A DNA stretch of 51,849 bases from an uncultured Planctomyces sp. (GTDB taxonomy: Bacteria > Planctomycetota > Planctomycetia > Planctomycetales > Planctomycetaceae): the NCBI GenBank assembly GCA_937904325.1, contig CALGTK010000199.1:1-51849 (forward strand). Reading direction: 5' to 3'. Position numbers and translations under genes: made by a program. The notes under the pieces were generated by a model. The model was not told the DNA's origin, ran no database searches, and saw nothing but the letters and a program-made list of their open reading frames with translations. Numbering within the stretch: the first letter of the stretch is position 1; each line of letters begins with the position of its first letter. This document shows, one piece after another, positions 1 to 51,849 of the stretch.

Positions 1-1436
1 ACGGAACGATCGGAAGTGCGTCGACCGTCCCAGTCAAAGCACCATTCCCATACATTTCCGTACATGTCGTACAGGCCCCACGCATTGGGTTTCTTCTGGC
101 CAACCGGATGAGTGGTCTCCTGCGAGTTGGATGAAAGCCAGCCATAGTGACCCATTTCGTCCGAGTCGTCACCAAAGCTGAAACCTGTCGTGGTTCCCGC
201 ACGGGATGCGTATTCCCACTCTGCATCTGTTGGCAATCGGTAGACGAAACCGGCCGACTTCTCCTGTGGCATCGCAGACAGTTTGCGGCAGAACTCAACG
301 GCTTCGTTCCAACTGACATTCTCAACGGGGTTCTGCTTACCTTTGAATCGGCTCGGGTTCATCCCCGTCACCTTTTCATACTGCGTCTGAGTCACCTCAT
401 AAATCCCCAGTTCGAACGGTTTCTTCAGGGTCACCTGGTGAGGCGTCTCATCGTCATCACCGTCGACAGTTCCGGCAGGACGCCCTGCATGACCCATTCT
501 GAACGTGCCTGCGGGAATGGGCACGAAACGCATACGGATGCTGTTCTCGGCGGGAGCGTTTGCAAGGTTTGGTTTATGAAGCTCTCGCGGAACCACTGCC
601 AGCCACTTTCCGTCGGGCGACAGAACGGTTGAGCGTGTGTGGTCAATATCGTAGCAATCTGGTATTTCAAACGACGAGAGGCGTTTGCCACTGGGCAACT
701 CCCAGATCTGAAAATTTCGGTTTTTGCTGCTGAGACTGGCCAGAGTCCGACCATCGCGGGAAAAACTCAGCCATGTGACACCCTCCTGATGTTGCCCCAG
801 TGTCCGCTTCAATTTGCCGGTTTCGGCATCCCACAGCAAAACTTCACCACCGGCCGAAAACTTTCTGCCGCCGGTGGTAAGGGTAACCACGCCAGTACCG
901 CCGGCCACAACTTTCGCTTGAGGCCCAACGGCAAAGCTGAAAAAACCTCCGTGCTGTGCAGGTTTCTCCAGCCCCATCCTCACAAATACTTTGTCCACAG
1001 GCGCTGCGGGCTGATCTTCCTGTTTCGTATAAGGGGGCACGTTCCACAACCGGATTGTGTGATCAAAACTTCCCGAGGCGATGCGCTTGCCATCCGGGCT
1101 GAAACTCACGCTGCTGACACCCTCCCTATGTCCCGTGAGCGTTTTGAGTTCCTCGCCCGTCGACGCGTCCCACAGCTTGATCATTTTATCCCAACTTCCC
1201 GAGGCGATGCGCGTGCCATCCGGGCTGAAACTCACGCTGCGGACCTTATGCCTATGCCCCTTGAGCGTTTTGAGTTCCTCGCCCGTCGACGCGTCCCACA
1301 GTCGGATTGTGCTGTCTCCAAAATCTCCTCCCGAGACGATGCGCGTGCCATCCGGGCTGAAACTCACACTGAGGACCGCAAACTTATGTCCCGTGAGCGT
1401 GTGGAGTTCCTCGCCCGTCGCCACGTCCCACAACAT
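1..1436 (-). CDS. WD40-repeat / formylglycine-generating-enzyme-like protein, 3' part, interrupted and cut by the window edge
   Basis: Reading the minus strand from the ATG at 1434-1436, the frame stays open to position 1. It encodes about four clear WD40 blades (SVSFSPDG...IASGS...IKLWD), then a degenerate blade ending in QIWELPSG, then an FGE-sulfatase (SUMF1-type) domain. That domain shows IPAGTFRMG, EVTQTQYEKVTG, NPVENVSWNEAVEFC, RLPTDAEWEYASRAG and GNVWEWCFDWDG before the edge. In this family the SUMF1 fold either converts sulfatase Cys to formylglycine or serves as a C-type-lectin-like or regulatory module; the C-terminal part needed to decide is outside the window. The frame is continuous with the lipoprotein start at 1751 except for one in-frame TGA at 1452-1454, so 1434 is probably not the natural start. 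Either the gene is a recent pseudogene or the stop is a sequence error. Confidence 0.75.
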   Translation of the reverse strand, partial: MLWDVATGEELHTLTGHKFAVLSVSFSPDGTRIVSGGDFGDSTIRLWDASTGEELKTLKGHRHKVRSVSFSPDGTRIASGSWDKMIKLWDASTGEELKTLTGHREGVSSVSFSPDGKRIASGSFDHTIRLWNVPPYTKQEDQPAAPVDKVFVRMGLEKPAQHGGFFSFAVGPQAKVVAGGTGVVTLTTGGRKFSAGGEVLLWDAETGKLKRTLGQHQEGVTWLSFSRDGRTLASLSSKNRNFQIWELPSGKRLSSFEIPDCYDIDHTRSTVLSPDGKWLAVVPRELHKPNLANAPAENSIRMRFVPIPAGTFRMGHAGRPAGTVDGDDDETPHQVTLKKPFELGIYEVTQTQYEKVTGMNPSRFKGKQNPVENVSWNEAVEFCRKLSAMPQEKSAGFVYRLPTDAEWEYASRAGTTTGFSFGDDSDEMGHYGWLSSNSQETTHPVGQKKPNAWGLYDMYGNVWEWCFDWDGRRTSDRS

Positions 1437-1650
1437 GATTGTGCCCCACTTTCATCCCGAAGCGATACGCTTGCCATCCGGGCTGAAACTCACGCTGCGG
1501 ACCTTATGCCTATGCCCCTTGAGCGTGTGGAGTTCCTCGCCCGTGGCCGCGTCCCACAACTTGATTGTGTTGTCTCCGCTTCCCGAGGCGATGCGTTTGC
1601 CATCCGGGCTGAAACTCACGCTGGAGACAAATTCCGTATGTCCCTTGAGC
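1040..1650. repeat. Tandem in-frame WD40-encoding DNA repeats, period 126 (one 132) bp
   Basis: The motif CATCCGGGCTGAAACTCAC recurs at 1091, 1217, 1349, 1475 and 1601, giving periods of 126, 132, 126 and 126 bp. All are multiples of three and equal one 42- or 44-residue WD40 blade. Similarity is at the DNA level over most of each unit, not only at the protein level, including long shared runs around GAGTTCCTCGCCCGT. That points to recent duplication or gene conversion among blades. Confidence 0.9.
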
Positions 1651-1751
1651 GTGGTTGTTTTCCCCGGCGTTGTCGGCTGCGCTTCCGGCTTCGTATCCGG
1701 CCCACAACCCGTCATGGCAACAAGCAACACAGCAAGCAGTAGATGCCTCAT
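1452..1751 (-). pseudogene. N-terminal fragment of the same WD40/FGE lipoprotein gene, ended by a premature TGA
   Basis: This open frame starts [17 protein letters not shown], a lipoprotein signal with lipobox (AMTGC). It then enters a WD40 blade ([19 protein letters not shown]...[18 protein letters not shown]) and stops inside the second blade at RIASG. The TGA at 1452-1454 occupies the place where sister blades carry Ser or another residue ([16 protein letters not shown]). The spacing of the repeat is kept across it and the same frame continues downstream for over 1.4 kb, so a point change rather than a frameshift is the simplest reading. The product would be an outer- or inner-membrane-anchored lipoprotein with a beta-propeller. 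Selenocysteine use is not supported: Sec has no role in WD40 blades. Confidence 0.7.
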
Positions 1752-2044
1752 GGCGACAGCCTTTCCTGATCGGTCTCACGGAAATTCGCGCCACGAAGTC
1801 TACATCCCCTGCATGTCACCCCGAAACCATGACATACCTGCAGCGCAGGTTTAAGCTTACAGCAGCCTCGATACGCAAACGATGGGTGCAGTCCCAGCAT
1901 TGTCTGCCATTCCCGCGGTAAAAACTGACGCGTCAAAGCTCTACATTTAGAGAACGCGTGGTATACGTCATGACTTGATGAGGCACAGAAATCAGTCACC
2001 GGCAAAGAATATTTATTGTCGATCGTAGAATCAGAGCCCACGAA

Positions 2045-3034
2045 ATGAAAAACAAGATCACATCACGACGTGACTTCTTATGCACTACCAGCGCGGCCGC
2101 GAGCTCGATCATGCTGCCTCAGCAGGTCATGGGTTCGTTGGGGAAAATAAAGACGCCCATCAAGCTCGGTATGATCGCCGACCTGCACCAGGATGTTATG
2201 CACGATGGCCCGGCGAGACTGCAGGCCTTCCTCGATGCCATGCAGGAAGAACAGCCCGATGCCCTGGTACAGCTTGGCGACTTCGCCTATCCGACAAAGA
2301 AAAACGAGGCGGTTACCAGGGCGTTTGAAAACGCGCATCCCAGAACGCTGCATGTTCTTGGAAATCACGAGATCGATGGCGGGCACACTTTTGATGAGGT
2401 TGCGAAGCTCTGGGGAATGAAGGGACGCTACTACACCGAAAACGTTAATGGTCTAAATCTGGTTGTCCTCGATGGAAACGAGAAACCGCAGAACCATAAG
2501 AGCGGTTACCCCGCGCACATCGGGGAGAAACAGCTCGAGTGGCTTGCGAAACAGCTGAACACCCTCAATGGCCCGATTCTCGTCATGTGCCATCAGCCTC
2601 TGGCAGGTCCTTCAAGTATCGACAACGCGGAAGCGGTCCAGACGCTATTGAACGCAGCAGCCGACAAGGTTCTGCTGGCTGTCAACGGGCACACCCACAT
2701 TGACCACGTGGCACATGCGGGCAGGATCCCCTGCCTGCACGTAAACTCGGCTTCCTATAAATGGGTCGGCGGGTCCTACCGCAACAAGAGCTACCCGGCC
2801 GATATCCACGCCAGGTTCCGCTGGGTCGAGTATACCTGCCCCTACCGCGACAGCCTCTTCACTACCCTCACCATCGATCCCGCCCGTGGACGCATCGACG
2901 TCAAGGGCCGCGAGAGCCGTTGGGTCGGAAAATCTCCTGCGCAACTGGGGGTCGCCGCGAAACCTGACCTGATTGATGGCAAGGAAATTTGCCCCGAAAT
3001 TCGCAGTCGGCGCATCAGGCCAGCCGAGAAGTAA
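2045..3034 (+). CDS. Tat-exported calcineurin-like metallophosphoesterase
   Basis: The 329-residue protein begins with a twin-arginine signal (SRRDFL at residues 7-12, followed by a small, hydrophobic stretch to about residue 30), so it should act folded in the periplasm. The binuclear metal-site motifs of the metallophosphoesterase family are all present: D46-x-H48 (ADLHQD), GD79, GNHE 106-109, H183 (MCHQP) and GHTH 215-218. The region after residue 220 (HVNSASYKWVGG) resembles the C-terminal part of secreted purple-acid-phosphatase-like or phosphohydrolase proteins. Substrate cannot be read from the sequence; phosphodiesters or phosphomonoesters are possible. It is divergent from the WD40/FGE gene and convergent with the DUF1501 gene, so it is probably monocistronic. 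Confidence 0.85.
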   Translation: MKNKITSRRDFLCTTSAAASSIMLPQQVMGSLGKIKTPIKLGMIADLHQDVMHDGPARLQAFLDAMQEEQPDALVQLGDFAYPTKKNEAVTRAFENAHPRTLHVLGNHEIDGGHTFDEVAKLWGMKGRYYTENVNGLNLVVLDGNEKPQNHKSGYPAHIGEKQLEWLAKQLNTLNGPILVMCHQPLAGPSSIDNAEAVQTLLNAAADKVLLAVNGHTHIDHVAHAGRIPCLHVNSASYKWVGGSYRNKSYPADIHARFRWVEYTCPYRDSLFTTLTIDPARGRIDVKGRESRWVGKSPAQLGVAAKPDLIDGKEICPEIRSRRIRPAEK

Positions 3035-3136
3035 CCGAAGCAGAAAGCATCCAGAGCGATCGAAGACACGAAAACCATCACCTGTTGGTCCAAGTTCACG
3101 GCAATACTGCGACGACCAGGCCGTTTCCGGTTCGGC

Positions 3137-4540
3137 TTACCCAAACAGTTCCATGACTGGTTTGCCGGTTGTCAGAGAGGCTGAAATGCCGCTGGCGTCT
3201 GTTGGATCGTTGATCGGAATGTCGAGGGCGTGATAGATGGTCGCGGCGAGTTCTTCGGGACGAACTGGCTTGTCGGTGACATACTCGCCTCGCTTGTTGG
3301 TCTTGCCATACACCTTCCCGCCAGCGATGCCCGCTCCGGCGATGATCGACGAGAAGCACTTTGGCCAGTGCTGCCGTCCTGGTGGATCCTGTTTCAGCAC
3401 GAACGGTGTGCGACCGAATTCGCCTGTGACGACGACAAGGGTGTCGTCCAGCATGCCACGCTCGGTGAGGTCAGAAAACAATCCGGCCAAAGCCTGATCC
3501 AGACGAGGCAAACAGAATCCCATGCCGTAGGAGCCGTTGCCGAAGGCGTTGCCCATACCCATGTTTCCGCCGTGCATGTCCCAACTGCTGCTCGGCGGAC
3601 CTTTCTTGTCGTGCTCTGCCTGGCCGGTCCAGCCGTTGACGGTGACAAAGCGGACTCCTGACTCGACCATGCGCCGCGCGAGAAGAAGATTCTGCCCCAG
3701 CGGATGCATCCCATAGCGTTCCCGCGTTTTGACCGGTTCCTGATTTAACTTAAACGCCTGCCGGCCTTCCTGGCGTGTCATGGCGTCGTACGTCTTCTCA
3801 CGCAGGTCAGACCAGTCTTTGACCTGACTGTCCTTGTCCAGTCTGGCCGATTCAAGGCTGCTAAGCAGCGACTTACGCTGACCGAATCGTTGTTTGTCGT
3901 ACGGATTGTAGAGTTCAGGCGGCTCAAAGTTGTCCATAGCCGGGTGATTGGTTGCCGAGCCGACAAACATCGGCGCATAAGCCGATCCAAGGTAGCCACC
4001 GATACCGATGTTGGGCGCGCAGAAGACGGGTGGACCTACACATTTGATGAGCCAGGCATTCGACACGAAGTTGCGCGTGCTGGGTTTGTGTTTGGCAACG
4101 AACGAGCCGAGGTACGGATGCTCGTCCGGCATGCCCTGTTGCACTCGCTTCTCAGACTGACCACTGAGTAGATTGTGCATCGCGTCAAAGTGATTACTGA
4201 TTGATCCCGGATGCGACATCGAGTTAATGAGGGTGAAGTGGTCCGTCAGCTTCGCCAGTTCGGTGTGCATCTCATTGATGCGCATCCCGGGTACTTTGGT
4301 GGCAATCGGCTCGTAAGGGCCGCGATAGTCCAGCGGTGCGTCTGGTTTCATGTCCCAGGTGTCGACGTGACTTGGTCCTCCGCAAAGCAGAACAAAGATG
4401 CAGGACTTGTTTGAAGCGACAGCTTTGCCGTCTTCGTCGACCTTGTCGCTGCCCATCACGACGCCAGGCATGCCGAGGCTCATTGTTCCCAGACCGCTTG
4501 CGATGAGGGCTTGTCGCCGGTTCATTTGAAGTTCGTTCAT
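3137..4540 (-). CDS. DUF1501 family protein, stand-alone copy
   Basis: The 467-residue protein has a Tat-like N-terminus (NRRQAL, then a Gly/Ser-rich hydrophobic run to about residue 30). It carries the DUF1501 signatures CGGPSHVDTWDMKP (53-66) and TGEFGRTP (372-379). DUF1501 is a distant alkaline-phosphatase/sulfatase-fold family that is very common in planctomycetes and usually sits directly after a PSCyt1/DUF1549/DUF1553 gene. This copy has no such partner and instead lies divergent from a sulfatase (249 bp gap) and convergent with the phosphoesterase. No biochemical activity is established for the family as far as I know. GGAA lies 7 nt before the ATG at 4540. Confidence 0.88.
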   Translation of the reverse strand: MNELQMNRRQALIASGLGTMSLGMPGVVMGSDKVDEDGKAVASNKSCIFVLLCGGPSHVDTWDMKPDAPLDYRGPYEPIATKVPGMRINEMHTELAKLTDHFTLINSMSHPGSISNHFDAMHNLLSGQSEKRVQQGMPDEHPYLGSFVAKHKPSTRNFVSNAWLIKCVGPPVFCAPNIGIGGYLGSAYAPMFVGSATNHPAMDNFEPPELYNPYDKQRFGQRKSLLSSLESARLDKDSQVKDWSDLREKTYDAMTRQEGRQAFKLNQEPVKTRERYGMHPLGQNLLLARRMVESGVRFVTVNGWTGQAEHDKKGPPSSSWDMHGGNMGMGNAFGNGSYGMGFCLPRLDQALAGLFSDLTERGMLDDTLVVVTGEFGRTPFVLKQDPPGRQHWPKCFSSIIAGAGIAGGKVYGKTNKRGEYVTDKPVRPEELAATIYHALDIPINDPTDASGISASLTTGKPVMELFG

Positions 4541-4680
4541 GCAGAAATTCCATTTCGAAATTGACGACGCGTGCAGGTGCTCTGAGTCTATCAGAGTTCA
4601 GCTGTTTCTATAAATGGAGAGTTGCTTTCGTGTAGTTGTCAGTTTGTTACGAAACCGTTATTGCCGAATACACAGGTACG

Positions 4681-4706
4681 TTGTCGGAGTACGGTTTGCC
4701 TATAAT
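4681..4706 (+). promoter_or_regulatory. Possible promoter for the sulfatase gene
   Basis: A perfect TATAAT lies at 4701-4706, about 84 bp before the sulfatase ATG, with TTGTCG at 4681-4686. The spacer is only 14 bp, shorter than the usual 16-18, so the -35 assignment is weak. Confidence 0.3.
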
Positions 4707-4789
4707 GAGACCAGAGATTACTCACAATCGTGGGCACAATACCGCAGTCCCTGAAATTTACGGGCAAACATTAAGGAAGAACGAGCAGA

Positions 4790-6448
4790 ATGTTGAGTTC
4801 AATTTCTGTCGCGATTGAAGAAGTACATCGGTCTCTGCTACGCGTGTCACCTGGCGGCTTACGAGTTTTCATTCTTGCGACCGCGGCGTGCGTTGTGACT
4901 GTGGTTCCGCATGCGAAATTGGTCGCGGCAGAGCCTGACGCTCGACCGAACATTGTTTTGATCATGGCGGATGATCTGGGGTTTTCAGATCTTGGATGCT
5001 ACGGTTCGGAAATTGAAACTCCGAATCTGGATGCTCTGGCGGCCAAAGGGCTTCGGTTTTCTCAGTTTTATAACACCGCTAAGTGTCACTCCTCGCGAGT
5101 TTCACTGCTGACCGGTCTGTACTGCGACCAGGCGGGTGGGGCGAGTCTCAGTCGTGGGGCGACGATTGCTGAGGTCATGACGCGTGCAGGCTATTCGGCT
5201 TCGATGGTCGGAAAGTGGCATCTCAGCAAGCAGCCAACGGACTTCGGTTTCGAGCGATACTGGGGACATCTTTCCGGAGCGACAAACTTTTTCACCGGTG
5301 ACGATACGTTCCGTCTGAATGGCGAACCGTGGGTCGTGCCGAAAATGTTGAATGGTCGACCGTTCTACACGACTCACGCCATAACGGATTTCGCGTTGGG
5401 CTTTCTTGATGAGGCAACGGCCAGCGACAAACCGTTTCTGCTCTACACAGCGTTCAATGCGCCGCATTACCCGTTGCAGGCTCCCAGGGTTGAAGTCCTG
5501 AAATACAACGGCCGCTACGATGCTGGATGGGATGCGCTCAGGAAGTCACGGCACCAAAGGCAAATTGCTTCGGGGCTTCTACCACGGAAGTGGAAGCTGA
5601 GCCCCAGACCAGAGCATATTCCGGCGTGGAAGAGTCTTACGGACGATGAACGAGTGTGGGAAGCGGACCGGATGGAAGTCTTTGCGGCGATGGTAGACGT
5701 ACTCGATCAGAATGTTGGCCGTCTGGTGAAACACCTCAAAGATAAAGGCTTGTACGAAAATACGCTAATTCTGTTCTGCTCGGATAATGGGGCATGTCCG
5801 TTCGAGCGAACGCGGGGTAAGAATCTGAAACCGTGGGACCCGGAAAGTTACTGGACCTACGACGCCAGTTGGGCTCACGCCGGTAACACGCCGTTCCGAC
5901 TCTACAAACAAAACCAGCATGAAGGTGGCATCTCATCGCCGATGATCGCTCACTGGCCGAACGGTCTGAAAACGAAGCCCGGATCGGTTACTGATCAGCC
6001 TGGTCATCTGATTGACTTTATGGCGACGTTCATTGATCTGGCCGGAGCCGACTATCCCAGTGAAATCGGAGAGCGAAAAGTCGATCCACTGCAGGGAAAG
6101 TCGTTGCTGCCGATATTTCGCGACGAAACACGCCAGGGGCATGAACAGCTTTACTTTCACTTCGGATCGGACCGCGCGCTGCGTCAGGGGCCGTGGAAGC
6201 TGGTTTCCGCGAAACTCGGGAAGTGGGAACTTTACAACCTGGACGAAGACCGCACGGAGCTGGACGACCTGTCAAAGAAGCATCCCGAACGCGTTGCGGC
6301 GATGTCCGCAGAATGGTTTCGAGTGGCGAAAGATGTCGAACGACTTGGCGGAAAGGGCCTTGCACCGATTGGCAGGAAAGTCAAAGAACTGAATTTTCGC
6401 GGAAAGTCTGCTTCAGGAACTTCGAAGAAACGAACCAAAAAGAAATAG
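4790..6448 (+). CDS. Sulfatase (arylsulfatase type) with CHSSR active-site motif
   Basis: The 552-residue type I sulfatase has an N-terminal hydrophobic export segment (about residues 24-47, ending LVAA). The metal-binding NIVLIMADD follows, with D61 and D62. The maturation motif is C99-H-S-S-R103 followed by VSLLTG; Cys99 should become formylglycine. The third motif position is Ser where Pro or Ala is usual. GKWHL and FCSDNG supply further catalytic and Ca-binding residues. The protein ends in a lysine-rich tail (KKRTKKK). AAGGAAG 12 nt upstream supports the ATG at 4790. It would remove sulfate esters from a carbohydrate in the periplasm or outside; the substrate is unknown. Its divergent neighbour is DUF1501. 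Confidence 0.92.
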   Translation: MLSSISVAIEEVHRSLLRVSPGGLRVFILATAACVVTVVPHAKLVAAEPDARPNIVLIMADDLGFSDLGCYGSEIETPNLDALAAKGLRFSQFYNTAKCHSSRVSLLTGLYCDQAGGASLSRGATIAEVMTRAGYSASMVGKWHLSKQPTDFGFERYWGHLSGATNFFTGDDTFRLNGEPWVVPKMLNGRPFYTTHAITDFALGFLDEATASDKPFLLYTAFNAPHYPLQAPRVEVLKYNGRYDAGWDALRKSRHQRQIASGLLPRKWKLSPRPEHIPAWKSLTDDERVWEADRMEVFAAMVDVLDQNVGRLVKHLKDKGLYENTLILFCSDNGACPFERTRGKNLKPWDPESYWTYDASWAHAGNTPFRLYKQNQHEGGISSPMIAHWPNGLKTKPGSVTDQPGHLIDFMATFIDLAGADYPSEIGERKVDPLQGKSLLPIFRDETRQGHEQLYFHFGSDRALRQGPWKLVSAKLGKWELYNLDEDRTELDDLSKKHPERVAAMSAEWFRVAKDVERLGGKGLAPIGRKVKELNFRGKSASGTSKKRTKKK

Positions 6449-6455
6449 CTTCGAT

Positions 6456-6487
6456 AGCCTGACATGTGTTCAGCCTGACATGTGTTC
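6456..6487. repeat. Perfect 16-bp tandem duplication
   Basis: AGCCTGACATGTGTTC occurs twice head to tail immediately after the sulfatase stop and before the terminator hairpin. It looks like a replication-slippage duplication in non-coding DNA. Confidence 0.9.
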
Positions 6488-6492
6488 AAGAA

Positions 6493-6525
6493 AATCCCGA
6501 CAGGTTCCAGGGACCTGCCGGGATT
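6493..6525 (+). terminator. Terminator-like hairpin between sulfatase and DUF1501 genes
   Basis: AATCCCGACAGGT at 6493-6505 pairs with ACCTGCCGGGATT at 6513-6525 (13 bp, one mismatch) around a 7-nt loop. The sequence ATTCATTTT follows on the plus strand. It lies between convergent genes and could serve both. Confidence 0.65.
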
Positions 6526-6585
6526 ATTCATTTTCGGCTGAAGTAGCATGCGACGCGACGCACCACGATTATCGCCAGGCGAAGA

Positions 6586-8049
6586 TTACGCAATGATCTG
6601 TTTAATCGGCTCGGCACCTTCGACTCCGACGAGTCGTTGCTCGAGACCATCGTAGAAGTACGACAGCTTGTTTGGATCAAAGCCGAGCTGGTTGAGAATC
6701 GTGGCGTGCAGATTCTTGACGTGGTAGCGATTCTCTACAGCCTTACTGCCCAGTTCGTCTGTCGTTCCGACGCTGGTTCCGCCCTTGATTCCTCCCCCGG
6801 CCATCCACATGGTGAAGCCGTAGCTGTTGTGGTCTCGGCCAGTGCCTTTGGCGTATTCGGCCGTGGGCTGTCGACCAAACTCGCCGCCCCAGACGATCAG
6901 TGTGTTTTTCAACAGGCCTCTTTGTTTGAGATCTTTCAACAGGCCGGCGATCGGCTTGTCCGTCTCGGCAGCATGGAGGTTGTGGTTGTGCTGGAGGTCG
7001 CCGTGAGCATCCCAGTTGGCATCATTGTGATTGCCGCCTGAGTAAATCTGGACGAAGCGAACTCCGCGTTCGACGAGCCGTCTGGCAAGCAGACACTGCT
7101 TTCCGAAGGTGCCGGATTTCTCGCCGTTCAGTCCGTACATCTCCTGCGTGGCTGCCGTTTCCTGTGAGATGTCCGTCGCTTCGGGGGCGGCGGTCTGCAT
7201 GCGGAAAGCCAGTTCGTAGTTGGCGATTCTCGCAGCAAGTTCGGTGTTGTCCTGCCGAGCTTTCTGATGCTCCTTATTGTACTGATCTAAAGTCGCCAGC
7301 AGTTTCTGTTGCGTCTCGCTTGTCATTCCTGCTGGCGGAGCGAGGTTCAGGATTGGTGTTCCCTGGGCCCGCATGATCGTTGCCTGATAACTGGCAGGCA
7401 TGTACCCGCAGCTCCAGTTCTTAGCACCCGAGATCGGGCCTCCTCGTGGATCGAGCATTACCACGAAGCCAGGAAGATTCTGGTTTTCACTGCCCAGGCC
7501 GTAAGTAGTCCATGAACCAAGACAGGGACTTCCACTGAGAATCTTTCCACTGTTCATCATCAGCATGGCCGATCCGTGAATTGGCGAGTCAGCGGTCATG
7601 GAATGAAGAAACGCAATGTCGTCGACCATTTCGGCTTTGTGAGGGAACAGGTCAGAAACCCACTTGCCGCACTCGCCGTACTGTTTGAAGTTCCAGCGAG
7701 GTTCGACAATCCGTCCCTGGTTCCTATGGCCGCCGCGACCGAACGTTTTGACGTCGATCGTTTTGTTGTCCATCCCTTTCATTTTGGGCTTGTAATCGAA
7801 CGTGTCGATATGGCTTGGTCCTCCATACATGTAAAGGAAGATTACCGACGTCGCTTGCGGATCGTGGTGTGGCTTCTTCGGTGCCAGTGGGTTCGTCCAG
7901 GCGGTCTGTCCATCGGCGGCGACGGCTTGATTGTCCAGGAAGCCGTCTTCGCTGAACATGCCAGCGAGGGCCGTGCCGGTAAATCCAGCTCCGGTCTGCC
8001 AGAGGAATTCTCGCCGTGTGCGGCCACAGAAATTTGATTCAGTCATCAT
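6586..8049 (-). CDS. DUF1501 family protein, partner of the PSCyt1 gene upstream
   Basis: The 487-residue protein starts with a Tat signal (RTRREFLWQTGAGFTG, residues 10-25) and carries the family motifs MYGGPSHIDTFDYKP (about 73-87) and GGEFGRQPTAEYAKGTGRDHN in its C-terminal third. It is the second gene of a two-gene operon: the PSCyt1/DUF1549/DUF1553 gene ends 88 bp upstream on the same strand. A purine-rich GGGGTG precedes the ATG. The repeated operon order elsewhere in this window (39850-44174 and 45450-49921) implies the two products act together in the periplasm, probably as enzyme and redox or binding partner. That is inference; the family has no assigned reaction. Confidence 0.9.
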   Translation of the reverse strand: MMTESNFCGRTRREFLWQTGAGFTGTALAGMFSEDGFLDNQAVAADGQTAWTNPLAPKKPHHDPQATSVIFLYMYGGPSHIDTFDYKPKMKGMDNKTIDVKTFGRGGHRNQGRIVEPRWNFKQYGECGKWVSDLFPHKAEMVDDIAFLHSMTADSPIHGSAMLMMNSGKILSGSPCLGSWTTYGLGSENQNLPGFVVMLDPRGGPISGAKNWSCGYMPASYQATIMRAQGTPILNLAPPAGMTSETQQKLLATLDQYNKEHQKARQDNTELAARIANYELAFRMQTAAPEATDISQETAATQEMYGLNGEKSGTFGKQCLLARRLVERGVRFVQIYSGGNHNDANWDAHGDLQHNHNLHAAETDKPIAGLLKDLKQRGLLKNTLIVWGGEFGRQPTAEYAKGTGRDHNSYGFTMWMAGGGIKGGTSVGTTDELGSKAVENRYHVKNLHATILNQLGFDPNKLSYFYDGLEQRLVGVEGAEPIKQIIA

Positions 8050-8137
8050 ATCACCCCGTTATCGATTAACTCAGTATTCGAGTAGTTGTCTGGTTTCGGC
8101 ACAACCCTTTGGTACTTGAGGAAGGCCGAACGACGGA

Positions 8138-10639
8138 TCAGTCGAGATAGAGGAACTCGTTCAGATTGAACAACGTCAGGCAGTAGTACTTTGTGGCGAT
8201 GTCCTCGGGTACACCGTCGGCCTTCAATGAGTTGATCAGGCCGACGCCTCGGTCGATCTCTGGTTTGGTTGGCTGTCTTTGAGTAGCCCGTCTCAGTCCG
8301 AGCGCCACTTGCTTTGCCGAATCCGGGCCGGCTTCCTTTTTGAGGAACTCGGCGAAGATCGCCGCCTGTCGATTCATGAATTCACTGTTCAGCAGGCTGA
8401 GTGCCTGGGTCGGTTGAGTCGTCACAAATCGAACAGGGCAGGTGGAGTCGACATCGGCGAAGTCGAAATCTGCCATCAGCGGTTCGACCAGCGATCGCTT
8501 GATGAAGATGTAAACTGCTCGGCGAGCACGCTCCTCTTCGGACGAGTTTCCCCAGCCTGCACCCGGTCGTGACTGACCGGCGAATACTTCCTGTGGGATG
8601 ACCGGGTAGATACTGGGCCCGCCCATCTTCAAATTCAGGCGACCGTTCACAGCGTGGACGGAATCACGTAGCTCTTCGGATGAAAGTCGCCGCATGTTGA
8701 ATCGCCAGTAAAGATTGTTGGCCGGGTCGGCCGCCAGTTCTTTCTCGCTGGCCTGAGAACTCATCTGATATGTATTCGAAAGCATGATCAGCTTGTGCAT
8801 GGATTTAAGCTTCCAGCCACTCTGCATGAAGCGGGTCGATAGCCAGTCAAGCAGTTCCGGATGAGTGGGCTTGTCGCCGATGTTTCCAAAGTTGTTGCTT
8901 GAGTTGACGATGCCTCGCCCAAAATGGTGTTGCCAGATTCGATTGACCATGACTCGGGCGGTAAGTTGGTTTTTCTCACTGGCGATCCAGTTGGCCAGTG
9001 CCGTGCGGCGACCACTTGAATCAGTCATCGTTGGAGTCTTAATGACTGGCTCCGGTGGCGAGAGTACCGATGGAAATGCCGGCTCGACTTCGGCACCTTC
9101 GACATTCGCATTACCGCGAACCAGGATAAACGTATCCCGTGGTGTCTTTCCGACTTCTTTAATTATTAAAGCCTGAGCGACTTCCGGCGGACGGGTGTCC
9201 AGAATCTCTTTGCGCCGCTGCACGGCGGTTGCGTATTCGGACACGAGTTTTTTCGAGAGTCCCTTACCGGAGTACTTTCGAGCAATGTCGACTCGAACTT
9301 CGACTGCTTTGAAGTCTTCTTTTTCCGGCGGAGTCATCAGTTCGTTAAGCCGCCGGTTAACTTGATTTATCTTGCGATCCTGTTCGCCAAGTTCACGGTC
9401 CATTGCCTGACGAGAGTCGTTGCGTTTCCGGTCATCCTGATTAACGGCGATGGGGCCGATCGAATTGTTCTTTACCGAGTCGTGGCCGCGGACGCCGTAA
9501 CGTTTAAAACCGCTGAAGAATGCGAGGAAACTGTAGTAGTCCTTTTGCGGGATCGGATCGATCTTGTGATCGTGGCAGCGGGCACAGTTCATGGTCAGGC
9601 CAAGAAAGACCTGTGACGTTGTCAGCAGGATGTCGTCAAGATCGTCGTACAGTGCCTGCTTCTGGCTGACCGGTTCGTCGTCCCAGATCCCCAGACGGTA
9701 GTAGCCTGTGGCGACGATTGAGTCGGGAGTTGGTGGCTCAAATTCATCGCCGGCAATTTGTTCCCGGATGAACTGTGTGTACGGCTTGTCCTCGTTGAAG
9801 CTTTTGATGACGTAGTCGCGGTACCGCCAGATGAATGGCTTGGTTCCGTCACGCTCGTAGCTGTTGCTTTCAGCGAAGCGGACCAGGTCGAGCCAGTGCC
9901 TTCCCCAGCGTTCGCCGTACTGGGGCGAATCCAGCAGTCGGTCGATGACCTTTTCGAATGCCCGGTCAGACTTGTCATTAACAAATGACGTGATGTCGTC
10001 GATTGTGGGCGGTAAGCCGGTGAGGTCGTAATACGCGCGTCGAATGAGCTGCTGTTTGGCGGCCGGCGATGACGGAGATAACGTGGCTGATTCAAGCTTG
10101 TTAAGAATGAAATTGTCGATCGGGGTAACGGGCCATGTTGAGTTTTTTACTGGGGGTACATTTGGATTCGCAACAGGCCGGAATGCCCAGTAGTTTTTTG
10201 TTTCCTCGGTGACGAGCGTCGCCGGATTCGTGTGGTCGAGTTCCGGGCGTTCCAGTTCGGAATCTTCTGGAATCGACGCACCTGCTTTTACCCATGCTGT
10301 CAGGGCTTCGATTTCGTTGTCAGGCAGCTTACCGTCGGGAGGCATTTCGTATGAGCCGTAGTTGATCGCGTCGAGAAACAGGCTGTCTTCCGGAGCGTCA
10401 GGATCAACTGCAGGACCGGATTCGCCACCCGTGAGAATCCCGTCACGGTTTCCGAGGAACAGTCCGCCCTTCAGTTTGGAGTCCGGTCCGTGACATTCGA
10501 AGCAGCGTGCTTCCAGGATGGGCAGGACGCTTTCGTTGTAGAATTCGGCCGATCCGGCGTCGGCAGCTGACGCCGAAGCGGCGGCGGTCACCTGGACGAA
10601 CATTGACAAAGCAGAGATTGATAAGAGTCGTGTTATCAT
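8138..10639 (-). CDS. PSCyt1 / DUF1549 / DUF1553 planctomycete cytochrome-like protein
   Basis: The 833-residue protein has a Sec signal (residues 1-26, ending ASAA). A PSCyt1 cytochrome-c-like domain follows, with haem motif C46-FE-C49-H50 and a likely Met axial ligand in YEMPPDGKLPDNE (about 97-109). DUF1549 (about 170-380) contains a second CxxCH at 352-356 in NCARCHDHKIDP. A variable linker leads to DUF1553 (about 550-800; motifs RVMVNRIWQHHFGRGIV and FMNRQAAIFAEFL). The architecture is near-exclusive to Planctomycetota and relatives. It heads the operon with the DUF1501 gene and has a palindrome in its upstream region (10694-10711). Covalent c-type haem binding is expected from the motifs; electron partner and substrate are unknown. 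Confidence 0.92.
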   Translation of the reverse strand: MITRLLSISALSMFVQVTAAASASAADAGSAEFYNESVLPILEARCFECHGPDSKLKGGLFLGNRDGILTGGESGPAVDPDAPEDSLFLDAINYGSYEMPPDGKLPDNEIEALTAWVKAGASIPEDSELERPELDHTNPATLVTEETKNYWAFRPVANPNVPPVKNSTWPVTPIDNFILNKLESATLSPSSPAAKQQLIRRAYYDLTGLPPTIDDITSFVNDKSDRAFEKVIDRLLDSPQYGERWGRHWLDLVRFAESNSYERDGTKPFIWRYRDYVIKSFNEDKPYTQFIREQIAGDEFEPPTPDSIVATGYYRLGIWDDEPVSQKQALYDDLDDILLTTSQVFLGLTMNCARCHDHKIDPIPQKDYYSFLAFFSGFKRYGVRGHDSVKNNSIGPIAVNQDDRKRNDSRQAMDRELGEQDRKINQVNRRLNELMTPPEKEDFKAVEVRVDIARKYSGKGLSKKLVSEYATAVQRRKEILDTRPPEVAQALIIKEVGKTPRDTFILVRGNANVEGAEVEPAFPSVLSPPEPVIKTPTMTDSSGRRTALANWIASEKNQLTARVMVNRIWQHHFGRGIVNSSNNFGNIGDKPTHPELLDWLSTRFMQSGWKLKSMHKLIMLSNTYQMSSQASEKELAADPANNLYWRFNMRRLSSEELRDSVHAVNGRLNLKMGGPSIYPVIPQEVFAGQSRPGAGWGNSSEEERARRAVYIFIKRSLVEPLMADFDFADVDSTCPVRFVTTQPTQALSLLNSEFMNRQAAIFAEFLKKEAGPDSAKQVALGLRRATQRQPTKPEIDRGVGLINSLKADGVPEDIATKYYCLTLFNLNEFLYLD

Positions 10640-10693
10640 GATCAGGATTTCTTGTCTGGTAAACTGACTTCGCTGAATCAGGAATTCTGAGGG

Positions 10694-10711
10694 ATAAACG
10701 TTTTAGTTTAT
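10694..10711. promoter_or_regulatory. AT-rich palindrome between ROK gene and PSCyt1 gene
   Basis: ATAAAC-GTTTTA-GTTTAT is a perfect 6-6-6 inverted repeat in the 77-bp gap between two genes read on the minus strand. It lies 55 bp upstream of the PSCyt1 start, where an operator would sit, and directly behind the ROK stop codon. The GTTTA core resembles half of the palindrome upstream of the ROK gene. Confidence 0.35.
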
Positions 10712-10716
10712 TTTAT

Positions 10717-11958
10717 TTATCGATTTTCAGCAGCAGCAGTTGCGACGTCGATTGAATTATTCGCTGGTGCGAACAGTCCGTCGACGCCTGGAACCAGGGA
10801 GTCGGTGAGGTATTCGATAATTCCAGCGACGGCCCCCTGGCTCTTGCTGACACTGGCGCGGATAATTTCACAGTCGGCAAACGCGGGTGCAAGAGTATCG
10901 GCGGCTGTGGCTGCCAGCAGCTTTTCGAACAGTTTCTCGTCGAGGTCGAACATGCGTCCGCAGATGAAAATTTTCGAAGGATTGTAAAGGCTGATGACGG
11001 CTGAAATCGCGAAGCTGAGGTGTGGGAGAACCTGTCTGATTTCATCCTGAACGGAAAGCTCGCCGCTTTGAGTCAGTTGAAAAATTTCGTCGATGCTGAC
11101 GGACTTGCCGATCCGCTGAGACACCAGCCAGGCGAGTGCAGAGTCGCAGGAAACTGTTTCCAGACATCCACGTTTTCCGCAACCGCACGCTCGGCCGTCG
11201 GGAATGCGCGGGAGGTGTCCGAGTTCGCCAGCCAGACCGCTATGTCCAGTCAGCACGCGGCCGCCAGCCATCACGCCCATGCCCAGACCGGCTCCGATAT
11301 CGAGCATCACGAAGTTATCCAGACCGCGGGAATTGCCGCCTGCCGTGTCGCCGTAATGATGCTGAGCCAGACACAGCGAATGCGACTCCTGCAGCATTAC
11401 GCAGCCGATGTCCAGCTTTGCGGTCAGGTCGCGAGCCAGCGATTGCCCGTTTGTGATAGGAACGTTCGGCGAGAGCAAACCTTGCTGCTGTCGATAGTCG
11501 ATCAGGCCGGGCATGCTGATGCCGAGTCCCAACGTTTCGACAGCCCGTCCATTTGAAACCTGTTCGTAAAACTTGACGACCTTTGAAATCAAGCCGCGAT
11601 ACGTTTTCGGCGTTTCGAATATACAAAGGTTCGCATGATGCAGTTGTCCGTCCAGTCCGGCCGAGACAAGATGGCAGTTCTGCGCGTCAATGACGAGTCC
11701 GATCACCTGAGCCGTTTCTGTCGCCAGTCGAAGTTGCCGCGCCGGGCGACCGACTCCGTCCTGCTTGCTGTCGAATTCTTCGAGCATGCGTCCACGGAGC
11801 AGCGACGAGACGGCCTTGGAAACTGTTGGTGCTGTGACTCCCAGCCTGCGTGTCATGTCCGCTCTTGAGCAGGGACCATGCTGCTGCAGCGTGCGCATGA
11901 CGGATCGCTCATTCATCTGGCGAAGCAGTCGCGGGCGTGTTTGAGGTGGGACAGGCAT
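10717..11958 (-). CDS. ROK-family transcriptional regulator
   Basis: The 413-residue protein has an N-terminal winged helix-turn-helix (about residues 14-75; SRADMTRRLGVTAPTVSKAV). A ROK sugar-kinase-like fold follows: phosphate-binding LDIGAGLGMG (219-228), GELGH (244-248) and the zinc motif C258-G-C260-GKRG-C265. The position that carries the catalytic Asp in ROK kinases (NDANAA) reads QESHSL, so it is a regulator of the NagC/XylR type and not a kinase. Ligands of the family are sugars or sugar phosphates. It is divergent from the bestrophin gene and lies at the edge of the sugar-acid cluster, which it may control. A TTTGTAAA/TTTACAAA palindrome 60-80 bp upstream suggests autoregulation. 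Confidence 0.9.
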   Translation of the reverse strand: MPVPPQTRPRLLRQMNERSVMRTLQQHGPCSRADMTRRLGVTAPTVSKAVSSLLRGRMLEEFDSKQDGVGRPARQLRLATETAQVIGLVIDAQNCHLVSAGLDGQLHHANLCIFETPKTYRGLISKVVKFYEQVSNGRAVETLGLGISMPGLIDYRQQQGLLSPNVPITNGQSLARDLTAKLDIGCVMLQESHSLCLAQHHYGDTAGGNSRGLDNFVMLDIGAGLGMGVMAGGRVLTGHSGLAGELGHLPRIPDGRACGCGKRGCLETVSCDSALAWLVSQRIGKSVSIDEIFQLTQSGELSVQDEIRQVLPHLSFAISAVISLYNPSKIFICGRMFDLDEKLFEKLLAATAADTLAPAFADCEIIRASVSKSQGAVAGIIEYLTDSLVPGVDGLFAPANNSIDVATAAAENR

Positions 11959-12017
11959 GCGGCAAGTCTGTTAAGGCGTGAATGTAGACTGACAAAAACG
12001 TATCGTGCATACAGAGG

Positions 12018-12038
12018 TTTGTAAAGAAGGTTTACAAA
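12018..12038. promoter_or_regulatory. Perfect palindrome upstream of the ROK gene, candidate operator
   Basis: TTTGTAAA at 12018-12025 and TTTACAAA at 12031-12038 form a perfect 8-bp inverted repeat around GAAGG. It lies in the divergent promoter region of the ROK and bestrophin genes, 60 bp upstream of the ROK ATG. ROK repressors bind AT-rich palindromes of this kind. Confidence 0.55.
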
Positions 12039-12203
12039 AACTTTCAGCGCGATCTGTGGTCGTCCTTACGACGCACTTGTCTGTCGAGGCTTTGGTGGTC
12101 GGTCGGCTTGAGTGTGGACGATGCCCGTCGTAGTCTCTGACCTTCTTCTTCAAGTTTCATTTCGCTATTCGGTACTGGCTGTCAATCACGCAGCTTGGAG
12201 ATT

Positions 12204-13085
12204 ATGTCAGAGCCTGCCAAAACAAAACGCGGCCTTGTCCGACCGCTGACGAGCAGTCGTACTCTGAGTCGAGTCGCATTCATGGCGGCCGCGTTTGCTG
12301 CCTACGGAGCCGTTCCGCTACTGCCTTGGTTTGCGAATTTTCGCGATGCGGCACTCATTCCTGCAGAGATTCACGCGGCGCTGACGCTGGTGCTCGGGTG
12401 GCTGCTGGTGTTTCGAACGAACACAGCCTACGGACGCTGGTGGGATGCCCGTACCCTCTGGGGCGAGATCGTCAGCGTCAGCAGGACACTGGCCGCCAAG
12501 TATGCACACATGGTGAACATTCCTGAAGAAGAACTGGATGGCGTCGGCCGGTATTTAGTGGCGTTCTCGTGGGGACTCCGTGATCACCTGCGTGATGCCG
12601 CGACTTCTGAATCTCTCTCCGAATGCGACGGGTACGACGAGACTGTCAAGCACGTGCCGGTCTTTCTGGTCGATCGACTTTACAAGTGCTTGTTTCAATG
12701 GAAGGCGAATGGCTGGATTGATGGCGCTGACCAGCGAGTGATCGATGCCGATCTTCGCCGCCTGCATGAGCTGGCCGGGCAATGTGAATGTATCAGATTG
12801 ACTCGGCTGGCCAGTTCGTATCGTGTTTTTGTTCGGCAGTGCATCGCGGTGTGCCTGTTGACAATTCCCTGGGGGATTTCGGCCGACTTCGGTTGGTGGG
12901 CCGTGCCTCTGACAGGCTTAACTGCGTACTTCATGCTCGGTCTGGAAGTGGTCGCCGAACATGTCGAAGAACCGTTCGGCGACGACGAGGACGATCTGGA
13001 TCTTGACCGGCTTTGCACGGCAGTCACCGACACCGTCCAGGAAACGATTGCCCGTGCGAAGCAGGTGCCGAAGGTCGACGGATGA
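12204..13085 (+). CDS. Bestrophin-family anion channel protein
   Basis: The protein of about 293 residues has the bacterial bestrophin (UPF0187) signature GWLLVFRTNTAYGRWWDART in its first third. It has a hydrophobic segment near the N-terminus (VAFMAAAFAAYGAVPLLPW) and another pair near residues 215-255 (AVCLLTIPWGISADFGWW, LTGLTAYFMLGLEVV). The acidic motif VAEHVEEPFGDDEDDLDLD is the conserved Ca-binding-like region of bestrophins. It should form a pentameric chloride or small-anion channel in the inner membrane. The frame also permits a TTG start at 12195. I prefer ATG 12204, although GGAG lies only 3 nt upstream. It is divergent from the ROK gene and shares its regulatory region. Confidence 0.85.
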   Translation: MSEPAKTKRGLVRPLTSSRTLSRVAFMAAAFAAYGAVPLLPWFANFRDAALIPAEIHAALTLVLGWLLVFRTNTAYGRWWDARTLWGEIVSVSRTLAAKYAHMVNIPEEELDGVGRYLVAFSWGLRDHLRDAATSESLSECDGYDETVKHVPVFLVDRLYKCLFQWKANGWIDGADQRVIDADLRRLHELAGQCECIRLTRLASSYRVFVRQCIAVCLLTIPWGISADFGWWAVPLTGLTAYFMLGLEVVAEHVEEPFGDDEDDLDLDRLCTAVTDTVQETIARAKQVPKVDG

Positions 13086-13161
13086 CCGGCGTGTTGCGTT
13101 GCCGATTCGCGTATGTCATTCTTCCTTTTCAGAGACGCGATGCTTCACTCTATCCATGTAG

Positions 13162-13183
13162 TTTGTAACAAAAAATTCACAAA
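13162..13183. promoter_or_regulatory. Imperfect copy of the ROK-upstream palindrome
   Basis: TTTGTAAC-N6-TTCACAAA lies 11 bp before the start codon of the DUF1080/dehydrogenase gene. The outer arms TTTGT/ACAAA match the palindrome at 12018, but the spacer is one base longer and the inner arm positions differ. As an operator it would block translation initiation or transcription just upstream of the gene. Confidence 0.35.
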
Positions 13184-13193
13184 GGTATTTCAT

Positions 13194-15125
13194 ATGTGGC
13201 ATCCAGAATTCGCTCGACTTGCAGTTGTCGTTGGTGTGATTTTTACAGCTCCAATGCTGACCAGCGCTGGTCAGAATGAGTTGACGGAAGCTGAATCCCG
13301 CTCCGGATGGAAGCTTCTGTTTGATGGCAAAACAACCACGGGCTGGCGTAACTACAAAAAGGATGCAGTCGGCGCTGGCTGGAAGATCGATGATGGAATT
13401 TTGTCGCGGGTCGATAAGAAGGCTGGAGACATCATCACGACCGGACAGTACGAGCATTTTGAACTGCAGCTTGAATACCGCATTTCAAAAGGCGGCAACA
13501 GCGGGCTGATGTTTCACGTAACTGAGGAAAATGATCGTCCGTGGCAGTCGGGTCCCGAGATTCAAATTCAGGACAACGTCGATGGCCATGACCCTCAAAA
13601 AGCAGGTTGGCTGTACCAGCTTTATCAGCCAAAGAAACCGGGCTGGGCGATGAAGTTTGAAGCTCAGGTTGGCTATAAAGGCATCGAGATTGACGATGCC
13701 ACCAGACCGGCTGGCCAGTGGAATCAACTTTACTTCCGAGTCACCGCTCGCGATGGCGAAGTCTGCATGAACGGTGTCAGCTACTTCAAATTTTTGAAGG
13801 GCAGCGACGATTGGAACAAACGCGTTTCAGCGAGCAAGTTTTCGAAGTTCAAGAACTTTGGAAAGGCGACGAAAGGGCACATTTGCCTGCAGGATCATGG
13901 CAACCTTGTCTCGTTCCGAAATATTCGGATCAGAGAACTTCCGGAAAGCGGCGAAGCTCCTGAACCAATCGATGCCACACTGAAACTGAAGCCGGAAGTG
14001 GCATTTCCAAACGTTACATGGGAAGGCTGGTCTGCATTTAACGAAAACGGAAAACCAAACCCACAGAAGCGACCGATTCACGTGACGCACGCCGGGGACG
14101 GCACGAATCGAGTATTCGTCGTTGATCAAATCGGACTGATTCACGTTCTTCCGAATGATTCCTCAGCAACCAAGGCAACTGTATTTGCAGACTTCCGGAA
14201 GCTCACTCATGAATTCACGAAAGATAATGAAGAAGGATTGCTCGGCTTCGCCTTTCATCCTGACTACAGGTCGAACGGGCAATTCTTCGTCTACTACAAC
14301 ACGAAGTCTGGCGATCGGAAGATTCAGCTTTCGCGTTTCACAGTGTCGAAGGACGACGCAAACAAAGCAGACGTGTCCAGCGAAGAAATTCTGATGACGA
14401 TCCAGCAGCCATTTGCCAATCACAATGGCGGGCCGATGGCGTTTGGCCCGGACGGATACCTTTACATTGGCATGGGCGATGGCGGCGGCCGGAACGACCC
14501 GGAGTATTCGGCACAGGACAAAACTTCGTTTCTGGGTTGCGTGCTCAGAATTGACGTGGACCACAAGTCTGACGGAAAGAACTACGCGATTCCCAAGGAC
14601 AATCCGTTTGTCTGGAAGAAAGGAATTCCCGGCGAAGTCTTCGCTTCCGGCATTCGGAATCCCTGGCGAGTTTCGTTTGATTCGAAGACCGGTTCGTTCT
14701 GGTTGGCAGACGTCGGGCAGGATCTGTGGGAGGAAATTAACATCATTAAGAAGGGCGGAAACTACGGCTGGAGTGCTCGCGAAGGTTCGTTCGCATTCGG
14801 CAATCACAAAGGTTCGAACGACATCATCGGGATTGATCCGGTCTGGGAGTATGATCACCGCATTGGAAAATCGATCACCGGCGGGCACGTCTATCGAGGC
14901 TCGAAACTGCCAGAACTGGCCGGTCATTATCTTTACGGCGACTTCGTTTCCGGCAAGTTGTGGGCGCTGCACTACGACGAGGCTGCCGGCAAGGTCATTC
15001 GCAACGTCGCGATTCCCTGGAACGGTTTGAACGTCCTTGCGTTCGGCGAAGACGAGCAGGGCGAAGCGTTCGTCACGACGCCCAATCGAAACGGCAAGGG
15101 CATCTATCGTCTCGTCAAGGAGTAG
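13194..15125 (+). CDS. Secreted DUF1080 (3-keto-disaccharide-hydrolase-like) / PQQ-type glucose-sorbosone dehydrogenase fusion
   Basis: The start at ATG 13194 is chosen because AAAGG lies 8 nt upstream and a signal peptide follows at once (LAVVVGVIFTAPMLTSAG); an in-frame start at 13113 would bury it. The product is about 643 residues. Residues ~30-250 are DUF1080 (GWKLLFDGKTTTGWRNY, GGNSGLMFHV, GPEIQIQDN, a concanavalin-like fold). Residues ~275-640 are a glucose/sorbosone dehydrogenase six-blade propeller (EEGLLGFAFHPDY, NHNGGPMAFGPDGYLYIGMGDGG, GIRNPWRVSFD, ADVGQDLWEEIN). Known relatives of the second domain oxidise aldoses with PQQ; some DUF1080 proteins cleave 3-keto-disaccharides. The fusion suggests one secreted protein that binds or cleaves a glycan and oxidises the product. 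Confidence 0.9.
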   Translation: MWHPEFARLAVVVGVIFTAPMLTSAGQNELTEAESRSGWKLLFDGKTTTGWRNYKKDAVGAGWKIDDGILSRVDKKAGDIITTGQYEHFELQLEYRISKGGNSGLMFHVTEENDRPWQSGPEIQIQDNVDGHDPQKAGWLYQLYQPKKPGWAMKFEAQVGYKGIEIDDATRPAGQWNQLYFRVTARDGEVCMNGVSYFKFLKGSDDWNKRVSASKFSKFKNFGKATKGHICLQDHGNLVSFRNIRIRELPESGEAPEPIDATLKLKPEVAFPNVTWEGWSAFNENGKPNPQKRPIHVTHAGDGTNRVFVVDQIGLIHVLPNDSSATKATVFADFRKLTHEFTKDNEEGLLGFAFHPDYRSNGQFFVYYNTKSGDRKIQLSRFTVSKDDANKADVSSEEILMTIQQPFANHNGGPMAFGPDGYLYIGMGDGGGRNDPEYSAQDKTSFLGCVLRIDVDHKSDGKNYAIPKDNPFVWKKGIPGEVFASGIRNPWRVSFDSKTGSFWLADVGQDLWEEINIIKKGGNYGWSAREGSFAFGNHKGSNDIIGIDPVWEYDHRIGKSITGGHVYRGSKLPELAGHYLYGDFVSGKLWALHYDEAAGKVIRNVAIPWNGLNVLAFGEDEQGEAFVTTPNRNGKGIYRLVKE

Positions 15126-15151
15126 GTAATCTCCGTATTGGCTGCTACGCA

Positions 15152-15197
15152 GGGTGTACCGCCCCAGGTCATTCTGGTTGGTGGGCGGTGTCCACCC
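15152..15197. terminator. Bidirectional hairpin between convergent genes
   Basis: GGGTG-T-ACCGCCC (15152-15164) pairs with GGGCGGT-GTC-CACCC (15183-15197), giving 12 base pairs with a small internal loop. It lies between the sugar dehydrogenase stop and the convergent dehydratase gene. There is no strong T-run, so the terminator role is tentative. Confidence 0.4.
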
Positions 15198-15203
15198 AGC
15201 GAG

Positions 15204-16334
15204 CTACCAGTTCGTGAACGATCCGTCGGCTCTGGTTAGACGAGGGCAGTCTCCTTCGACTGGTGGATACTTCGCGAGTGCGGCTTCGTCGAACTCAACT
15301 CCCAGTCCGGGCAAGGTCGGCGGCAACATGAATCCGTTTTCAAACGGGATCTGTACGGGGAAGAGATCCGATAGAACTTCGCCGGGAATTCTTGCGCATT
15401 CCTGCACGGCGAAGTTGCTGGTAGCAAGGTCCAGGTGCAGGCACGCGGCTGTTGAAACCGGGCCGAGCGGGTTGTGGGGAGCGATCGGGATGTAATGAGT
15501 CTCGCACCAGCCGGCGATCTTCCGAGCTTCGGTCAGCCCACCCACGTTGCAGACGTCCAGCCGGCAGAAGTCGATCCAGTCGTTTTCGAGGGCCTCACAA
15601 AACTCCCACTTCGTTGCGTATTGTTCCCCCATGGCGATCGGCGTTGCCACATGTTGGCGCAGACGCCCGATCGCGGCTGGATTTTCGCAGCGAACCGGGT
15701 CTTCGACGAAGTAAGGGCGAAACGGTTCGAGTTGCCGGCACAGTGTGATGGCGTCGGGTGGGTCGAGCCGCGTGTGAACGTCGATGATGATCTCAGCTTC
15801 AGGTCCGAGTTCGTTGCGGACCGCTTCGACCAGTGCGATGCCTTCGCGGACGGAAGTCGTGGGTTCAAGGTTGTCGCCCTGTGATGGCAGATTGAATCGG
15901 ACGAACTTCCATCCTGCGTCAATCTTCTGACGGCAGGCTGCGACCATTTCTTCCAGTGTGCCATCGGGGACGTGCGGGTAACACACGACTTTCTCGCGAA
16001 CCAGTCCGCCGAGCAGTTCGTAGACAGGGACACCCAGAGCCTTTGCCTTGATATCCCACAACGCGATGTCGATTGCGCTGATCGCTGCCGCACCGATTCG
16101 TCCACCGGGAAAGAAGCCGCAACGGTGCATGACCTGCCAGAGATGTTCGATCCGGTTGGGGTTCTGGCCGATCAGTGACGGAGTCAACGCGTGGACGAAT
16201 CCAGCCATCGCTTCTTCCCGCCACGTGATGCCGGCTTCGCCGATGCCTGTAACACCTTCGTCGGTCTCCACGACAACGAACAGAAAGTTACGGACTTCGC
16301 CGACAATGTGAGTCTTGATCGATGTGATTTTCAT
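15204..16334 (-). CDS. Enolase-superfamily dehydratase, D-galactonate-dehydratase-like
   Basis: The 376-residue mandelate-racemase/muconate-lactonizing-type enzyme has the N-terminal capping domain to about residue 115 (ISAIDIALWDIKAKALGVPVYELLGG), then a TIM barrel. Metal ligands are D185, E211 and E237 (IIDVH, FVEDP, AMGEQ). The general bases H187 (D-V-H) and H287 (PHNPLGPVS) match the D-x-H plus distal His arrangement of galactonate dehydratase, almost residue for residue. It should dehydrate a sugar acid to a 2-keto-3-deoxy acid in the cytoplasm. Substrate could be galactonate or a related aldonate. It is divergent from the MFS carrier gene (126 bp), so the two are likely controlled together. 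Confidence 0.88.
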   Translation of the reverse strand: MKITSIKTHIVGEVRNFLFVVVETDEGVTGIGEAGITWREEAMAGFVHALTPSLIGQNPNRIEHLWQVMHRCGFFPGGRIGAAAISAIDIALWDIKAKALGVPVYELLGGLVREKVVCYPHVPDGTLEEMVAACRQKIDAGWKFVRFNLPSQGDNLEPTTSVREGIALVEAVRNELGPEAEIIIDVHTRLDPPDAITLCRQLEPFRPYFVEDPVRCENPAAIGRLRQHVATPIAMGEQYATKWEFCEALENDWIDFCRLDVCNVGGLTEARKIAGWCETHYIPIAPHNPLGPVSTAACLHLDLATSNFAVQECARIPGEVLSDLFPVQIPFENGFMLPPTLPGLGVEFDEAALAKYPPVEGDCPRLTRADGSFTNW

Positions 16335-16460
16335 ATTGAGCTTGCTGCTGGCCGCCCATCGGTTTGAGGCTGCTTGATTGCGGAGTGGAAGTGGTGTCTC
16401 TTAACGTGGATGCTTAAGCCGAGGCAAGCTTGCACCACTTCTGACGCGAACGGAAAGCCG

Positions 16461-17963
16461 ATGTCCGACGAACGCTCTTTGCAAGGTACGCAAATCCCGA
16501 CGAAACGTCGGTGGATTGTCTTCGGGCTGGCGGCCGCGACGTCGTTCATCCTCTACCTGCACCGCTACACGTGGAACTTCATTCGTCCCGAGTTGATGGA
16601 CGAGTACAAGTTCTCGAATCAGGAAATGGGCGTACTGGATACGGCGTTCTACGTAAGTTACAGCTTCGGTCAAATTCCTGGCGGTATTATTTGCGACCTG
16701 TTTGGGCCGCACCTGTTCGTTGGAATCATCATTGCGATCTGGTCTCTGACGATGCCTTGCCTCGGACTGGCTGGTTCAATGAATGGATTGATTGCGGCGA
16801 GATTCGGTTTCGGAGCTGCACAGGCCGGCTGCTATCCGTCTCTGGCGAAAGTAACTCGAGAATGGTTTCCCATCGGGCAACGAACGAGTATCCAGGGACT
16901 TGTTGCCAGCTTTTTTGGGCGAAGTGGCGGGGCAATTTCTTCGCTGCTGTTTGGTTCAATTCTGATGGGAGTTTGCGGGTTCAGTTGGCGAGTGGCCCTC
17001 ACGATGCTCGCATTGCTGGGGTTGGTTTTGGCAGGTCTTTTCCTGTGGCAATGTCGAAACCGTCCGGAAGACGACCCTCGGTGTAACGAGGCCGAACGGG
17101 ATCTGATTCGCGCGGGAGACGAAACGCCTGACGACGATCAACCGAAACTGTTACCGGCAGGCCGCGCGTTGAAGAACGCGAGCCTGCGAATGTTTGTCGT
17201 GCAACAGTACATGAATGCCGGCGCCGATTATGTCTACTCCGTTTTGATGGGCAGTTTTTTCATCGAGGCCCGAGGAGTCACTGACAAAATTATGCTCGGG
17301 ATTCTGGCAAGCATGCCATTGTGGGGCGGAGCGTGCGGCGGCGTGGCCGGTGGCTTCCTCAACGACTTTCTGATTCGTACCACCGGCAGTCGGCGTCGAG
17401 CTAGAACGATCGTTGGGTTCTCCGGCAAGGTGCTGGCCTGTTTCTTTCTTTATGCCGCCTTGATGTATCCGAACGTGCCGATCCTTCCTTCGATAGTCGA
17501 ATGGTGGGATGGATTTATCGCGTCGTTCATCATGTCTGAGTATGAAAAGTTCGGGCTGTCTTTTGGAATGTGGCAGAGTTTCATGTCGGATCAGGTAACT
17601 GCAGTCTTGACCAGAAACTCAATGCCGTTGGTGGCCGCCGCCATGCTGTTCGCGACCAAATTTTTCACGGACTGGACACAACCGACAGTCTGGGGAACGT
17701 CAACGGACTTAGGGGGGCGATACTCAGCGACTGTCTTTAGCATAATCAACACGGCGGGTGGAGTTGCGGGAGTGATTACGCCAGTCATTGGTGGCTGGCT
17801 GCTTGATCGATACGCGACGATTTCGATCGTAAACGGCGAAGAAGTCATGGTGACGCACTACGAACCGGTCTTTGTGATGGTCGGTGTGATGTACTTGCTC
17901 AGTGCCGTCTGCTGGCTGTTTATTAACAGCGAGAATTCTTTGGATCGAGGCGAACCTAAGTAG
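16461..17963 (+). CDS. MFS transporter, sugar-acid (anion:cation symporter) type
   Basis: I place the start at ATG 16461 (MSDERSL; about 500 residues), just before the first membrane helix (WIVFGLAAATSFILYLHRY). An earlier in-frame start at 16374 would add an unlikely 29-residue tail. About twelve hydrophobic segments can be counted. The first-half MFS pattern FGQIPGGIICDLFGPHL corresponds to the loop 2-3 motif of hexuronate/galactonate carriers (ExuT/DgoT group), and VAGGFLNDFLIRTTGSRRRAR is its counterpart in the second half. Placement between three sugar-acid dehydratase-type genes supports import of an aldonate or uronate. The gene converges with the next enolase-superfamily gene with only 17 bp between them. 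Confidence 0.88.
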   Translation: MSDERSLQGTQIPTKRRWIVFGLAAATSFILYLHRYTWNFIRPELMDEYKFSNQEMGVLDTAFYVSYSFGQIPGGIICDLFGPHLFVGIIIAIWSLTMPCLGLAGSMNGLIAARFGFGAAQAGCYPSLAKVTREWFPIGQRTSIQGLVASFFGRSGGAISSLLFGSILMGVCGFSWRVALTMLALLGLVLAGLFLWQCRNRPEDDPRCNEAERDLIRAGDETPDDDQPKLLPAGRALKNASLRMFVVQQYMNAGADYVYSVLMGSFFIEARGVTDKIMLGILASMPLWGGACGGVAGGFLNDFLIRTTGSRRRARTIVGFSGKVLACFFLYAALMYPNVPILPSIVEWWDGFIASFIMSEYEKFGLSFGMWQSFMSDQVTAVLTRNSMPLVAAAMLFATKFFTDWTQPTVWGTSTDLGGRYSATVFSIINTAGGVAGVITPVIGGWLLDRYATISIVNGEEVMVTHYEPVFVMVGVMYLLSAVCWLFINSENSLDRGEPK

Positions 17964-17980
17964 GCCAGACGCTGCGAGCC

Positions 17981-19228
17981 CTACGACGGTTCGTGGACAG
18001 GGGCGATGCTCGCGCGGCCGTAGTATTCGGACCATTCTTCTGAGTTTTCTTCGACATGCACCAGGTGGGCTCCTTTTACGAAGGCGGGCAGGTCTCCGGC
18101 TTTGAAGGCGTCCCACATTTGTTGGGCATGCGTGAAGTAGGACTTCGACCCGCTCGGCCAGTCGAGGCGCAGCAAGAGTCCGGGGTACGGGTAGGGGCGA
18201 GCCTTGGGGTCGATGCGGTATTGCTCGACGATGTCCCAGTCGACGGTGACGCCGATGCCGGGCGTGTCGGGAATCTTTGCCATGCCATTTGAAACCGTCC
18301 ACGGTTCAGTCACGAACTGCTCGGGGTACATGTGGTTGCAATGGATCGCCGGCCAGCGGGCGTGTGAGAGTGCCGCCTGAACGTGCAGACAGAACGTCGC
18401 TCCGAGATTCGAGCCGACCCACTGCAGCCAGAACGGCTTGTTGAATTCAGCGCAGGTTCGGCCGCGGCCGATTGCGTGCGTGACTCCGCCTTCCATGACA
18501 AAGCCGTCGCAGATGTCCCGTCGGATCTGAGTTTCGAAAGCCGGGCGTCCGATGTGCTGAGCGATCGGAATACTCAGGTGCTGTCGCAACATGCGGTTGC
18601 CTTCGACGTCTTCCTGTTGGATTGGACTCTCCCAGATCGCAACTTTGGAGTACTTCTCCAGCCGCTTGCATAGTGGCCGGATGACGGCGGGATCGAGTCC
18701 GAAATCATTAAAGTCGAGGTCCAGCAGAAAGTGATCGGGGACGGCTTCAGAAAGTCTCTTTACCTGGTCTTCAAGGTCGAACCACGGGCGTGCCTTCGTT
18801 TTAAAAGTCGTGTATCCGCTGGCGGCGGCTTCTTCGCATTCGGTGATCCAGTCTTCAGCAGGCATGTCGATGGCCCACCAGCCGACGTGGGCGTGAGTGC
18901 GAACTTTCTCGCCCAGCAGCGACCAGACGGGGGCCTCCAGCGATTTAGCGACGGCATCAAATAACGCCATCTGCAGCCCCGCTCCCAGCGAGTCGTCCCA
19001 CATGACCGTTGCGGCGTGCTGGCCGGTGGCTCGATGGACGGCTTCGTCGGTGACCTCGCCCCAGGTGTAGTAGGGCATGGTTTCGCCGACGCCCTGGACG
19101 CCATTGCTCAACGTGACTTTGCAGATTTCGAAGAGTGACCAGTGAGGAATCTCTCGGACCATGTTTCGAAAAGGGACTTCCTTCAGTGGGATGTCCACCC
19201 AGATTCGTTCGATCGATTCAACTTTCAT
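17981..19228 (-). CDS. Atypical mandelate racemase / muconate lactonizing family enzyme
   Basis: GGGGAG lies 10 nt before ATG 19228 (MKVESIERIWVDIPL), so I prefer this to the upstream ATG at 19252, which has no good ribosome site. In the longer numbering the K-x-K pair is K151/K153 (TFKTKARPW). Metal ligands D178 (LLDLDFND) and E208 (WESP) are clear. Where a third Asp/Glu is expected the sequence is IPIAQHIG, and where a second catalytic Lys or His is usual it reads EGGVTHAIGRG. The fold is secure, but the reaction (racemisation, cycloisomerisation or dehydration) is not. It is divergent from the mannonate-dehydratase-like gene and convergent with the MFS gene, so it belongs to the same cluster. 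Confidence 0.82.
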   Translation of the reverse strand: MKVESIERIWVDIPLKEVPFRNMVREIPHWSLFEICKVTLSNGVQGVGETMPYYTWGEVTDEAVHRATGQHAATVMWDDSLGAGLQMALFDAVAKSLEAPVWSLLGEKVRTHAHVGWWAIDMPAEDWITECEEAAASGYTTFKTKARPWFDLEDQVKRLSEAVPDHFLLDLDFNDFGLDPAVIRPLCKRLEKYSKVAIWESPIQQEDVEGNRMLRQHLSIPIAQHIGRPAFETQIRRDICDGFVMEGGVTHAIGRGRTCAEFNKPFWLQWVGSNLGATFCLHVQAALSHARWPAIHCNHMYPEQFVTEPWTVSNGMAKIPDTPGIGVTVDWDIVEQYRIDPKARPYPYPGLLLRLDWPSGSKSYFTHAQQMWDAFKAGDLPAFVKGAHLVHVEENSEEWSEYYGRASIAPVHEPS

Positions 19229-19329
19229 CGTGCGGTCACTCCCCGTGTTCATGCTGATGTCGATAGACTCTTCCGCTCACGCTTTCGGCAGGTCCGAATG
19301 ATAGGAACCGATTGGCATCGAGGGGAGCA

Positions 19330-20559
19330 ATGACCGTTCGAATAGAGAAGATTCGCTGCATCGCAACCGCACCCGCCGATATTCGGCTGGTCGTTGTGAA
19401 AGTCGAGACGTCGGACTCTGGCTTGTATGGGCTTGGCTGTGCGACATTCACGCAGCGGCCGTCGGCGGTGATCGAGGCCGTGGAAAGTTACCTCGACCCG
19501 TTTCTACGAGGCCGGGACGTCAACGAGATCGAGGACATCTTTCAGTCTTCGTACGTCAGTTCGTACTGGCGGCAGGGGCCGGTGCTGAACAATGCCTTGT
19601 CGGGCGTGGACATGGCCCTGTGGGATATCAAGGGCAAGCGAGCGGGCATGCCCGTACATGATTTACTCGGCGGGAAGACTCGCATGGCGGCTCCGGTTTA
19701 CGTTCACGCCAGCGGGCGGGACTTTGCCGAGGTTACCGATCGGGCTCGGGCGTTGATGGCCGAAGGATTTCGTCACGTTCGGATTCAATCGGAAGTTCCG
19801 GGGCAGTCGACCTACGGAACTGAGTCGGATCTCAAGACGCACGAACAGGTCAATGGTCCCACCTCTCCGCAGAACATATTCGAACCGGCCGACTATGCGC
19901 GGCTGGCTCCACGGTTGTTTGAGCATGTGCGCAGTGAGTTAGGTGACGAGGTTGAACTGCTGCACGATGTTCATGAGCGTCTGCCCGCACCTCTGGCCAT
20001 GCAGCTGGCAAAAGATCTGGAGCCGTATCGGCTGTTCTTTCTGGAGGACGCATTGCCTCCTGAAGAACTGACTTACTTCCGACGTTTGCGGGAAGCGTCT
20101 CATGTGCCGCTGGCGATGGGGGAACTATTCACCAACGTAAACGAGTACCTGCCATTGATCCGCGAGCAACTCATCGATTTTATCCGAGTTCATATTTCGG
20201 ATGTTGGCGGCCTGTCGATGGCTCGGAAGATCGCTGCTTTGTGTGAATTCTTCAGTGTTCGGACCGCATGGCACGGTCCTGGCGACACATCACCGATTGG
20301 GCACGCCGCTAATCTTGCTCTGGATGTTTCGATTTCAAATTTTGGGATTCAGGAGTTCACGGTCTTCAACCAGGCTACGCTGGATGTATTTCCGGGGTGT
20401 CCCGAACTACGAGACGGAATGCTCTGGCCAAACGATGCACCTGGCTGGGGCATCGAACTGGATGAAGAGCTAGCTGCCAAATTTCCATACCCGGACCATC
20501 CATTCAACGGAGCCTGGCCGGCCATTCGACGACGAGATGGCAGTTGTGTTAAGCCATAA
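19330..20559 (+). CDS. D-mannonate dehydratase-like (RspA/ManD family) enolase-superfamily enzyme
   Basis: From ATG 19330 (AGG 6 nt upstream, within AGGGGAG) the protein has 409 residues. ManD hallmarks are present: R151 and Tyr162 (RIQSEVPGQSTYG), D213 and H215 (LHDVHERL), E239 (FFLEDALPPEE), E265 (MGELFTN) and W314-H315 (TAWHGPGDTSPIGHA). The insertion around 155-185 is the ManD active-site lid. Members convert D-mannonate, and in some subgroups D-gluconate, to 2-keto-3-deoxygluconate; some have very low activity. Together with the galactonate-type enzyme and the MFS carrier it points to sugar-acid catabolism. An in-frame TTG at 19312 is a less likely start. Confidence 0.88.
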   Translation: MTVRIEKIRCIATAPADIRLVVVKVETSDSGLYGLGCATFTQRPSAVIEAVESYLDPFLRGRDVNEIEDIFQSSYVSSYWRQGPVLNNALSGVDMALWDIKGKRAGMPVHDLLGGKTRMAAPVYVHASGRDFAEVTDRARALMAEGFRHVRIQSEVPGQSTYGTESDLKTHEQVNGPTSPQNIFEPADYARLAPRLFEHVRSELGDEVELLHDVHERLPAPLAMQLAKDLEPYRLFFLEDALPPEELTYFRRLREASHVPLAMGELFTNVNEYLPLIREQLIDFIRVHISDVGGLSMARKIAALCEFFSVRTAWHGPGDTSPIGHAANLALDVSISNFGIQEFTVFNQATLDVFPGCPELRDGMLWPNDAPGWGIELDEELAAKFPYPDHPFNGAWPAIRRRDGSCVKP

Positions 20560-20598
20560 TTGAGAAGCTGACTGAAGTTAGCAGAGTAGGGGCGAATC

Positions 20599-21282
20599 AT
20601 GAGTTCTGCAGGAGAGTCTCGAGTTGTCTGGACATGCCCGGAGTGCTCACGGGTGTTTCGGATTCCCAGGTCAAAGCCTCAGCCGCGTCTTTGCGTGAAG
20701 TGTTCCAGGAAGGAAAAGGCGTCGGGGGCCGCACAGTCGTCAGGCACAGACGATGCTGAAGAAATGTATTTTCAGGAAGCGGATCGGACTCGCTCGAGCC
20801 CGCTGAAGTTCGGAGTCGTGGCTCAGCCTGTGACTTCGCCAGTTCAGCCCCAATCGTCGCCAGTTCAGCCCCAATCGTCGCCAGTTCACACAGACGCTTC
20901 GTATTCTGACAGCGGCAGTACCACGTCGATCGACGAACTGTCGAATCGTGTCGACCAGATTCTGGAGCACCTTGAAGGTATCAGCCGTACGATGAAGCTT
21001 GTGCGGTGGGTGATGTGGGGGCTGGGTTTCGCAACAGTCGTGAGCGTCGTTGTGACAGCGGGCGGGGTGCTCTATTCAATCAGCATGATGGGGTCGCTCG
21101 GTGATCTTCTCAATCAGCCAGCGGGAGAAATTCCGCTGGGCGAATTACCTGGCAACGGGGCCCAGGGTGGAGCCATGCCTCAAGGAAACGCCAGAATTCC
21201 ACCGCAGCTTCAGGAACAGTTGAAGCCGATCCAGGAGTACTCCAACGTACTCAACGAACTGCTCGATGAAGTCAATCAATGA
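20599..21282 (+). CDS. Zinc-ribbon membrane protein, unknown function
   Basis: The 227-residue protein begins with a C-x2-C...C-x2-C zinc-ribbon (WTCPECSRVF, LCVKCSRK, residues 12-38). A low-complexity linker with a repeated SPVQPQS unit follows (about 76-98). A short predicted coiled-coil (SIDELSNRVDQILEHLEGISRTM) precedes one membrane helix (about 140-165, WVMWGLGFATVVSVVVTAGG), and the tail is rich in Pro, Gly and Gln. The topology suggests a small regulatory or scaffold membrane protein with a cytoplasmic metal-binding head. I do not recognise a named family. It follows the mannonate-dehydratase-like gene by 39 bp and may be cotranscribed, but function need not be related. Confidence 0.75.
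   Translation: MSSAGESRVVWTCPECSRVFRIPRSKPQPRLCVKCSRKEKASGAAQSSGTDDAEEMYFQEADRTRSSPLKFGVVAQPVTSPVQPQSSPVQPQSSPVHTDASYSDSGSTTSIDELSNRVDQILEHLEGISRTMKLVRWVMWGLGFATVVSVVVTAGGVLYSISMMGSLGDLLNQPAGEIPLGELPGNGAQGGAMPQGNARIPPQLQEQLKPIQEYSNVLNELLDEVNQ
20839..20888. repeat. 21-bp in-frame tandem repeat in the zinc-ribbon protein linker
   Basis: CCAGTTCAGCCCCAATCGTCG occurs perfectly at 20839-20859 and 20860-20880, with a third partial copy starting at 20881. Each unit codes for the same seven residues, so the linker has grown by recent in-frame slippage. Confidence 0.9.
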
Positions 21283-21308
21283 CGCCGACGGAACCGGCTG
21301 TTGTTGCC

Positions 21309-22424
21309 TCAATTTGGCGGCGATGAGTCGCAAGCCGGTGCAGAATCGAGGTTGGAGAGGATTGAGTCCTGACGCGGTCGTTCCGGGATGCATCCCAGAT
21401 TTCGATGGGCGATCAACTCGGCCACGATGCTCACCGCAATTTCTGGCACGGTTTGGGATCCAATGTCGAATCCCAGCGGAGCATGCACTGCTTCTAACGC
21501 GTCGCGAGAGATTCCTTCCCGCAGCAGATCTTCGAAGATCAGCTTGATCTTTCGGCGGCTGCCGATCATACCGACGTATCGAGATTTGGTTTCCACCAGA
21601 TGGTACAAGGCTTCTTCGTCGTGGTTGTGACCGCGTGTGACAATGATGGACATTGTGTTGGCATCGATATTCAAACCGCTGAGCGAACTGTCGATAGGGC
21701 CGACGATCAGTCTGTGGGCTCGCGGGAATCGATCCTGATTACAGTATTGCTCGCGGTCATCGACGACCCACACGTCGAAGTCGACATCGGCGGCAAGGTC
21801 GGCCACTTTCTGGCCAACGTGACCGGCTCCAACAATTAATAGTCGGCAACGTTCAAGCTGTGGCAGGTACGAGATTCCGTTTTCGACATAGGCCCTGGGG
21901 CGATCAAGGACCGGTCGTAAATCTGTGTGCAGAGATTCCGGCGGAGTGTTCGCTGGCCGCTGACAGGCGATTTCACCATGTTCATCGATCAGATATCGAC
22001 TGGCATCTTTGCCACCGTTGGATTTTTCGGCGTCAATGACGATTGCTTCTGTGCAACCGCGACCGTTTCGCAGAACGTTCAGATATTGATCGAAATAGCT
22101 GAGGTCATCGCCCGGGCGAACCGGATCGACCAGCATTCGCATGCGCCCGCCACATATCAGACCGTCGTCCCATCCATAGTCGCTGTCCAGTTGGAAGGAC
22201 ATTAACTCGGCGTCGCCTTCGTCGAGGAGTCGCAGTGCGCGGCGTTTAACTTCTGCCTCGACGCAGCCTCCGCCGAGTGTTCCCGCTTGAGATCCGTCCG
22301 GGAAGACCAGCATGACAGCTCCGGCTTTTTGAGGCGTGGAGCCCCTGGTTTCGACCAGAGCTGTATAGGCAACGGATTGACCGTTTGCAATGGCGTGTCG
22401 AAGTGCTTCGATGATCATTTGCAT
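21309..22424 (-). CDS. xdhC: XdhC/CoxI family molybdoenzyme maturation protein
   Basis: I start at ATG 22424 (MQMIIEALRHAIANGQSVAYTALVETRGSTPQKAGA), which gives 371 residues. The frame is open 70 codons further upstream, but that stretch is not family-like. The N-terminal XdhC_CoxI domain shows GTLGGGCVEAEV and the cysteine-bearing GLICGGRMRML. The C-terminal Rossmann domain shows GAGHVGQKVADLA, VTRGHNHDEEAL and YVGMIGSRRK. XdhC proteins bind molybdenum cofactor, promote its sulfuration and hand it to xanthine-dehydrogenase/CO-dehydrogenase-type enzymes. No such enzyme gene is in this window. It converges with the zinc-ribbon gene and is divergent from the HD/GGDEF gene. Confidence 0.88.
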   Translation of the reverse strand: MQMIIEALRHAIANGQSVAYTALVETRGSTPQKAGAVMLVFPDGSQAGTLGGGCVEAEVKRRALRLLDEGDAELMSFQLDSDYGWDDGLICGGRMRMLVDPVRPGDDLSYFDQYLNVLRNGRGCTEAIVIDAEKSNGGKDASRYLIDEHGEIACQRPANTPPESLHTDLRPVLDRPRAYVENGISYLPQLERCRLLIVGAGHVGQKVADLAADVDFDVWVVDDREQYCNQDRFPRAHRLIVGPIDSSLSGLNIDANTMSIIVTRGHNHDEEALYHLVETKSRYVGMIGSRRKIKLIFEDLLREGISRDALEAVHAPLGFDIGSQTVPEIAVSIVAELIAHRNLGCIPERPRQDSILSNLDSAPACDSSPPN

Positions 22425-22720
22425 GGTGAAGCGTCTCAAAGGTGGTGATTTTCTGACGCGATTCAATCCGGAGACACGCCGTCTGTCAACGAAGCAGGTG
22501 TTTGTTGACTGGGCATGGTTGTGGCTCATCTGGTGGCTGTGCATCGGGCTGGTGGCGGCTGAAGTCGTTTGGCACTTGTGTTGTTCATGTCGCGAGCGAC
22601 GAATGTGGCGGCAGAATTTGACTCGTGGAAACATCGACCTACGTTCTTAGTGTTGAGTTGTGCCGAATGTGCTCGCATTTTGTGCTGGCACGCGCGACAG
22701 AACCGAAGGAAACACGAGTA

Positions 22721-24850
22721 ATGCAGACTGAACAAACACCGGTGCATCAGGATCAAGCGTCTCAAGGACCGGTATATCCGGTGCAAGCGACGCATCCGAT
22801 GAATTCGTCGCGACTACTTCTGGAGTTGATGCAACTCGGCGGTGATCGAACAAATACCGGCAGTTTCGATTCGGTGATTCTTCGATCAGCCATGCGGAGC
22901 CTCATGCTCTCGTTGCAGTATCGGGATCCAAGCATCGTACAGCATGCCAGACGAGTCGCTGCTCTGTCGGTCGGTGTGGCTGAGCAAATTGGCTGGGACG
23001 GGCGCGATCTGCAGATTCTTGAAGCTGCCTGCCTGCTTCATGATATTGGAAAGGTTGGAATTCCAGACATTATTCTGCACAAACCCGGCCAGCTTGCTCC
23101 CGACGAAGCCGAGTTGATGGGGTTGCTGTATCAGCTGGCCGGTGACGTCCTGCAGGCGTGCGGGGCTGATTCAAACGTCGTGCAGATCGTTACTCAGTCG
23201 CAGTACCACTACAATGGCGCCACTCACGACTTCTCAGCGATTGGCTCGGACGTGCATCAGGGCGCGAGAATTCTTGCGGTCGCCGATGCTTACGATTCGC
23301 TGGTCACCTCGCAGGTTTTCCGCGAAGCACTTTCGCATGAAGAAGCGATGGACGTTCTGCAAAGAGGTGCCGGGTCTCAGTATGATGGGAATGTGATTTC
23401 AGCGATGAATCGTTGGTTCGAGTTCGAGCAGATTCCGGCGCAGTTACAGCACGCTCGCCACGATCAGTATCAGCTTTCGCCGGAAGAGATCATCGAAGCT
23501 GGTTCCCTGAGTCACGTCTTTTCGTATCTGTACCTGCTGGAAAGTTTGTATCACGGGTTTTATATCGCATCGACAGACGGTCGCGTCCAGGTATGGAATC
23601 ATGGTTGTGATGAACTGATTGGAATCTCACGCGACCAGATTATTGGGCAACCGGGTCTTGGGGGGCACATCCAATACCGAAAGCAGTCGGGACAGGATTT
23701 GGGGATTAACGAATGTCCGATTCGGCTGGCGATTGAGACTGGACGGACACAGTCGTCCGAACTTCAAGTTCGCAGATCGGACGGAGATTGGCTGTCGGTG
23801 GAAGTCCAGACGTTGCCTTTGATCGATGCCGCAGGATATTTACAGGGCGTCGCTGAAATATTCCGGGACGTATCTGGTGGCCGGGATAAAGGTCATTACC
23901 GAGACCTTCGTTTGATGGCGAGTCGTGACGCACTGACCCATGTTGCGAACCGTGGGGAGCTGAAGAAACGGCTTGATCTTGAATACTACAACTGCAAGGA
24001 ACGCAAATTTGAATTCCCGTTCAGTATCATTTTTCTGGACGTTGACCACTTCAAAAAATGCAATGACACCTACGGTCATGCGGCTGGCGACGAAGTCTTG
24101 ATCAGCGTTGCAAGATTACTTCAGCACGAGATGTATTCTGGTGAACTGGTCGCTCGATACGGTGGTGAAGAATTCGTTGTACTTTGTCCGGAGACACCAC
24201 TGAATGATGCTTTTCAAAAGGCAGAACGGCTGCGTCAGGCTCTTGAAAAAGCGACCGTCGTAAAGACGAACGAATTCAATATCACGGCATCGTTCGGTGT
24301 TTCTCAACTGGAGCCAACCGACGAAGCCGACGATGTTCTTAAAAGAGCTGATAAGGCTCTTTACGTGTCGAAGCATCAGGGAAGAAATCGCACGAGTCAC
24401 CTGACTTCAGAGCAGTTGCGAAATCACGATGCCGAAATGGTCAAGCCATCGCTGGAGAAACCCGATGCGTTTGTGTGCGACGTGGTTTTGAAGGCCTGTA
24501 TGGCTGCAGACATGATTGTCTATAAGCTCAAGGCGTTTGTAGATGGAAATGGTGCCAAGCTCGGTAAAGTCAACGCCAAGTCAGTTGAAATGCGGCTTGG
24601 TACTCGTGGAATACTGCCGGGTTGGGGAAAAACGGGTGACAGGCAACCGGTGGATATCAGGCTTGAAATCGGTGACAGCCGCACGATCACTCAACGAGGG
24701 GCGAATCGGCTCGTCGAAATTAAGGTTCGAATAACGCCCATCGGCAGAGTACGAAAAGTGGACGTTTTCAAGACGCGATGTAGTTGCGTATTGAAAGAGC
24801 TCCGACAGTACCTGGCAGCAGACTTCGATGACATGAGCGAGTGGGATTAG
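22721..24850 (+). CDS. HD-domain / PAS / GGDEF signalling protein with extra C-terminal domain
   Basis: AAGGA 10 nt upstream decides for ATG 22721 (709 residues). An HD phosphohydrolase domain occupies ~65-240, with HD at 107-108 in LLHDIGKVGIPD and VADAYDSLV. The HD-GYP loop is degenerate (QYHYNGATHD instead of HHExxDGxGYP). A PAS domain follows at ~260-390 (GFYIASTDGRVQVWNHGCDELIG). The GGDEF domain (~415-560) has signature GGEEF at 481-485 with intact VDHFKKCNDTYGHAAGDEVL, so diguanylate cyclase activity is plausible. The upstream inhibitory RxxD site is replaced by YSGE. A C-terminal domain of about 140 residues (~570-709) contains no motif I can name. No transmembrane helix is seen, so it is probably a cytoplasmic c-di-GMP enzyme sensing through PAS. 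Confidence 0.9.
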   Translation: MQTEQTPVHQDQASQGPVYPVQATHPMNSSRLLLELMQLGGDRTNTGSFDSVILRSAMRSLMLSLQYRDPSIVQHARRVAALSVGVAEQIGWDGRDLQILEAACLLHDIGKVGIPDIILHKPGQLAPDEAELMGLLYQLAGDVLQACGADSNVVQIVTQSQYHYNGATHDFSAIGSDVHQGARILAVADAYDSLVTSQVFREALSHEEAMDVLQRGAGSQYDGNVISAMNRWFEFEQIPAQLQHARHDQYQLSPEEIIEAGSLSHVFSYLYLLESLYHGFYIASTDGRVQVWNHGCDELIGISRDQIIGQPGLGGHIQYRKQSGQDLGINECPIRLAIETGRTQSSELQVRRSDGDWLSVEVQTLPLIDAAGYLQGVAEIFRDVSGGRDKGHYRDLRLMASRDALTHVANRGELKKRLDLEYYNCKERKFEFPFSIIFLDVDHFKKCNDTYGHAAGDEVLISVARLLQHEMYSGELVARYGGEEFVVLCPETPLNDAFQKAERLRQALEKATVVKTNEFNITASFGVSQLEPTDEADDVLKRADKALYVSKHQGRNRTSHLTSEQLRNHDAEMVKPSLEKPDAFVCDVVLKACMAADMIVYKLKAFVDGNGAKLGKVNAKSVEMRLGTRGILPGWGKTGDRQPVDIRLEIGDSRTITQRGANRLVEIKVRITPIGRVRKVDVFKTRCSCVLKELRQYLAADFDDMSEWD

Positions 24851-24883
24851 CCATTTGACTGGCTACCGACGTCTTGATGCCCG

Positions 24884-26338
24884 CTATGAAACGACCGGCA
24901 GGTCGATTTTCAGGCCGTGATTGATCTGCCGAGTGACGATTGAGCCAAGCAGCGTTGTGGTTGTGGTGTCGTGCACGTCAACTTCGACCATCGAACCGGC
25001 GAGGCGTCGGTTTCCGTTGAAGACAACGATCCGGTCGCAGTCCGTGCGACCAACAAGTTGAATGGATGGTGCGTCTCCGTCCGCATCGCCGCGTTTCGTC
25101 GCGGTCTTGCTGGCACCTTCGCAGAGCACTTCGACTGTGGTCCCGATGAACTCAGCATTGTCTTCTTCGCTGATTCGATTCTGGAGTTCCAGCAGTTCGT
25201 TGTTTCGGCGTTTCTTCACGGCATCAGGAATGTCGTCCGGCCAAAGTCCGTTGGCCTTTGTGCCCGGTCGCTCGCTGTACTTGAAGATGAAGCTGTTCTT
25301 GAAGCGAAATTCTTCTACCAGAGCCATGCTCTTCTGAAACGACTCTTCGGATTCTCCACAGAACCCTACAATAAAGTCACTGGAAACCGCACAGCCAGGA
25401 ATGATCGCGTTAATTCGCTGCATCATCTCACGATATTCGGCGACGGTGTAACCGCGTTTCATCGCTTTCAGTTGCTCGTCGCAACCGGACTGTGCCGGGA
25501 CATGCAGATACCGACAAACTTTTGGCAGATCACGAACGGCGTGCAGCAGGTCGTCGGTCATATCCTTGGGGTAGTTGGTGACGAACTTGATTCGCTTAAT
25601 GCCTTCCGTGTCGTGAATCAGCTCAAGCAGGTCAGACATCCGATATTCGCGGCCGTCTTCGGTGTGACGGTAACTGTTGACTGTTTGCCCAAGCAGGGTC
25701 ACTTCCTTAACGCCTTGCTCGGCCAGTGTTCGCACTTCCGATGCGATCAGGCTTGGCGGACGACTTTGTTCCGGGCCGCGAGTCATCGGGACGACGCAAT
25801 ATGTGCAGAATTTGTCGCAGCCGATCATGATCCGTACGAAAGCCTGGTATGGCGACGGACGCATTTCGGGATCGCGTAGTGGGTCATAACTTTCGAAACT
25901 GTTCGCGACAGATTCCCGACTGCCGCCTTTTCGATCGAGACTTAAAGCGGTCTGCCGTTCGTTGCTGTTTCGAGCTCGGTCGATCAACCTTGGAATTTCG
26001 CCAAGTTGTCCTGTGCCGACAACCAGGTCGACGTGTGGAGCCTTCTCAAAAATCAGCTCCTGATCCTTCTGAGCCATGCAGCCCATGACACCAATTACGA
26101 GGTTCGGTCGGTTGCGCTTTTGAAATTTCAGTCTGCCGAGCTGACTGTAGATTTTGTGTTCGGCATGTTCGCGCACGCTGCACGTGTTGAAGAGGATCGT
26201 GTCAGCAGCCTTCACATCCTTTGTCAGCTCAAACTGCTGTTTCCGCAGCGCAGCAACGACCAGTTCACTGTCCAGCATGTTCATCTGGCAGCCGACAGTT
26301 TCGATGTAAAGCTTTTTGTTGTGGGGGGTTCCGGACAT
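24884..26338 (-). CDS. miaB: tRNA-2-methylthio-N6-dimethylallyladenosine synthase MiaB
   Basis: The 484-residue methylthiotransferase has the N-terminal UPF0004 domain with cluster cysteines C17, C53 and C87 (VGCQMN, NTCSVREHAEHK, VMGCMAQ). The radical-SAM motif is C174-xxx-C178-xx-C181 (GCDKFCTYC, followed by VVPMTRGPEQSR). A C-terminal TRAM domain binds the tRNA. It inserts a methylthio group at C2 of isopentenyl-A37 in tRNAs reading UNN codons. VTLLGQTVNSY and DFIVGFCGES match MiaB rather than MtaB or RimO. The next gene on the same strand (26402-26614) ends 63 bp upstream. Confidence 0.95.
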   Translation of the reverse strand: MSGTPHNKKLYIETVGCQMNMLDSELVVAALRKQQFELTKDVKAADTILFNTCSVREHAEHKIYSQLGRLKFQKRNRPNLVIGVMGCMAQKDQELIFEKAPHVDLVVGTGQLGEIPRLIDRARNSNERQTALSLDRKGGSRESVANSFESYDPLRDPEMRPSPYQAFVRIMIGCDKFCTYCVVPMTRGPEQSRPPSLIASEVRTLAEQGVKEVTLLGQTVNSYRHTEDGREYRMSDLLELIHDTEGIKRIKFVTNYPKDMTDDLLHAVRDLPKVCRYLHVPAQSGCDEQLKAMKRGYTVAEYREMMQRINAIIPGCAVSSDFIVGFCGESEESFQKSMALVEEFRFKNSFIFKYSERPGTKANGLWPDDIPDAVKKRRNNELLELQNRISEEDNAEFIGTTVEVLCEGASKTATKRGDADGDAPSIQLVGRTDCDRIVVFNGNRRLAGSMVEVDVHDTTTTTLLGSIVTRQINHGLKIDLPVVS

Positions 26339-26401
26339 GGGGGCATTCTCTACAGTCGCTCGACCTGCTGGGGCGACGTCGAGGGCTGATTCAGATCCAA
26401 C

Positions 26402-26614
26402 TTAGGCGACCGCTGCCTGTGTCTGCTGTTCGGGTGAAGCGGTTTCCGCTTCATCTTTCGCTTTTTGAGCTTCCAGTTCTGCTGCCATTTTGGCCAGATG
26501 ATCGCTGACCGCGATGTGCTCGTATTCGTTTCGATAATTTGTCATGAGCTGAATAAACGACCTCAAGGCGAGCACCGCTGCTGCTGAGTAGAGAACGACA
26601 TGCCACGTTGCCAT
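26402..26614 (-). CDS. Small single-pass membrane protein, 70 residues
   Basis: The start at 26614 is decided by a perfect AAAGGAGG six nt upstream; a longer reading from 26671 would encode the ribosome site as protein. The product begins MATWHVVLYSAAAVLALRSF, one N-terminal membrane helix (about 5-20). A charged, probably helical segment follows (NYRNEYEHIAVSDHLAKMA, ELEAQKAKDEAE) and a Gln/Ala-rich tail. It lies between efp and miaB on the same strand, 143 bp after efp. I know no function; it could be a membrane-anchored adaptor. The strong ribosome site indicates it is made in quantity. Confidence 0.75.
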   Translation of the reverse strand: MATWHVVLYSAAAVLALRSFIQLMTNYRNEYEHIAVSDHLAKMAAELEAQKAKDEAETASPEQQTQAAVA

Positions 26615-26757
26615 TTCGGGCCTCCTTTGTCTTCCTGACTGTGGAGAGCTTCCAGGTTGCCACGTCGACAATACCGGAGCTGACTATGACTGATTTTTTC
26701 AGTTTCAATCCGTGATCTAGTGGCCTGAGAACTTTCCGTTCTCAGAATGTTGGTGAT

Positions 26758-27321
26758 CTATTTTGCCCGCTCAATATAGTCGCCTGTCCGAGCGTCGACT
26801 TTAATCTTCTCGCCCTGATCGATAAAGGCCGGTACCTGCACTTCGACGCCTGTCTCAACCGTCGCTGCTTTCGTCACGTTGGCCGTCGTGTTTCCTCGTG
26901 CGGCAGGTTCGGTATAGGTGACTTCGACGACGACGTGAGCAGGCGGATCAACTCCGATGAGTTGCTCGTTGTAAAACAACAACTCACATTTGGCACCGTC
27001 GAGCAGGAAGTTGGCAGCATCGCCCATTTTTTCGGTTGTGATTGTATACTGCTCGAAGGATTCGTCTTCCATAAAGACGAATCCTTCGCCGTCGCGGTAG
27101 AGGTATTGACCGTTTGATTTGCGAACGTCGGCGGCTTCAAGGCTGTCACCGCTTCGGTACGTCGGGGCGATGATCGTTCCCTTCAGCAGATTTCGAAGCT
27201 TTAATTTGTACAGAGCCTGTCCTTTGCCTGGCTTGACAAAATGGCATTCAATGATGTCGTAAGGCTCGCCGTCGACAAGGACTTTCAGGCCCTTTTTGAA
27301 GTCACTCGAGTTAATGTTCAT
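26758..27321 (-). CDS. efp: Elongation factor P
   Basis: The 187-residue protein shows all three EF-P domains. The N-terminal KOW-like domain carries the modification loop KPGKGQA with Lys33 (equivalent to E. coli Lys34) at its tip. A middle OB domain (TYRSGDSLEAADV, FMEDESFEQYTI) and a C-terminal OB domain ending GEKIKVDARTGDYIERAK follow. EF-P rescues ribosomes stalled at polyproline. The Lys at the loop tip and the divergent epmB gene 285 bp away imply beta-lysylation; the ligase gene epmA is not in the window. Confidence 0.96.
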   Translation of the reverse strand: MNINSSDFKKGLKVLVDGEPYDIIECHFVKPGKGQALYKLKLRNLLKGTIIAPTYRSGDSLEAADVRKSNGQYLYRDGEGFVFMEDESFEQYTITTEKMGDAANFLLDGAKCELLFYNEQLIGVDPPAHVVVEVTYTEPAARGNTTANVTKAATVETGVEVQVPAFIDQGEKIKVDARTGDYIERAK

Positions 27322-27606
27322 TCGGTATCACTCGTCTCTGGGCAGTTCTGAAGCTCGTTATTGAGTACATCGACGGATGTTCGCCGATTCTGGCAGTGAT
27401 TGACTGCTGGCAGCGAGGCGTGACAATAGCAGATCGCTTCCGTGGCACAAACCTGAAGGTGTGAGCCAACCAGTGGTTCCGTCGAATCTGACGTCGTCGT
27501 GTCGGCATCATTGGCAGTCTGCAGGCGGTTGTGTTCGGAGTGACCTGCTACATTCCGAAATGATACGGAAGACGGTCAACCAATCGGTGTTTGAGCGAGA
27601 AACCAA

Positions 27607-28626
27607 GTGTCAGTACCCGAAGTAGATGAGCGAACGAGGTCGAATGTACTCTCGGATTGGCATTGTTCATTGGCCGCCGCAATTCGCGATACAAGTGAAC
27701 TTCTGGACGAACTTCGGCTGAAAGATTTTGCTGTTCGAGTTTCTCCTGACGCGGCAGAAGCGTTTGCGCTCATGGTTCCGCGGAGCTTCCTCGCAAGGAT
27801 GCGGCCGGGAGATCCTGATGATCCACTGCTCAGACAGGTGCTTCCGCTGGACGACGAACTCCGGCCGGTCGCAGGCTTTGATCTGGACGCTGTGTCGGAT
27901 GCGGAATTTCGTAAGGCTCCGGGATTGCTGCACAAGTACCATGGTCGGACCTTGTTGATTGCCGCCGGAAGCTGTGCGGTGAACTGTCGATACTGCTTCC
28001 GACGTCATTACCCGTACGGCGACGAGCCGAGACGACTTGATGACTGGGAGCCGGCACTTCAGCAACTTCGAATTGACACGTCGATTTCGGAAGTGCTGCT
28101 CAGCGGCGGCGATCCTCTGATGTTGACCGATGTGCGGCTTGGCCAACTGATTGCGCGTCTGGAAGCGATTCCGCATCTCAGACGGTTGCGGATTCACACT
28201 CGCTTGCCAATTGTTTTGCCAGACCGCGTGACGGACCAACTGCTCGGTATACTGACCGAGAGTCGGCTGACGCCGATTGTTGTAGTGCATTCCAACCATG
28301 CTGCCGAAGTGGTGGCTGATTGTGAGGCGGCGTTACGACGTCTGGTTCGAGCGGGTGTCACGGTTCTTAATCAGGCGGTACTGCTGCGTGGTGTCAATGA
28401 TTCCGTGGATGCGCTGGAGGAATTGTCCGAGTCGCTGATCAATGTTGGCGTGATGCCGTACTATCTCCATCAGTTGGATCGTGTTTCCGGAGCTGCGCAT
28501 TTCGAGGTCGATCCTGACGTTGGGCGACGTTTGATTGCAGAGCTTCGGAAGCGTTTGCCCGGATACGCCGTTCCGAGATACGTTCAAGAAATCACTGGAG
28601 AGGCTCACAAAACAATCATCGAGTGA
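27607..28626 (+). CDS. epmB: EF-P beta-lysylation protein EpmB (lysine 2,3-aminomutase family)
   Basis: The 339-residue radical-SAM enzyme carries cluster motif C123-xxx-C127-xx-C130 (CAVNCRYCFR, followed by RHYPYG). Aminomutase motifs EVLLSGGDPLM, HTRLPIVLPDRVT and LNQAVLLRGVND are present, with the C-terminal PYYLHQLDRVSGAAHF shared by EpmB and KamA. At about 340 residues it lacks the long C-terminal extension of catabolic KamA, favouring EpmB, which makes R-beta-lysine for EF-P. The start is GTG at 27607; an in-frame TGA at 27592 excludes anything longer. It is divergent from efp, so the two are placed to be expressed together. Confidence 0.9.
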   Translation: MSVPEVDERTRSNVLSDWHCSLAAAIRDTSELLDELRLKDFAVRVSPDAAEAFALMVPRSFLARMRPGDPDDPLLRQVLPLDDELRPVAGFDLDAVSDAEFRKAPGLLHKYHGRTLLIAAGSCAVNCRYCFRRHYPYGDEPRRLDDWEPALQQLRIDTSISEVLLSGGDPLMLTDVRLGQLIARLEAIPHLRRLRIHTRLPIVLPDRVTDQLLGILTESRLTPIVVVHSNHAAEVVADCEAALRRLVRAGVTVLNQAVLLRGVNDSVDALEELSESLINVGVMPYYLHQLDRVSGAAHFEVDPDVGRRLIAELRKRLPGYAVPRYVQEITGEAHKTIIE

Positions 28627-28682
28627 CGACAGTCGTCTGCCGGTGGTCGTCTCTTGCTCATACCAGAAAGAGGAATAACATT

Positions 28683-30548
28683 GTGACTTCGCAAACAGCA
28701 CACTCACGAATTCTCGCTTGGCTGTCCGTGACGGTGGCTGTGTCAGTCTTCGTCGGATCGAATCCAGCCCAGGCTGGTTCATCCAACAGTCTGATGGATA
28801 TTTCTGCGGATGGATCGTTGCTGGCATGCAGCAATCGCGACAGCGGTACGGTTACCTTCGTGGATCTCGGCACAAACCAGGTGCTCCGCGAAGTCTCGGT
28901 TGGGCATCATCCCGAAGGTGTCTCGTTCATTGGGCAATCCCGCGAGCTTGCCGTGGCTGTCTATGACGATGACGTTGTTGTCATTATCGACGCAGACTCC
29001 GGTAAAAAACGATCGACAGTGTCAGTTTTCGACGAGCCGTATGGAATCGTTTCGACAACGGATGGCAGCCGCATTTATGTGACGCTCGAATATCCAGGCC
29101 AGGTGGTAGAGATTGATCCTCGGACCTCAGAAATCACACGCACGTTCCCGGCGGGATCATTTACGCGAGGCATCGCGATCACGCCCGACCAGAAGCGGCT
29201 TCTGATCAGCGAATATTTGACGGCGAACCTCCGAGCGATTGATGTGATATCTGGAAAGCTGGTTGATGAATGGCCGGCTGGCAGCACAGATAATCTGGCA
29301 AGACAACTCACAATTCATCCGAAACGCCCCAAGGCCTACGTTAGCTTCATTCGGTCAAAAGTAACGGCGCACCAGGGGGCCGGATCAATTTTCCCCTACC
29401 TGGCCGTTGCGGATTTGATCGATTCAGAAGATTCACGCCGCAAGCGAATGCCGCTGGATTCTGTTTTTGGGACACCAGTGACGGCTAATCCTTGGGAAAT
29501 CGCCATCAGTCCGGACGGGCGAAGACTGTTCGTCGTATTTTCCGGGACCGACGACATGCAGGTCTGCAACACAATTGATGACGATTATCGCGAACTCAGT
29601 CTGGCGAAGTACATCACGACCGGACATAACCCTCGCGCGGTTCGTGTGTCGCCGGACGGCTCTCGGTTTTACGTTTACAACGCTCTGGACTTTGAGGTCG
29701 TCGCATATGACGCTCAGCGTCTGCGACCGATAGCGAATATACCCGTCACTAAGAATCCGTTGTCCCCCGAAGTGCACGTCGGGAAAGTTCTGTTCTACAC
29801 AGCCTTGCAGCCAATGACGGCTCGCCGTTGGATTTCTTGTTCAAGTTGTCACCCCGACGGACAGCCTGATGGACGTACCTGGCACAATCCGGAGGGCTTG
29901 CGTCAGACGCCACCGCTGCGTGGTCTGGCGTTTACTCACCCACAACACTGGTCGGCAGATCGTGACGAGACTCAGGATTTCGAGCATACGATTCGTGGCC
30001 CTTTGATGGGCGGCCGAGGGTTGCACAAGGGGCGTTTGAACAAACCACTCGGTGCGACGAACAAAGGACTGTCGGCGTCGCTCGACGCTCTGGCCGCTTA
30101 CACGAACTCGCACACATTTACCCTGAGTCCATACGCGAAGAATGGGCTGTCTCCTGCAGCCGAACGTGGCCGAAAGTTGTTTGTATCCAGGCAGACGAAG
30201 TGTGCTGAATGCCATTCCGGACCGTTCTTCACTGATTCTCAGTCCGGTAAACCAGGCGTTCGACACGATGTCGGAACCGGCAACGCCGACGAATCTGAAA
30301 CGATGGGGTCGTCGTACAATACGCCGATGCTGCTTGGTCTTTATCGATCGGCACCGTATCTGCATCACGGAACGGCGGCGTCGTTGCAGGACGTGCTGAC
30401 AACGCAGAATGATGGCGACAAACACGGTACAACCAGTCACTTGTCAACCGCAGAGGTGAACGACCTGGCGGAATTTCTGAAGTCTTTGCCGTACGAACTG
30501 CCGGAACCGCTGGCGGCTGCCGCGAGCATAATTAAAGTCGCGAATTGA
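28683..30548 (+). CDS. YVTN beta-propeller / dihaem cytochrome c peroxidase-like protein
   Basis: AAAGAGGA eight nt upstream and an immediate signal peptide (ILAWLSVTVAVSVFVG, ending AQAG) set the start at GTG 28683, giving 621 residues. An in-frame GTG at 28623 overlaps the epmB end and is less likely. Residues ~35-365 are YVTN-type propeller repeats (DISADGSLLACSNRDSGTV, ISPDGRRLFVVFSG). The C-terminal third has two c-haem motifs, C386-SS-C389-H390 and C507-AE-C510-H511. TPPLRGL and NTPMLLGLYRSAPYLHHG are features of the MauG/cytochrome-c-peroxidase family. It is expected in the periplasm as a peroxidase or electron-transfer protein with a protein- or ligand-binding propeller. It follows epmB by 56 bp. 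Confidence 0.88.
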   Translation: MTSQTAHSRILAWLSVTVAVSVFVGSNPAQAGSSNSLMDISADGSLLACSNRDSGTVTFVDLGTNQVLREVSVGHHPEGVSFIGQSRELAVAVYDDDVVVIIDADSGKKRSTVSVFDEPYGIVSTTDGSRIYVTLEYPGQVVEIDPRTSEITRTFPAGSFTRGIAITPDQKRLLISEYLTANLRAIDVISGKLVDEWPAGSTDNLARQLTIHPKRPKAYVSFIRSKVTAHQGAGSIFPYLAVADLIDSEDSRRKRMPLDSVFGTPVTANPWEIAISPDGRRLFVVFSGTDDMQVCNTIDDDYRELSLAKYITTGHNPRAVRVSPDGSRFYVYNALDFEVVAYDAQRLRPIANIPVTKNPLSPEVHVGKVLFYTALQPMTARRWISCSSCHPDGQPDGRTWHNPEGLRQTPPLRGLAFTHPQHWSADRDETQDFEHTIRGPLMGGRGLHKGRLNKPLGATNKGLSASLDALAAYTNSHTFTLSPYAKNGLSPAAERGRKLFVSRQTKCAECHSGPFFTDSQSGKPGVRHDVGTGNADESETMGSSYNTPMLLGLYRSAPYLHHGTAASLQDVLTTQNDGDKHGTTSHLSTAEVNDLAEFLKSLPYELPEPLAAAASIIKVAN

Positions 30549-30649
30549 GCTGTCTTTGTGGTTGCTGCGCAGGTGCTGACGGGTTTGTAAATTCCAAACG
30601 CCCATCCTGCTGGTCACGACAAGCTAATTTGGAAGAGTGATCACGCTGA

Positions 30650-32005
30650 ATGCTTCAGGATAAATCAATGGACCAGTTGCATGGAGTTCTCGAAGATCTT
30701 GATCGAGCGGGGCTTGAAGAACGGCAACTGAAGCAGCTCCAATCGTTGCTTGGGACAATAGCGCAAAGCAACGGTTTCTGGCAGGAGCGAGTTGCCAGGC
30801 TTGGACAGCGAGGCGATCGGAACTTTGTCGTTGAATCGCTCGATGATTTGCAGTCGTTTCCGGTGACGGCCAAAGCTGATCTAGTACAGGATCAGAATCA
30901 AAGCCCGCCGTACGGGACGAATCTGACGTTCGGACGCAATGACTACTCGCGACTTCATCAGACATCGGGCACGACCACCGGTACACCGATGCGGTGGCTG
31001 GATACTCCTGAAAGCTGGGGATGGTTTCTTGAGTCGTGGGCACAGATCTTTCGGATGGTTGGTCTTACTCCGGAAGATCGACTTTGCTTTCCGTTTTCGT
31101 TTGGCCCGTTTATCGGGTTCTGGGCCGCGTTCGAGGGGGCCAATCGGTTGGGGAATCTCTGCCTGGCTGGCGGCGGGATGAGCAGTCAGCAGCGATTGTC
31201 GCTGATTGCGGATAATCAGGCGACAGTCCTCTGCTGTACACCAACCTACGCTTTGCGACTCGCTGAGGTTGCGGCAGAGCAAGACATTGATCTTGCATCG
31301 GGCTCTGTCAGGATGCTGATCGTTGCAGGTGAGCCAGGTGGTAGTATTCAGTCGATCCGTTCGCGGATTGAATCCGCCTGGGGGGCGCGCGTTATTGATC
31401 ATTGGGGGATGACCGAAATTGGCGCATTAGCGGTTGAGTGTGCGGAAAATCCCGGCGGGCTGCACATGCTCGAATCAGAATGTATCCCGGAGATTGTCCA
31501 CCCCGAGACATTGGCGCTCGCGACGGCTGACGGAAACGGAGTACGACGCGGCGAGTTGGTTATCACAAATCTAGGGAGGGTCGGTTCGCCTCTGATCCGG
31601 TACCGAACGGGTGATCTGGTCGAAGCTGATTCTGAACCATGTCCATGTGGCCGAGCGTTGCTTCGACTGAAAGGTGGAATCCTCGGCCGCGCCGATGACA
31701 TGATCACGATTCGAGGAAATAATGTCTTCCCTTCCAGTATTGAGGCCATTCTTCGCGAATTTAAAGAGCTTGTCGAATTCCGGATTGAAGTCAGAACCGT
31801 GCGATCGATGCATCAGATCCGACTGCAACTGGAACCACAGCCCGAACTGTCTGAAAACGCTGCGGCAGAATTGGGACATCGGATCAGGGGTACGATCAAG
31901 GATCGTCTGAATTTTCAGCCGGAAGTTCAGATCGTCGAACAGAACAGTCTGCCGCGGTTCGAACTGAAGGGCCGACGGTTTTTCAGAGTCGACGAGGACT
32001 TATGA
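30650..32005 (+). CDS. Phenylacetate-CoA ligase-like (PaaK family) AMP-forming enzyme
   Basis: The 451-residue adenylate-forming enzyme has the P-loop SGTTTGTP (106-113). IDHWGMTEIGAL is the aryl/acyl pocket and A5 motif, YRTGDLVEA is A7, and LGRADDMITIRGNNVFPSSIE is A8. The C-terminal lid ends with PRFELKGRRFFRV, which carries the lysine region. Length and motifs match PaaK-type ligases that activate aryl or acyl acids as CoA thioesters through an acyl-AMP. ECAENPG and CPCGRALLRL in the middle resemble the Zn-binding part of PaaK relatives. An in-frame ATG at 30668, with AGGA 8 nt upstream, is an equally good start. The final codons overlap the convergent gene by 6 bp. Substrate unknown. Confidence 0.85.
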   Translation: MLQDKSMDQLHGVLEDLDRAGLEERQLKQLQSLLGTIAQSNGFWQERVARLGQRGDRNFVVESLDDLQSFPVTAKADLVQDQNQSPPYGTNLTFGRNDYSRLHQTSGTTTGTPMRWLDTPESWGWFLESWAQIFRMVGLTPEDRLCFPFSFGPFIGFWAAFEGANRLGNLCLAGGGMSSQQRLSLIADNQATVLCCTPTYALRLAEVAAEQDIDLASGSVRMLIVAGEPGGSIQSIRSRIESAWGARVIDHWGMTEIGALAVECAENPGGLHMLESECIPEIVHPETLALATADGNGVRRGELVITNLGRVGSPLIRYRTGDLVEADSEPCPCGRALLRLKGGILGRADDMITIRGNNVFPSSIEAILREFKELVEFRIEVRTVRSMHQIRLQLEPQPELSENAAAELGHRIRGTIKDRLNFQPEVQIVEQNSLPRFELKGRRFFRVDEDL

Positions 32006-32356
32006 TTCCTGGAAGCCTTCGATATTCGACGCGAAATGGGCAAGATCGCTCTGCTGAAGATTCTTCAGCAGGATCGCCTTCTTTTCTGCCTGGCTGAATC
32101 CGTGAATGATGCCAAAAATTATTGATCCACAGACGACGGCTGTAACCTCAACGACGCGCATTGGAAGTTGGAATTCCTTGAGGTCTGCGGAGATTTCGTC
32201 ATCGCTGCAGTATTCGCCAAACTTCTGACGGCAGTACAGAAATTCGATGCCCATCATGTCGCGAGACCACTCGTAGTCGAACGGACCGAATTCCCGGTGT
32301 CGATGTCGCACCCAGAACGCTGACCCTTCGAATCGAAGTCCGGACGCCGTCTCCAC
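32000..32356 (-). CDS. Small conserved-looking protein with one hydrophobic segment
   Basis: The start is GTG at 32356 with AAGG 6 nt upstream; an in-frame TGA lies two codons further up, so it cannot be longer. The 118 residues begin with an aromatic-rich region (FWVRHRHREFGPFDYEWSRD) reminiscent in style of GYF-type modules. An acidic stretch (YCSDDEISADLKEF) and one hydrophobic segment (VVEVTAVVCGSIIFGIIHGF) follow, then a charged tail. I do not recognise a named family. Its stop codon overlaps the end of the convergent ligase gene, an arrangement that argues the frame is real. Confidence 0.6.
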   Translation of the reverse strand: METASGLRFEGSAFWVRHRHREFGPFDYEWSRDMMGIEFLYCRQKFGEYCSDDEISADLKEFQLPMRVVEVTAVVCGSIIFGIIHGFSQAEKKAILLKNLQQSDLAHFASNIEGFQES

Positions 32357-32494
32357 GAATCACCTTGCTGGAAATTGAATACAAATAGTTGCGAAACAGC
32401 CACGCATTCGGACCATCGCAGATGGCAGCATTGTTAGCCGTGGCTGCTGCATCCCGCAACAGCGATCGTATTTGGAGCGATCTGCGAGGTTCCG

Positions 32495-33292
32495 TCAATT
32501 CTCAATATCGAAACCAGGATTGTCGGGCAGTCCGTTGATTCTGCGATTCAGTAAAACGGCGCCGACGACAGCAGTCGTTTGAAACATGGCTCCCACGATG
32601 GGGATCAGCATCAGGCCTGCGACGATTGTTCCGAGGCCGAGCGTTGATGGCAGCCACCGCCTGGCAAACTGTTGTCGGTCCTTCCAGCGAATTCCTCGTA
32701 GTTCTTGTGGGTAACCTAGAAATTCGGCGCCCAGAACCCATGCATGCATGTATCCACCGATGACCAGCGCTGCGACAGTGCCAATGAGCGGGATGATGTT
32801 CAAGAACAGAATTCCAACGTCGATAAGCAGGAGTTTCAATGCTGAACGTAGCGCATCGATGATTTGTCCGCTGTACGAAATCTCGGAAAGTTCGTCGGGT
32901 GTGGAGCCAAGGAAAAGTTCGACGCGATACGCCAGTTTGCTGAACGCCCACGCGCAAAAAACGCTTTGCAACAGGATGTAACATGCCAGACCAATGCCAA
33001 AGGCCAGCATGAGGATTGCGATGAAGCCGATCCATTCGACGATTGGAGTCCACCAGGCGATGGGCAATTCGGTGGCGAACGACGTCCACGCCGACGTGCC
33101 AATCCAGAAGGTCATTAATAGCGAAGCAAAGGCGACCGCGATATTTGTTAACAATGCCCAAACGCCATATTGCCAGAGCGATGGATATCGACAAAGAAAA
33201 CGAAACCCGTCTGCCGCCGTCGAGATACCTTCAATATAGTCCGATACAAGTCGACGTTCCTGTCGTGGTTCCAGCACGTGTGAGTCGTCCAT
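32495..33292 (-). CDS. EI24/CysZ-like membrane protein
   Basis: The 265-residue integral membrane protein has about five to six hydrophobic segments (for example YGVWALLTNIAVAFASLLMTFW, IGFIAILMLAFGIGLACYILL, LGLGTIVAGLMLIPIVGAMF). It has the family pattern LLLIDVGILFLNIIPLIGTVAA...GGYMHAWVLGAEFLGYP. CysZ, the characterised EI24 member, takes up sulfate in enterobacteria; others have no assigned role. The gene begins only 8 bp after tupC, so it is probably the fourth gene of the tungstate transporter operon. This hints at oxyanion handling. Confidence 0.85.
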   Translation of the reverse strand: MDDSHVLEPRQERRLVSDYIEGISTAADGFRFLCRYPSLWQYGVWALLTNIAVAFASLLMTFWIGTSAWTSFATELPIAWWTPIVEWIGFIAILMLAFGIGLACYILLQSVFCAWAFSKLAYRVELFLGSTPDELSEISYSGQIIDALRSALKLLLIDVGILFLNIIPLIGTVAALVIGGYMHAWVLGAEFLGYPQELRGIRWKDRQQFARRWLPSTLGLGTIVAGLMLIPIVGAMFQTTAVVGAVLLNRRINGLPDNPGFDIEN

Positions 33293-33300
33293 CAGGAATT

Positions 33301-33921
33301 TCAGTCTTGTTTGAGGCTGATTGTTGCTTGTGTCAGATCAGCGGGTAGCGGTGTCGGTGACGTGATGAGAATCGTCGAGGCGTCCAGCATATTCAGCGAT
33401 TGGACAACGCACTCAACGCCCCTGGGATCGAGATCCGCGAGCGGTTCATCAAAAAGAAGCAGTTTGGGTTCAAGCACGCACGCTCGTGCGAGTGCTGTGC
33501 GGCGTTTTTCGCCACCGGAAAGTGATTCAACGGAACGACGTGCCAGGTGAGCGACGCCGAATCGTTCAAGCCAGAGTGTTGCCTGGTCATGTCGGGTTGA
33601 TTTGGAGATGGATCGAGCTTTCAGTCCGTATTCGACATTGCTGAGCACTGTTCCGCTGAACAGGTACGGGGATTGATGCACTAAGACGCGATCGGTCACC
33701 GAGGCGTCGACGACACATTCGCCGACGAATGCGGTTTCGATTCCGGCCAGAACTCTGAGCAGTGTGGACTTTCCGCTTCCATTCGGACCGGTGACTCCGA
33801 CTGTGCTGTGCTGCGCGACTGTAGCGTTCGCAACCTGGCAGACCGTCTGTCCGCGTTTAGTGACGGTCAGGCTAGTGATGTCGATCATCGACCGGAAAGT
33901 AGGTTGAACGGGAACCGTCAT
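33301..33921 (-). CDS. tupC: Tungstate/molybdate-type ABC transporter ATP-binding protein
   Basis: The 206-residue ATPase has Walker A GPNGSGKST, a Q-loop HQSPYLFSGTV, the signature LSGGEKRR (Glu where Gln is usual), Walker B LLLFDEPLADLD and a switch-region Thr/Ser (ILITSP) where a His is normal in many ATPases. The short length, with no regulatory domain, fits TupC rather than ModC. Its ATG overlaps the permease stop as ATGA (33918-33921), which shows translational coupling. It energises uptake together with the permease and the lipoprotein encoded just upstream. Confidence 0.88.
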   Translation of the reverse strand: MTVPVQPTFRSMIDITSLTVTKRGQTVCQVANATVAQHSTVGVTGPNGSGKSTLLRVLAGIETAFVGECVVDASVTDRVLVHQSPYLFSGTVLSNVEYGLKARSISKSTRHDQATLWLERFGVAHLARRSVESLSGGEKRRTALARACVLEPKLLLFDEPLADLDPRGVECVVQSLNMLDASTILITSPTPLPADLTQATISLKQD

Positions 33922-34616
33922 GAGGCTGGCTCCACGGTTTCTCGATTCAGTAAGGCAATTGCCAGAGTGACCAACATGGAAATGCTCAGCAAAATGAGGC
34001 TCATAGCCACGCCAGACGCGAATTCGCCGCGAGCTGTTTCCATCGCCGTCGCCGTGGTCAACGTCCGCGTACGGCCAGTGATGTTACCACCAACCATCAT
34101 TGCAATGCCGAGTTCAGTAAAGCAGCGTGAAAACGCTGTCAGTAATGCCAGTAAGATGGCGAGCTTCGCTTCACGCAGGTAAGTCAACGCTCGTTGGAGA
34201 GTTCCCGCACCTAGCGTACGAGCTGTTTCGAAAGCTCTTGGATCAAGACGAGCGATCGCTCCGTGGGTTAAGGTGGCGACGATTGGGAGTGCCAGAAAGA
34301 ACTCACCCAGTATGATCGCGGTTGGCGTGTACAGTAGTTCAAGTTCCCCCAGAGTTCCCCGACGAGAAAGCAGACCGTAGCAAAGCAGACCGATCAGTAC
34401 GGTGGGAACGGACATTCCGACTCGGAACAGGAGCACCAGAAGCGATCGGCCCGGAAATCGTTTCCGTGCGAGAAGCAACCCGATAGTGATCCCGACGACC
34501 GTCGCAGTCACGACGGCGACAATGGAGATCCACAGGCTGCGCGATGCCGCGTCGATGACCGAAGCATCAAGATCAAGCAGTAGTTGCAGCGCTTCAAGGA
34601 TTCCTTCGCGGATCAC
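33918..34616 (-). CDS. tupB: Tungstate-type ABC transporter permease
   Basis: The 232-residue permease has about five to six membrane helices and the EAA-type loop that contacts the ATPase (ETARTLGAGTLQRALTYLREAKLAILLALLTAFSRCFTELGIAMM). The family phrase MVGGNITGRTRTLTTATAMETARGEFA is typical of TupB. It starts with GTG in a GTGA overlap with the tupA stop (34613-34616), and its own stop overlaps tupC. Confidence 0.9.
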   Translation of the reverse strand: MIREGILEALQLLLDLDASVIDAASRSLWISIVAVVTATVVGITIGLLLARKRFPGRSLLVLLFRVGMSVPTVLIGLLCYGLLSRRGTLGELELLYTPTAIILGEFFLALPIVATLTHGAIARLDPRAFETARTLGAGTLQRALTYLREAKLAILLALLTAFSRCFTELGIAMMVGGNITGRTRTLTTATAMETARGEFASGVAMSLILLSISMLVTLAIALLNRETVEPAS

Positions 34617-35524
34617 TCAGGTGTTTCCTGCTTAAGGCGGTCAGGGTGAAAGAGTCGTTGGCCGTTAATTTCGTAGTTTTTAATCAGTTTTTGAACACGT
34701 TTGGAAATCAGAAATTCCGAGAATTTGTTGGCTAAGTCTACATTTATCGCGGATGACTTTTCAGGATTGACGACCAGCACAGCATAGGGATTCTTGAGGT
34801 CGTCGGTTCCTTTGACCAGCGGTACGAGTTGGAACTTGTCGCGTTGCTTCATCCACGTGCCTTCATCGGTCAAGACGTAAGCTTGCATTTCGTCTGCAAT
34901 GATCAGAGTCGGTCCCATCCCCTGGCCACTCTCGATGTAATCTTTCCACTTGGCGAGACCTTCAATTTTCTGCCAGAGTAACTGCTCACGTTTGTGAGTG
35001 CCGCTGTCATCGCCGCGTGAGACAAATCGGTGTTTTCCGGCTCCGATTTTCTGTAGTGCTGAACCGGCGTCCCTGCCTTTGACCTGTGCGGGATCAGCAG
35101 CCGGACCAGCGATGATAAAGAAGTTGTGCATAATCGGTTCATGCCGGATCCCATGGCCACCATCCATGAACTTGTCTTCAGCCGATCGGGCATGAACCAG
35201 CACGGCGTCGACATCGCCAGCCTGTCCCAGTTTCAATGCGGCACCAGTCCCGACCGCAATCAAATCTACTCTGCAGTTATTGGCTTTTTCGAATTCAGGC
35301 AGCAGAACGTCAAGCAGTCCGGAATCTCTGATACTTGTTGTCGAGGCGACTTTTAATACAGATTCTTTTGGCGAGAAGCCACTTGTGGATGACGTCGTTG
35401 TTGTATCGGACGCCGACTCGCTGTCGGTGGGCTGAGTTCTGTTGCAGCCAACGGCAAGTATGCCAGATGACAGGAGCATTACTATGTGCAGCATCCATGA
35501 ATTGGATATTCTTTCCCGAGGCAT
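34613..35524 (-). CDS. tupA: Tungstate-binding lipoprotein of ABC transporter
   Basis: The 303-residue substrate-binding protein has a lipoprotein signal (MLLSSGILAVGC; lipobox Cys at about 27) and a Ser/Thr-rich linker. The TupA core follows: STTSIRDSGLLDVLLPEFE, AVGTGAALKLGQAGDVDAVLVHAR, IMHNFFIIAGPAADPA and FVSRGDDSGTHKRE. These Thr/Ser-rich loops bind the oxyanion in TupA relatives, which prefer tungstate over molybdate. It is the first gene of tupA-tupB-tupC-EI24. Preference for W over Mo is inferred from family only. No riboswitch is evident in the 5' leader. Confidence 0.9.
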   Translation of the reverse strand: MPRERISNSWMLHIVMLLSSGILAVGCNRTQPTDSESASDTTTTSSTSGFSPKESVLKVASTTSIRDSGLLDVLLPEFEKANNCRVDLIAVGTGAALKLGQAGDVDAVLVHARSAEDKFMDGGHGIRHEPIMHNFFIIAGPAADPAQVKGRDAGSALQKIGAGKHRFVSRGDDSGTHKREQLLWQKIEGLAKWKDYIESGQGMGPTLIIADEMQAYVLTDEGTWMKQRDKFQLVPLVKGTDDLKNPYAVLVVNPEKSSAINVDLANKFSEFLISKRVQKLIKNYEINGQRLFHPDRLKQETPE

Positions 35525-36215
35525 GGCAGCTTTGATGTACCCGTTGGTGGCGTAACTGAAGGATGCAGAGTTGCGTTGTTCCTGCTGGCGACAACCGGCG
35601 CGAAGGGTAGGGGGTTGGTTCGTCGAATTACAACGCGAGGGCAGTCATGCGTCGGTAGCAGCATGCCCATTGCAAGAGGAATGAGAACTCGCGAAGCCGA
35701 CCGTGCTGTTTACAGCCGCAGCTGGTTGGGACGCGTCCAAACGAACTCCTGTCGAGACCGTAATCACGCGATTAGAAACAGAATTTCCGAGTTGGATGAT
35801 TCGTGGTCAGTTCTGTTTTGGGCTGTCGGGCGCCGAATTGGCTGACGCAACAGAACCCGTCGGAAGGCTTCACACAATGTTCCTGACGATTGTCTGGTTC
35901 TGGGGGTTCTTGCCGCATCAGAACTAATGGTACTGGACGTGGGCGCTTCCCATTTCCGCTGTCTGTCAGATTACGTGCCAGGCTGACCGTATCCGAACTT
36001 ACCTTGATCTATTGTTTCTGGTTCCACGCGCTGGACACATCGGGCCTCGGTACGTGCTGTAACGATGCCGGATTCTTTGGCTTTGTTGTCTAGTGGATTA
36101 AATTCGATCCGTTTTTCGCGTGGTTAATGTTCGCGTGGATTCGCGTTCGATTTATTTCTACTCGGTCTTGATTCCACATAAAACGATGGTAGTTGGACTT
36201 TTGATTGAGCGGAGA
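35525..36215. other. Gene-poor gap, 691 bp
   Basis: No convincing gene is seen. Short open frames (the longest about 90 codons) lack ribosome sites and family resemblance. One plus-strand frame at 35703-35927 has a protein-like composition (PVETVITRLETEFPSWMIRG) and could be a remnant. Near 36113-36153 the motif TTCGCGTGG recurs with variants, a degenerate short repeat. The region holds the promoter of tupA on its left side. Confidence 0.6.
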
Positions 36216-37304
36216 CTACAGATTTTGAAGAACGGCGTCTGTGAACGCTGTCGTTGTTGCCGAGCCGCCAATGTCTGCTGTTCTTAACTCACCGGCGGTG
36301 AGCACTGTCTGGACGGCTGTTTCAATTTTCTGTGCGACCGCAATCGCCTCTGCGTCAGCGTGCCGCTCACCGAGCCAGTCGAACATCATGGCTCCCGACA
36401 TAATTGTGGCGATAGGGTTGGCGATGTTCTGGCCGGCGATCTGCGGAGCTGTTCCGTGCGACGGTTGGAACAAGGCGTGGTCTTCGCCGATCTCGGCCGA
36501 TGGTGCCATGCCCAGCCCGCCAACGATTCCAGCTCCGAGGTCCGACAGAATGTCACCGAACTGATTTTCCATCACCATCACATCATAGGCTGACGGATTC
36601 TGCACCATGTACAGACTCATGGCGTCGACGTAGGTGGCTTCTGCTTCGATTTCAGGATGCTCTGAAGCGACGTCGAAAAACACTTCACGGAAGAATGCCA
36701 TGCTTCGAAAAATGTTAGCTTTATCGACGCAGGTGACCATCTTCTTCCCATCAGACGGTCGGCCATTTCGTCGAGCAGCCAGTTTGAAGGCGTATTCGCA
36801 GACTTTCCGAGTGCCTTCCCGCGTGATCACCATCGTGTCTGTCGCGACCGAGTCGCCGACTCGACATCCTCCCCCGAAGGATGCGAACAACCCTTCAAGA
36901 TTTTCTCGTAAAATGACGAAATCGATGCCTTTTTCGCCGGTTTTGAGGCAGCTTTCGATGCCAGGATAGAGTTTGACTGGACGCACGGCGGAGTGCAGTC
37001 CCATCGCGCGACGGAGGCCAACCATCATGTCTGGCTGCACCTCGGTTCCGTCGGGTTTGCGTACGTCTGGCAGTCCGATTGCGGAAAGCAGAACGGCGTC
37101 GGCGGCGAGGCAATCATTCAGAACATTGTCAGGCAATGCGACCCCGGTTTCACGGTACAGCGTGGCTCCGGCATGACGTTCCTGAAGTTCAATCTGCAAG
37201 CCACACGCTATCGTTGCAGCATTCATGACTCGAGTCGTTTCACGCATAACTTCAGGGCCGATGCCGTCTCCAGGCAGTGTGACGATTTTATATGGCTGAC
37301 TCAT
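36216..37304 (-). CDS. Isocitrate/isopropylmalate dehydrogenase family protein
   Basis: The 362-residue beta-decarboxylating dehydrogenase begins KIVTLPGDGIGPEVM. It has the NAD/substrate-site residues of the family: SAVRPVKLYPG, LRENLEGLF, CVDKANI and the metal-binding MVMENQFGDILSDLGAGIVGGLGMAPSAEIG. A C-terminal PSHGTAPQIAGQNIANPIATIMS follows. The Asp pair in FGDILSD (D-x-x-x-D) coordinates Mg/Mn. The active-site loop LRENLEG differs from both canonical LeuB (RELTGG) and ICDH (RENTE), so the substrate could be isopropylmalate, isocitrate, malate, tartrate or another 2-hydroxy acid. GAGG 10 nt upstream supports ATG 37304. It has no leu neighbours here, so leuB is not assigned. Confidence 0.85.
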   Translation of the reverse strand: MSQPYKIVTLPGDGIGPEVMRETTRVMNAATIACGLQIELQERHAGATLYRETGVALPDNVLNDCLAADAVLLSAIGLPDVRKPDGTEVQPDMMVGLRRAMGLHSAVRPVKLYPGIESCLKTGEKGIDFVILRENLEGLFASFGGGCRVGDSVATDTMVITREGTRKVCEYAFKLAARRNGRPSDGKKMVTCVDKANIFRSMAFFREVFFDVASEHPEIEAEATYVDAMSLYMVQNPSAYDVMVMENQFGDILSDLGAGIVGGLGMAPSAEIGEDHALFQPSHGTAPQIAGQNIANPIATIMSGAMMFDWLGERHADAEAIAVAQKIETAVQTVLTAGELRTADIGGSATTTAFTDAVLQNL

Positions 37305-37746
37305 TGGGTGACTTCCTCAATTGCGATGGCTCGGACTGGGCTTCCGCCGCGGTCCGTAATTACTTAAACGCAGGGCGTTAAATTCAACCCTTTTGCTGTT
37401 ATATCTCATCGAAGTTGATTAAGCCTTCGACAAATACCACTCCGTCACGAAACATCATGATGAAGGTCGCTTTCGGTATCAGTTTATGTTTCTGCGGCGT
37501 CCGTTTCTTTTAGACGCCAGTTGAATAATCACCTGGCAGAGTTTTGGCCAGGGAAAACATCCAGGCAAAGGAAACCGCGTTGGTGGAGTGGACTGAAGTC
37601 CCGTTATCCTCGATCACCTGGCTGGCCGACCTGTAAATGTTTTCCGAGCGATATCGCAGTTGAAGAGACTCGTTTTCGAGTCGCTCAGGCTGGGTTGTGT
37701 ACTACAGCAGGCTCTCCCACTGATGTCTGTGACCGAGCCGGATAAA
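37305..37746. other. Gene-poor gap with hairpin, 442 bp
   Basis: No supported gene. It contains the promoter of the dehydrogenase gene on the left and a small perfect hairpin GACTCG-TTTT-CGAGTC at 37667-37682. A minus-strand frame of about 34 codons near 37420-37515 ends in FVEGLINFDEI and may be the tail of a lost gene. Together with the MFS remnant next door, this stretch looks like decaying DNA. Confidence 0.5.
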
Positions 37747-38091
37747 CTAAGTGACATTCGGCGATGAAATGGACATGCCCACGTCGTCAAGGAACGGCAC
37801 GATCAGCATGCTGATTGTGGTGAACACTGTCCTGGTAGCGGCAGCGAAGGGGATCAGGATGATCATCACCATGGTAAGTTCGTGTTGCGGACTGGAGCGA
37901 TCGCTGAACCATCCGGGCGGAAGTTGAGACAGTGCATATCCGATCGCTGCGATTCCGAAGATGTAATCCATCATCTGATCATCGAGATCAGAGATGTCCT
38001 TCTGCATCCAGCCCTTCGCTGCCGGTATGCAGACACGATCCATGCAGGTTTTGTTCGTGTGGAGAAAAACTAAACACGAGTGCTTGTAGCC
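37747..38091 (-). pseudogene. Decayed MFS transporter remnant, N-terminal quarter only
   Basis: The minus-strand frame keeps a recognisable first third of an MFS carrier: MDRVCIPAAKGWMQKDI, a helix-2 region DYIFGIAAIGYALSQLPPGW, then FSDR as the loop 2-3 motif, and two further degraded hydrophobic segments ending SPNVT. A stop follows at once, where intact relatives continue to RWFP and nine more helices. Upstream of the Met the frame reads LVFLHTNKTC where a first helix would be expected, also degraded. No ribosome site is visible. It resembles sugar-acid carriers, as does the intact MFS gene at 16461. Confidence 0.65.
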
Positions 38092-38143
38092 GGCGTTTCG
38101 GACATTCAGAGCTCAATTCGCATTCATCGCTGAGAGCTTGAGA

Positions 38144-39724
38144 TCAATTGTTCGTAGATGAAGTCTTCTTCGATCCTGCTTTCGGCTTAACTCGCTTACG
38201 AGGGGCAGGTACCGGTGGTTTCGATGGTCGTTTTCCAGTTAGATCGTAGAATCGCATGTTCTTTCCGACTTGATCAAAGTCTCCGAGATCTTCGCGCATC
38301 GATTCGGCCAGAGTCAGGAGCCTGTTGACAACGTTGGGATTTTCGTCAGAGACATCGGTCGTTTCACCAATATCATTTTCCAGGTCAACCAGGAACGGTT
38401 TGGAGAAGCCGATCCGATCTTTCGGTCCGATGTGAGTATTTCGGCTGAATGGCGCGGCTCCGATCGGCGCTTTGTCGCGAGGCAGGTGAAGCTTCCACTG
38501 CCCCTGCCGGACTGCCTGCAGATGAATTCTGAGATAGTAGTAAAATGCTTTAGCAGGGTTTGCTTTATTAAACTGGCCGTGGAAGAGATTGCTGATGTCT
38601 TCGCCATCAATATGTCTGTCTTTGGGTGGGGTCGTTCCAGCGAGAGCGGCAAATGTTGGCAGGATATCCAGCGTGCTGGCCAGTTTGTCGCAGGTCACAC
38701 CGTCTGGGACTCGTCCAGGGCCCCACACGATTGTCGGGACTCGCACGCCGCCTTCAAACGTGGAAACTTTTCCGCTGCGTAAAGGGCCGGCCGAACCTCC
38801 ATGGTCGGATACAAGTCGGCCGTTGGCGTGGTTCCGATTCTTAATCAGCCACGGACCGTTGTCGCTGGTGAAGACGACGTAGGTTTTTTGGGCGACTTCG
38901 AGTTCTTCGACAGTGTCGAGAATGCGTCCTGCGTTGAAGTCGATTTCCTCAATCACATCGCCGTACAAGCCTCGTTTGCTTTTGCCCTTGAACTGCGGTG
39001 ACGCATCCAGCCTTGTGTGAGGCATCGTGTGTGGGATGTAAACAAAGAATGGCTTGTTCCTGTTTCGCTGCATGAAGGCGATGGCTTCGTCCGTGTACCG
39101 CTTCGTCAGCGTCGACATGTCAGCATCTGAATCGATTAACTTTTCGTTACGATAAAGATCTGCGATGCGGTCGTTGCTGGTTGGCGTCCCGAAGAAGTAG
39201 TCAAAACCCTGATAGGTCGGAAACAGGTCTGGAAAGAAATCCTTCTGACTGTGTCTGGCGAGATCCCATTTTCCGAAGCAGGCGGTCGTGTAGCCTTGCT
39301 GCTTGAGAACTTCGGCCACTGTGATTTCCTTGCTGTGAAGGATCGGATGGACTTGTTTTGTGTTGCCTCGTTCGGCAACACGCATCGGGTAACAGCCTGT
39401 CATCATCGCAGCCCGCGAAGGGCCGCAGACGGGCTGAGCGTAGAAACTCGTGAACTTCATCCCCTCCGCAGCCATTGTATCAAGACGGGGTGTGCGAATG
39501 TCCGGGGAGCCGAAACAGCCGACGTCTTCATAACCCTGGTCATCCGTGAAGATAACGACGAAATTTGGTCGGAACGGTTGCTCGGTAGCAGCAACCTGAC
39601 TCGATTCGCTCAGTAGTAACCCATTAAAAACTGCAGACATGACGAAAAGCCAGGTCACTTTCGCAGGCAGCGCGATGGTTTCGTGATGCGGACCGTTGTT
39701 TACGAATCTATTAGATCGGATCAT
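38144..39724 (-). CDS. Sulfatase with canonical CGPSR motif
   Basis: The 526-residue type I sulfatase has a hydrophobic export segment (about 23-46). Metal residues D61 and D62 lie in [11 protein letters not shown]. The formylglycine motif is C100-G-P-S-R104 followed by AAMMTG. Further motifs are FGKWDLA (the usual GKWH has Asp instead of His), [16 protein letters not shown] and the C-terminal [12 protein letters not shown] basic, Pro/Lys-rich tail ([12 protein letters not shown]) ends the protein, as in the other sulfatase of the window. Substrate is unknown; a sulfated polysaccharide is likely. It is divergent from the second PSCyt1 gene, with a 125-bp gap. Confidence 0.92.
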
Positions 39725-39849
39725 TTTGAAGTGGCTCTCGTGGCGAGCAAGTGAAAACCGGACAGTCGCGGTCGTCGTATCCGGGCGAATTGTGCATAAT
39801 GGTGACTGAAGAACCGCTTCGCAAAGTTACAAAGAGTAAGGTTTAGCTG

Positions 39850-42702
39850 ATGTTAAGCAGATATGGCCTGCACACGTTGAATTTAATTCCTTCTGTGCGA
39901 CTTCAATCGCGCCTCGTGCTGTTCGTTGCGCTGGAGACATGCTGTCTTCTTGTTTCCGGAAACGTGCTGGCTGATGACGGGCCTGCTGCTCTGGAATTCT
40001 TCGAGAAAGATGTGCGACCTCTGCTGGTCAAACATTGCTATGAGTGTCACTCAGCCAGTGATGTCGATGGCGGTTTGAATCTTGATTCGAAGGTAGGCGT
40101 CGCCAACGGGGGTGATAGTGGTGTTGTCGTGATGGCAGGTGCCCCTGATAAAAGTCTGCTGATTGAGGCAGTGCGGTATAAGAATCAGGATTTACAGATG
40201 CCACCGAAGGGGCAAATGTCGTCCTCAGAAATTGAGATTCTTGAAAAGTGGGTTCGGCTTGGCGTGCCTGATTCCCGGACGGGAAGCCGTCCTGGTACGG
40301 TTCGACCAACGGGTATGACCATCGAAGATGGCCGCGATTTCTGGTCATTCAAGCCCGTTGCGGATCCAGATATTCCATCGGTCGAAAATGCTGATTGGGT
40401 TCAGATGCCAATCGACGCGTTTGTGCTGTTAAAACTGGAACAACGTAAGGCTAAGCCCGCCGAACAAGCTGACAAGCGGACGCTCATTCGCAGAGTGACG
40501 TTTGATCTGATCGGAATCCCCCCCACTCCGGAAGAGATTGCGGCGTTTCTTGCAGACGAGTCGTCGGATGCTTTTGAGAAAGTTGTCGAGCGGCTGCTGG
40601 AGTCACCTCACTATGGAGTTCGATGGGGTCGCCATTGGCTGGACGTCGCTCGGTACGCCGATTCGAACGGATTGGACGAGAATCTAGCGTTTGGAAATGC
40701 GTGGCGGTATCGCGATTACGTTGTGGACTCGTTCAATGATGACAAACCGTTCGATCAATTTCTGATCGAGCAGCTTGCTGGCGACCTGGTCACCGAATCG
40801 AATCGGGAAACGAAGACGGCAACGGGGTTTCTGGTTCTCGGTGCAAAGGTCCTGGCCGAGCCGGACAAAGAAAAACTGTTCATGGACACTATCGACGAGC
40901 AGTTGGACACGATCGGCAAAGCGTTCCTGGGTATGACGATTGGCTGCGCGCGGTGTCACGATCATAAGTTCGATCCGATTAAGCAGACTGACTACTACGC
41001 GCTGGCAGCCATTCTTAAAAGTACCAGAACCTTCGGTGACACTCAGACTGGTGTGATTAAACACTGGCACGAGTATTCGATGGCGACGGAAGACGAGTTG
41101 GCGGATCTTAAAAAGATCAACGCGGAGCTGGCTGAAAAGAAGAGCGCGGCGTCTTCGTTCAAGAGTAAGGAAACGGTCAGGCTGCGAGATAAAGCTCGTG
41201 CAAAAGCCGCTGACTATCTGGCGGCAGCAGCAAGGATTTCTCCCGATACGTCACTGACCGATGTGTCTGCGATTGCCGAGCCGCTTGGTCTACATCCGCG
41301 GATTCTGCATCATTGCCGGTTGCATTTGAAGTACCACGCAGACGACCCGGTATTCGCACAGTGGCACTCGCTTAAGCATTCAGACGACGCGTCGGGAAAC
41401 GATGCAGCGGAGCAGATCAAGACGCATTACCGAGCGTTATTTGAGCAGGCAGAATCTGCATTTGCGAAAGCTCGTAAGAAAGATGCAAAAACAAAGACGC
41501 TCGACGATGAAAGCCTGGAGCCTGTACGTGCCGCTCTGTACGACTTGTCGGGATTTCTGGCTGTCCCCCCAAAACCGGAATTTGCTTTCGACGAAGAGAC
41601 ACTGGCCGAATATTACCGGCTGATGGAAGAGGCTCGTCTGGCCGAAAGCAACGCTCCGGATGAACCGTCGATCATGGGGGTTGCGGACGGGACGGTACTG
41701 ACGAGCCTGCCGATTCATATTCGCGGCAGCCATCGGAACTTTGGCGAGCCGGTTGGTCGTGAGTTTCCGGAAGTCATGCGGACTTCAAGTGTTCGGCCGG
41801 TTCTTCCAAGGAACCAGAGCGGTCGGCTGGAACTGGCTCGCTGGATGGCCAGCACACAGCATCCGCTGACTGCTCGTGTTTACGTCAATCGAGTCTGGCG
41901 ATGGCATTTTGGAGCTGGCATCGTCAAGTCGACTGAGAATTTCGGAAGGCTCGGCGATCGAGCATCGCATCCGGAATTACTCGATTGGCTGGCTCGGCGG
42001 TTTATGGAGAGCGGCTGGTCGACAAAGGAATTACATCGGTTGATCCTTTCTTCGAGCACCTATCAGATGGCCTCGTCTAATTCTGATGCGACGATTGCGG
42101 AAGCGGATCCGGAAAATCGACTGCTGTGGAAGTTCGGTCTGCGACGCCTGGAAGCTGAGCAGATTCGCGATGCGATCCTTGCCGTATCCGGGAGGCTGAA
42201 TTCAGAGTTGGGCGGCAAGACCGTCCCTTTACGAAATCGACAGTTTGTGTTTAATCACACATCGGTCGACCATACGAAGTACGACAGTCTGCGACGTTCG
42301 CTCTATCTTCCGGTGATTCGAAATAACGTTTACTCACTGTTCAGTCAGTTCGATTTTCCAGATCCAACAATGCCCACCGGAAGTCGCAACGCGACGGTGG
42401 TCGCCCCTCAGGCACTGCTGATGATGAACGCGGGGCTGGTCATGGAATCGGCTGACGATCTTGCGAAGATGCTGCTGAACGAGGGGCTCGACAACGCAGG
42501 ACGTGTCAATTCTGCTTATGAACGAGCACTTGGCCGCTTGCCATCGGAATCAGAAGCCAAACGTTCGCTGGCCTTCGTTTCGGCCGCGATGTCAACCGGA
42601 CTGACCGACGCGGCGAGTGTTGATACTGAAGCTGAGCACAACGCATGGTCGATGTTCTGCCAGGGCCTGTTCGCGAGCAACGAATTCATCTATCTGAGGT
42701 AG
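39850..42702 (+). CDS. PSCyt1 / DUF1549 / DUF1553 cytochrome-like protein, second copy
   Basis: The 950-residue secreted protein has a hydrophobic signal (about 20-41, ending VLA). The PSCyt1 haem motif is C63-YE-C66-H67 with likely axial Met in LQMPPKGQMSSSE. DUF1549 (about 195-400) has C366-AR-C369-H370 in GCARCHDHKFDPIKQ. A charged helical insert of some 200 residues (about 415-610, rich in Lys, Glu and Ala) precedes DUF1553 (RVYVNRVWRWHFGAGIV; SDPTM-like FDFPDPTMPTGSRNATVVAPQALLMMN). AAGG lies 8 nt before the ATG. It forms an operon with the DUF1501 gene starting 2 bp after its stop. Confidence 0.92.
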   Translation: MLSRYGLHTLNLIPSVRLQSRLVLFVALETCCLLVSGNVLADDGPAALEFFEKDVRPLLVKHCYECHSASDVDGGLNLDSKVGVANGGDSGVVVMAGAPDKSLLIEAVRYKNQDLQMPPKGQMSSSEIEILEKWVRLGVPDSRTGSRPGTVRPTGMTIEDGRDFWSFKPVADPDIPSVENADWVQMPIDAFVLLKLEQRKAKPAEQADKRTLIRRVTFDLIGIPPTPEEIAAFLADESSDAFEKVVERLLESPHYGVRWGRHWLDVARYADSNGLDENLAFGNAWRYRDYVVDSFNDDKPFDQFLIEQLAGDLVTESNRETKTATGFLVLGAKVLAEPDKEKLFMDTIDEQLDTIGKAFLGMTIGCARCHDHKFDPIKQTDYYALAAILKSTRTFGDTQTGVIKHWHEYSMATEDELADLKKINAELAEKKSAASSFKSKETVRLRDKARAKAADYLAAAARISPDTSLTDVSAIAEPLGLHPRILHHCRLHLKYHADDPVFAQWHSLKHSDDASGNDAAEQIKTHYRALFEQAESAFAKARKKDAKTKTLDDESLEPVRAALYDLSGFLAVPPKPEFAFDEETLAEYYRLMEEARLAESNAPDEPSIMGVADGTVLTSLPIHIRGSHRNFGEPVGREFPEVMRTSSVRPVLPRNQSGRLELARWMASTQHPLTARVYVNRVWRWHFGAGIVKSTENFGRLGDRASHPELLDWLARRFMESGWSTKELHRLILSSSTYQMASSNSDATIAEADPENRLLWKFGLRRLEAEQIRDAILAVSGRLNSELGGKTVPLRNRQFVFNHTSVDHTKYDSLRRSLYLPVIRNNVYSLFSQFDFPDPTMPTGSRNATVVAPQALLMMNAGLVMESADDLAKMLLNEGLDNAGRVNSAYERALGRLPSESEAKRSLAFVSAAMSTGLTDAASVDTEAEHNAWSMFCQGLFASNEFIYLR

Positions 42703-42704
42703 TT

Positions 42705-44174
42705 ATGGCTGAAGGTACGTCCGCTGAAACCTCATTATGCAACGACGCGTTGTTGCCGCTGCGCCGCCGGTTACTCAAAACTGCGGCTGTCGGTTTCGGA
42801 CAGCTTGCATTCAATGCCTTGCTTGCTGCTGACGCAACAGCCGACGATGTCGCGGCTGGGATATCCGCTCAGCGTGGTGGCCCACTCGCTCCAAAGACGC
42901 CGCACTTGCTGGCTCGAGCGAAACGAATTGTCTTCCTCTTTATGAAGGGAGGACCATCGCACGTCGACACGTTCGATCCAAAGCCGTTGCTTCATCGCGA
43001 CAACGGAAAGCCATTACCTTTTGACCTCCCGCGAGTAACGTTTGCCAAGCAGGGGAATCTGTTGCGGTCGCCCTGGAAGTTCAAGCAGTACGGCGACAGC
43101 GGGCTGCCGGTAAGTGCTCTCTTTCCCAATGTCGCCAGGCATGTCGACGATCTTTGTATCCTGCGTTCGGTTCATGGTACAAATCCGGCTCACGGTGGCG
43201 CGTTGCTGAAGCTGCACACGGGTTCGGATCAGTTCGTGCGTCCCAGCATGGGGGCATGGTTGATCTACGGTCTGGGAACGGAGAATCAGAACCTGCCGGC
43301 CTTCGTGACGATTTGCCCAACACTCGCGCACGGCGGTGTCAACAATTGGGGTTCGGCATTTCTGCCGGCTCACTGCCAGGGGACGCCAATCGGCAACGCG
43401 AGCCTCGCTTCCTCGGCAGCGCAGGTAAAGCACATACGGAACTCGCGGTTGACGACGAAGCAGCAGCGAAAGCAGCTTGATCTGATTGCTGCGATGAATC
43501 GAGACCACCTGAAAGTTGTCGGTAAAGACCAGGCATTGGAAGGGCGACTGAGTTCGTTCGAACTGGCGTTCCGCATGCAGTCAACGATGCCGGAAGTTCA
43601 GGATTTGTCGCAAGAAACCGGCGCGACGCAGAAGCAGTACGGAATCGACGATCCGGTTACTCAGGACTTTGGACGCCAGTGTCTGCTGGCTCGAAGGTTT
43701 CTGGAACGAGGCGTTCGGTTCGTCCAGGTCACGCACAGCGACAGCGAGGTTCAATGGGACCAGCATGGTAATCTTTATCAGGGCCACACAAAGAATGCTG
43801 CGGAAGTAGATAAGCCCATCGCCGGATTTCTGCAGGATCTCAAAGATCGAGATCTGCTCAAAGACACGTTGGTTATCTGGGGCGGCGAGTTTGGTCGAAC
43901 TCCGACCGCTCAAGGAACGAATGGCCGGGACCACAATCCGCACGGATTTACGATGTGGATGGCCGGTGGCGGCGTAAAGGGTGGATACGCCTACGGAGCA
44001 ACCGATGAATACGGCTATTACGCTTCCGAAAATAAGATGCACGTCCACGATCTGCATGCCACGATTCTGCACCTGCTCGGCCTCAATCACGAACGTCTGA
44101 CCTTCCGTTATGCTGGGCGAGATTTCCGACTGACTGACGTCGCTGGCCGCGTCGCAGAAGATATCATGGTTTGA
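42705..44174 (+). CDS. DUF1501 family protein, partner of the second PSCyt1 gene
   Basis: ATG 42705, with GAGG 5 nt upstream and overlapping the end of the PSCyt1 gene, is preferred to an in-frame start inside that gene. The 489 residues carry an N-terminal export region (LRRRLLKTAAVGFGQLAFNALLAAD) with an Arg-rich Tat-like start. Family motifs MKGGPSHVDTFDPKP, GAWLIYGLGTENQNLPAFV and WGGEFGRTPTAQGTNGRDHNPHGF follow. The 2-bp spacing shows translational coupling to the cytochrome protein, strong support for joint function. Confidence 0.92.
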   Translation: MAEGTSAETSLCNDALLPLRRRLLKTAAVGFGQLAFNALLAADATADDVAAGISAQRGGPLAPKTPHLLARAKRIVFLFMKGGPSHVDTFDPKPLLHRDNGKPLPFDLPRVTFAKQGNLLRSPWKFKQYGDSGLPVSALFPNVARHVDDLCILRSVHGTNPAHGGALLKLHTGSDQFVRPSMGAWLIYGLGTENQNLPAFVTICPTLAHGGVNNWGSAFLPAHCQGTPIGNASLASSAAQVKHIRNSRLTTKQQRKQLDLIAAMNRDHLKVVGKDQALEGRLSSFELAFRMQSTMPEVQDLSQETGATQKQYGIDDPVTQDFGRQCLLARRFLERGVRFVQVTHSDSEVQWDQHGNLYQGHTKNAAEVDKPIAGFLQDLKDRDLLKDTLVIWGGEFGRTPTAQGTNGRDHNPHGFTMWMAGGGVKGGYAYGATDEYGYYASENKMHVHDLHATILHLLGLNHERLTFRYAGRDFRLTDVAGRVAEDIMV

Positions 44175-44322
44175 AAAACAACAGGGTGGCACTGCACACC
44201 AATTCGATGCTGCGTGAATCGGGATTACCTGAGCAGGGCAATGCTCGAACCGCGAATACTGTGCGTGTTTGAATTCAATAATGTATGCGTTTAAAGAATC
44301 AGCACTTGCTCAGTAATCCGCC

Positions 44323-45345
44323 ATGAATATCGAAACAGTCGAACAACTTGATGATGCTCTTAGTCAACCCCCCGAATGGCTGGTTGAGTCACTTGCTCAG
44401 GTCGATGGCGATATTCTAGTTCTGGGCGTTGCTGGAAAGATGGGCCCAACGCTCGCCCGGATGGCCAGGCGAGCATCCGATCAGGCGGGCATCGACCGGC
44501 GAATAATCGGCGTTGCGCGATTTTCGAAAGCTGCCGAGCAGCAGAAGCTTCAAGGCTGGGGCATCGAAACGATCAAAGCTGACTTGCTGGACGAGCAAGC
44601 GGTTGCCGGGTTGCCCGATGCTCCCAATGTTGTCTTTATGGCCGGAATGAAGTTTGGGTCGACCGGCGGCGAGGCGATGACGTGGGCCATGAACGCTGTC
44701 GTCCCAGCCATTGTTGCCAGTCGATATCGAGACTGCCGGATTGCAGTGTTTTCAACGGGCAACGTTTACGGTTTGGTGCCTGTGTTTAGTGGAGGTTCAG
44801 CCGAGACGGACTCATTCAACCCCACCGGCGAATACGCGATGAGCTGCCTTGGCCGCGAACGAATCTTTGAACACTTCAGCCGAACTCACGGCACGCCGAT
44901 GTCCATTATCCGTCTCAACTACGCCTGCGAGTTGCGTTATGGCGTCCTTGTTGATCTGGCCACAAGAGTTAAGAACAGGCAACCGATTGATCTGACGATG
45001 GGATCATTCAACGTCATCTGGCAGGGAGACGCCAACGCTCACGCTTTAGCCAGTCTCATTGACTGCGATAGTCCGCCGTTCGCGATTAACGTGACTGGTC
45101 CCGAGATTCTAAGCGTGCGGACAATCAGCGAACAGTTGGCTAAGCACATGAACCTGCCAGTTACATTTGAGGGAAAGGAATCGCCCACGGCATTGCTTAA
45201 CAACGCCAGCACGTCGCACTGTCGATATGGTGTGCCCGCCGTCTCAGTTTCGGAGTTACTTAATAACGTAGCCGTGTGGGTAAACGAAAACGGCGATAGC
45301 CTCGGCAAACCAACTGGCTTTGAAGTAAGGGACGGAAAGTTTTAA
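44323..45345 (+). CDS. NAD-dependent epimerase/dehydratase family protein
   Basis: The 340-residue extended-SDR protein has a Rossmann nucleotide site GVAGKMGPTLARMA (about 36-49), with FMAGMKFGSTGG, and catalytic-region FSTGNVYGL (Ser/Thr). It has GEYAMSCLGRERIFEHF, where the usual Y-x-x-x-K reads Y-A-M-S-C, so the lysine that lowers the Tyr pKa is absent. The C-terminal part (INVTGPEILSVRTISEQLAKHM) matches nucleotide-sugar epimerases. It may act on a sugar or be a non-catalytic or altered family branch. It lies between two convergent cytochrome/DUF1501 operons and follows the first by 148 bp. Confidence 0.85.
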   Translation: MNIETVEQLDDALSQPPEWLVESLAQVDGDILVLGVAGKMGPTLARMARRASDQAGIDRRIIGVARFSKAAEQQKLQGWGIETIKADLLDEQAVAGLPDAPNVVFMAGMKFGSTGGEAMTWAMNAVVPAIVASRYRDCRIAVFSTGNVYGLVPVFSGGSAETDSFNPTGEYAMSCLGRERIFEHFSRTHGTPMSIIRLNYACELRYGVLVDLATRVKNRQPIDLTMGSFNVIWQGDANAHALASLIDCDSPPFAINVTGPEILSVRTISEQLAKHMNLPVTFEGKESPTALLNNASTSHCRYGVPAVSVSELLNNVAVWVNENGDSLGKPTGFEVRDGKF

Positions 45346-45369
45346 TTCCGCAATTTTTAATTCCGCAAT
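45340..45369. repeat. 15-bp tandem duplication across the epimerase stop codon
   Basis: TTTTAATTCCGCAAT occurs twice head to tail. The stop TAA of the epimerase gene (45343-45345) lies within the first unit, so the duplication does not change the protein. Confidence 0.9.
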
Positions 45370-45449
45370 AGTGATGCAAAGTTGTATTCATCAATGCTTC
45401 GTCCATACTTTTGATTCGGTCAGGTTTCTCACCTCGATCTGACGACGGA

Positions 45450-46892
45450 TCAGCTCAGGCATTCTTCAACGATCTCGCCATGAACGTTCGTCAGACGACG
45501 TTGAATACCATTGTGGTAGTGAGTCAGACGTTCGTGATCGATTCCGAAAAGATGCAGCAGTGTGGCGTGAAAGTCGTGCCAGGGAATCGGACGCTCTGTG
45601 GCTTTCCAGCCGACGTCGTCGGTGGCTCCGACTGACGTTCCGCCTTTTACTCCTGCCCCGGCCAGCCAGCATGAGAACCCGTAACGATTGTGGTCTCGGC
45701 CGGGCCCAACGCTGTCGGCTGCGGCTTGCGTAAATGGCGTTCGGCCAAACTCGGTCGTAAACAGAACGAGCGTGTCTTTCAGCAGACCTCGTTGCTTCAA
45801 ATCAGCGAGTAACGCAGCGACAGGCTTGTCGATGCGGCCGGCTTCGAAGCCGTGATTCTGCTCGACGCTCTCGTGAGCGTCCCAGCTGGCGCGAGGGTTT
45901 CCGGCGATGGGGCCTCCGGAGTAAAGCTGCACGAAGCGGACTCCTCGTTCGAGGAGTCGGCGTCCGAGCAGGCAGCGGCGTCCCATGTCAGCTGTTGTTT
46001 CGTCAGTGATCCCGTAATTCTGTTGCGTTTGTTCGGTTTCTCCCGAGACGTCGCTGACTTCGGGGATCGATAATTGCATTTTAGCAGCAAGTTCGTAGCT
46101 GCGGATGCGGGCGGCAAGTGCGGCGTTTTCACCAACTCGTTCAAGGTGTTTTCTATTAACCGTGGCGATAAAGTTTTGCGTCGCAGCGTCGGCACCGCTG
46201 GCCAGTTTCGTTGCCGGAAAGAGGTCGCGGACGGGTTTGTCGCCACCGCGAAAAATGACGCCCTGATATTCTGCGGGCAGGAATCCGTTTGACCAGTTGG
46301 TTGCTCCGCCGTTCGGGGCGCCGCGTCCGTCAGGCAGAACGACGTACGACGGCAACTCGTTGGTTTCGGAGCCCAGTCCGTATGACAGCCAACTGCCCAT
46401 TGCGGGAAAACCATTGGATTCGAATCCGGAATTCTGAACAAACAGGGCAGGGGTATGGTTGGCCGAGTTCGACACCATTGATTTCAGCACACACAGATCA
46501 TCGGCCTGTTCCGCAATGTTCGGAAAGAGCTCCGAAAGCATCAGTCCGCTTTCGCCTCGTGCTTTGAATTCCCAATCGTTCTTTCTTAACAGACCGACCT
46601 TGCCAAAGAAGATGTCTGGCTTCTTATCGTATGTAAGCGATTTGCCGTGCAGCTTCTGAAGCTCCGGCTTGTAATCCAGCGAGTCGATATGGCTCATGCC
46701 TCCAACCAGGCAGATGTGGATGGCTCGTTTTGCAATTGGCTCGCGAGACATCCACAGAGCGTTCCTGCCGGGAGACGAGGCTGCGCGAACAAACCCATCG
46801 TCACCGAGCATCGACAGCAGGGCAGTGGCACCCAGGCCTTGAACTCCCCAGTCGAAGAGTTCACGCCGGGAAAGTGATTGAGAATCGATCAT
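45450..46892 (-). CDS. DUF1501 family protein, partner of the third PSCyt1 gene
   Basis: Starting at ATG 46892 (an in-frame TTG at 46904 is less likely), the protein has 480 residues. A Tat signal (SLSRRELFDWGVQGLGATALL), CLVGGMSHIDSLDYKPELQ (GGxSHxD with Met for Pro), GSWLSYGLGSETNELPSYVV and TTEFGRTPFTQAAADSVGPGRDHN follow. The third PSCyt1 gene ends 17 bp upstream, so this is a two-gene operon in the same order as the other two pairs. Replacement of the Pro in GGPSHVD and absence of Gly before EFGRTP distinguish it from the other copies. Confidence 0.9.
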   Translation of the reverse strand: MIDSQSLSRRELFDWGVQGLGATALLSMLGDDGFVRAASSPGRNALWMSREPIAKRAIHICLVGGMSHIDSLDYKPELQKLHGKSLTYDKKPDIFFGKVGLLRKNDWEFKARGESGLMLSELFPNIAEQADDLCVLKSMVSNSANHTPALFVQNSGFESNGFPAMGSWLSYGLGSETNELPSYVVLPDGRGAPNGGATNWSNGFLPAEYQGVIFRGGDKPVRDLFPATKLASGADAATQNFIATVNRKHLERVGENAALAARIRSYELAAKMQLSIPEVSDVSGETEQTQQNYGITDETTADMGRRCLLGRRLLERGVRFVQLYSGGPIAGNPRASWDAHESVEQNHGFEAGRIDKPVAALLADLKQRGLLKDTLVLFTTEFGRTPFTQAAADSVGPGRDHNRYGFSCWLAGAGVKGGTSVGATDDVGWKATERPIPWHDFHATLLHLFGIDHERLTHYHNGIQRRLTNVHGEIVEECLS

Positions 46893-46909
46893 CGTTAGTT
46901 CCAAATCCG

Positions 46910-49900
46910 TTATTCAACAAGCACGAATTCGTTGATGTTAAAGAGGCCTCGGCACAAAGCGGAAAGACCATGTTTCGACAGCAGTTCGGCAGATACCTGA
47001 CGCTCATTCTCGGTCGGAGATCGCGCGACAGCCAGTTGCCAGGCTTTCTCAAGCTGAAGGGACTGATCATCGCCCGACTCTTTGGTGATGCGATCGGCAC
47101 AGTAATGCGACATGCGTAGAACAAACGGATTGTTGAGCAGGCTTAAGGCTTGAAGAGGTGTCGTGGTGACGGCTCGAAGTGGAGCTGCCGTCGCAGGGTC
47201 AGGGCAGTCAAAAGTATCCAGCAGCGCGCTGCGGCCACCTCGCGGAGTAAACCGATAGATTGTTCTTCGGAAGAATTCGTCGCCGTCAGGATCGAATGGT
47301 TCGTAGTAGGTTGTTCCTTTGATTGGTAGGAGTTTGACATCCTGGAAACCTGGTCCGCCCATTTTTGTGTTGAGTTTTCCCGACACTGACAGAATTGCGT
47401 CGCGCACTGACTCGGCTTCGAGGCGATGAGGTGCCTTTTGCCAAAGCAGTCGGTTGTCAGCATCGAGTTCTTGAGCGACCTTGCTGGTTGACGAGCCTTG
47501 TCGATATGTGGCCGATGTCACAATCAAACGGTGCAGTGGTTTAAGTCGTAAGCCGTTTGTTCGGAATTGTCCCACAAGCCAGTCGAGCAGGTCCGGGTGG
47601 CTCGGTCGTCCGCCGTTAAAACCAAAGTCGCTGGACGTTTTGACCAGACCGTTACCGAAGTGGTATTGCCAGATGCGGTTGACGATGACTCGTGCGAAGA
47701 GCGGGTTATCGGGACTCGTAATCCAATCGGCGAGTTTTCTGCGTCGTTCTGCGTCGCCAGCGTCAGGTGCTAACCCGAAAGCGGCAGAGACTCCGGACAC
47801 CGAGGCAACAGCTCCGGGAGAAACGATGTCGCCTTCCAGTTCAATATCGCCGCGAGTCAGGAACCGGATCGTTGCCGGCTTGCCCGGGGTCATTGTGTAT
47901 ATCTTTCGGTTCGCTGCGTCTTCCGCCTGTTTGCGTTCTTCAGTGAGTTTTGTGACTAGCGACTTTAGCGATGCTCGATCTTGAGCCTTGTCTGGAGTCA
48001 ACGAGGCGACAATCTGCTCTTCGGAAACGAAATCGCTATCGGTTCCAGCTGATGCGGCGATGGCCTGGTGGGAAAGTGCCCTGTCGTAAAGGCTTGCCTT
48101 GTGAATGCGAGCCTTAAGATAGCGATTGCCGCCTCCTGGGCTGTGTCTCAGTCCGAACAGAATCCGAGACTTGCCGGCCGGGTAACTCTGCAATCCTGAC
48201 TTCCGAATAGAGTTTCCGTACGGTTTGCCATCCCGGTATCCGATGATGGTCCCGTCAGTCTGATAGACGATGGCGAAGTGAACGACCCTCTTCGTTGCAT
48301 CGCCTTCTTCTGTTCCATTGAACGTCTCCGTCCTCACAAAACCGTTGCTGCCAGCCAGCCATCGTCGCTTTTCACGCTCGGCGTAGACGATTGAGTCGAA
48401 GACTCCACCGGTTGTGGTTTCCAGCGTGATGGCTCCGCCTCCGCCTTGATCAAGCGTGTCGAGCTGCACCCACGCTTCCAGCGTCTTCTCGCGAATTTCT
48501 GCTGGGACGATTGCAGTTTCGACATATGAATTGTCATCGACGACCAGTGCCCCGTTTTCAAGCTTCGCTGAACCGACGAACTTTCCGTTCAGGTTCCCGA
48601 TGCTATCGTTGAGATCTGTGTCGAAATTCCACTGCGCGAATGCTTGCGGCGGAGCAGGAAGCTTTGTTGTTCCTTTTTTGCGGGCTTCGAGAATCGTTTT
48701 TATAATGCCAATATCAAACGTTGAGAGTTTTTTCGATGCTTCGGAAAGGTCGGTGGACAGTCTGGTGAGTAGCTGTACTTCATCAGGAGTCCGCTCGACT
48801 CGCTGGCCGTGGTTGACGCCGGAGATGGTTGAGATCATTTGGTAGTATTCAGTTTGTTTAATCGGATCGAACTTATGGTCGTGACACCGTGCGCAGTTGA
48901 TCGTCAGGCCCAGGAAGGTTTGTCCGACGGCCGAAATGATTTCTTCCAGTTCATCCTGCTTGGCGAGTTTCTTCATTCGCTCGCTGCCGCCCACGACGGT
49001 GTTATGGATGCCCGCCACGAGGAACCCCGTCGATGCGGCTCCTTCGGGACCTGGCTTGATCAGATCGCCGATCAATTGCATCCGGGAAAACTCGTCGTAG
49101 GGCATGTCGTTATTCAGCGAGTTGATCACCCAGTCGCGAAAATACCAGAAATTCAGGCGTGGGTCGTTTCGTTCAAAACCATTGCTTTCGCCGAAGCGCA
49201 CGACGTCCAGCCAGTGACGCGCCCAACGTTCGCCATAGCGGTGTGATGACAACAGGTCGTCGACGATTTTGAGATATGCTTTGTCTGAGGGATTGGCAAC
49301 GAACGCGTCGACAACTTCTGGCGCCGGTGGGAGTCCGATCAGGTCGAAATAAATTCGGCGAATCTGCGTTCGTGGTGTCGCAACCGGTGTCGGAGAAAGC
49401 TGATGCTCGGAAAGTCGCGGCAGGATGAATTGGTCAATACCGTTACGCGGCCAGGTGGTATCGTTGAGTCGTGGAAGTGAGACATCCCGGACGGGCTTTA
49501 GCGACCACCAGTCGTAACCCGCTCTTGATGTGCTGGTGTAACGAAACCGGTCGATATTTCCCCCGCTCCACTTTGCGCCGGATACGATCCATTGCTTGAA
49601 TAGTTGCTTCTCCTCTTCGGAAAGAGGGTGCTTCGGAGGCATCTCGTTATCGTTAATGCGCAGCCAAAGAAGACTACCCGTTGGATTGTCAGCCTTAAAG
49701 GCGATCCCCGAATCACCGCCTTTGCGGAATCCGTTCCGCGTCGCAAGATCCAGCCCACCCTTGGGAGATGTGCCGTTGTGGCACTCAATGCACCGGGCCG
49801 CGAGAAGCGGTGCAAGTTGTGTCTCGAAATTCGGCTCGACGGCGCCGCAATGGCGAGCGCGACTCATCATCAGTGAGAAGATGATCACACAGATAGAAAC

Positions 49901-49921
49901 CGAGAAGTGTCGAATGAGCAT
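46910..49921 (-). CDS. PSCyt1 / DUF1549 / LamG / DUF1553 protein, third copy
   Basis: The 1003-residue secreted protein has a signal (about 5-27) and the PSCyt1 haem motif C44-IE-C47-H48. DUF1549 (about 155-385) contains C343-AR-C346-H347 in NCARCHDHKFDPIKQ. A concanavalin/LamG-like domain is inserted at ~435-630 (AQWNFDTDLNDSIGN, TLEAWVQLDT, FAIVYQTDGTIIGYRDGKPY, RIHKASLYDRALS). DUF1553 follows (ARVIVNRIWQYHFGNGLV, FDCPDPATAAPLRAVTTTPLQALSLLNN). The LamG insert probably binds a carbohydrate. AGGA lies 7 nt before the ATG at 49921. It heads the operon with the DUF1501 gene. Confidence 0.92.
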   Translation of the reverse strand: MLIRHFSVSICVIIFSLMMSRARHCGAVEPNFETQLAPLLAARCIECHNGTSPKGGLDLATRNGFRKGGDSGIAFKADNPTGSLLWLRINDNEMPPKHPLSEEEKQLFKQWIVSGAKWSGGNIDRFRYTSTSRAGYDWWSLKPVRDVSLPRLNDTTWPRNGIDQFILPRLSEHQLSPTPVATPRTQIRRIYFDLIGLPPAPEVVDAFVANPSDKAYLKIVDDLLSSHRYGERWARHWLDVVRFGESNGFERNDPRLNFWYFRDWVINSLNNDMPYDEFSRMQLIGDLIKPGPEGAASTGFLVAGIHNTVVGGSERMKKLAKQDELEEIISAVGQTFLGLTINCARCHDHKFDPIKQTEYYQMISTISGVNHGQRVERTPDEVQLLTRLSTDLSEASKKLSTFDIGIIKTILEARKKGTTKLPAPPQAFAQWNFDTDLNDSIGNLNGKFVGSAKLENGALVVDDNSYVETAIVPAEIREKTLEAWVQLDTLDQGGGGAITLETTTGGVFDSIVYAEREKRRWLAGSNGFVRTETFNGTEEGDATKRVVHFAIVYQTDGTIIGYRDGKPYGNSIRKSGLQSYPAGKSRILFGLRHSPGGGNRYLKARIHKASLYDRALSHQAIAASAGTDSDFVSEEQIVASLTPDKAQDRASLKSLVTKLTEERKQAEDAANRKIYTMTPGKPATIRFLTRGDIELEGDIVSPGAVASVSGVSAAFGLAPDAGDAERRRKLADWITSPDNPLFARVIVNRIWQYHFGNGLVKTSSDFGFNGGRPSHPDLLDWLVGQFRTNGLRLKPLHRLIVTSATYRQGSSTSKVAQELDADNRLLWQKAPHRLEAESVRDAILSVSGKLNTKMGGPGFQDVKLLPIKGTTYYEPFDPDGDEFFRRTIYRFTPRGGRSALLDTFDCPDPATAAPLRAVTTTPLQALSLLNNPFVLRMSHYCADRITKESGDDQSLQLEKAWQLAVARSPTENERQVSAELLSKHGLSALCRGLFNINEFVLVE

Positions 49922-50099
49922 GAATCGATCCTACGGAATTCGTCACAATTAGATTGTGCGTCGGATTGGCTTATCACATTGAACTAAGCGTTAGCCATCC
50001 ACACGATGAGTCCTATCGTTTTCGGTGTGGTCAGGTCAACTGATCTGTACAGTGTTCGACAAGCGAGACTTGTACGTCCTGCCTGCAGGTATTCGCTGG

Positions 50100-50700
50100 T
50101 TAACGTTCGGTGGTTGCAGGTTTGACGGCTCGGGTTGCGATGAACGTGGCCATGTATTTCGTAATCGGATTGTCATTGGCTTTGTCGTAATGCTCCTCGT
50201 AGAAACCGATTAGTGTCAGCTCTGCACTCGATTGACCGCCAATCTTGTTTTCAAGAGGGTGCCGAACGCGACTTGCTTGCTGGATTTAATGGCCTGTTTG
50301 CCGGGAACACAGCTCTTGTTATCGAGCTCGTAATGAGGCAGTGGACGGTGAACATTCAGCAACCGGTTTTCCGCACGTTCGTCGTGAAAGATGTATCGCA
50401 CGCTGTTGGTGAATCTGGCCGGGAGTATGCCACTGAGTTGCAGAACGCGGTAGAACTCTGGCCACACAGAGAGTACGTTCGGGACGAAGCGGTATGAATA
50501 CGGATGGAAGATCAGGTCGAATCATTCGTTTCTGAATATGGCAGTTCGATGAAGAACATGATTTCGGCGGGCCTGGTTGGGGCGGCGTTGACGTTATGCA
50601 GGAAATGCATGTAGCAGCGGCGGTGGTTTTGTGAGCGTAGTGCGATGGAAGGCAGGCAACAGGGGATACGATCGCATTCAGGGAGCACTCGCTGCATTGA
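50100..50700 (-). pseudogene. Decayed gene with at least two frame breaks, unknown family
   Basis: On the minus strand three consecutive protein-like stretches lie in different frames. The first ends AEIMFFIELPYSETN near 50515. The second runs from 50520 to 50216 (FDLIFHPYSYRF, WPEFYRVLQLSG, VRYIFHDERAENRLLNVHRP). The third ends with IGFYEEHYDKANDN, KYMATF and a TAA at 50100-50102. Each break coincides with a stop in the preceding frame and the pieces follow each other in order, as expected for one gene disabled by indels. I cannot name the family. The adjacent stretch 49922-50099 holds only upstream DNA of the third PSCyt1 gene. Confidence 0.45.
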
Positions 50701-50843
50701 CGCGTTTTTCGCATCTCAGTCGCGTCTAAGCGAGCATTATTAAGACTGCGAACATGGCCGATCCGGGAGTTGCATCGCGACATAACTCGAAATATCATCA
50801 GTGTCTGGCTTGAGATGGTGAAGTCTATCTTTTTTCATTGGTA

Positions 50844-50917
50844 CGGGACGTGGCTCAGCTTGGTAGAGCGCTGCACTGGGGGTGCAGAGGTCGCAGGTTC
50901 AAATCCTGTCGTCCCGA
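50844..50917 (+). tRNA. tRNA-Pro, anticodon GGG
   Basis: The 74-nt cloverleaf has acceptor arms CGGGACG (50844-50850) and CGTCCCG (50910-50916). The D arm is GCTC...GAGC, the anticodon stem CTGCA/TGCAG has loop CTGGGGG (anticodon GGG after U33), and the T arm is CAGG-TTCAAAT-CCTG. The discriminator is A at 50917. CCA is not encoded. Its 3' half is overlapped by the end of the integrase reading frame on the other strand, and it serves as the attachment site of the element. Confidence 0.95.
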
Positions 50918-51849
50918 TTCGGAAGGCTTATCAGAATTACCCTCTGATAAGCCTTTTTTCGTAGGTTTCGTGGGGTTTCTGTGACTATCCCTGCTCGTAT
51001 TCCGTGACGTGGCTTCAGCCGTCAAAATGACAGGAAGTGACTCAGATAGCCCTGGAAGGGCACCAGTAAGGGGAAGCACAGGGGGAAGCGCGCCAGCGGT
51101 ACCTGTTGCACGCATTGCTTCGGATGGCTTTTCCGGTGGCCGATCAGGTGAAAATCTCGGAAGCTGATCCAACGCGCCGCTGACGTTCAACAACTTCGCA
51201 TCCGTGTAGGTTTCCATTGTCAGTCGGATGTCCGAGTGCCTCAGGATTTCCTGGGCGGTTCGCGGTGCGACACCGGACTTGTTGAGCATCGTAGCCAGCG
51301 TCATTCGCATGCCATGCAAGTCAACTGTTCTGTTCCGATGATCTTTCTTTGATATACCTGCCACCGCCAGGTCGCTGTTGAATGCTCGCAACAGACTTGT
51401 TGGGACGAAGAACAGCGGTTGTTGCATGAACGCTTCAGGTTCGCCGGTGAATTTTTCTCGTTTGTCTTCAATCCATTTTCGCAACTCAACAACCAGGTCT
51501 GCCCGAAGTGGGACCTCTTTGCCTTTGCCATTCTTTTCATCGCCTGCTTCCAGAACCACGAACGGTGTCGGAGCATCGAGTTCGAGCCAGCCAATCCTGA
51601 GTGATGCAAGTTCGCCACACCGTAGTCCAGTGAGCACCAGCATACGGTGGATCAAGGCACGCTCACGGCCTCGCTGGTCGAGTTTCGCGGCAAACTGCGG
51701 ATTGCGAGCCAGTCGCTGACGTGCATTGGCAACCGTGGCTTCCAGTGTGTCGTACGTGATTGGTGCTTTCTTCCAGTTTGACCGTTTCGAGCCGTCGTTG
51801 GTTTCAGGGCGGACAGTCACGCGTCCGTACTCTGCCAGCGGTCTCAAGC
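50855..51849 (-). CDS. Tyrosine recombinase (integrase), 5' end outside the window
   Basis: The frame is open to the right edge, so the N-terminal DNA-binding domain is missing. The visible catalytic domain has all expected residues in the visible numbering: R76 (TGLRCGEL), Lys at about 108-110 (GKGKEVPL), H178-xx-R181 (LHGMRMTLATML), H204 (ILRHSDI) and nucleophile Y214 (METYTD). A Pro/Ser-rich tail of more than 100 residues follows the tyrosine. Its last part is encoded by the tRNA terminator and by antisense tRNA-Pro sequence (RQDLNLRPL), with the stop at 50855-50857 inside the tRNA. It should integrate and excise the element at this tRNA. The functional protein may end earlier in the excised form, where a different sequence follows. 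Confidence 0.92.
   Translation of the reverse strand, partial: LRPLAEYGRVTVRPETNDGSKRSNWKKAPITYDTLEATVANARQRLARNPQFAAKLDQRGRERALIHRMLVLTGLRCGELASLRIGWLELDAPTPFVVLEAGDEKNGKGKEVPLRADLVVELRKWIEDKREKFTGEPEAFMQQPLFFVPTSLLRAFNSDLAVAGISKKDHRNRTVDLHGMRMTLATMLNKSGVAPRTAQEILRHSDIRLTMETYTDAKLLNVSGALDQLPRFSPDRPPEKPSEAMRATGTAGALPPVLPLTGALPGLSESLPVILTAEATSRNTSRDSHRNPTKPTKKGLSEGNSDKPSESGRQDLNLRPLHPQCSALPS
50923..50955 (+). terminator. Rho-independent terminator of tRNA-Pro
   Basis: A perfect 13-bp stem, AAGGCTTATCAGA (50923-50935) with TCTGATAAGCCTT (50943-50955), a 7-nt loop and a run of six T at 50954-50959, five nt after the tRNA. On the minus strand it lies inside the integrase reading frame. Confidence 0.9.

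Follow-up and report, generated by a model that had tools for sequence, protein, structure and literature searches.

A tyrosine integrase gene at the right-hand end of the window (the whole stretch of 51,849 nucleotides that was analysed, which is one complete contig of a draft genome) very likely spans the attachment site of its own mobile element, such that integration exchanges a conserved C-terminal tail for an end encoded by the target tRNA. The locus in the window is best explained as one end, attL, of a mobile element that has integrated in tRNA-Pro(GGG).

The window integrase ends inside its target tRNA

The features of the locus are collected in Table 1. On the minus strand, a frame of 330 codons runs without a stop from the contig end to position 50855, within the tRNA gene. 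The frame is matched by Pfam family PF00589 Phage_integrase (E 1.9e-16, residues 63-217) and by phrog_216 integrase (E 8.6e-22), and its translation contains the complete catalytic set, namely R (TGLRCGEL), H..R (HGMR), H (RHSD) and Y (METYTD). The stop codon at 50855-50857 is the reverse complement of tRNA nucleotides 12-14 (TCA), which lie in the D arm. Between the catalytic domain and the tRNA, the integrase frame also reads through a hairpin. Folding of positions 50912-50965 as RNA gave a stem of 15 bp at 50921-50957, with an energy of -22.5 kcal/mol and a z of -5.2, and a T run follows it; a consensus promoter and terminator scan of this region returned no match and missed this hairpin. 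The sequence-only reading of this DNA had stated that the integrase frame crosses the tRNA terminator and ends inside tRNA-Pro at 50855, and tRNA detection by ARAGORN, the open reading frame, PF00589 and the RNA fold all agree with it. The predicted attachment core is translated by the integrase frame as ..GRQDLNLRPLHPQC... By comparison with its relatives, the window integrase would be the truncated, integrated-state form of the enzyme, and the tRNA-Pro(GGG) in this state would consist of a chromosomal 5' part and an element-derived 3' part. The codons at 50855-50868 are predicted to be swapped for an element-encoded tail upon excision.

Table 1. Positions of the integrase, its tRNA target and related features in the window.
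Feature	Position	Strand	Basis
tRNA-Pro, anticodon GGG, integration target	50844-50917	+	ARAGORN
Tyrosine integrase, 330 residues readable, 5' end lost at contig end	50855-51849	-	ORF, PF00589, phrog_216
Catalytic domain of the integrase	51197-51661	-	Pfam match, residues 63-217
Intrinsic terminator hairpin of the tRNA, antisense in the integrase C-terminus as KKGLSEGNSDKP	50921-50957	+	RNA fold
Predicted attachment core, tRNA nt 26-74	50869-50917	.	Homology to G011:C228 attR
Last integrase codons and stop, probably from the chromosomal tRNA 5' part	50855-50868	-	Inferred from G003:C7 and other complete elements

The window element is an insertion whose far end lies off the contig

The contig stops within the integrase, at 51849, so that what remains of the element, including its far attachment site, lies outside the window. 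The second copy of the tRNA 3' end that the sequence-only reading would have placed to the right was not recovered: we found no second copy of the tRNA-Pro(GGG) 3' half elsewhere in the assembly at up to 3 mismatches, the other matches being the tRNA-Pro CGG and TGG genes or their fragment. In G011, for the same isoacceptor, the attL integrase lies on one contig and the attR fragment with its tail on another (C228). This attR fragment comprises tRNA nucleotides 26-74 at 100% identity, and the phase of its tail is the phase of the window integrase. The window genome holds a second such integrase at tRNA-Pro(TGG) (C440), with a far-end tRNA fragment on C65 that is in frame with the C440 integrase and open up to the contig end. 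The window element probably carries the same tail as its relatives. Three tails in the window genome (C322, C438 and C236) were rejected as its far end because they are eroded and have no adjoining tRNA fragment, and fragments in G001:C85 and G004:C352 were set aside as decayed relics.

The insertion is not fixed, because identical tRNA-Pro(GGG) genes occur in the same genus without a convergent integrase of this kind (G002:C195 and G003:C24). These genes rule out that the integrase-tRNA pair is a fixed chromosomal arrangement shared by all relatives, the outcome against which the earlier reading had set its proposal of a mobile element. Downstream of tRNA-Pro(GGG) in G004, also of the same genus, the sequence is of a different kind.

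Integrase genes run into antisense tRNA in related genomes

We searched 59 related genomes for integrases, of which many were found, and inspected the C-termini in those that were fetched. The integrase frame enters or passes through an antisense tRNA in 37 of 46 distinct pairs, and since so many related pairs share it, the overlap of integrase and tRNA exceeds chance. Peptides encoded by antisense tRNA recur as integrase C-termini, namely GLEPSTSALRT for tRNA-Ala, RRDLNPQPPDRQSG for tRNA-Asp and RQDLNLRPPDPQSG for tRNA-Pro. Of these 37 pairs, 27 have a significant hairpin within the 60 nt beyond the tRNA, and a T run accompanies 25 of the hairpins. As judged from these sequences, the element supplies the tRNA with its 3' half and with its terminator, the two lying antisense within the integrase gene. 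The design in which the integrase reaches across the core is not universal, because the integrases of two elements in G045 stop 230-280 bp short of the core and have no tail.

Joining the element ends extends the integrase into a tail

Elements with both ends present allowed the excised arrangement to be joined in silico. The direct repeats bounding complete elements mostly begin in the anticodon arm (tRNA nucleotides 24-33) and reach the tRNA 3' end, and a displaced tRNA 3' fragment is present at the far end of 12 related elements. In all 12 elements having both ends and an intact integrase, the joined ends extend the integrase in frame into a tail of 60-105 residues that is encoded at the opposite end of the element. 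These elements measure 5.8-36 kb and target tRNAs that include Ala, Pro, Phe, Leu, Arg, Ser and Lys. All three codon phases are used among them, and the probability of 12 of 12 being in phase by frame chance alone is (1/3)^12, or ~2e-6. In one further element (G047:C1) the tail is out of phase; its integrase is broken, with the upstream part missing in that frame.

The nearest of these cases is G003:C7 in the same genus, whose integrase is 65% identical to that of the window and in which the 3' part of tRNA-Ala from nucleotide 28, plus 43 nt, is repeated 28.1 kb away. On a single contig of G006 (C1), the tRNA-Pro 3' end occurs three times and forms a tandem array. When these two loci were joined across the repeat, the integrase frames extended into the homologous tails ENDFAAAMQMIAGLPLSDEEKAEAIRRLLAGRDA and AGDFAAALAMIAALPLSDVERANAVRRLLSGWK. 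Elements at tRNA-Phe, at two tRNA-Leu and at tRNA-Arg gave tails of the form DLARVIKAWPFLPEHVRAAIATLVE after joining, the G023 version being looser, and a tRNA-Ser element of G006 also joined. Because the joined ends give an in-frame tail in these relatives, integration shortens the integrase and excision brings back its full length. The earlier proposal had placed the core in the tRNA and had excision alter the integrase 3' end. That the 3' end would change with excision is strongly supported by the relatives, 12 of 12 of which joined; for the window itself the far end is missing. A conserved protein tail encoded at the far end had not been anticipated in that proposal.

As for cargo, the G003:C7 element (L045-L046) encodes a MbnB/TglH/ChrH RiPP enzyme, an NMT1-like binding protein, a glycosyltransferase, an amine oxidase, a spermidine synthase and an IS110 transposase. 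Among ten proteins scanned in this element there were no phage or conjugation genes.

The tail is a conserved protein domain read in the integrase frame

The tails nearly always end in one motif, which takes the form L..VV.AWPTLPE.IR.AI.ALV or FAAAM.MIA.LPLSD.EKAEAIRRLL, and with a threshold of E 0.01 this motif was found in 94 of the 248 genomes searched from the class. For a blind test, we took ten tails in long contigs and, with no integrase known beforehand, fetched 40 kb on the element side. Five of the ten had a matching tRNA-region repeat, and all five shared their frame with an integrase-sized frame entering the core (these five are counted among the 12 above); for the other five, no partner tRNA repeat was detected within 40 kb. 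Among 34 tails with an upstream antisense tRNA fragment, the fragment is open in the tail frame in 33, and in the other two frames in 6 and 3. The same frame test on a phylum-wide sample gave 17 of 22 open in the tail frame, and 4 and 1 in the others. Substitutions among tails are distributed over the three codon positions as 384/213/638, an excess at position 3. No significant tail match was obtained in 50,697 phage records, and no tail-bearing close relative was found in the IMG/VR, phage and plasmid collections. One IMG/VR element (L185) targets the 5' part of a tRNA, and joining its ends adds just a few residues.

The overlap might simply be passive: antisense tRNA contains few stops, so that the integrase frame meets none ahead of the tRNA, and its C-terminus would have no role in either state. 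Constraint on the tRNA sequence would by itself make an antisense peptide such as that of tRNA-Ala appear every time, and the G045 integrases do stop before the core. We nevertheless consider this explanation unlikely, since the far end holds a conserved in-frame domain, this tail is conserved across many tRNA types and several classes, and its substitutions are in excess at third positions.

The remaining explanations concern the far end itself, and we regard both as very improbable. If the tail were a separate small gene at attR, for instance a directionality factor, that starts past the core and appears fused only when the ends are joined, then its position beside the att site would be natural for an excisionase, and in integrated genomes the tail is indeed found away from the integrase, within a short ORF of ~80-130 codons. 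Against a separate gene, there is no in-frame ATG, GTG or TTG from the core to the motif in G003 and G243, the tail frame is the integrase frame in every one of the 12 elements, and contiguous integrase-tail genes were found. Conservation of the far end could alternatively reside in the DNA, as arm-type integrase binding sites with no protein made. Most of the complete elements examined, those of tail-less G045 included, do have direct repeats with a period of ~12 bp on the tail side, at a distance of ~43-94 nt from the core (e.g. GGTTGCACTCAT GGTTGCAC; noted at the far ends of the G050, G243, G119, G263, G045 and G006 elements and in L219), and they may be arm-type integrase sites. The WP.LP motif, however, lies beyond the repeats and is missing in G045, and the differences among tails sit at codon position 3. 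Protein-tail and arm-site functions can coexist at the far end.

Some genomes contain the integrase and tail as one unbroken gene

A single frame of 656 codons in G202:C66 contains the integrase, antisense tRNA-Asp nucleotides 28-75 and the tail. The contig is 13.2 kb long, contains no intact tRNA, and flanks the fused gene on both sides with genes for a terminase small subunit, a DNA methylase, a ResIII-type protein and a primase-like protein. This arrangement fits an excised form, and the junction of a tandem array would give the same picture. The circularity of L219 is unproven because a terminal repeat is absent. The same integrase-tRNA-tail fusion is present in G235:C122 and in G167:C30, the latter cut by the contig end.

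A model for the exchange of the integrase C-terminus

In the arrangement that we propose, the integrase frame of the excised circle would read across the tRNA-derived core into the conserved tail at the far end of the element, and the full-length enzyme would be active there. Integration would sever the gene at the core, leaving the catalytic part beside the tRNA and the tail at the opposite end of the element. The integrated integrase would then end in a few residues encoded by the tRNA, with its stop provided by the D arm, and this truncated form would be the integrated-state enzyme, with a differing activity. Both protein forms would presumably be made. The form of the enzyme would depend on the state of the element, integrated or free, and loss of the tail may alter activity and so help to stabilise the integrated state. 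A broader reading, which we put forward as a serious but tentative possibility, is that of a phylum-wide switch operated by recombination, in which the tail would be needed for integration and lost through it, and in tandem arrays a newcomer would re-tail an older integrase and could reactivate it. On this switch reading, integration would remove the tail that it needs, and directionality would therefore be built into the arrangement of the DNA.

Comparison with known systems

The closest known case is phage Mx8 of Myxococcus xanthus. For Mx8 (and Mx9), attP is part of the int coding sequence, and int acquires a new 3' end when the phage integrates (PMC6070905, citing Tojo 1996, Magrini 1999), and the altered Mx8 integrase was reported to be active still, with changed specificity (PMC6070905). 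In the Mx8 record, we found that int contains a stretch resembling antisense tRNA-Asp (nt 51-75, 88%), after which comes a long tail. The planctomycete elements resemble Mx8 in that the int coding sequence lies across the att core and the C-terminus is exchanged, here as seen in relatives joined in silico. They differ in that the Mx8 Int C-terminus has neither a WP.LP nor an LPLSD motif, the tails being unrelated in sequence, and in that the core mostly begins in the anticodon arm. Whereas Mx8 is a single myxophage, the planctomycete elements are many and diverse, use many tRNA types and share a tail domain across the phylum.

The 'suicidal' archaeal integrases of the SSV type have a gene that is split at att upon integration, with Int(N) on one side and the catalytic Int(C) on the other, both of which are regarded as inactive; one review termed self-disrupting recombinases exclusively archaeal (PMC8371274). 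The planctomycete integrase gene is likewise split at att by integration, but its catalytic residues are all on one side, upstream of the core, and the C-terminal tail alone is lost. The Islander work noted that some integrases (Mx8, SSV) reach across attP, and described neither a conserved tail nor a planctomycete family (PMC4383910). The related elements with both ends present are like Islander islands in their tRNA target, the displaced 3' fragment at the far end and the tyrosine integrase; set against those islands, the window has the integrase present beside an element-restored tRNA. In the integration-dependent immunity of mycobacteriophage BPs, the protein made from a gene that spans attP differs between the integrated and the free state. 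The split gene of BPs is the repressor, unlike that of the planctomycete elements, which is the integrase.

We found no description of such integrases from planctomycetes in the searchable literature. The attP-spanning kind of integrase is already known, while the phylum-wide family, the tail domain and the large number of targets seem to be new to that literature. A bacterial self-severing integrase was previously known from myxophages, and in the present data this design is common throughout a bacterial phylum. In integrated genomes its conserved tail domain is a short orphan ORF away from the integrase, and the antisense-tRNA C-termini could be mistaken for annotation errors. The tails flag where planctomycete islands that are still unmapped have their far ends. 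The arrangement also provides a simple model, open to testing, of how an element stays integrated, with dozens of natural replicates on offer.

Tandem arrays and other arrangements

In tandem arrays, an older integrase apparently adjoins the tail of a newcomer (G004:C212, G001:C155 and G004:C118), which would re-tail the older integrase. C-termini of old integrases were also seen outside attR, in frame with a newer tail (L117, L127, L129 and L046, at ~3300-3466), and their arrangement suggests serial accretion with re-tailing. In a mirrored layout, observed for tRNA-Gly, Met, Leu and Cys, an intact tRNA is followed on its sense strand by the tail frame (L091, L111, L212, L295, L304 and L308). 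After the same tRNA att sites there is also a second kind of sequence, in which an integrase-like gene starts just past the tRNA 3' end and reads away from it (L288 in G000:C65, from ~134; L258 in G004:C355; L059-L061 in G006:C1, near 4233848). In G006 this second kind is apparently in one tandem array with the convergent type. Draft contigs often end in or beside such integrases, as the window does at 51849 and as do C440, C268 and C231 of G000 and many others, perhaps as a result of repeats or of mixed excised and integrated states.
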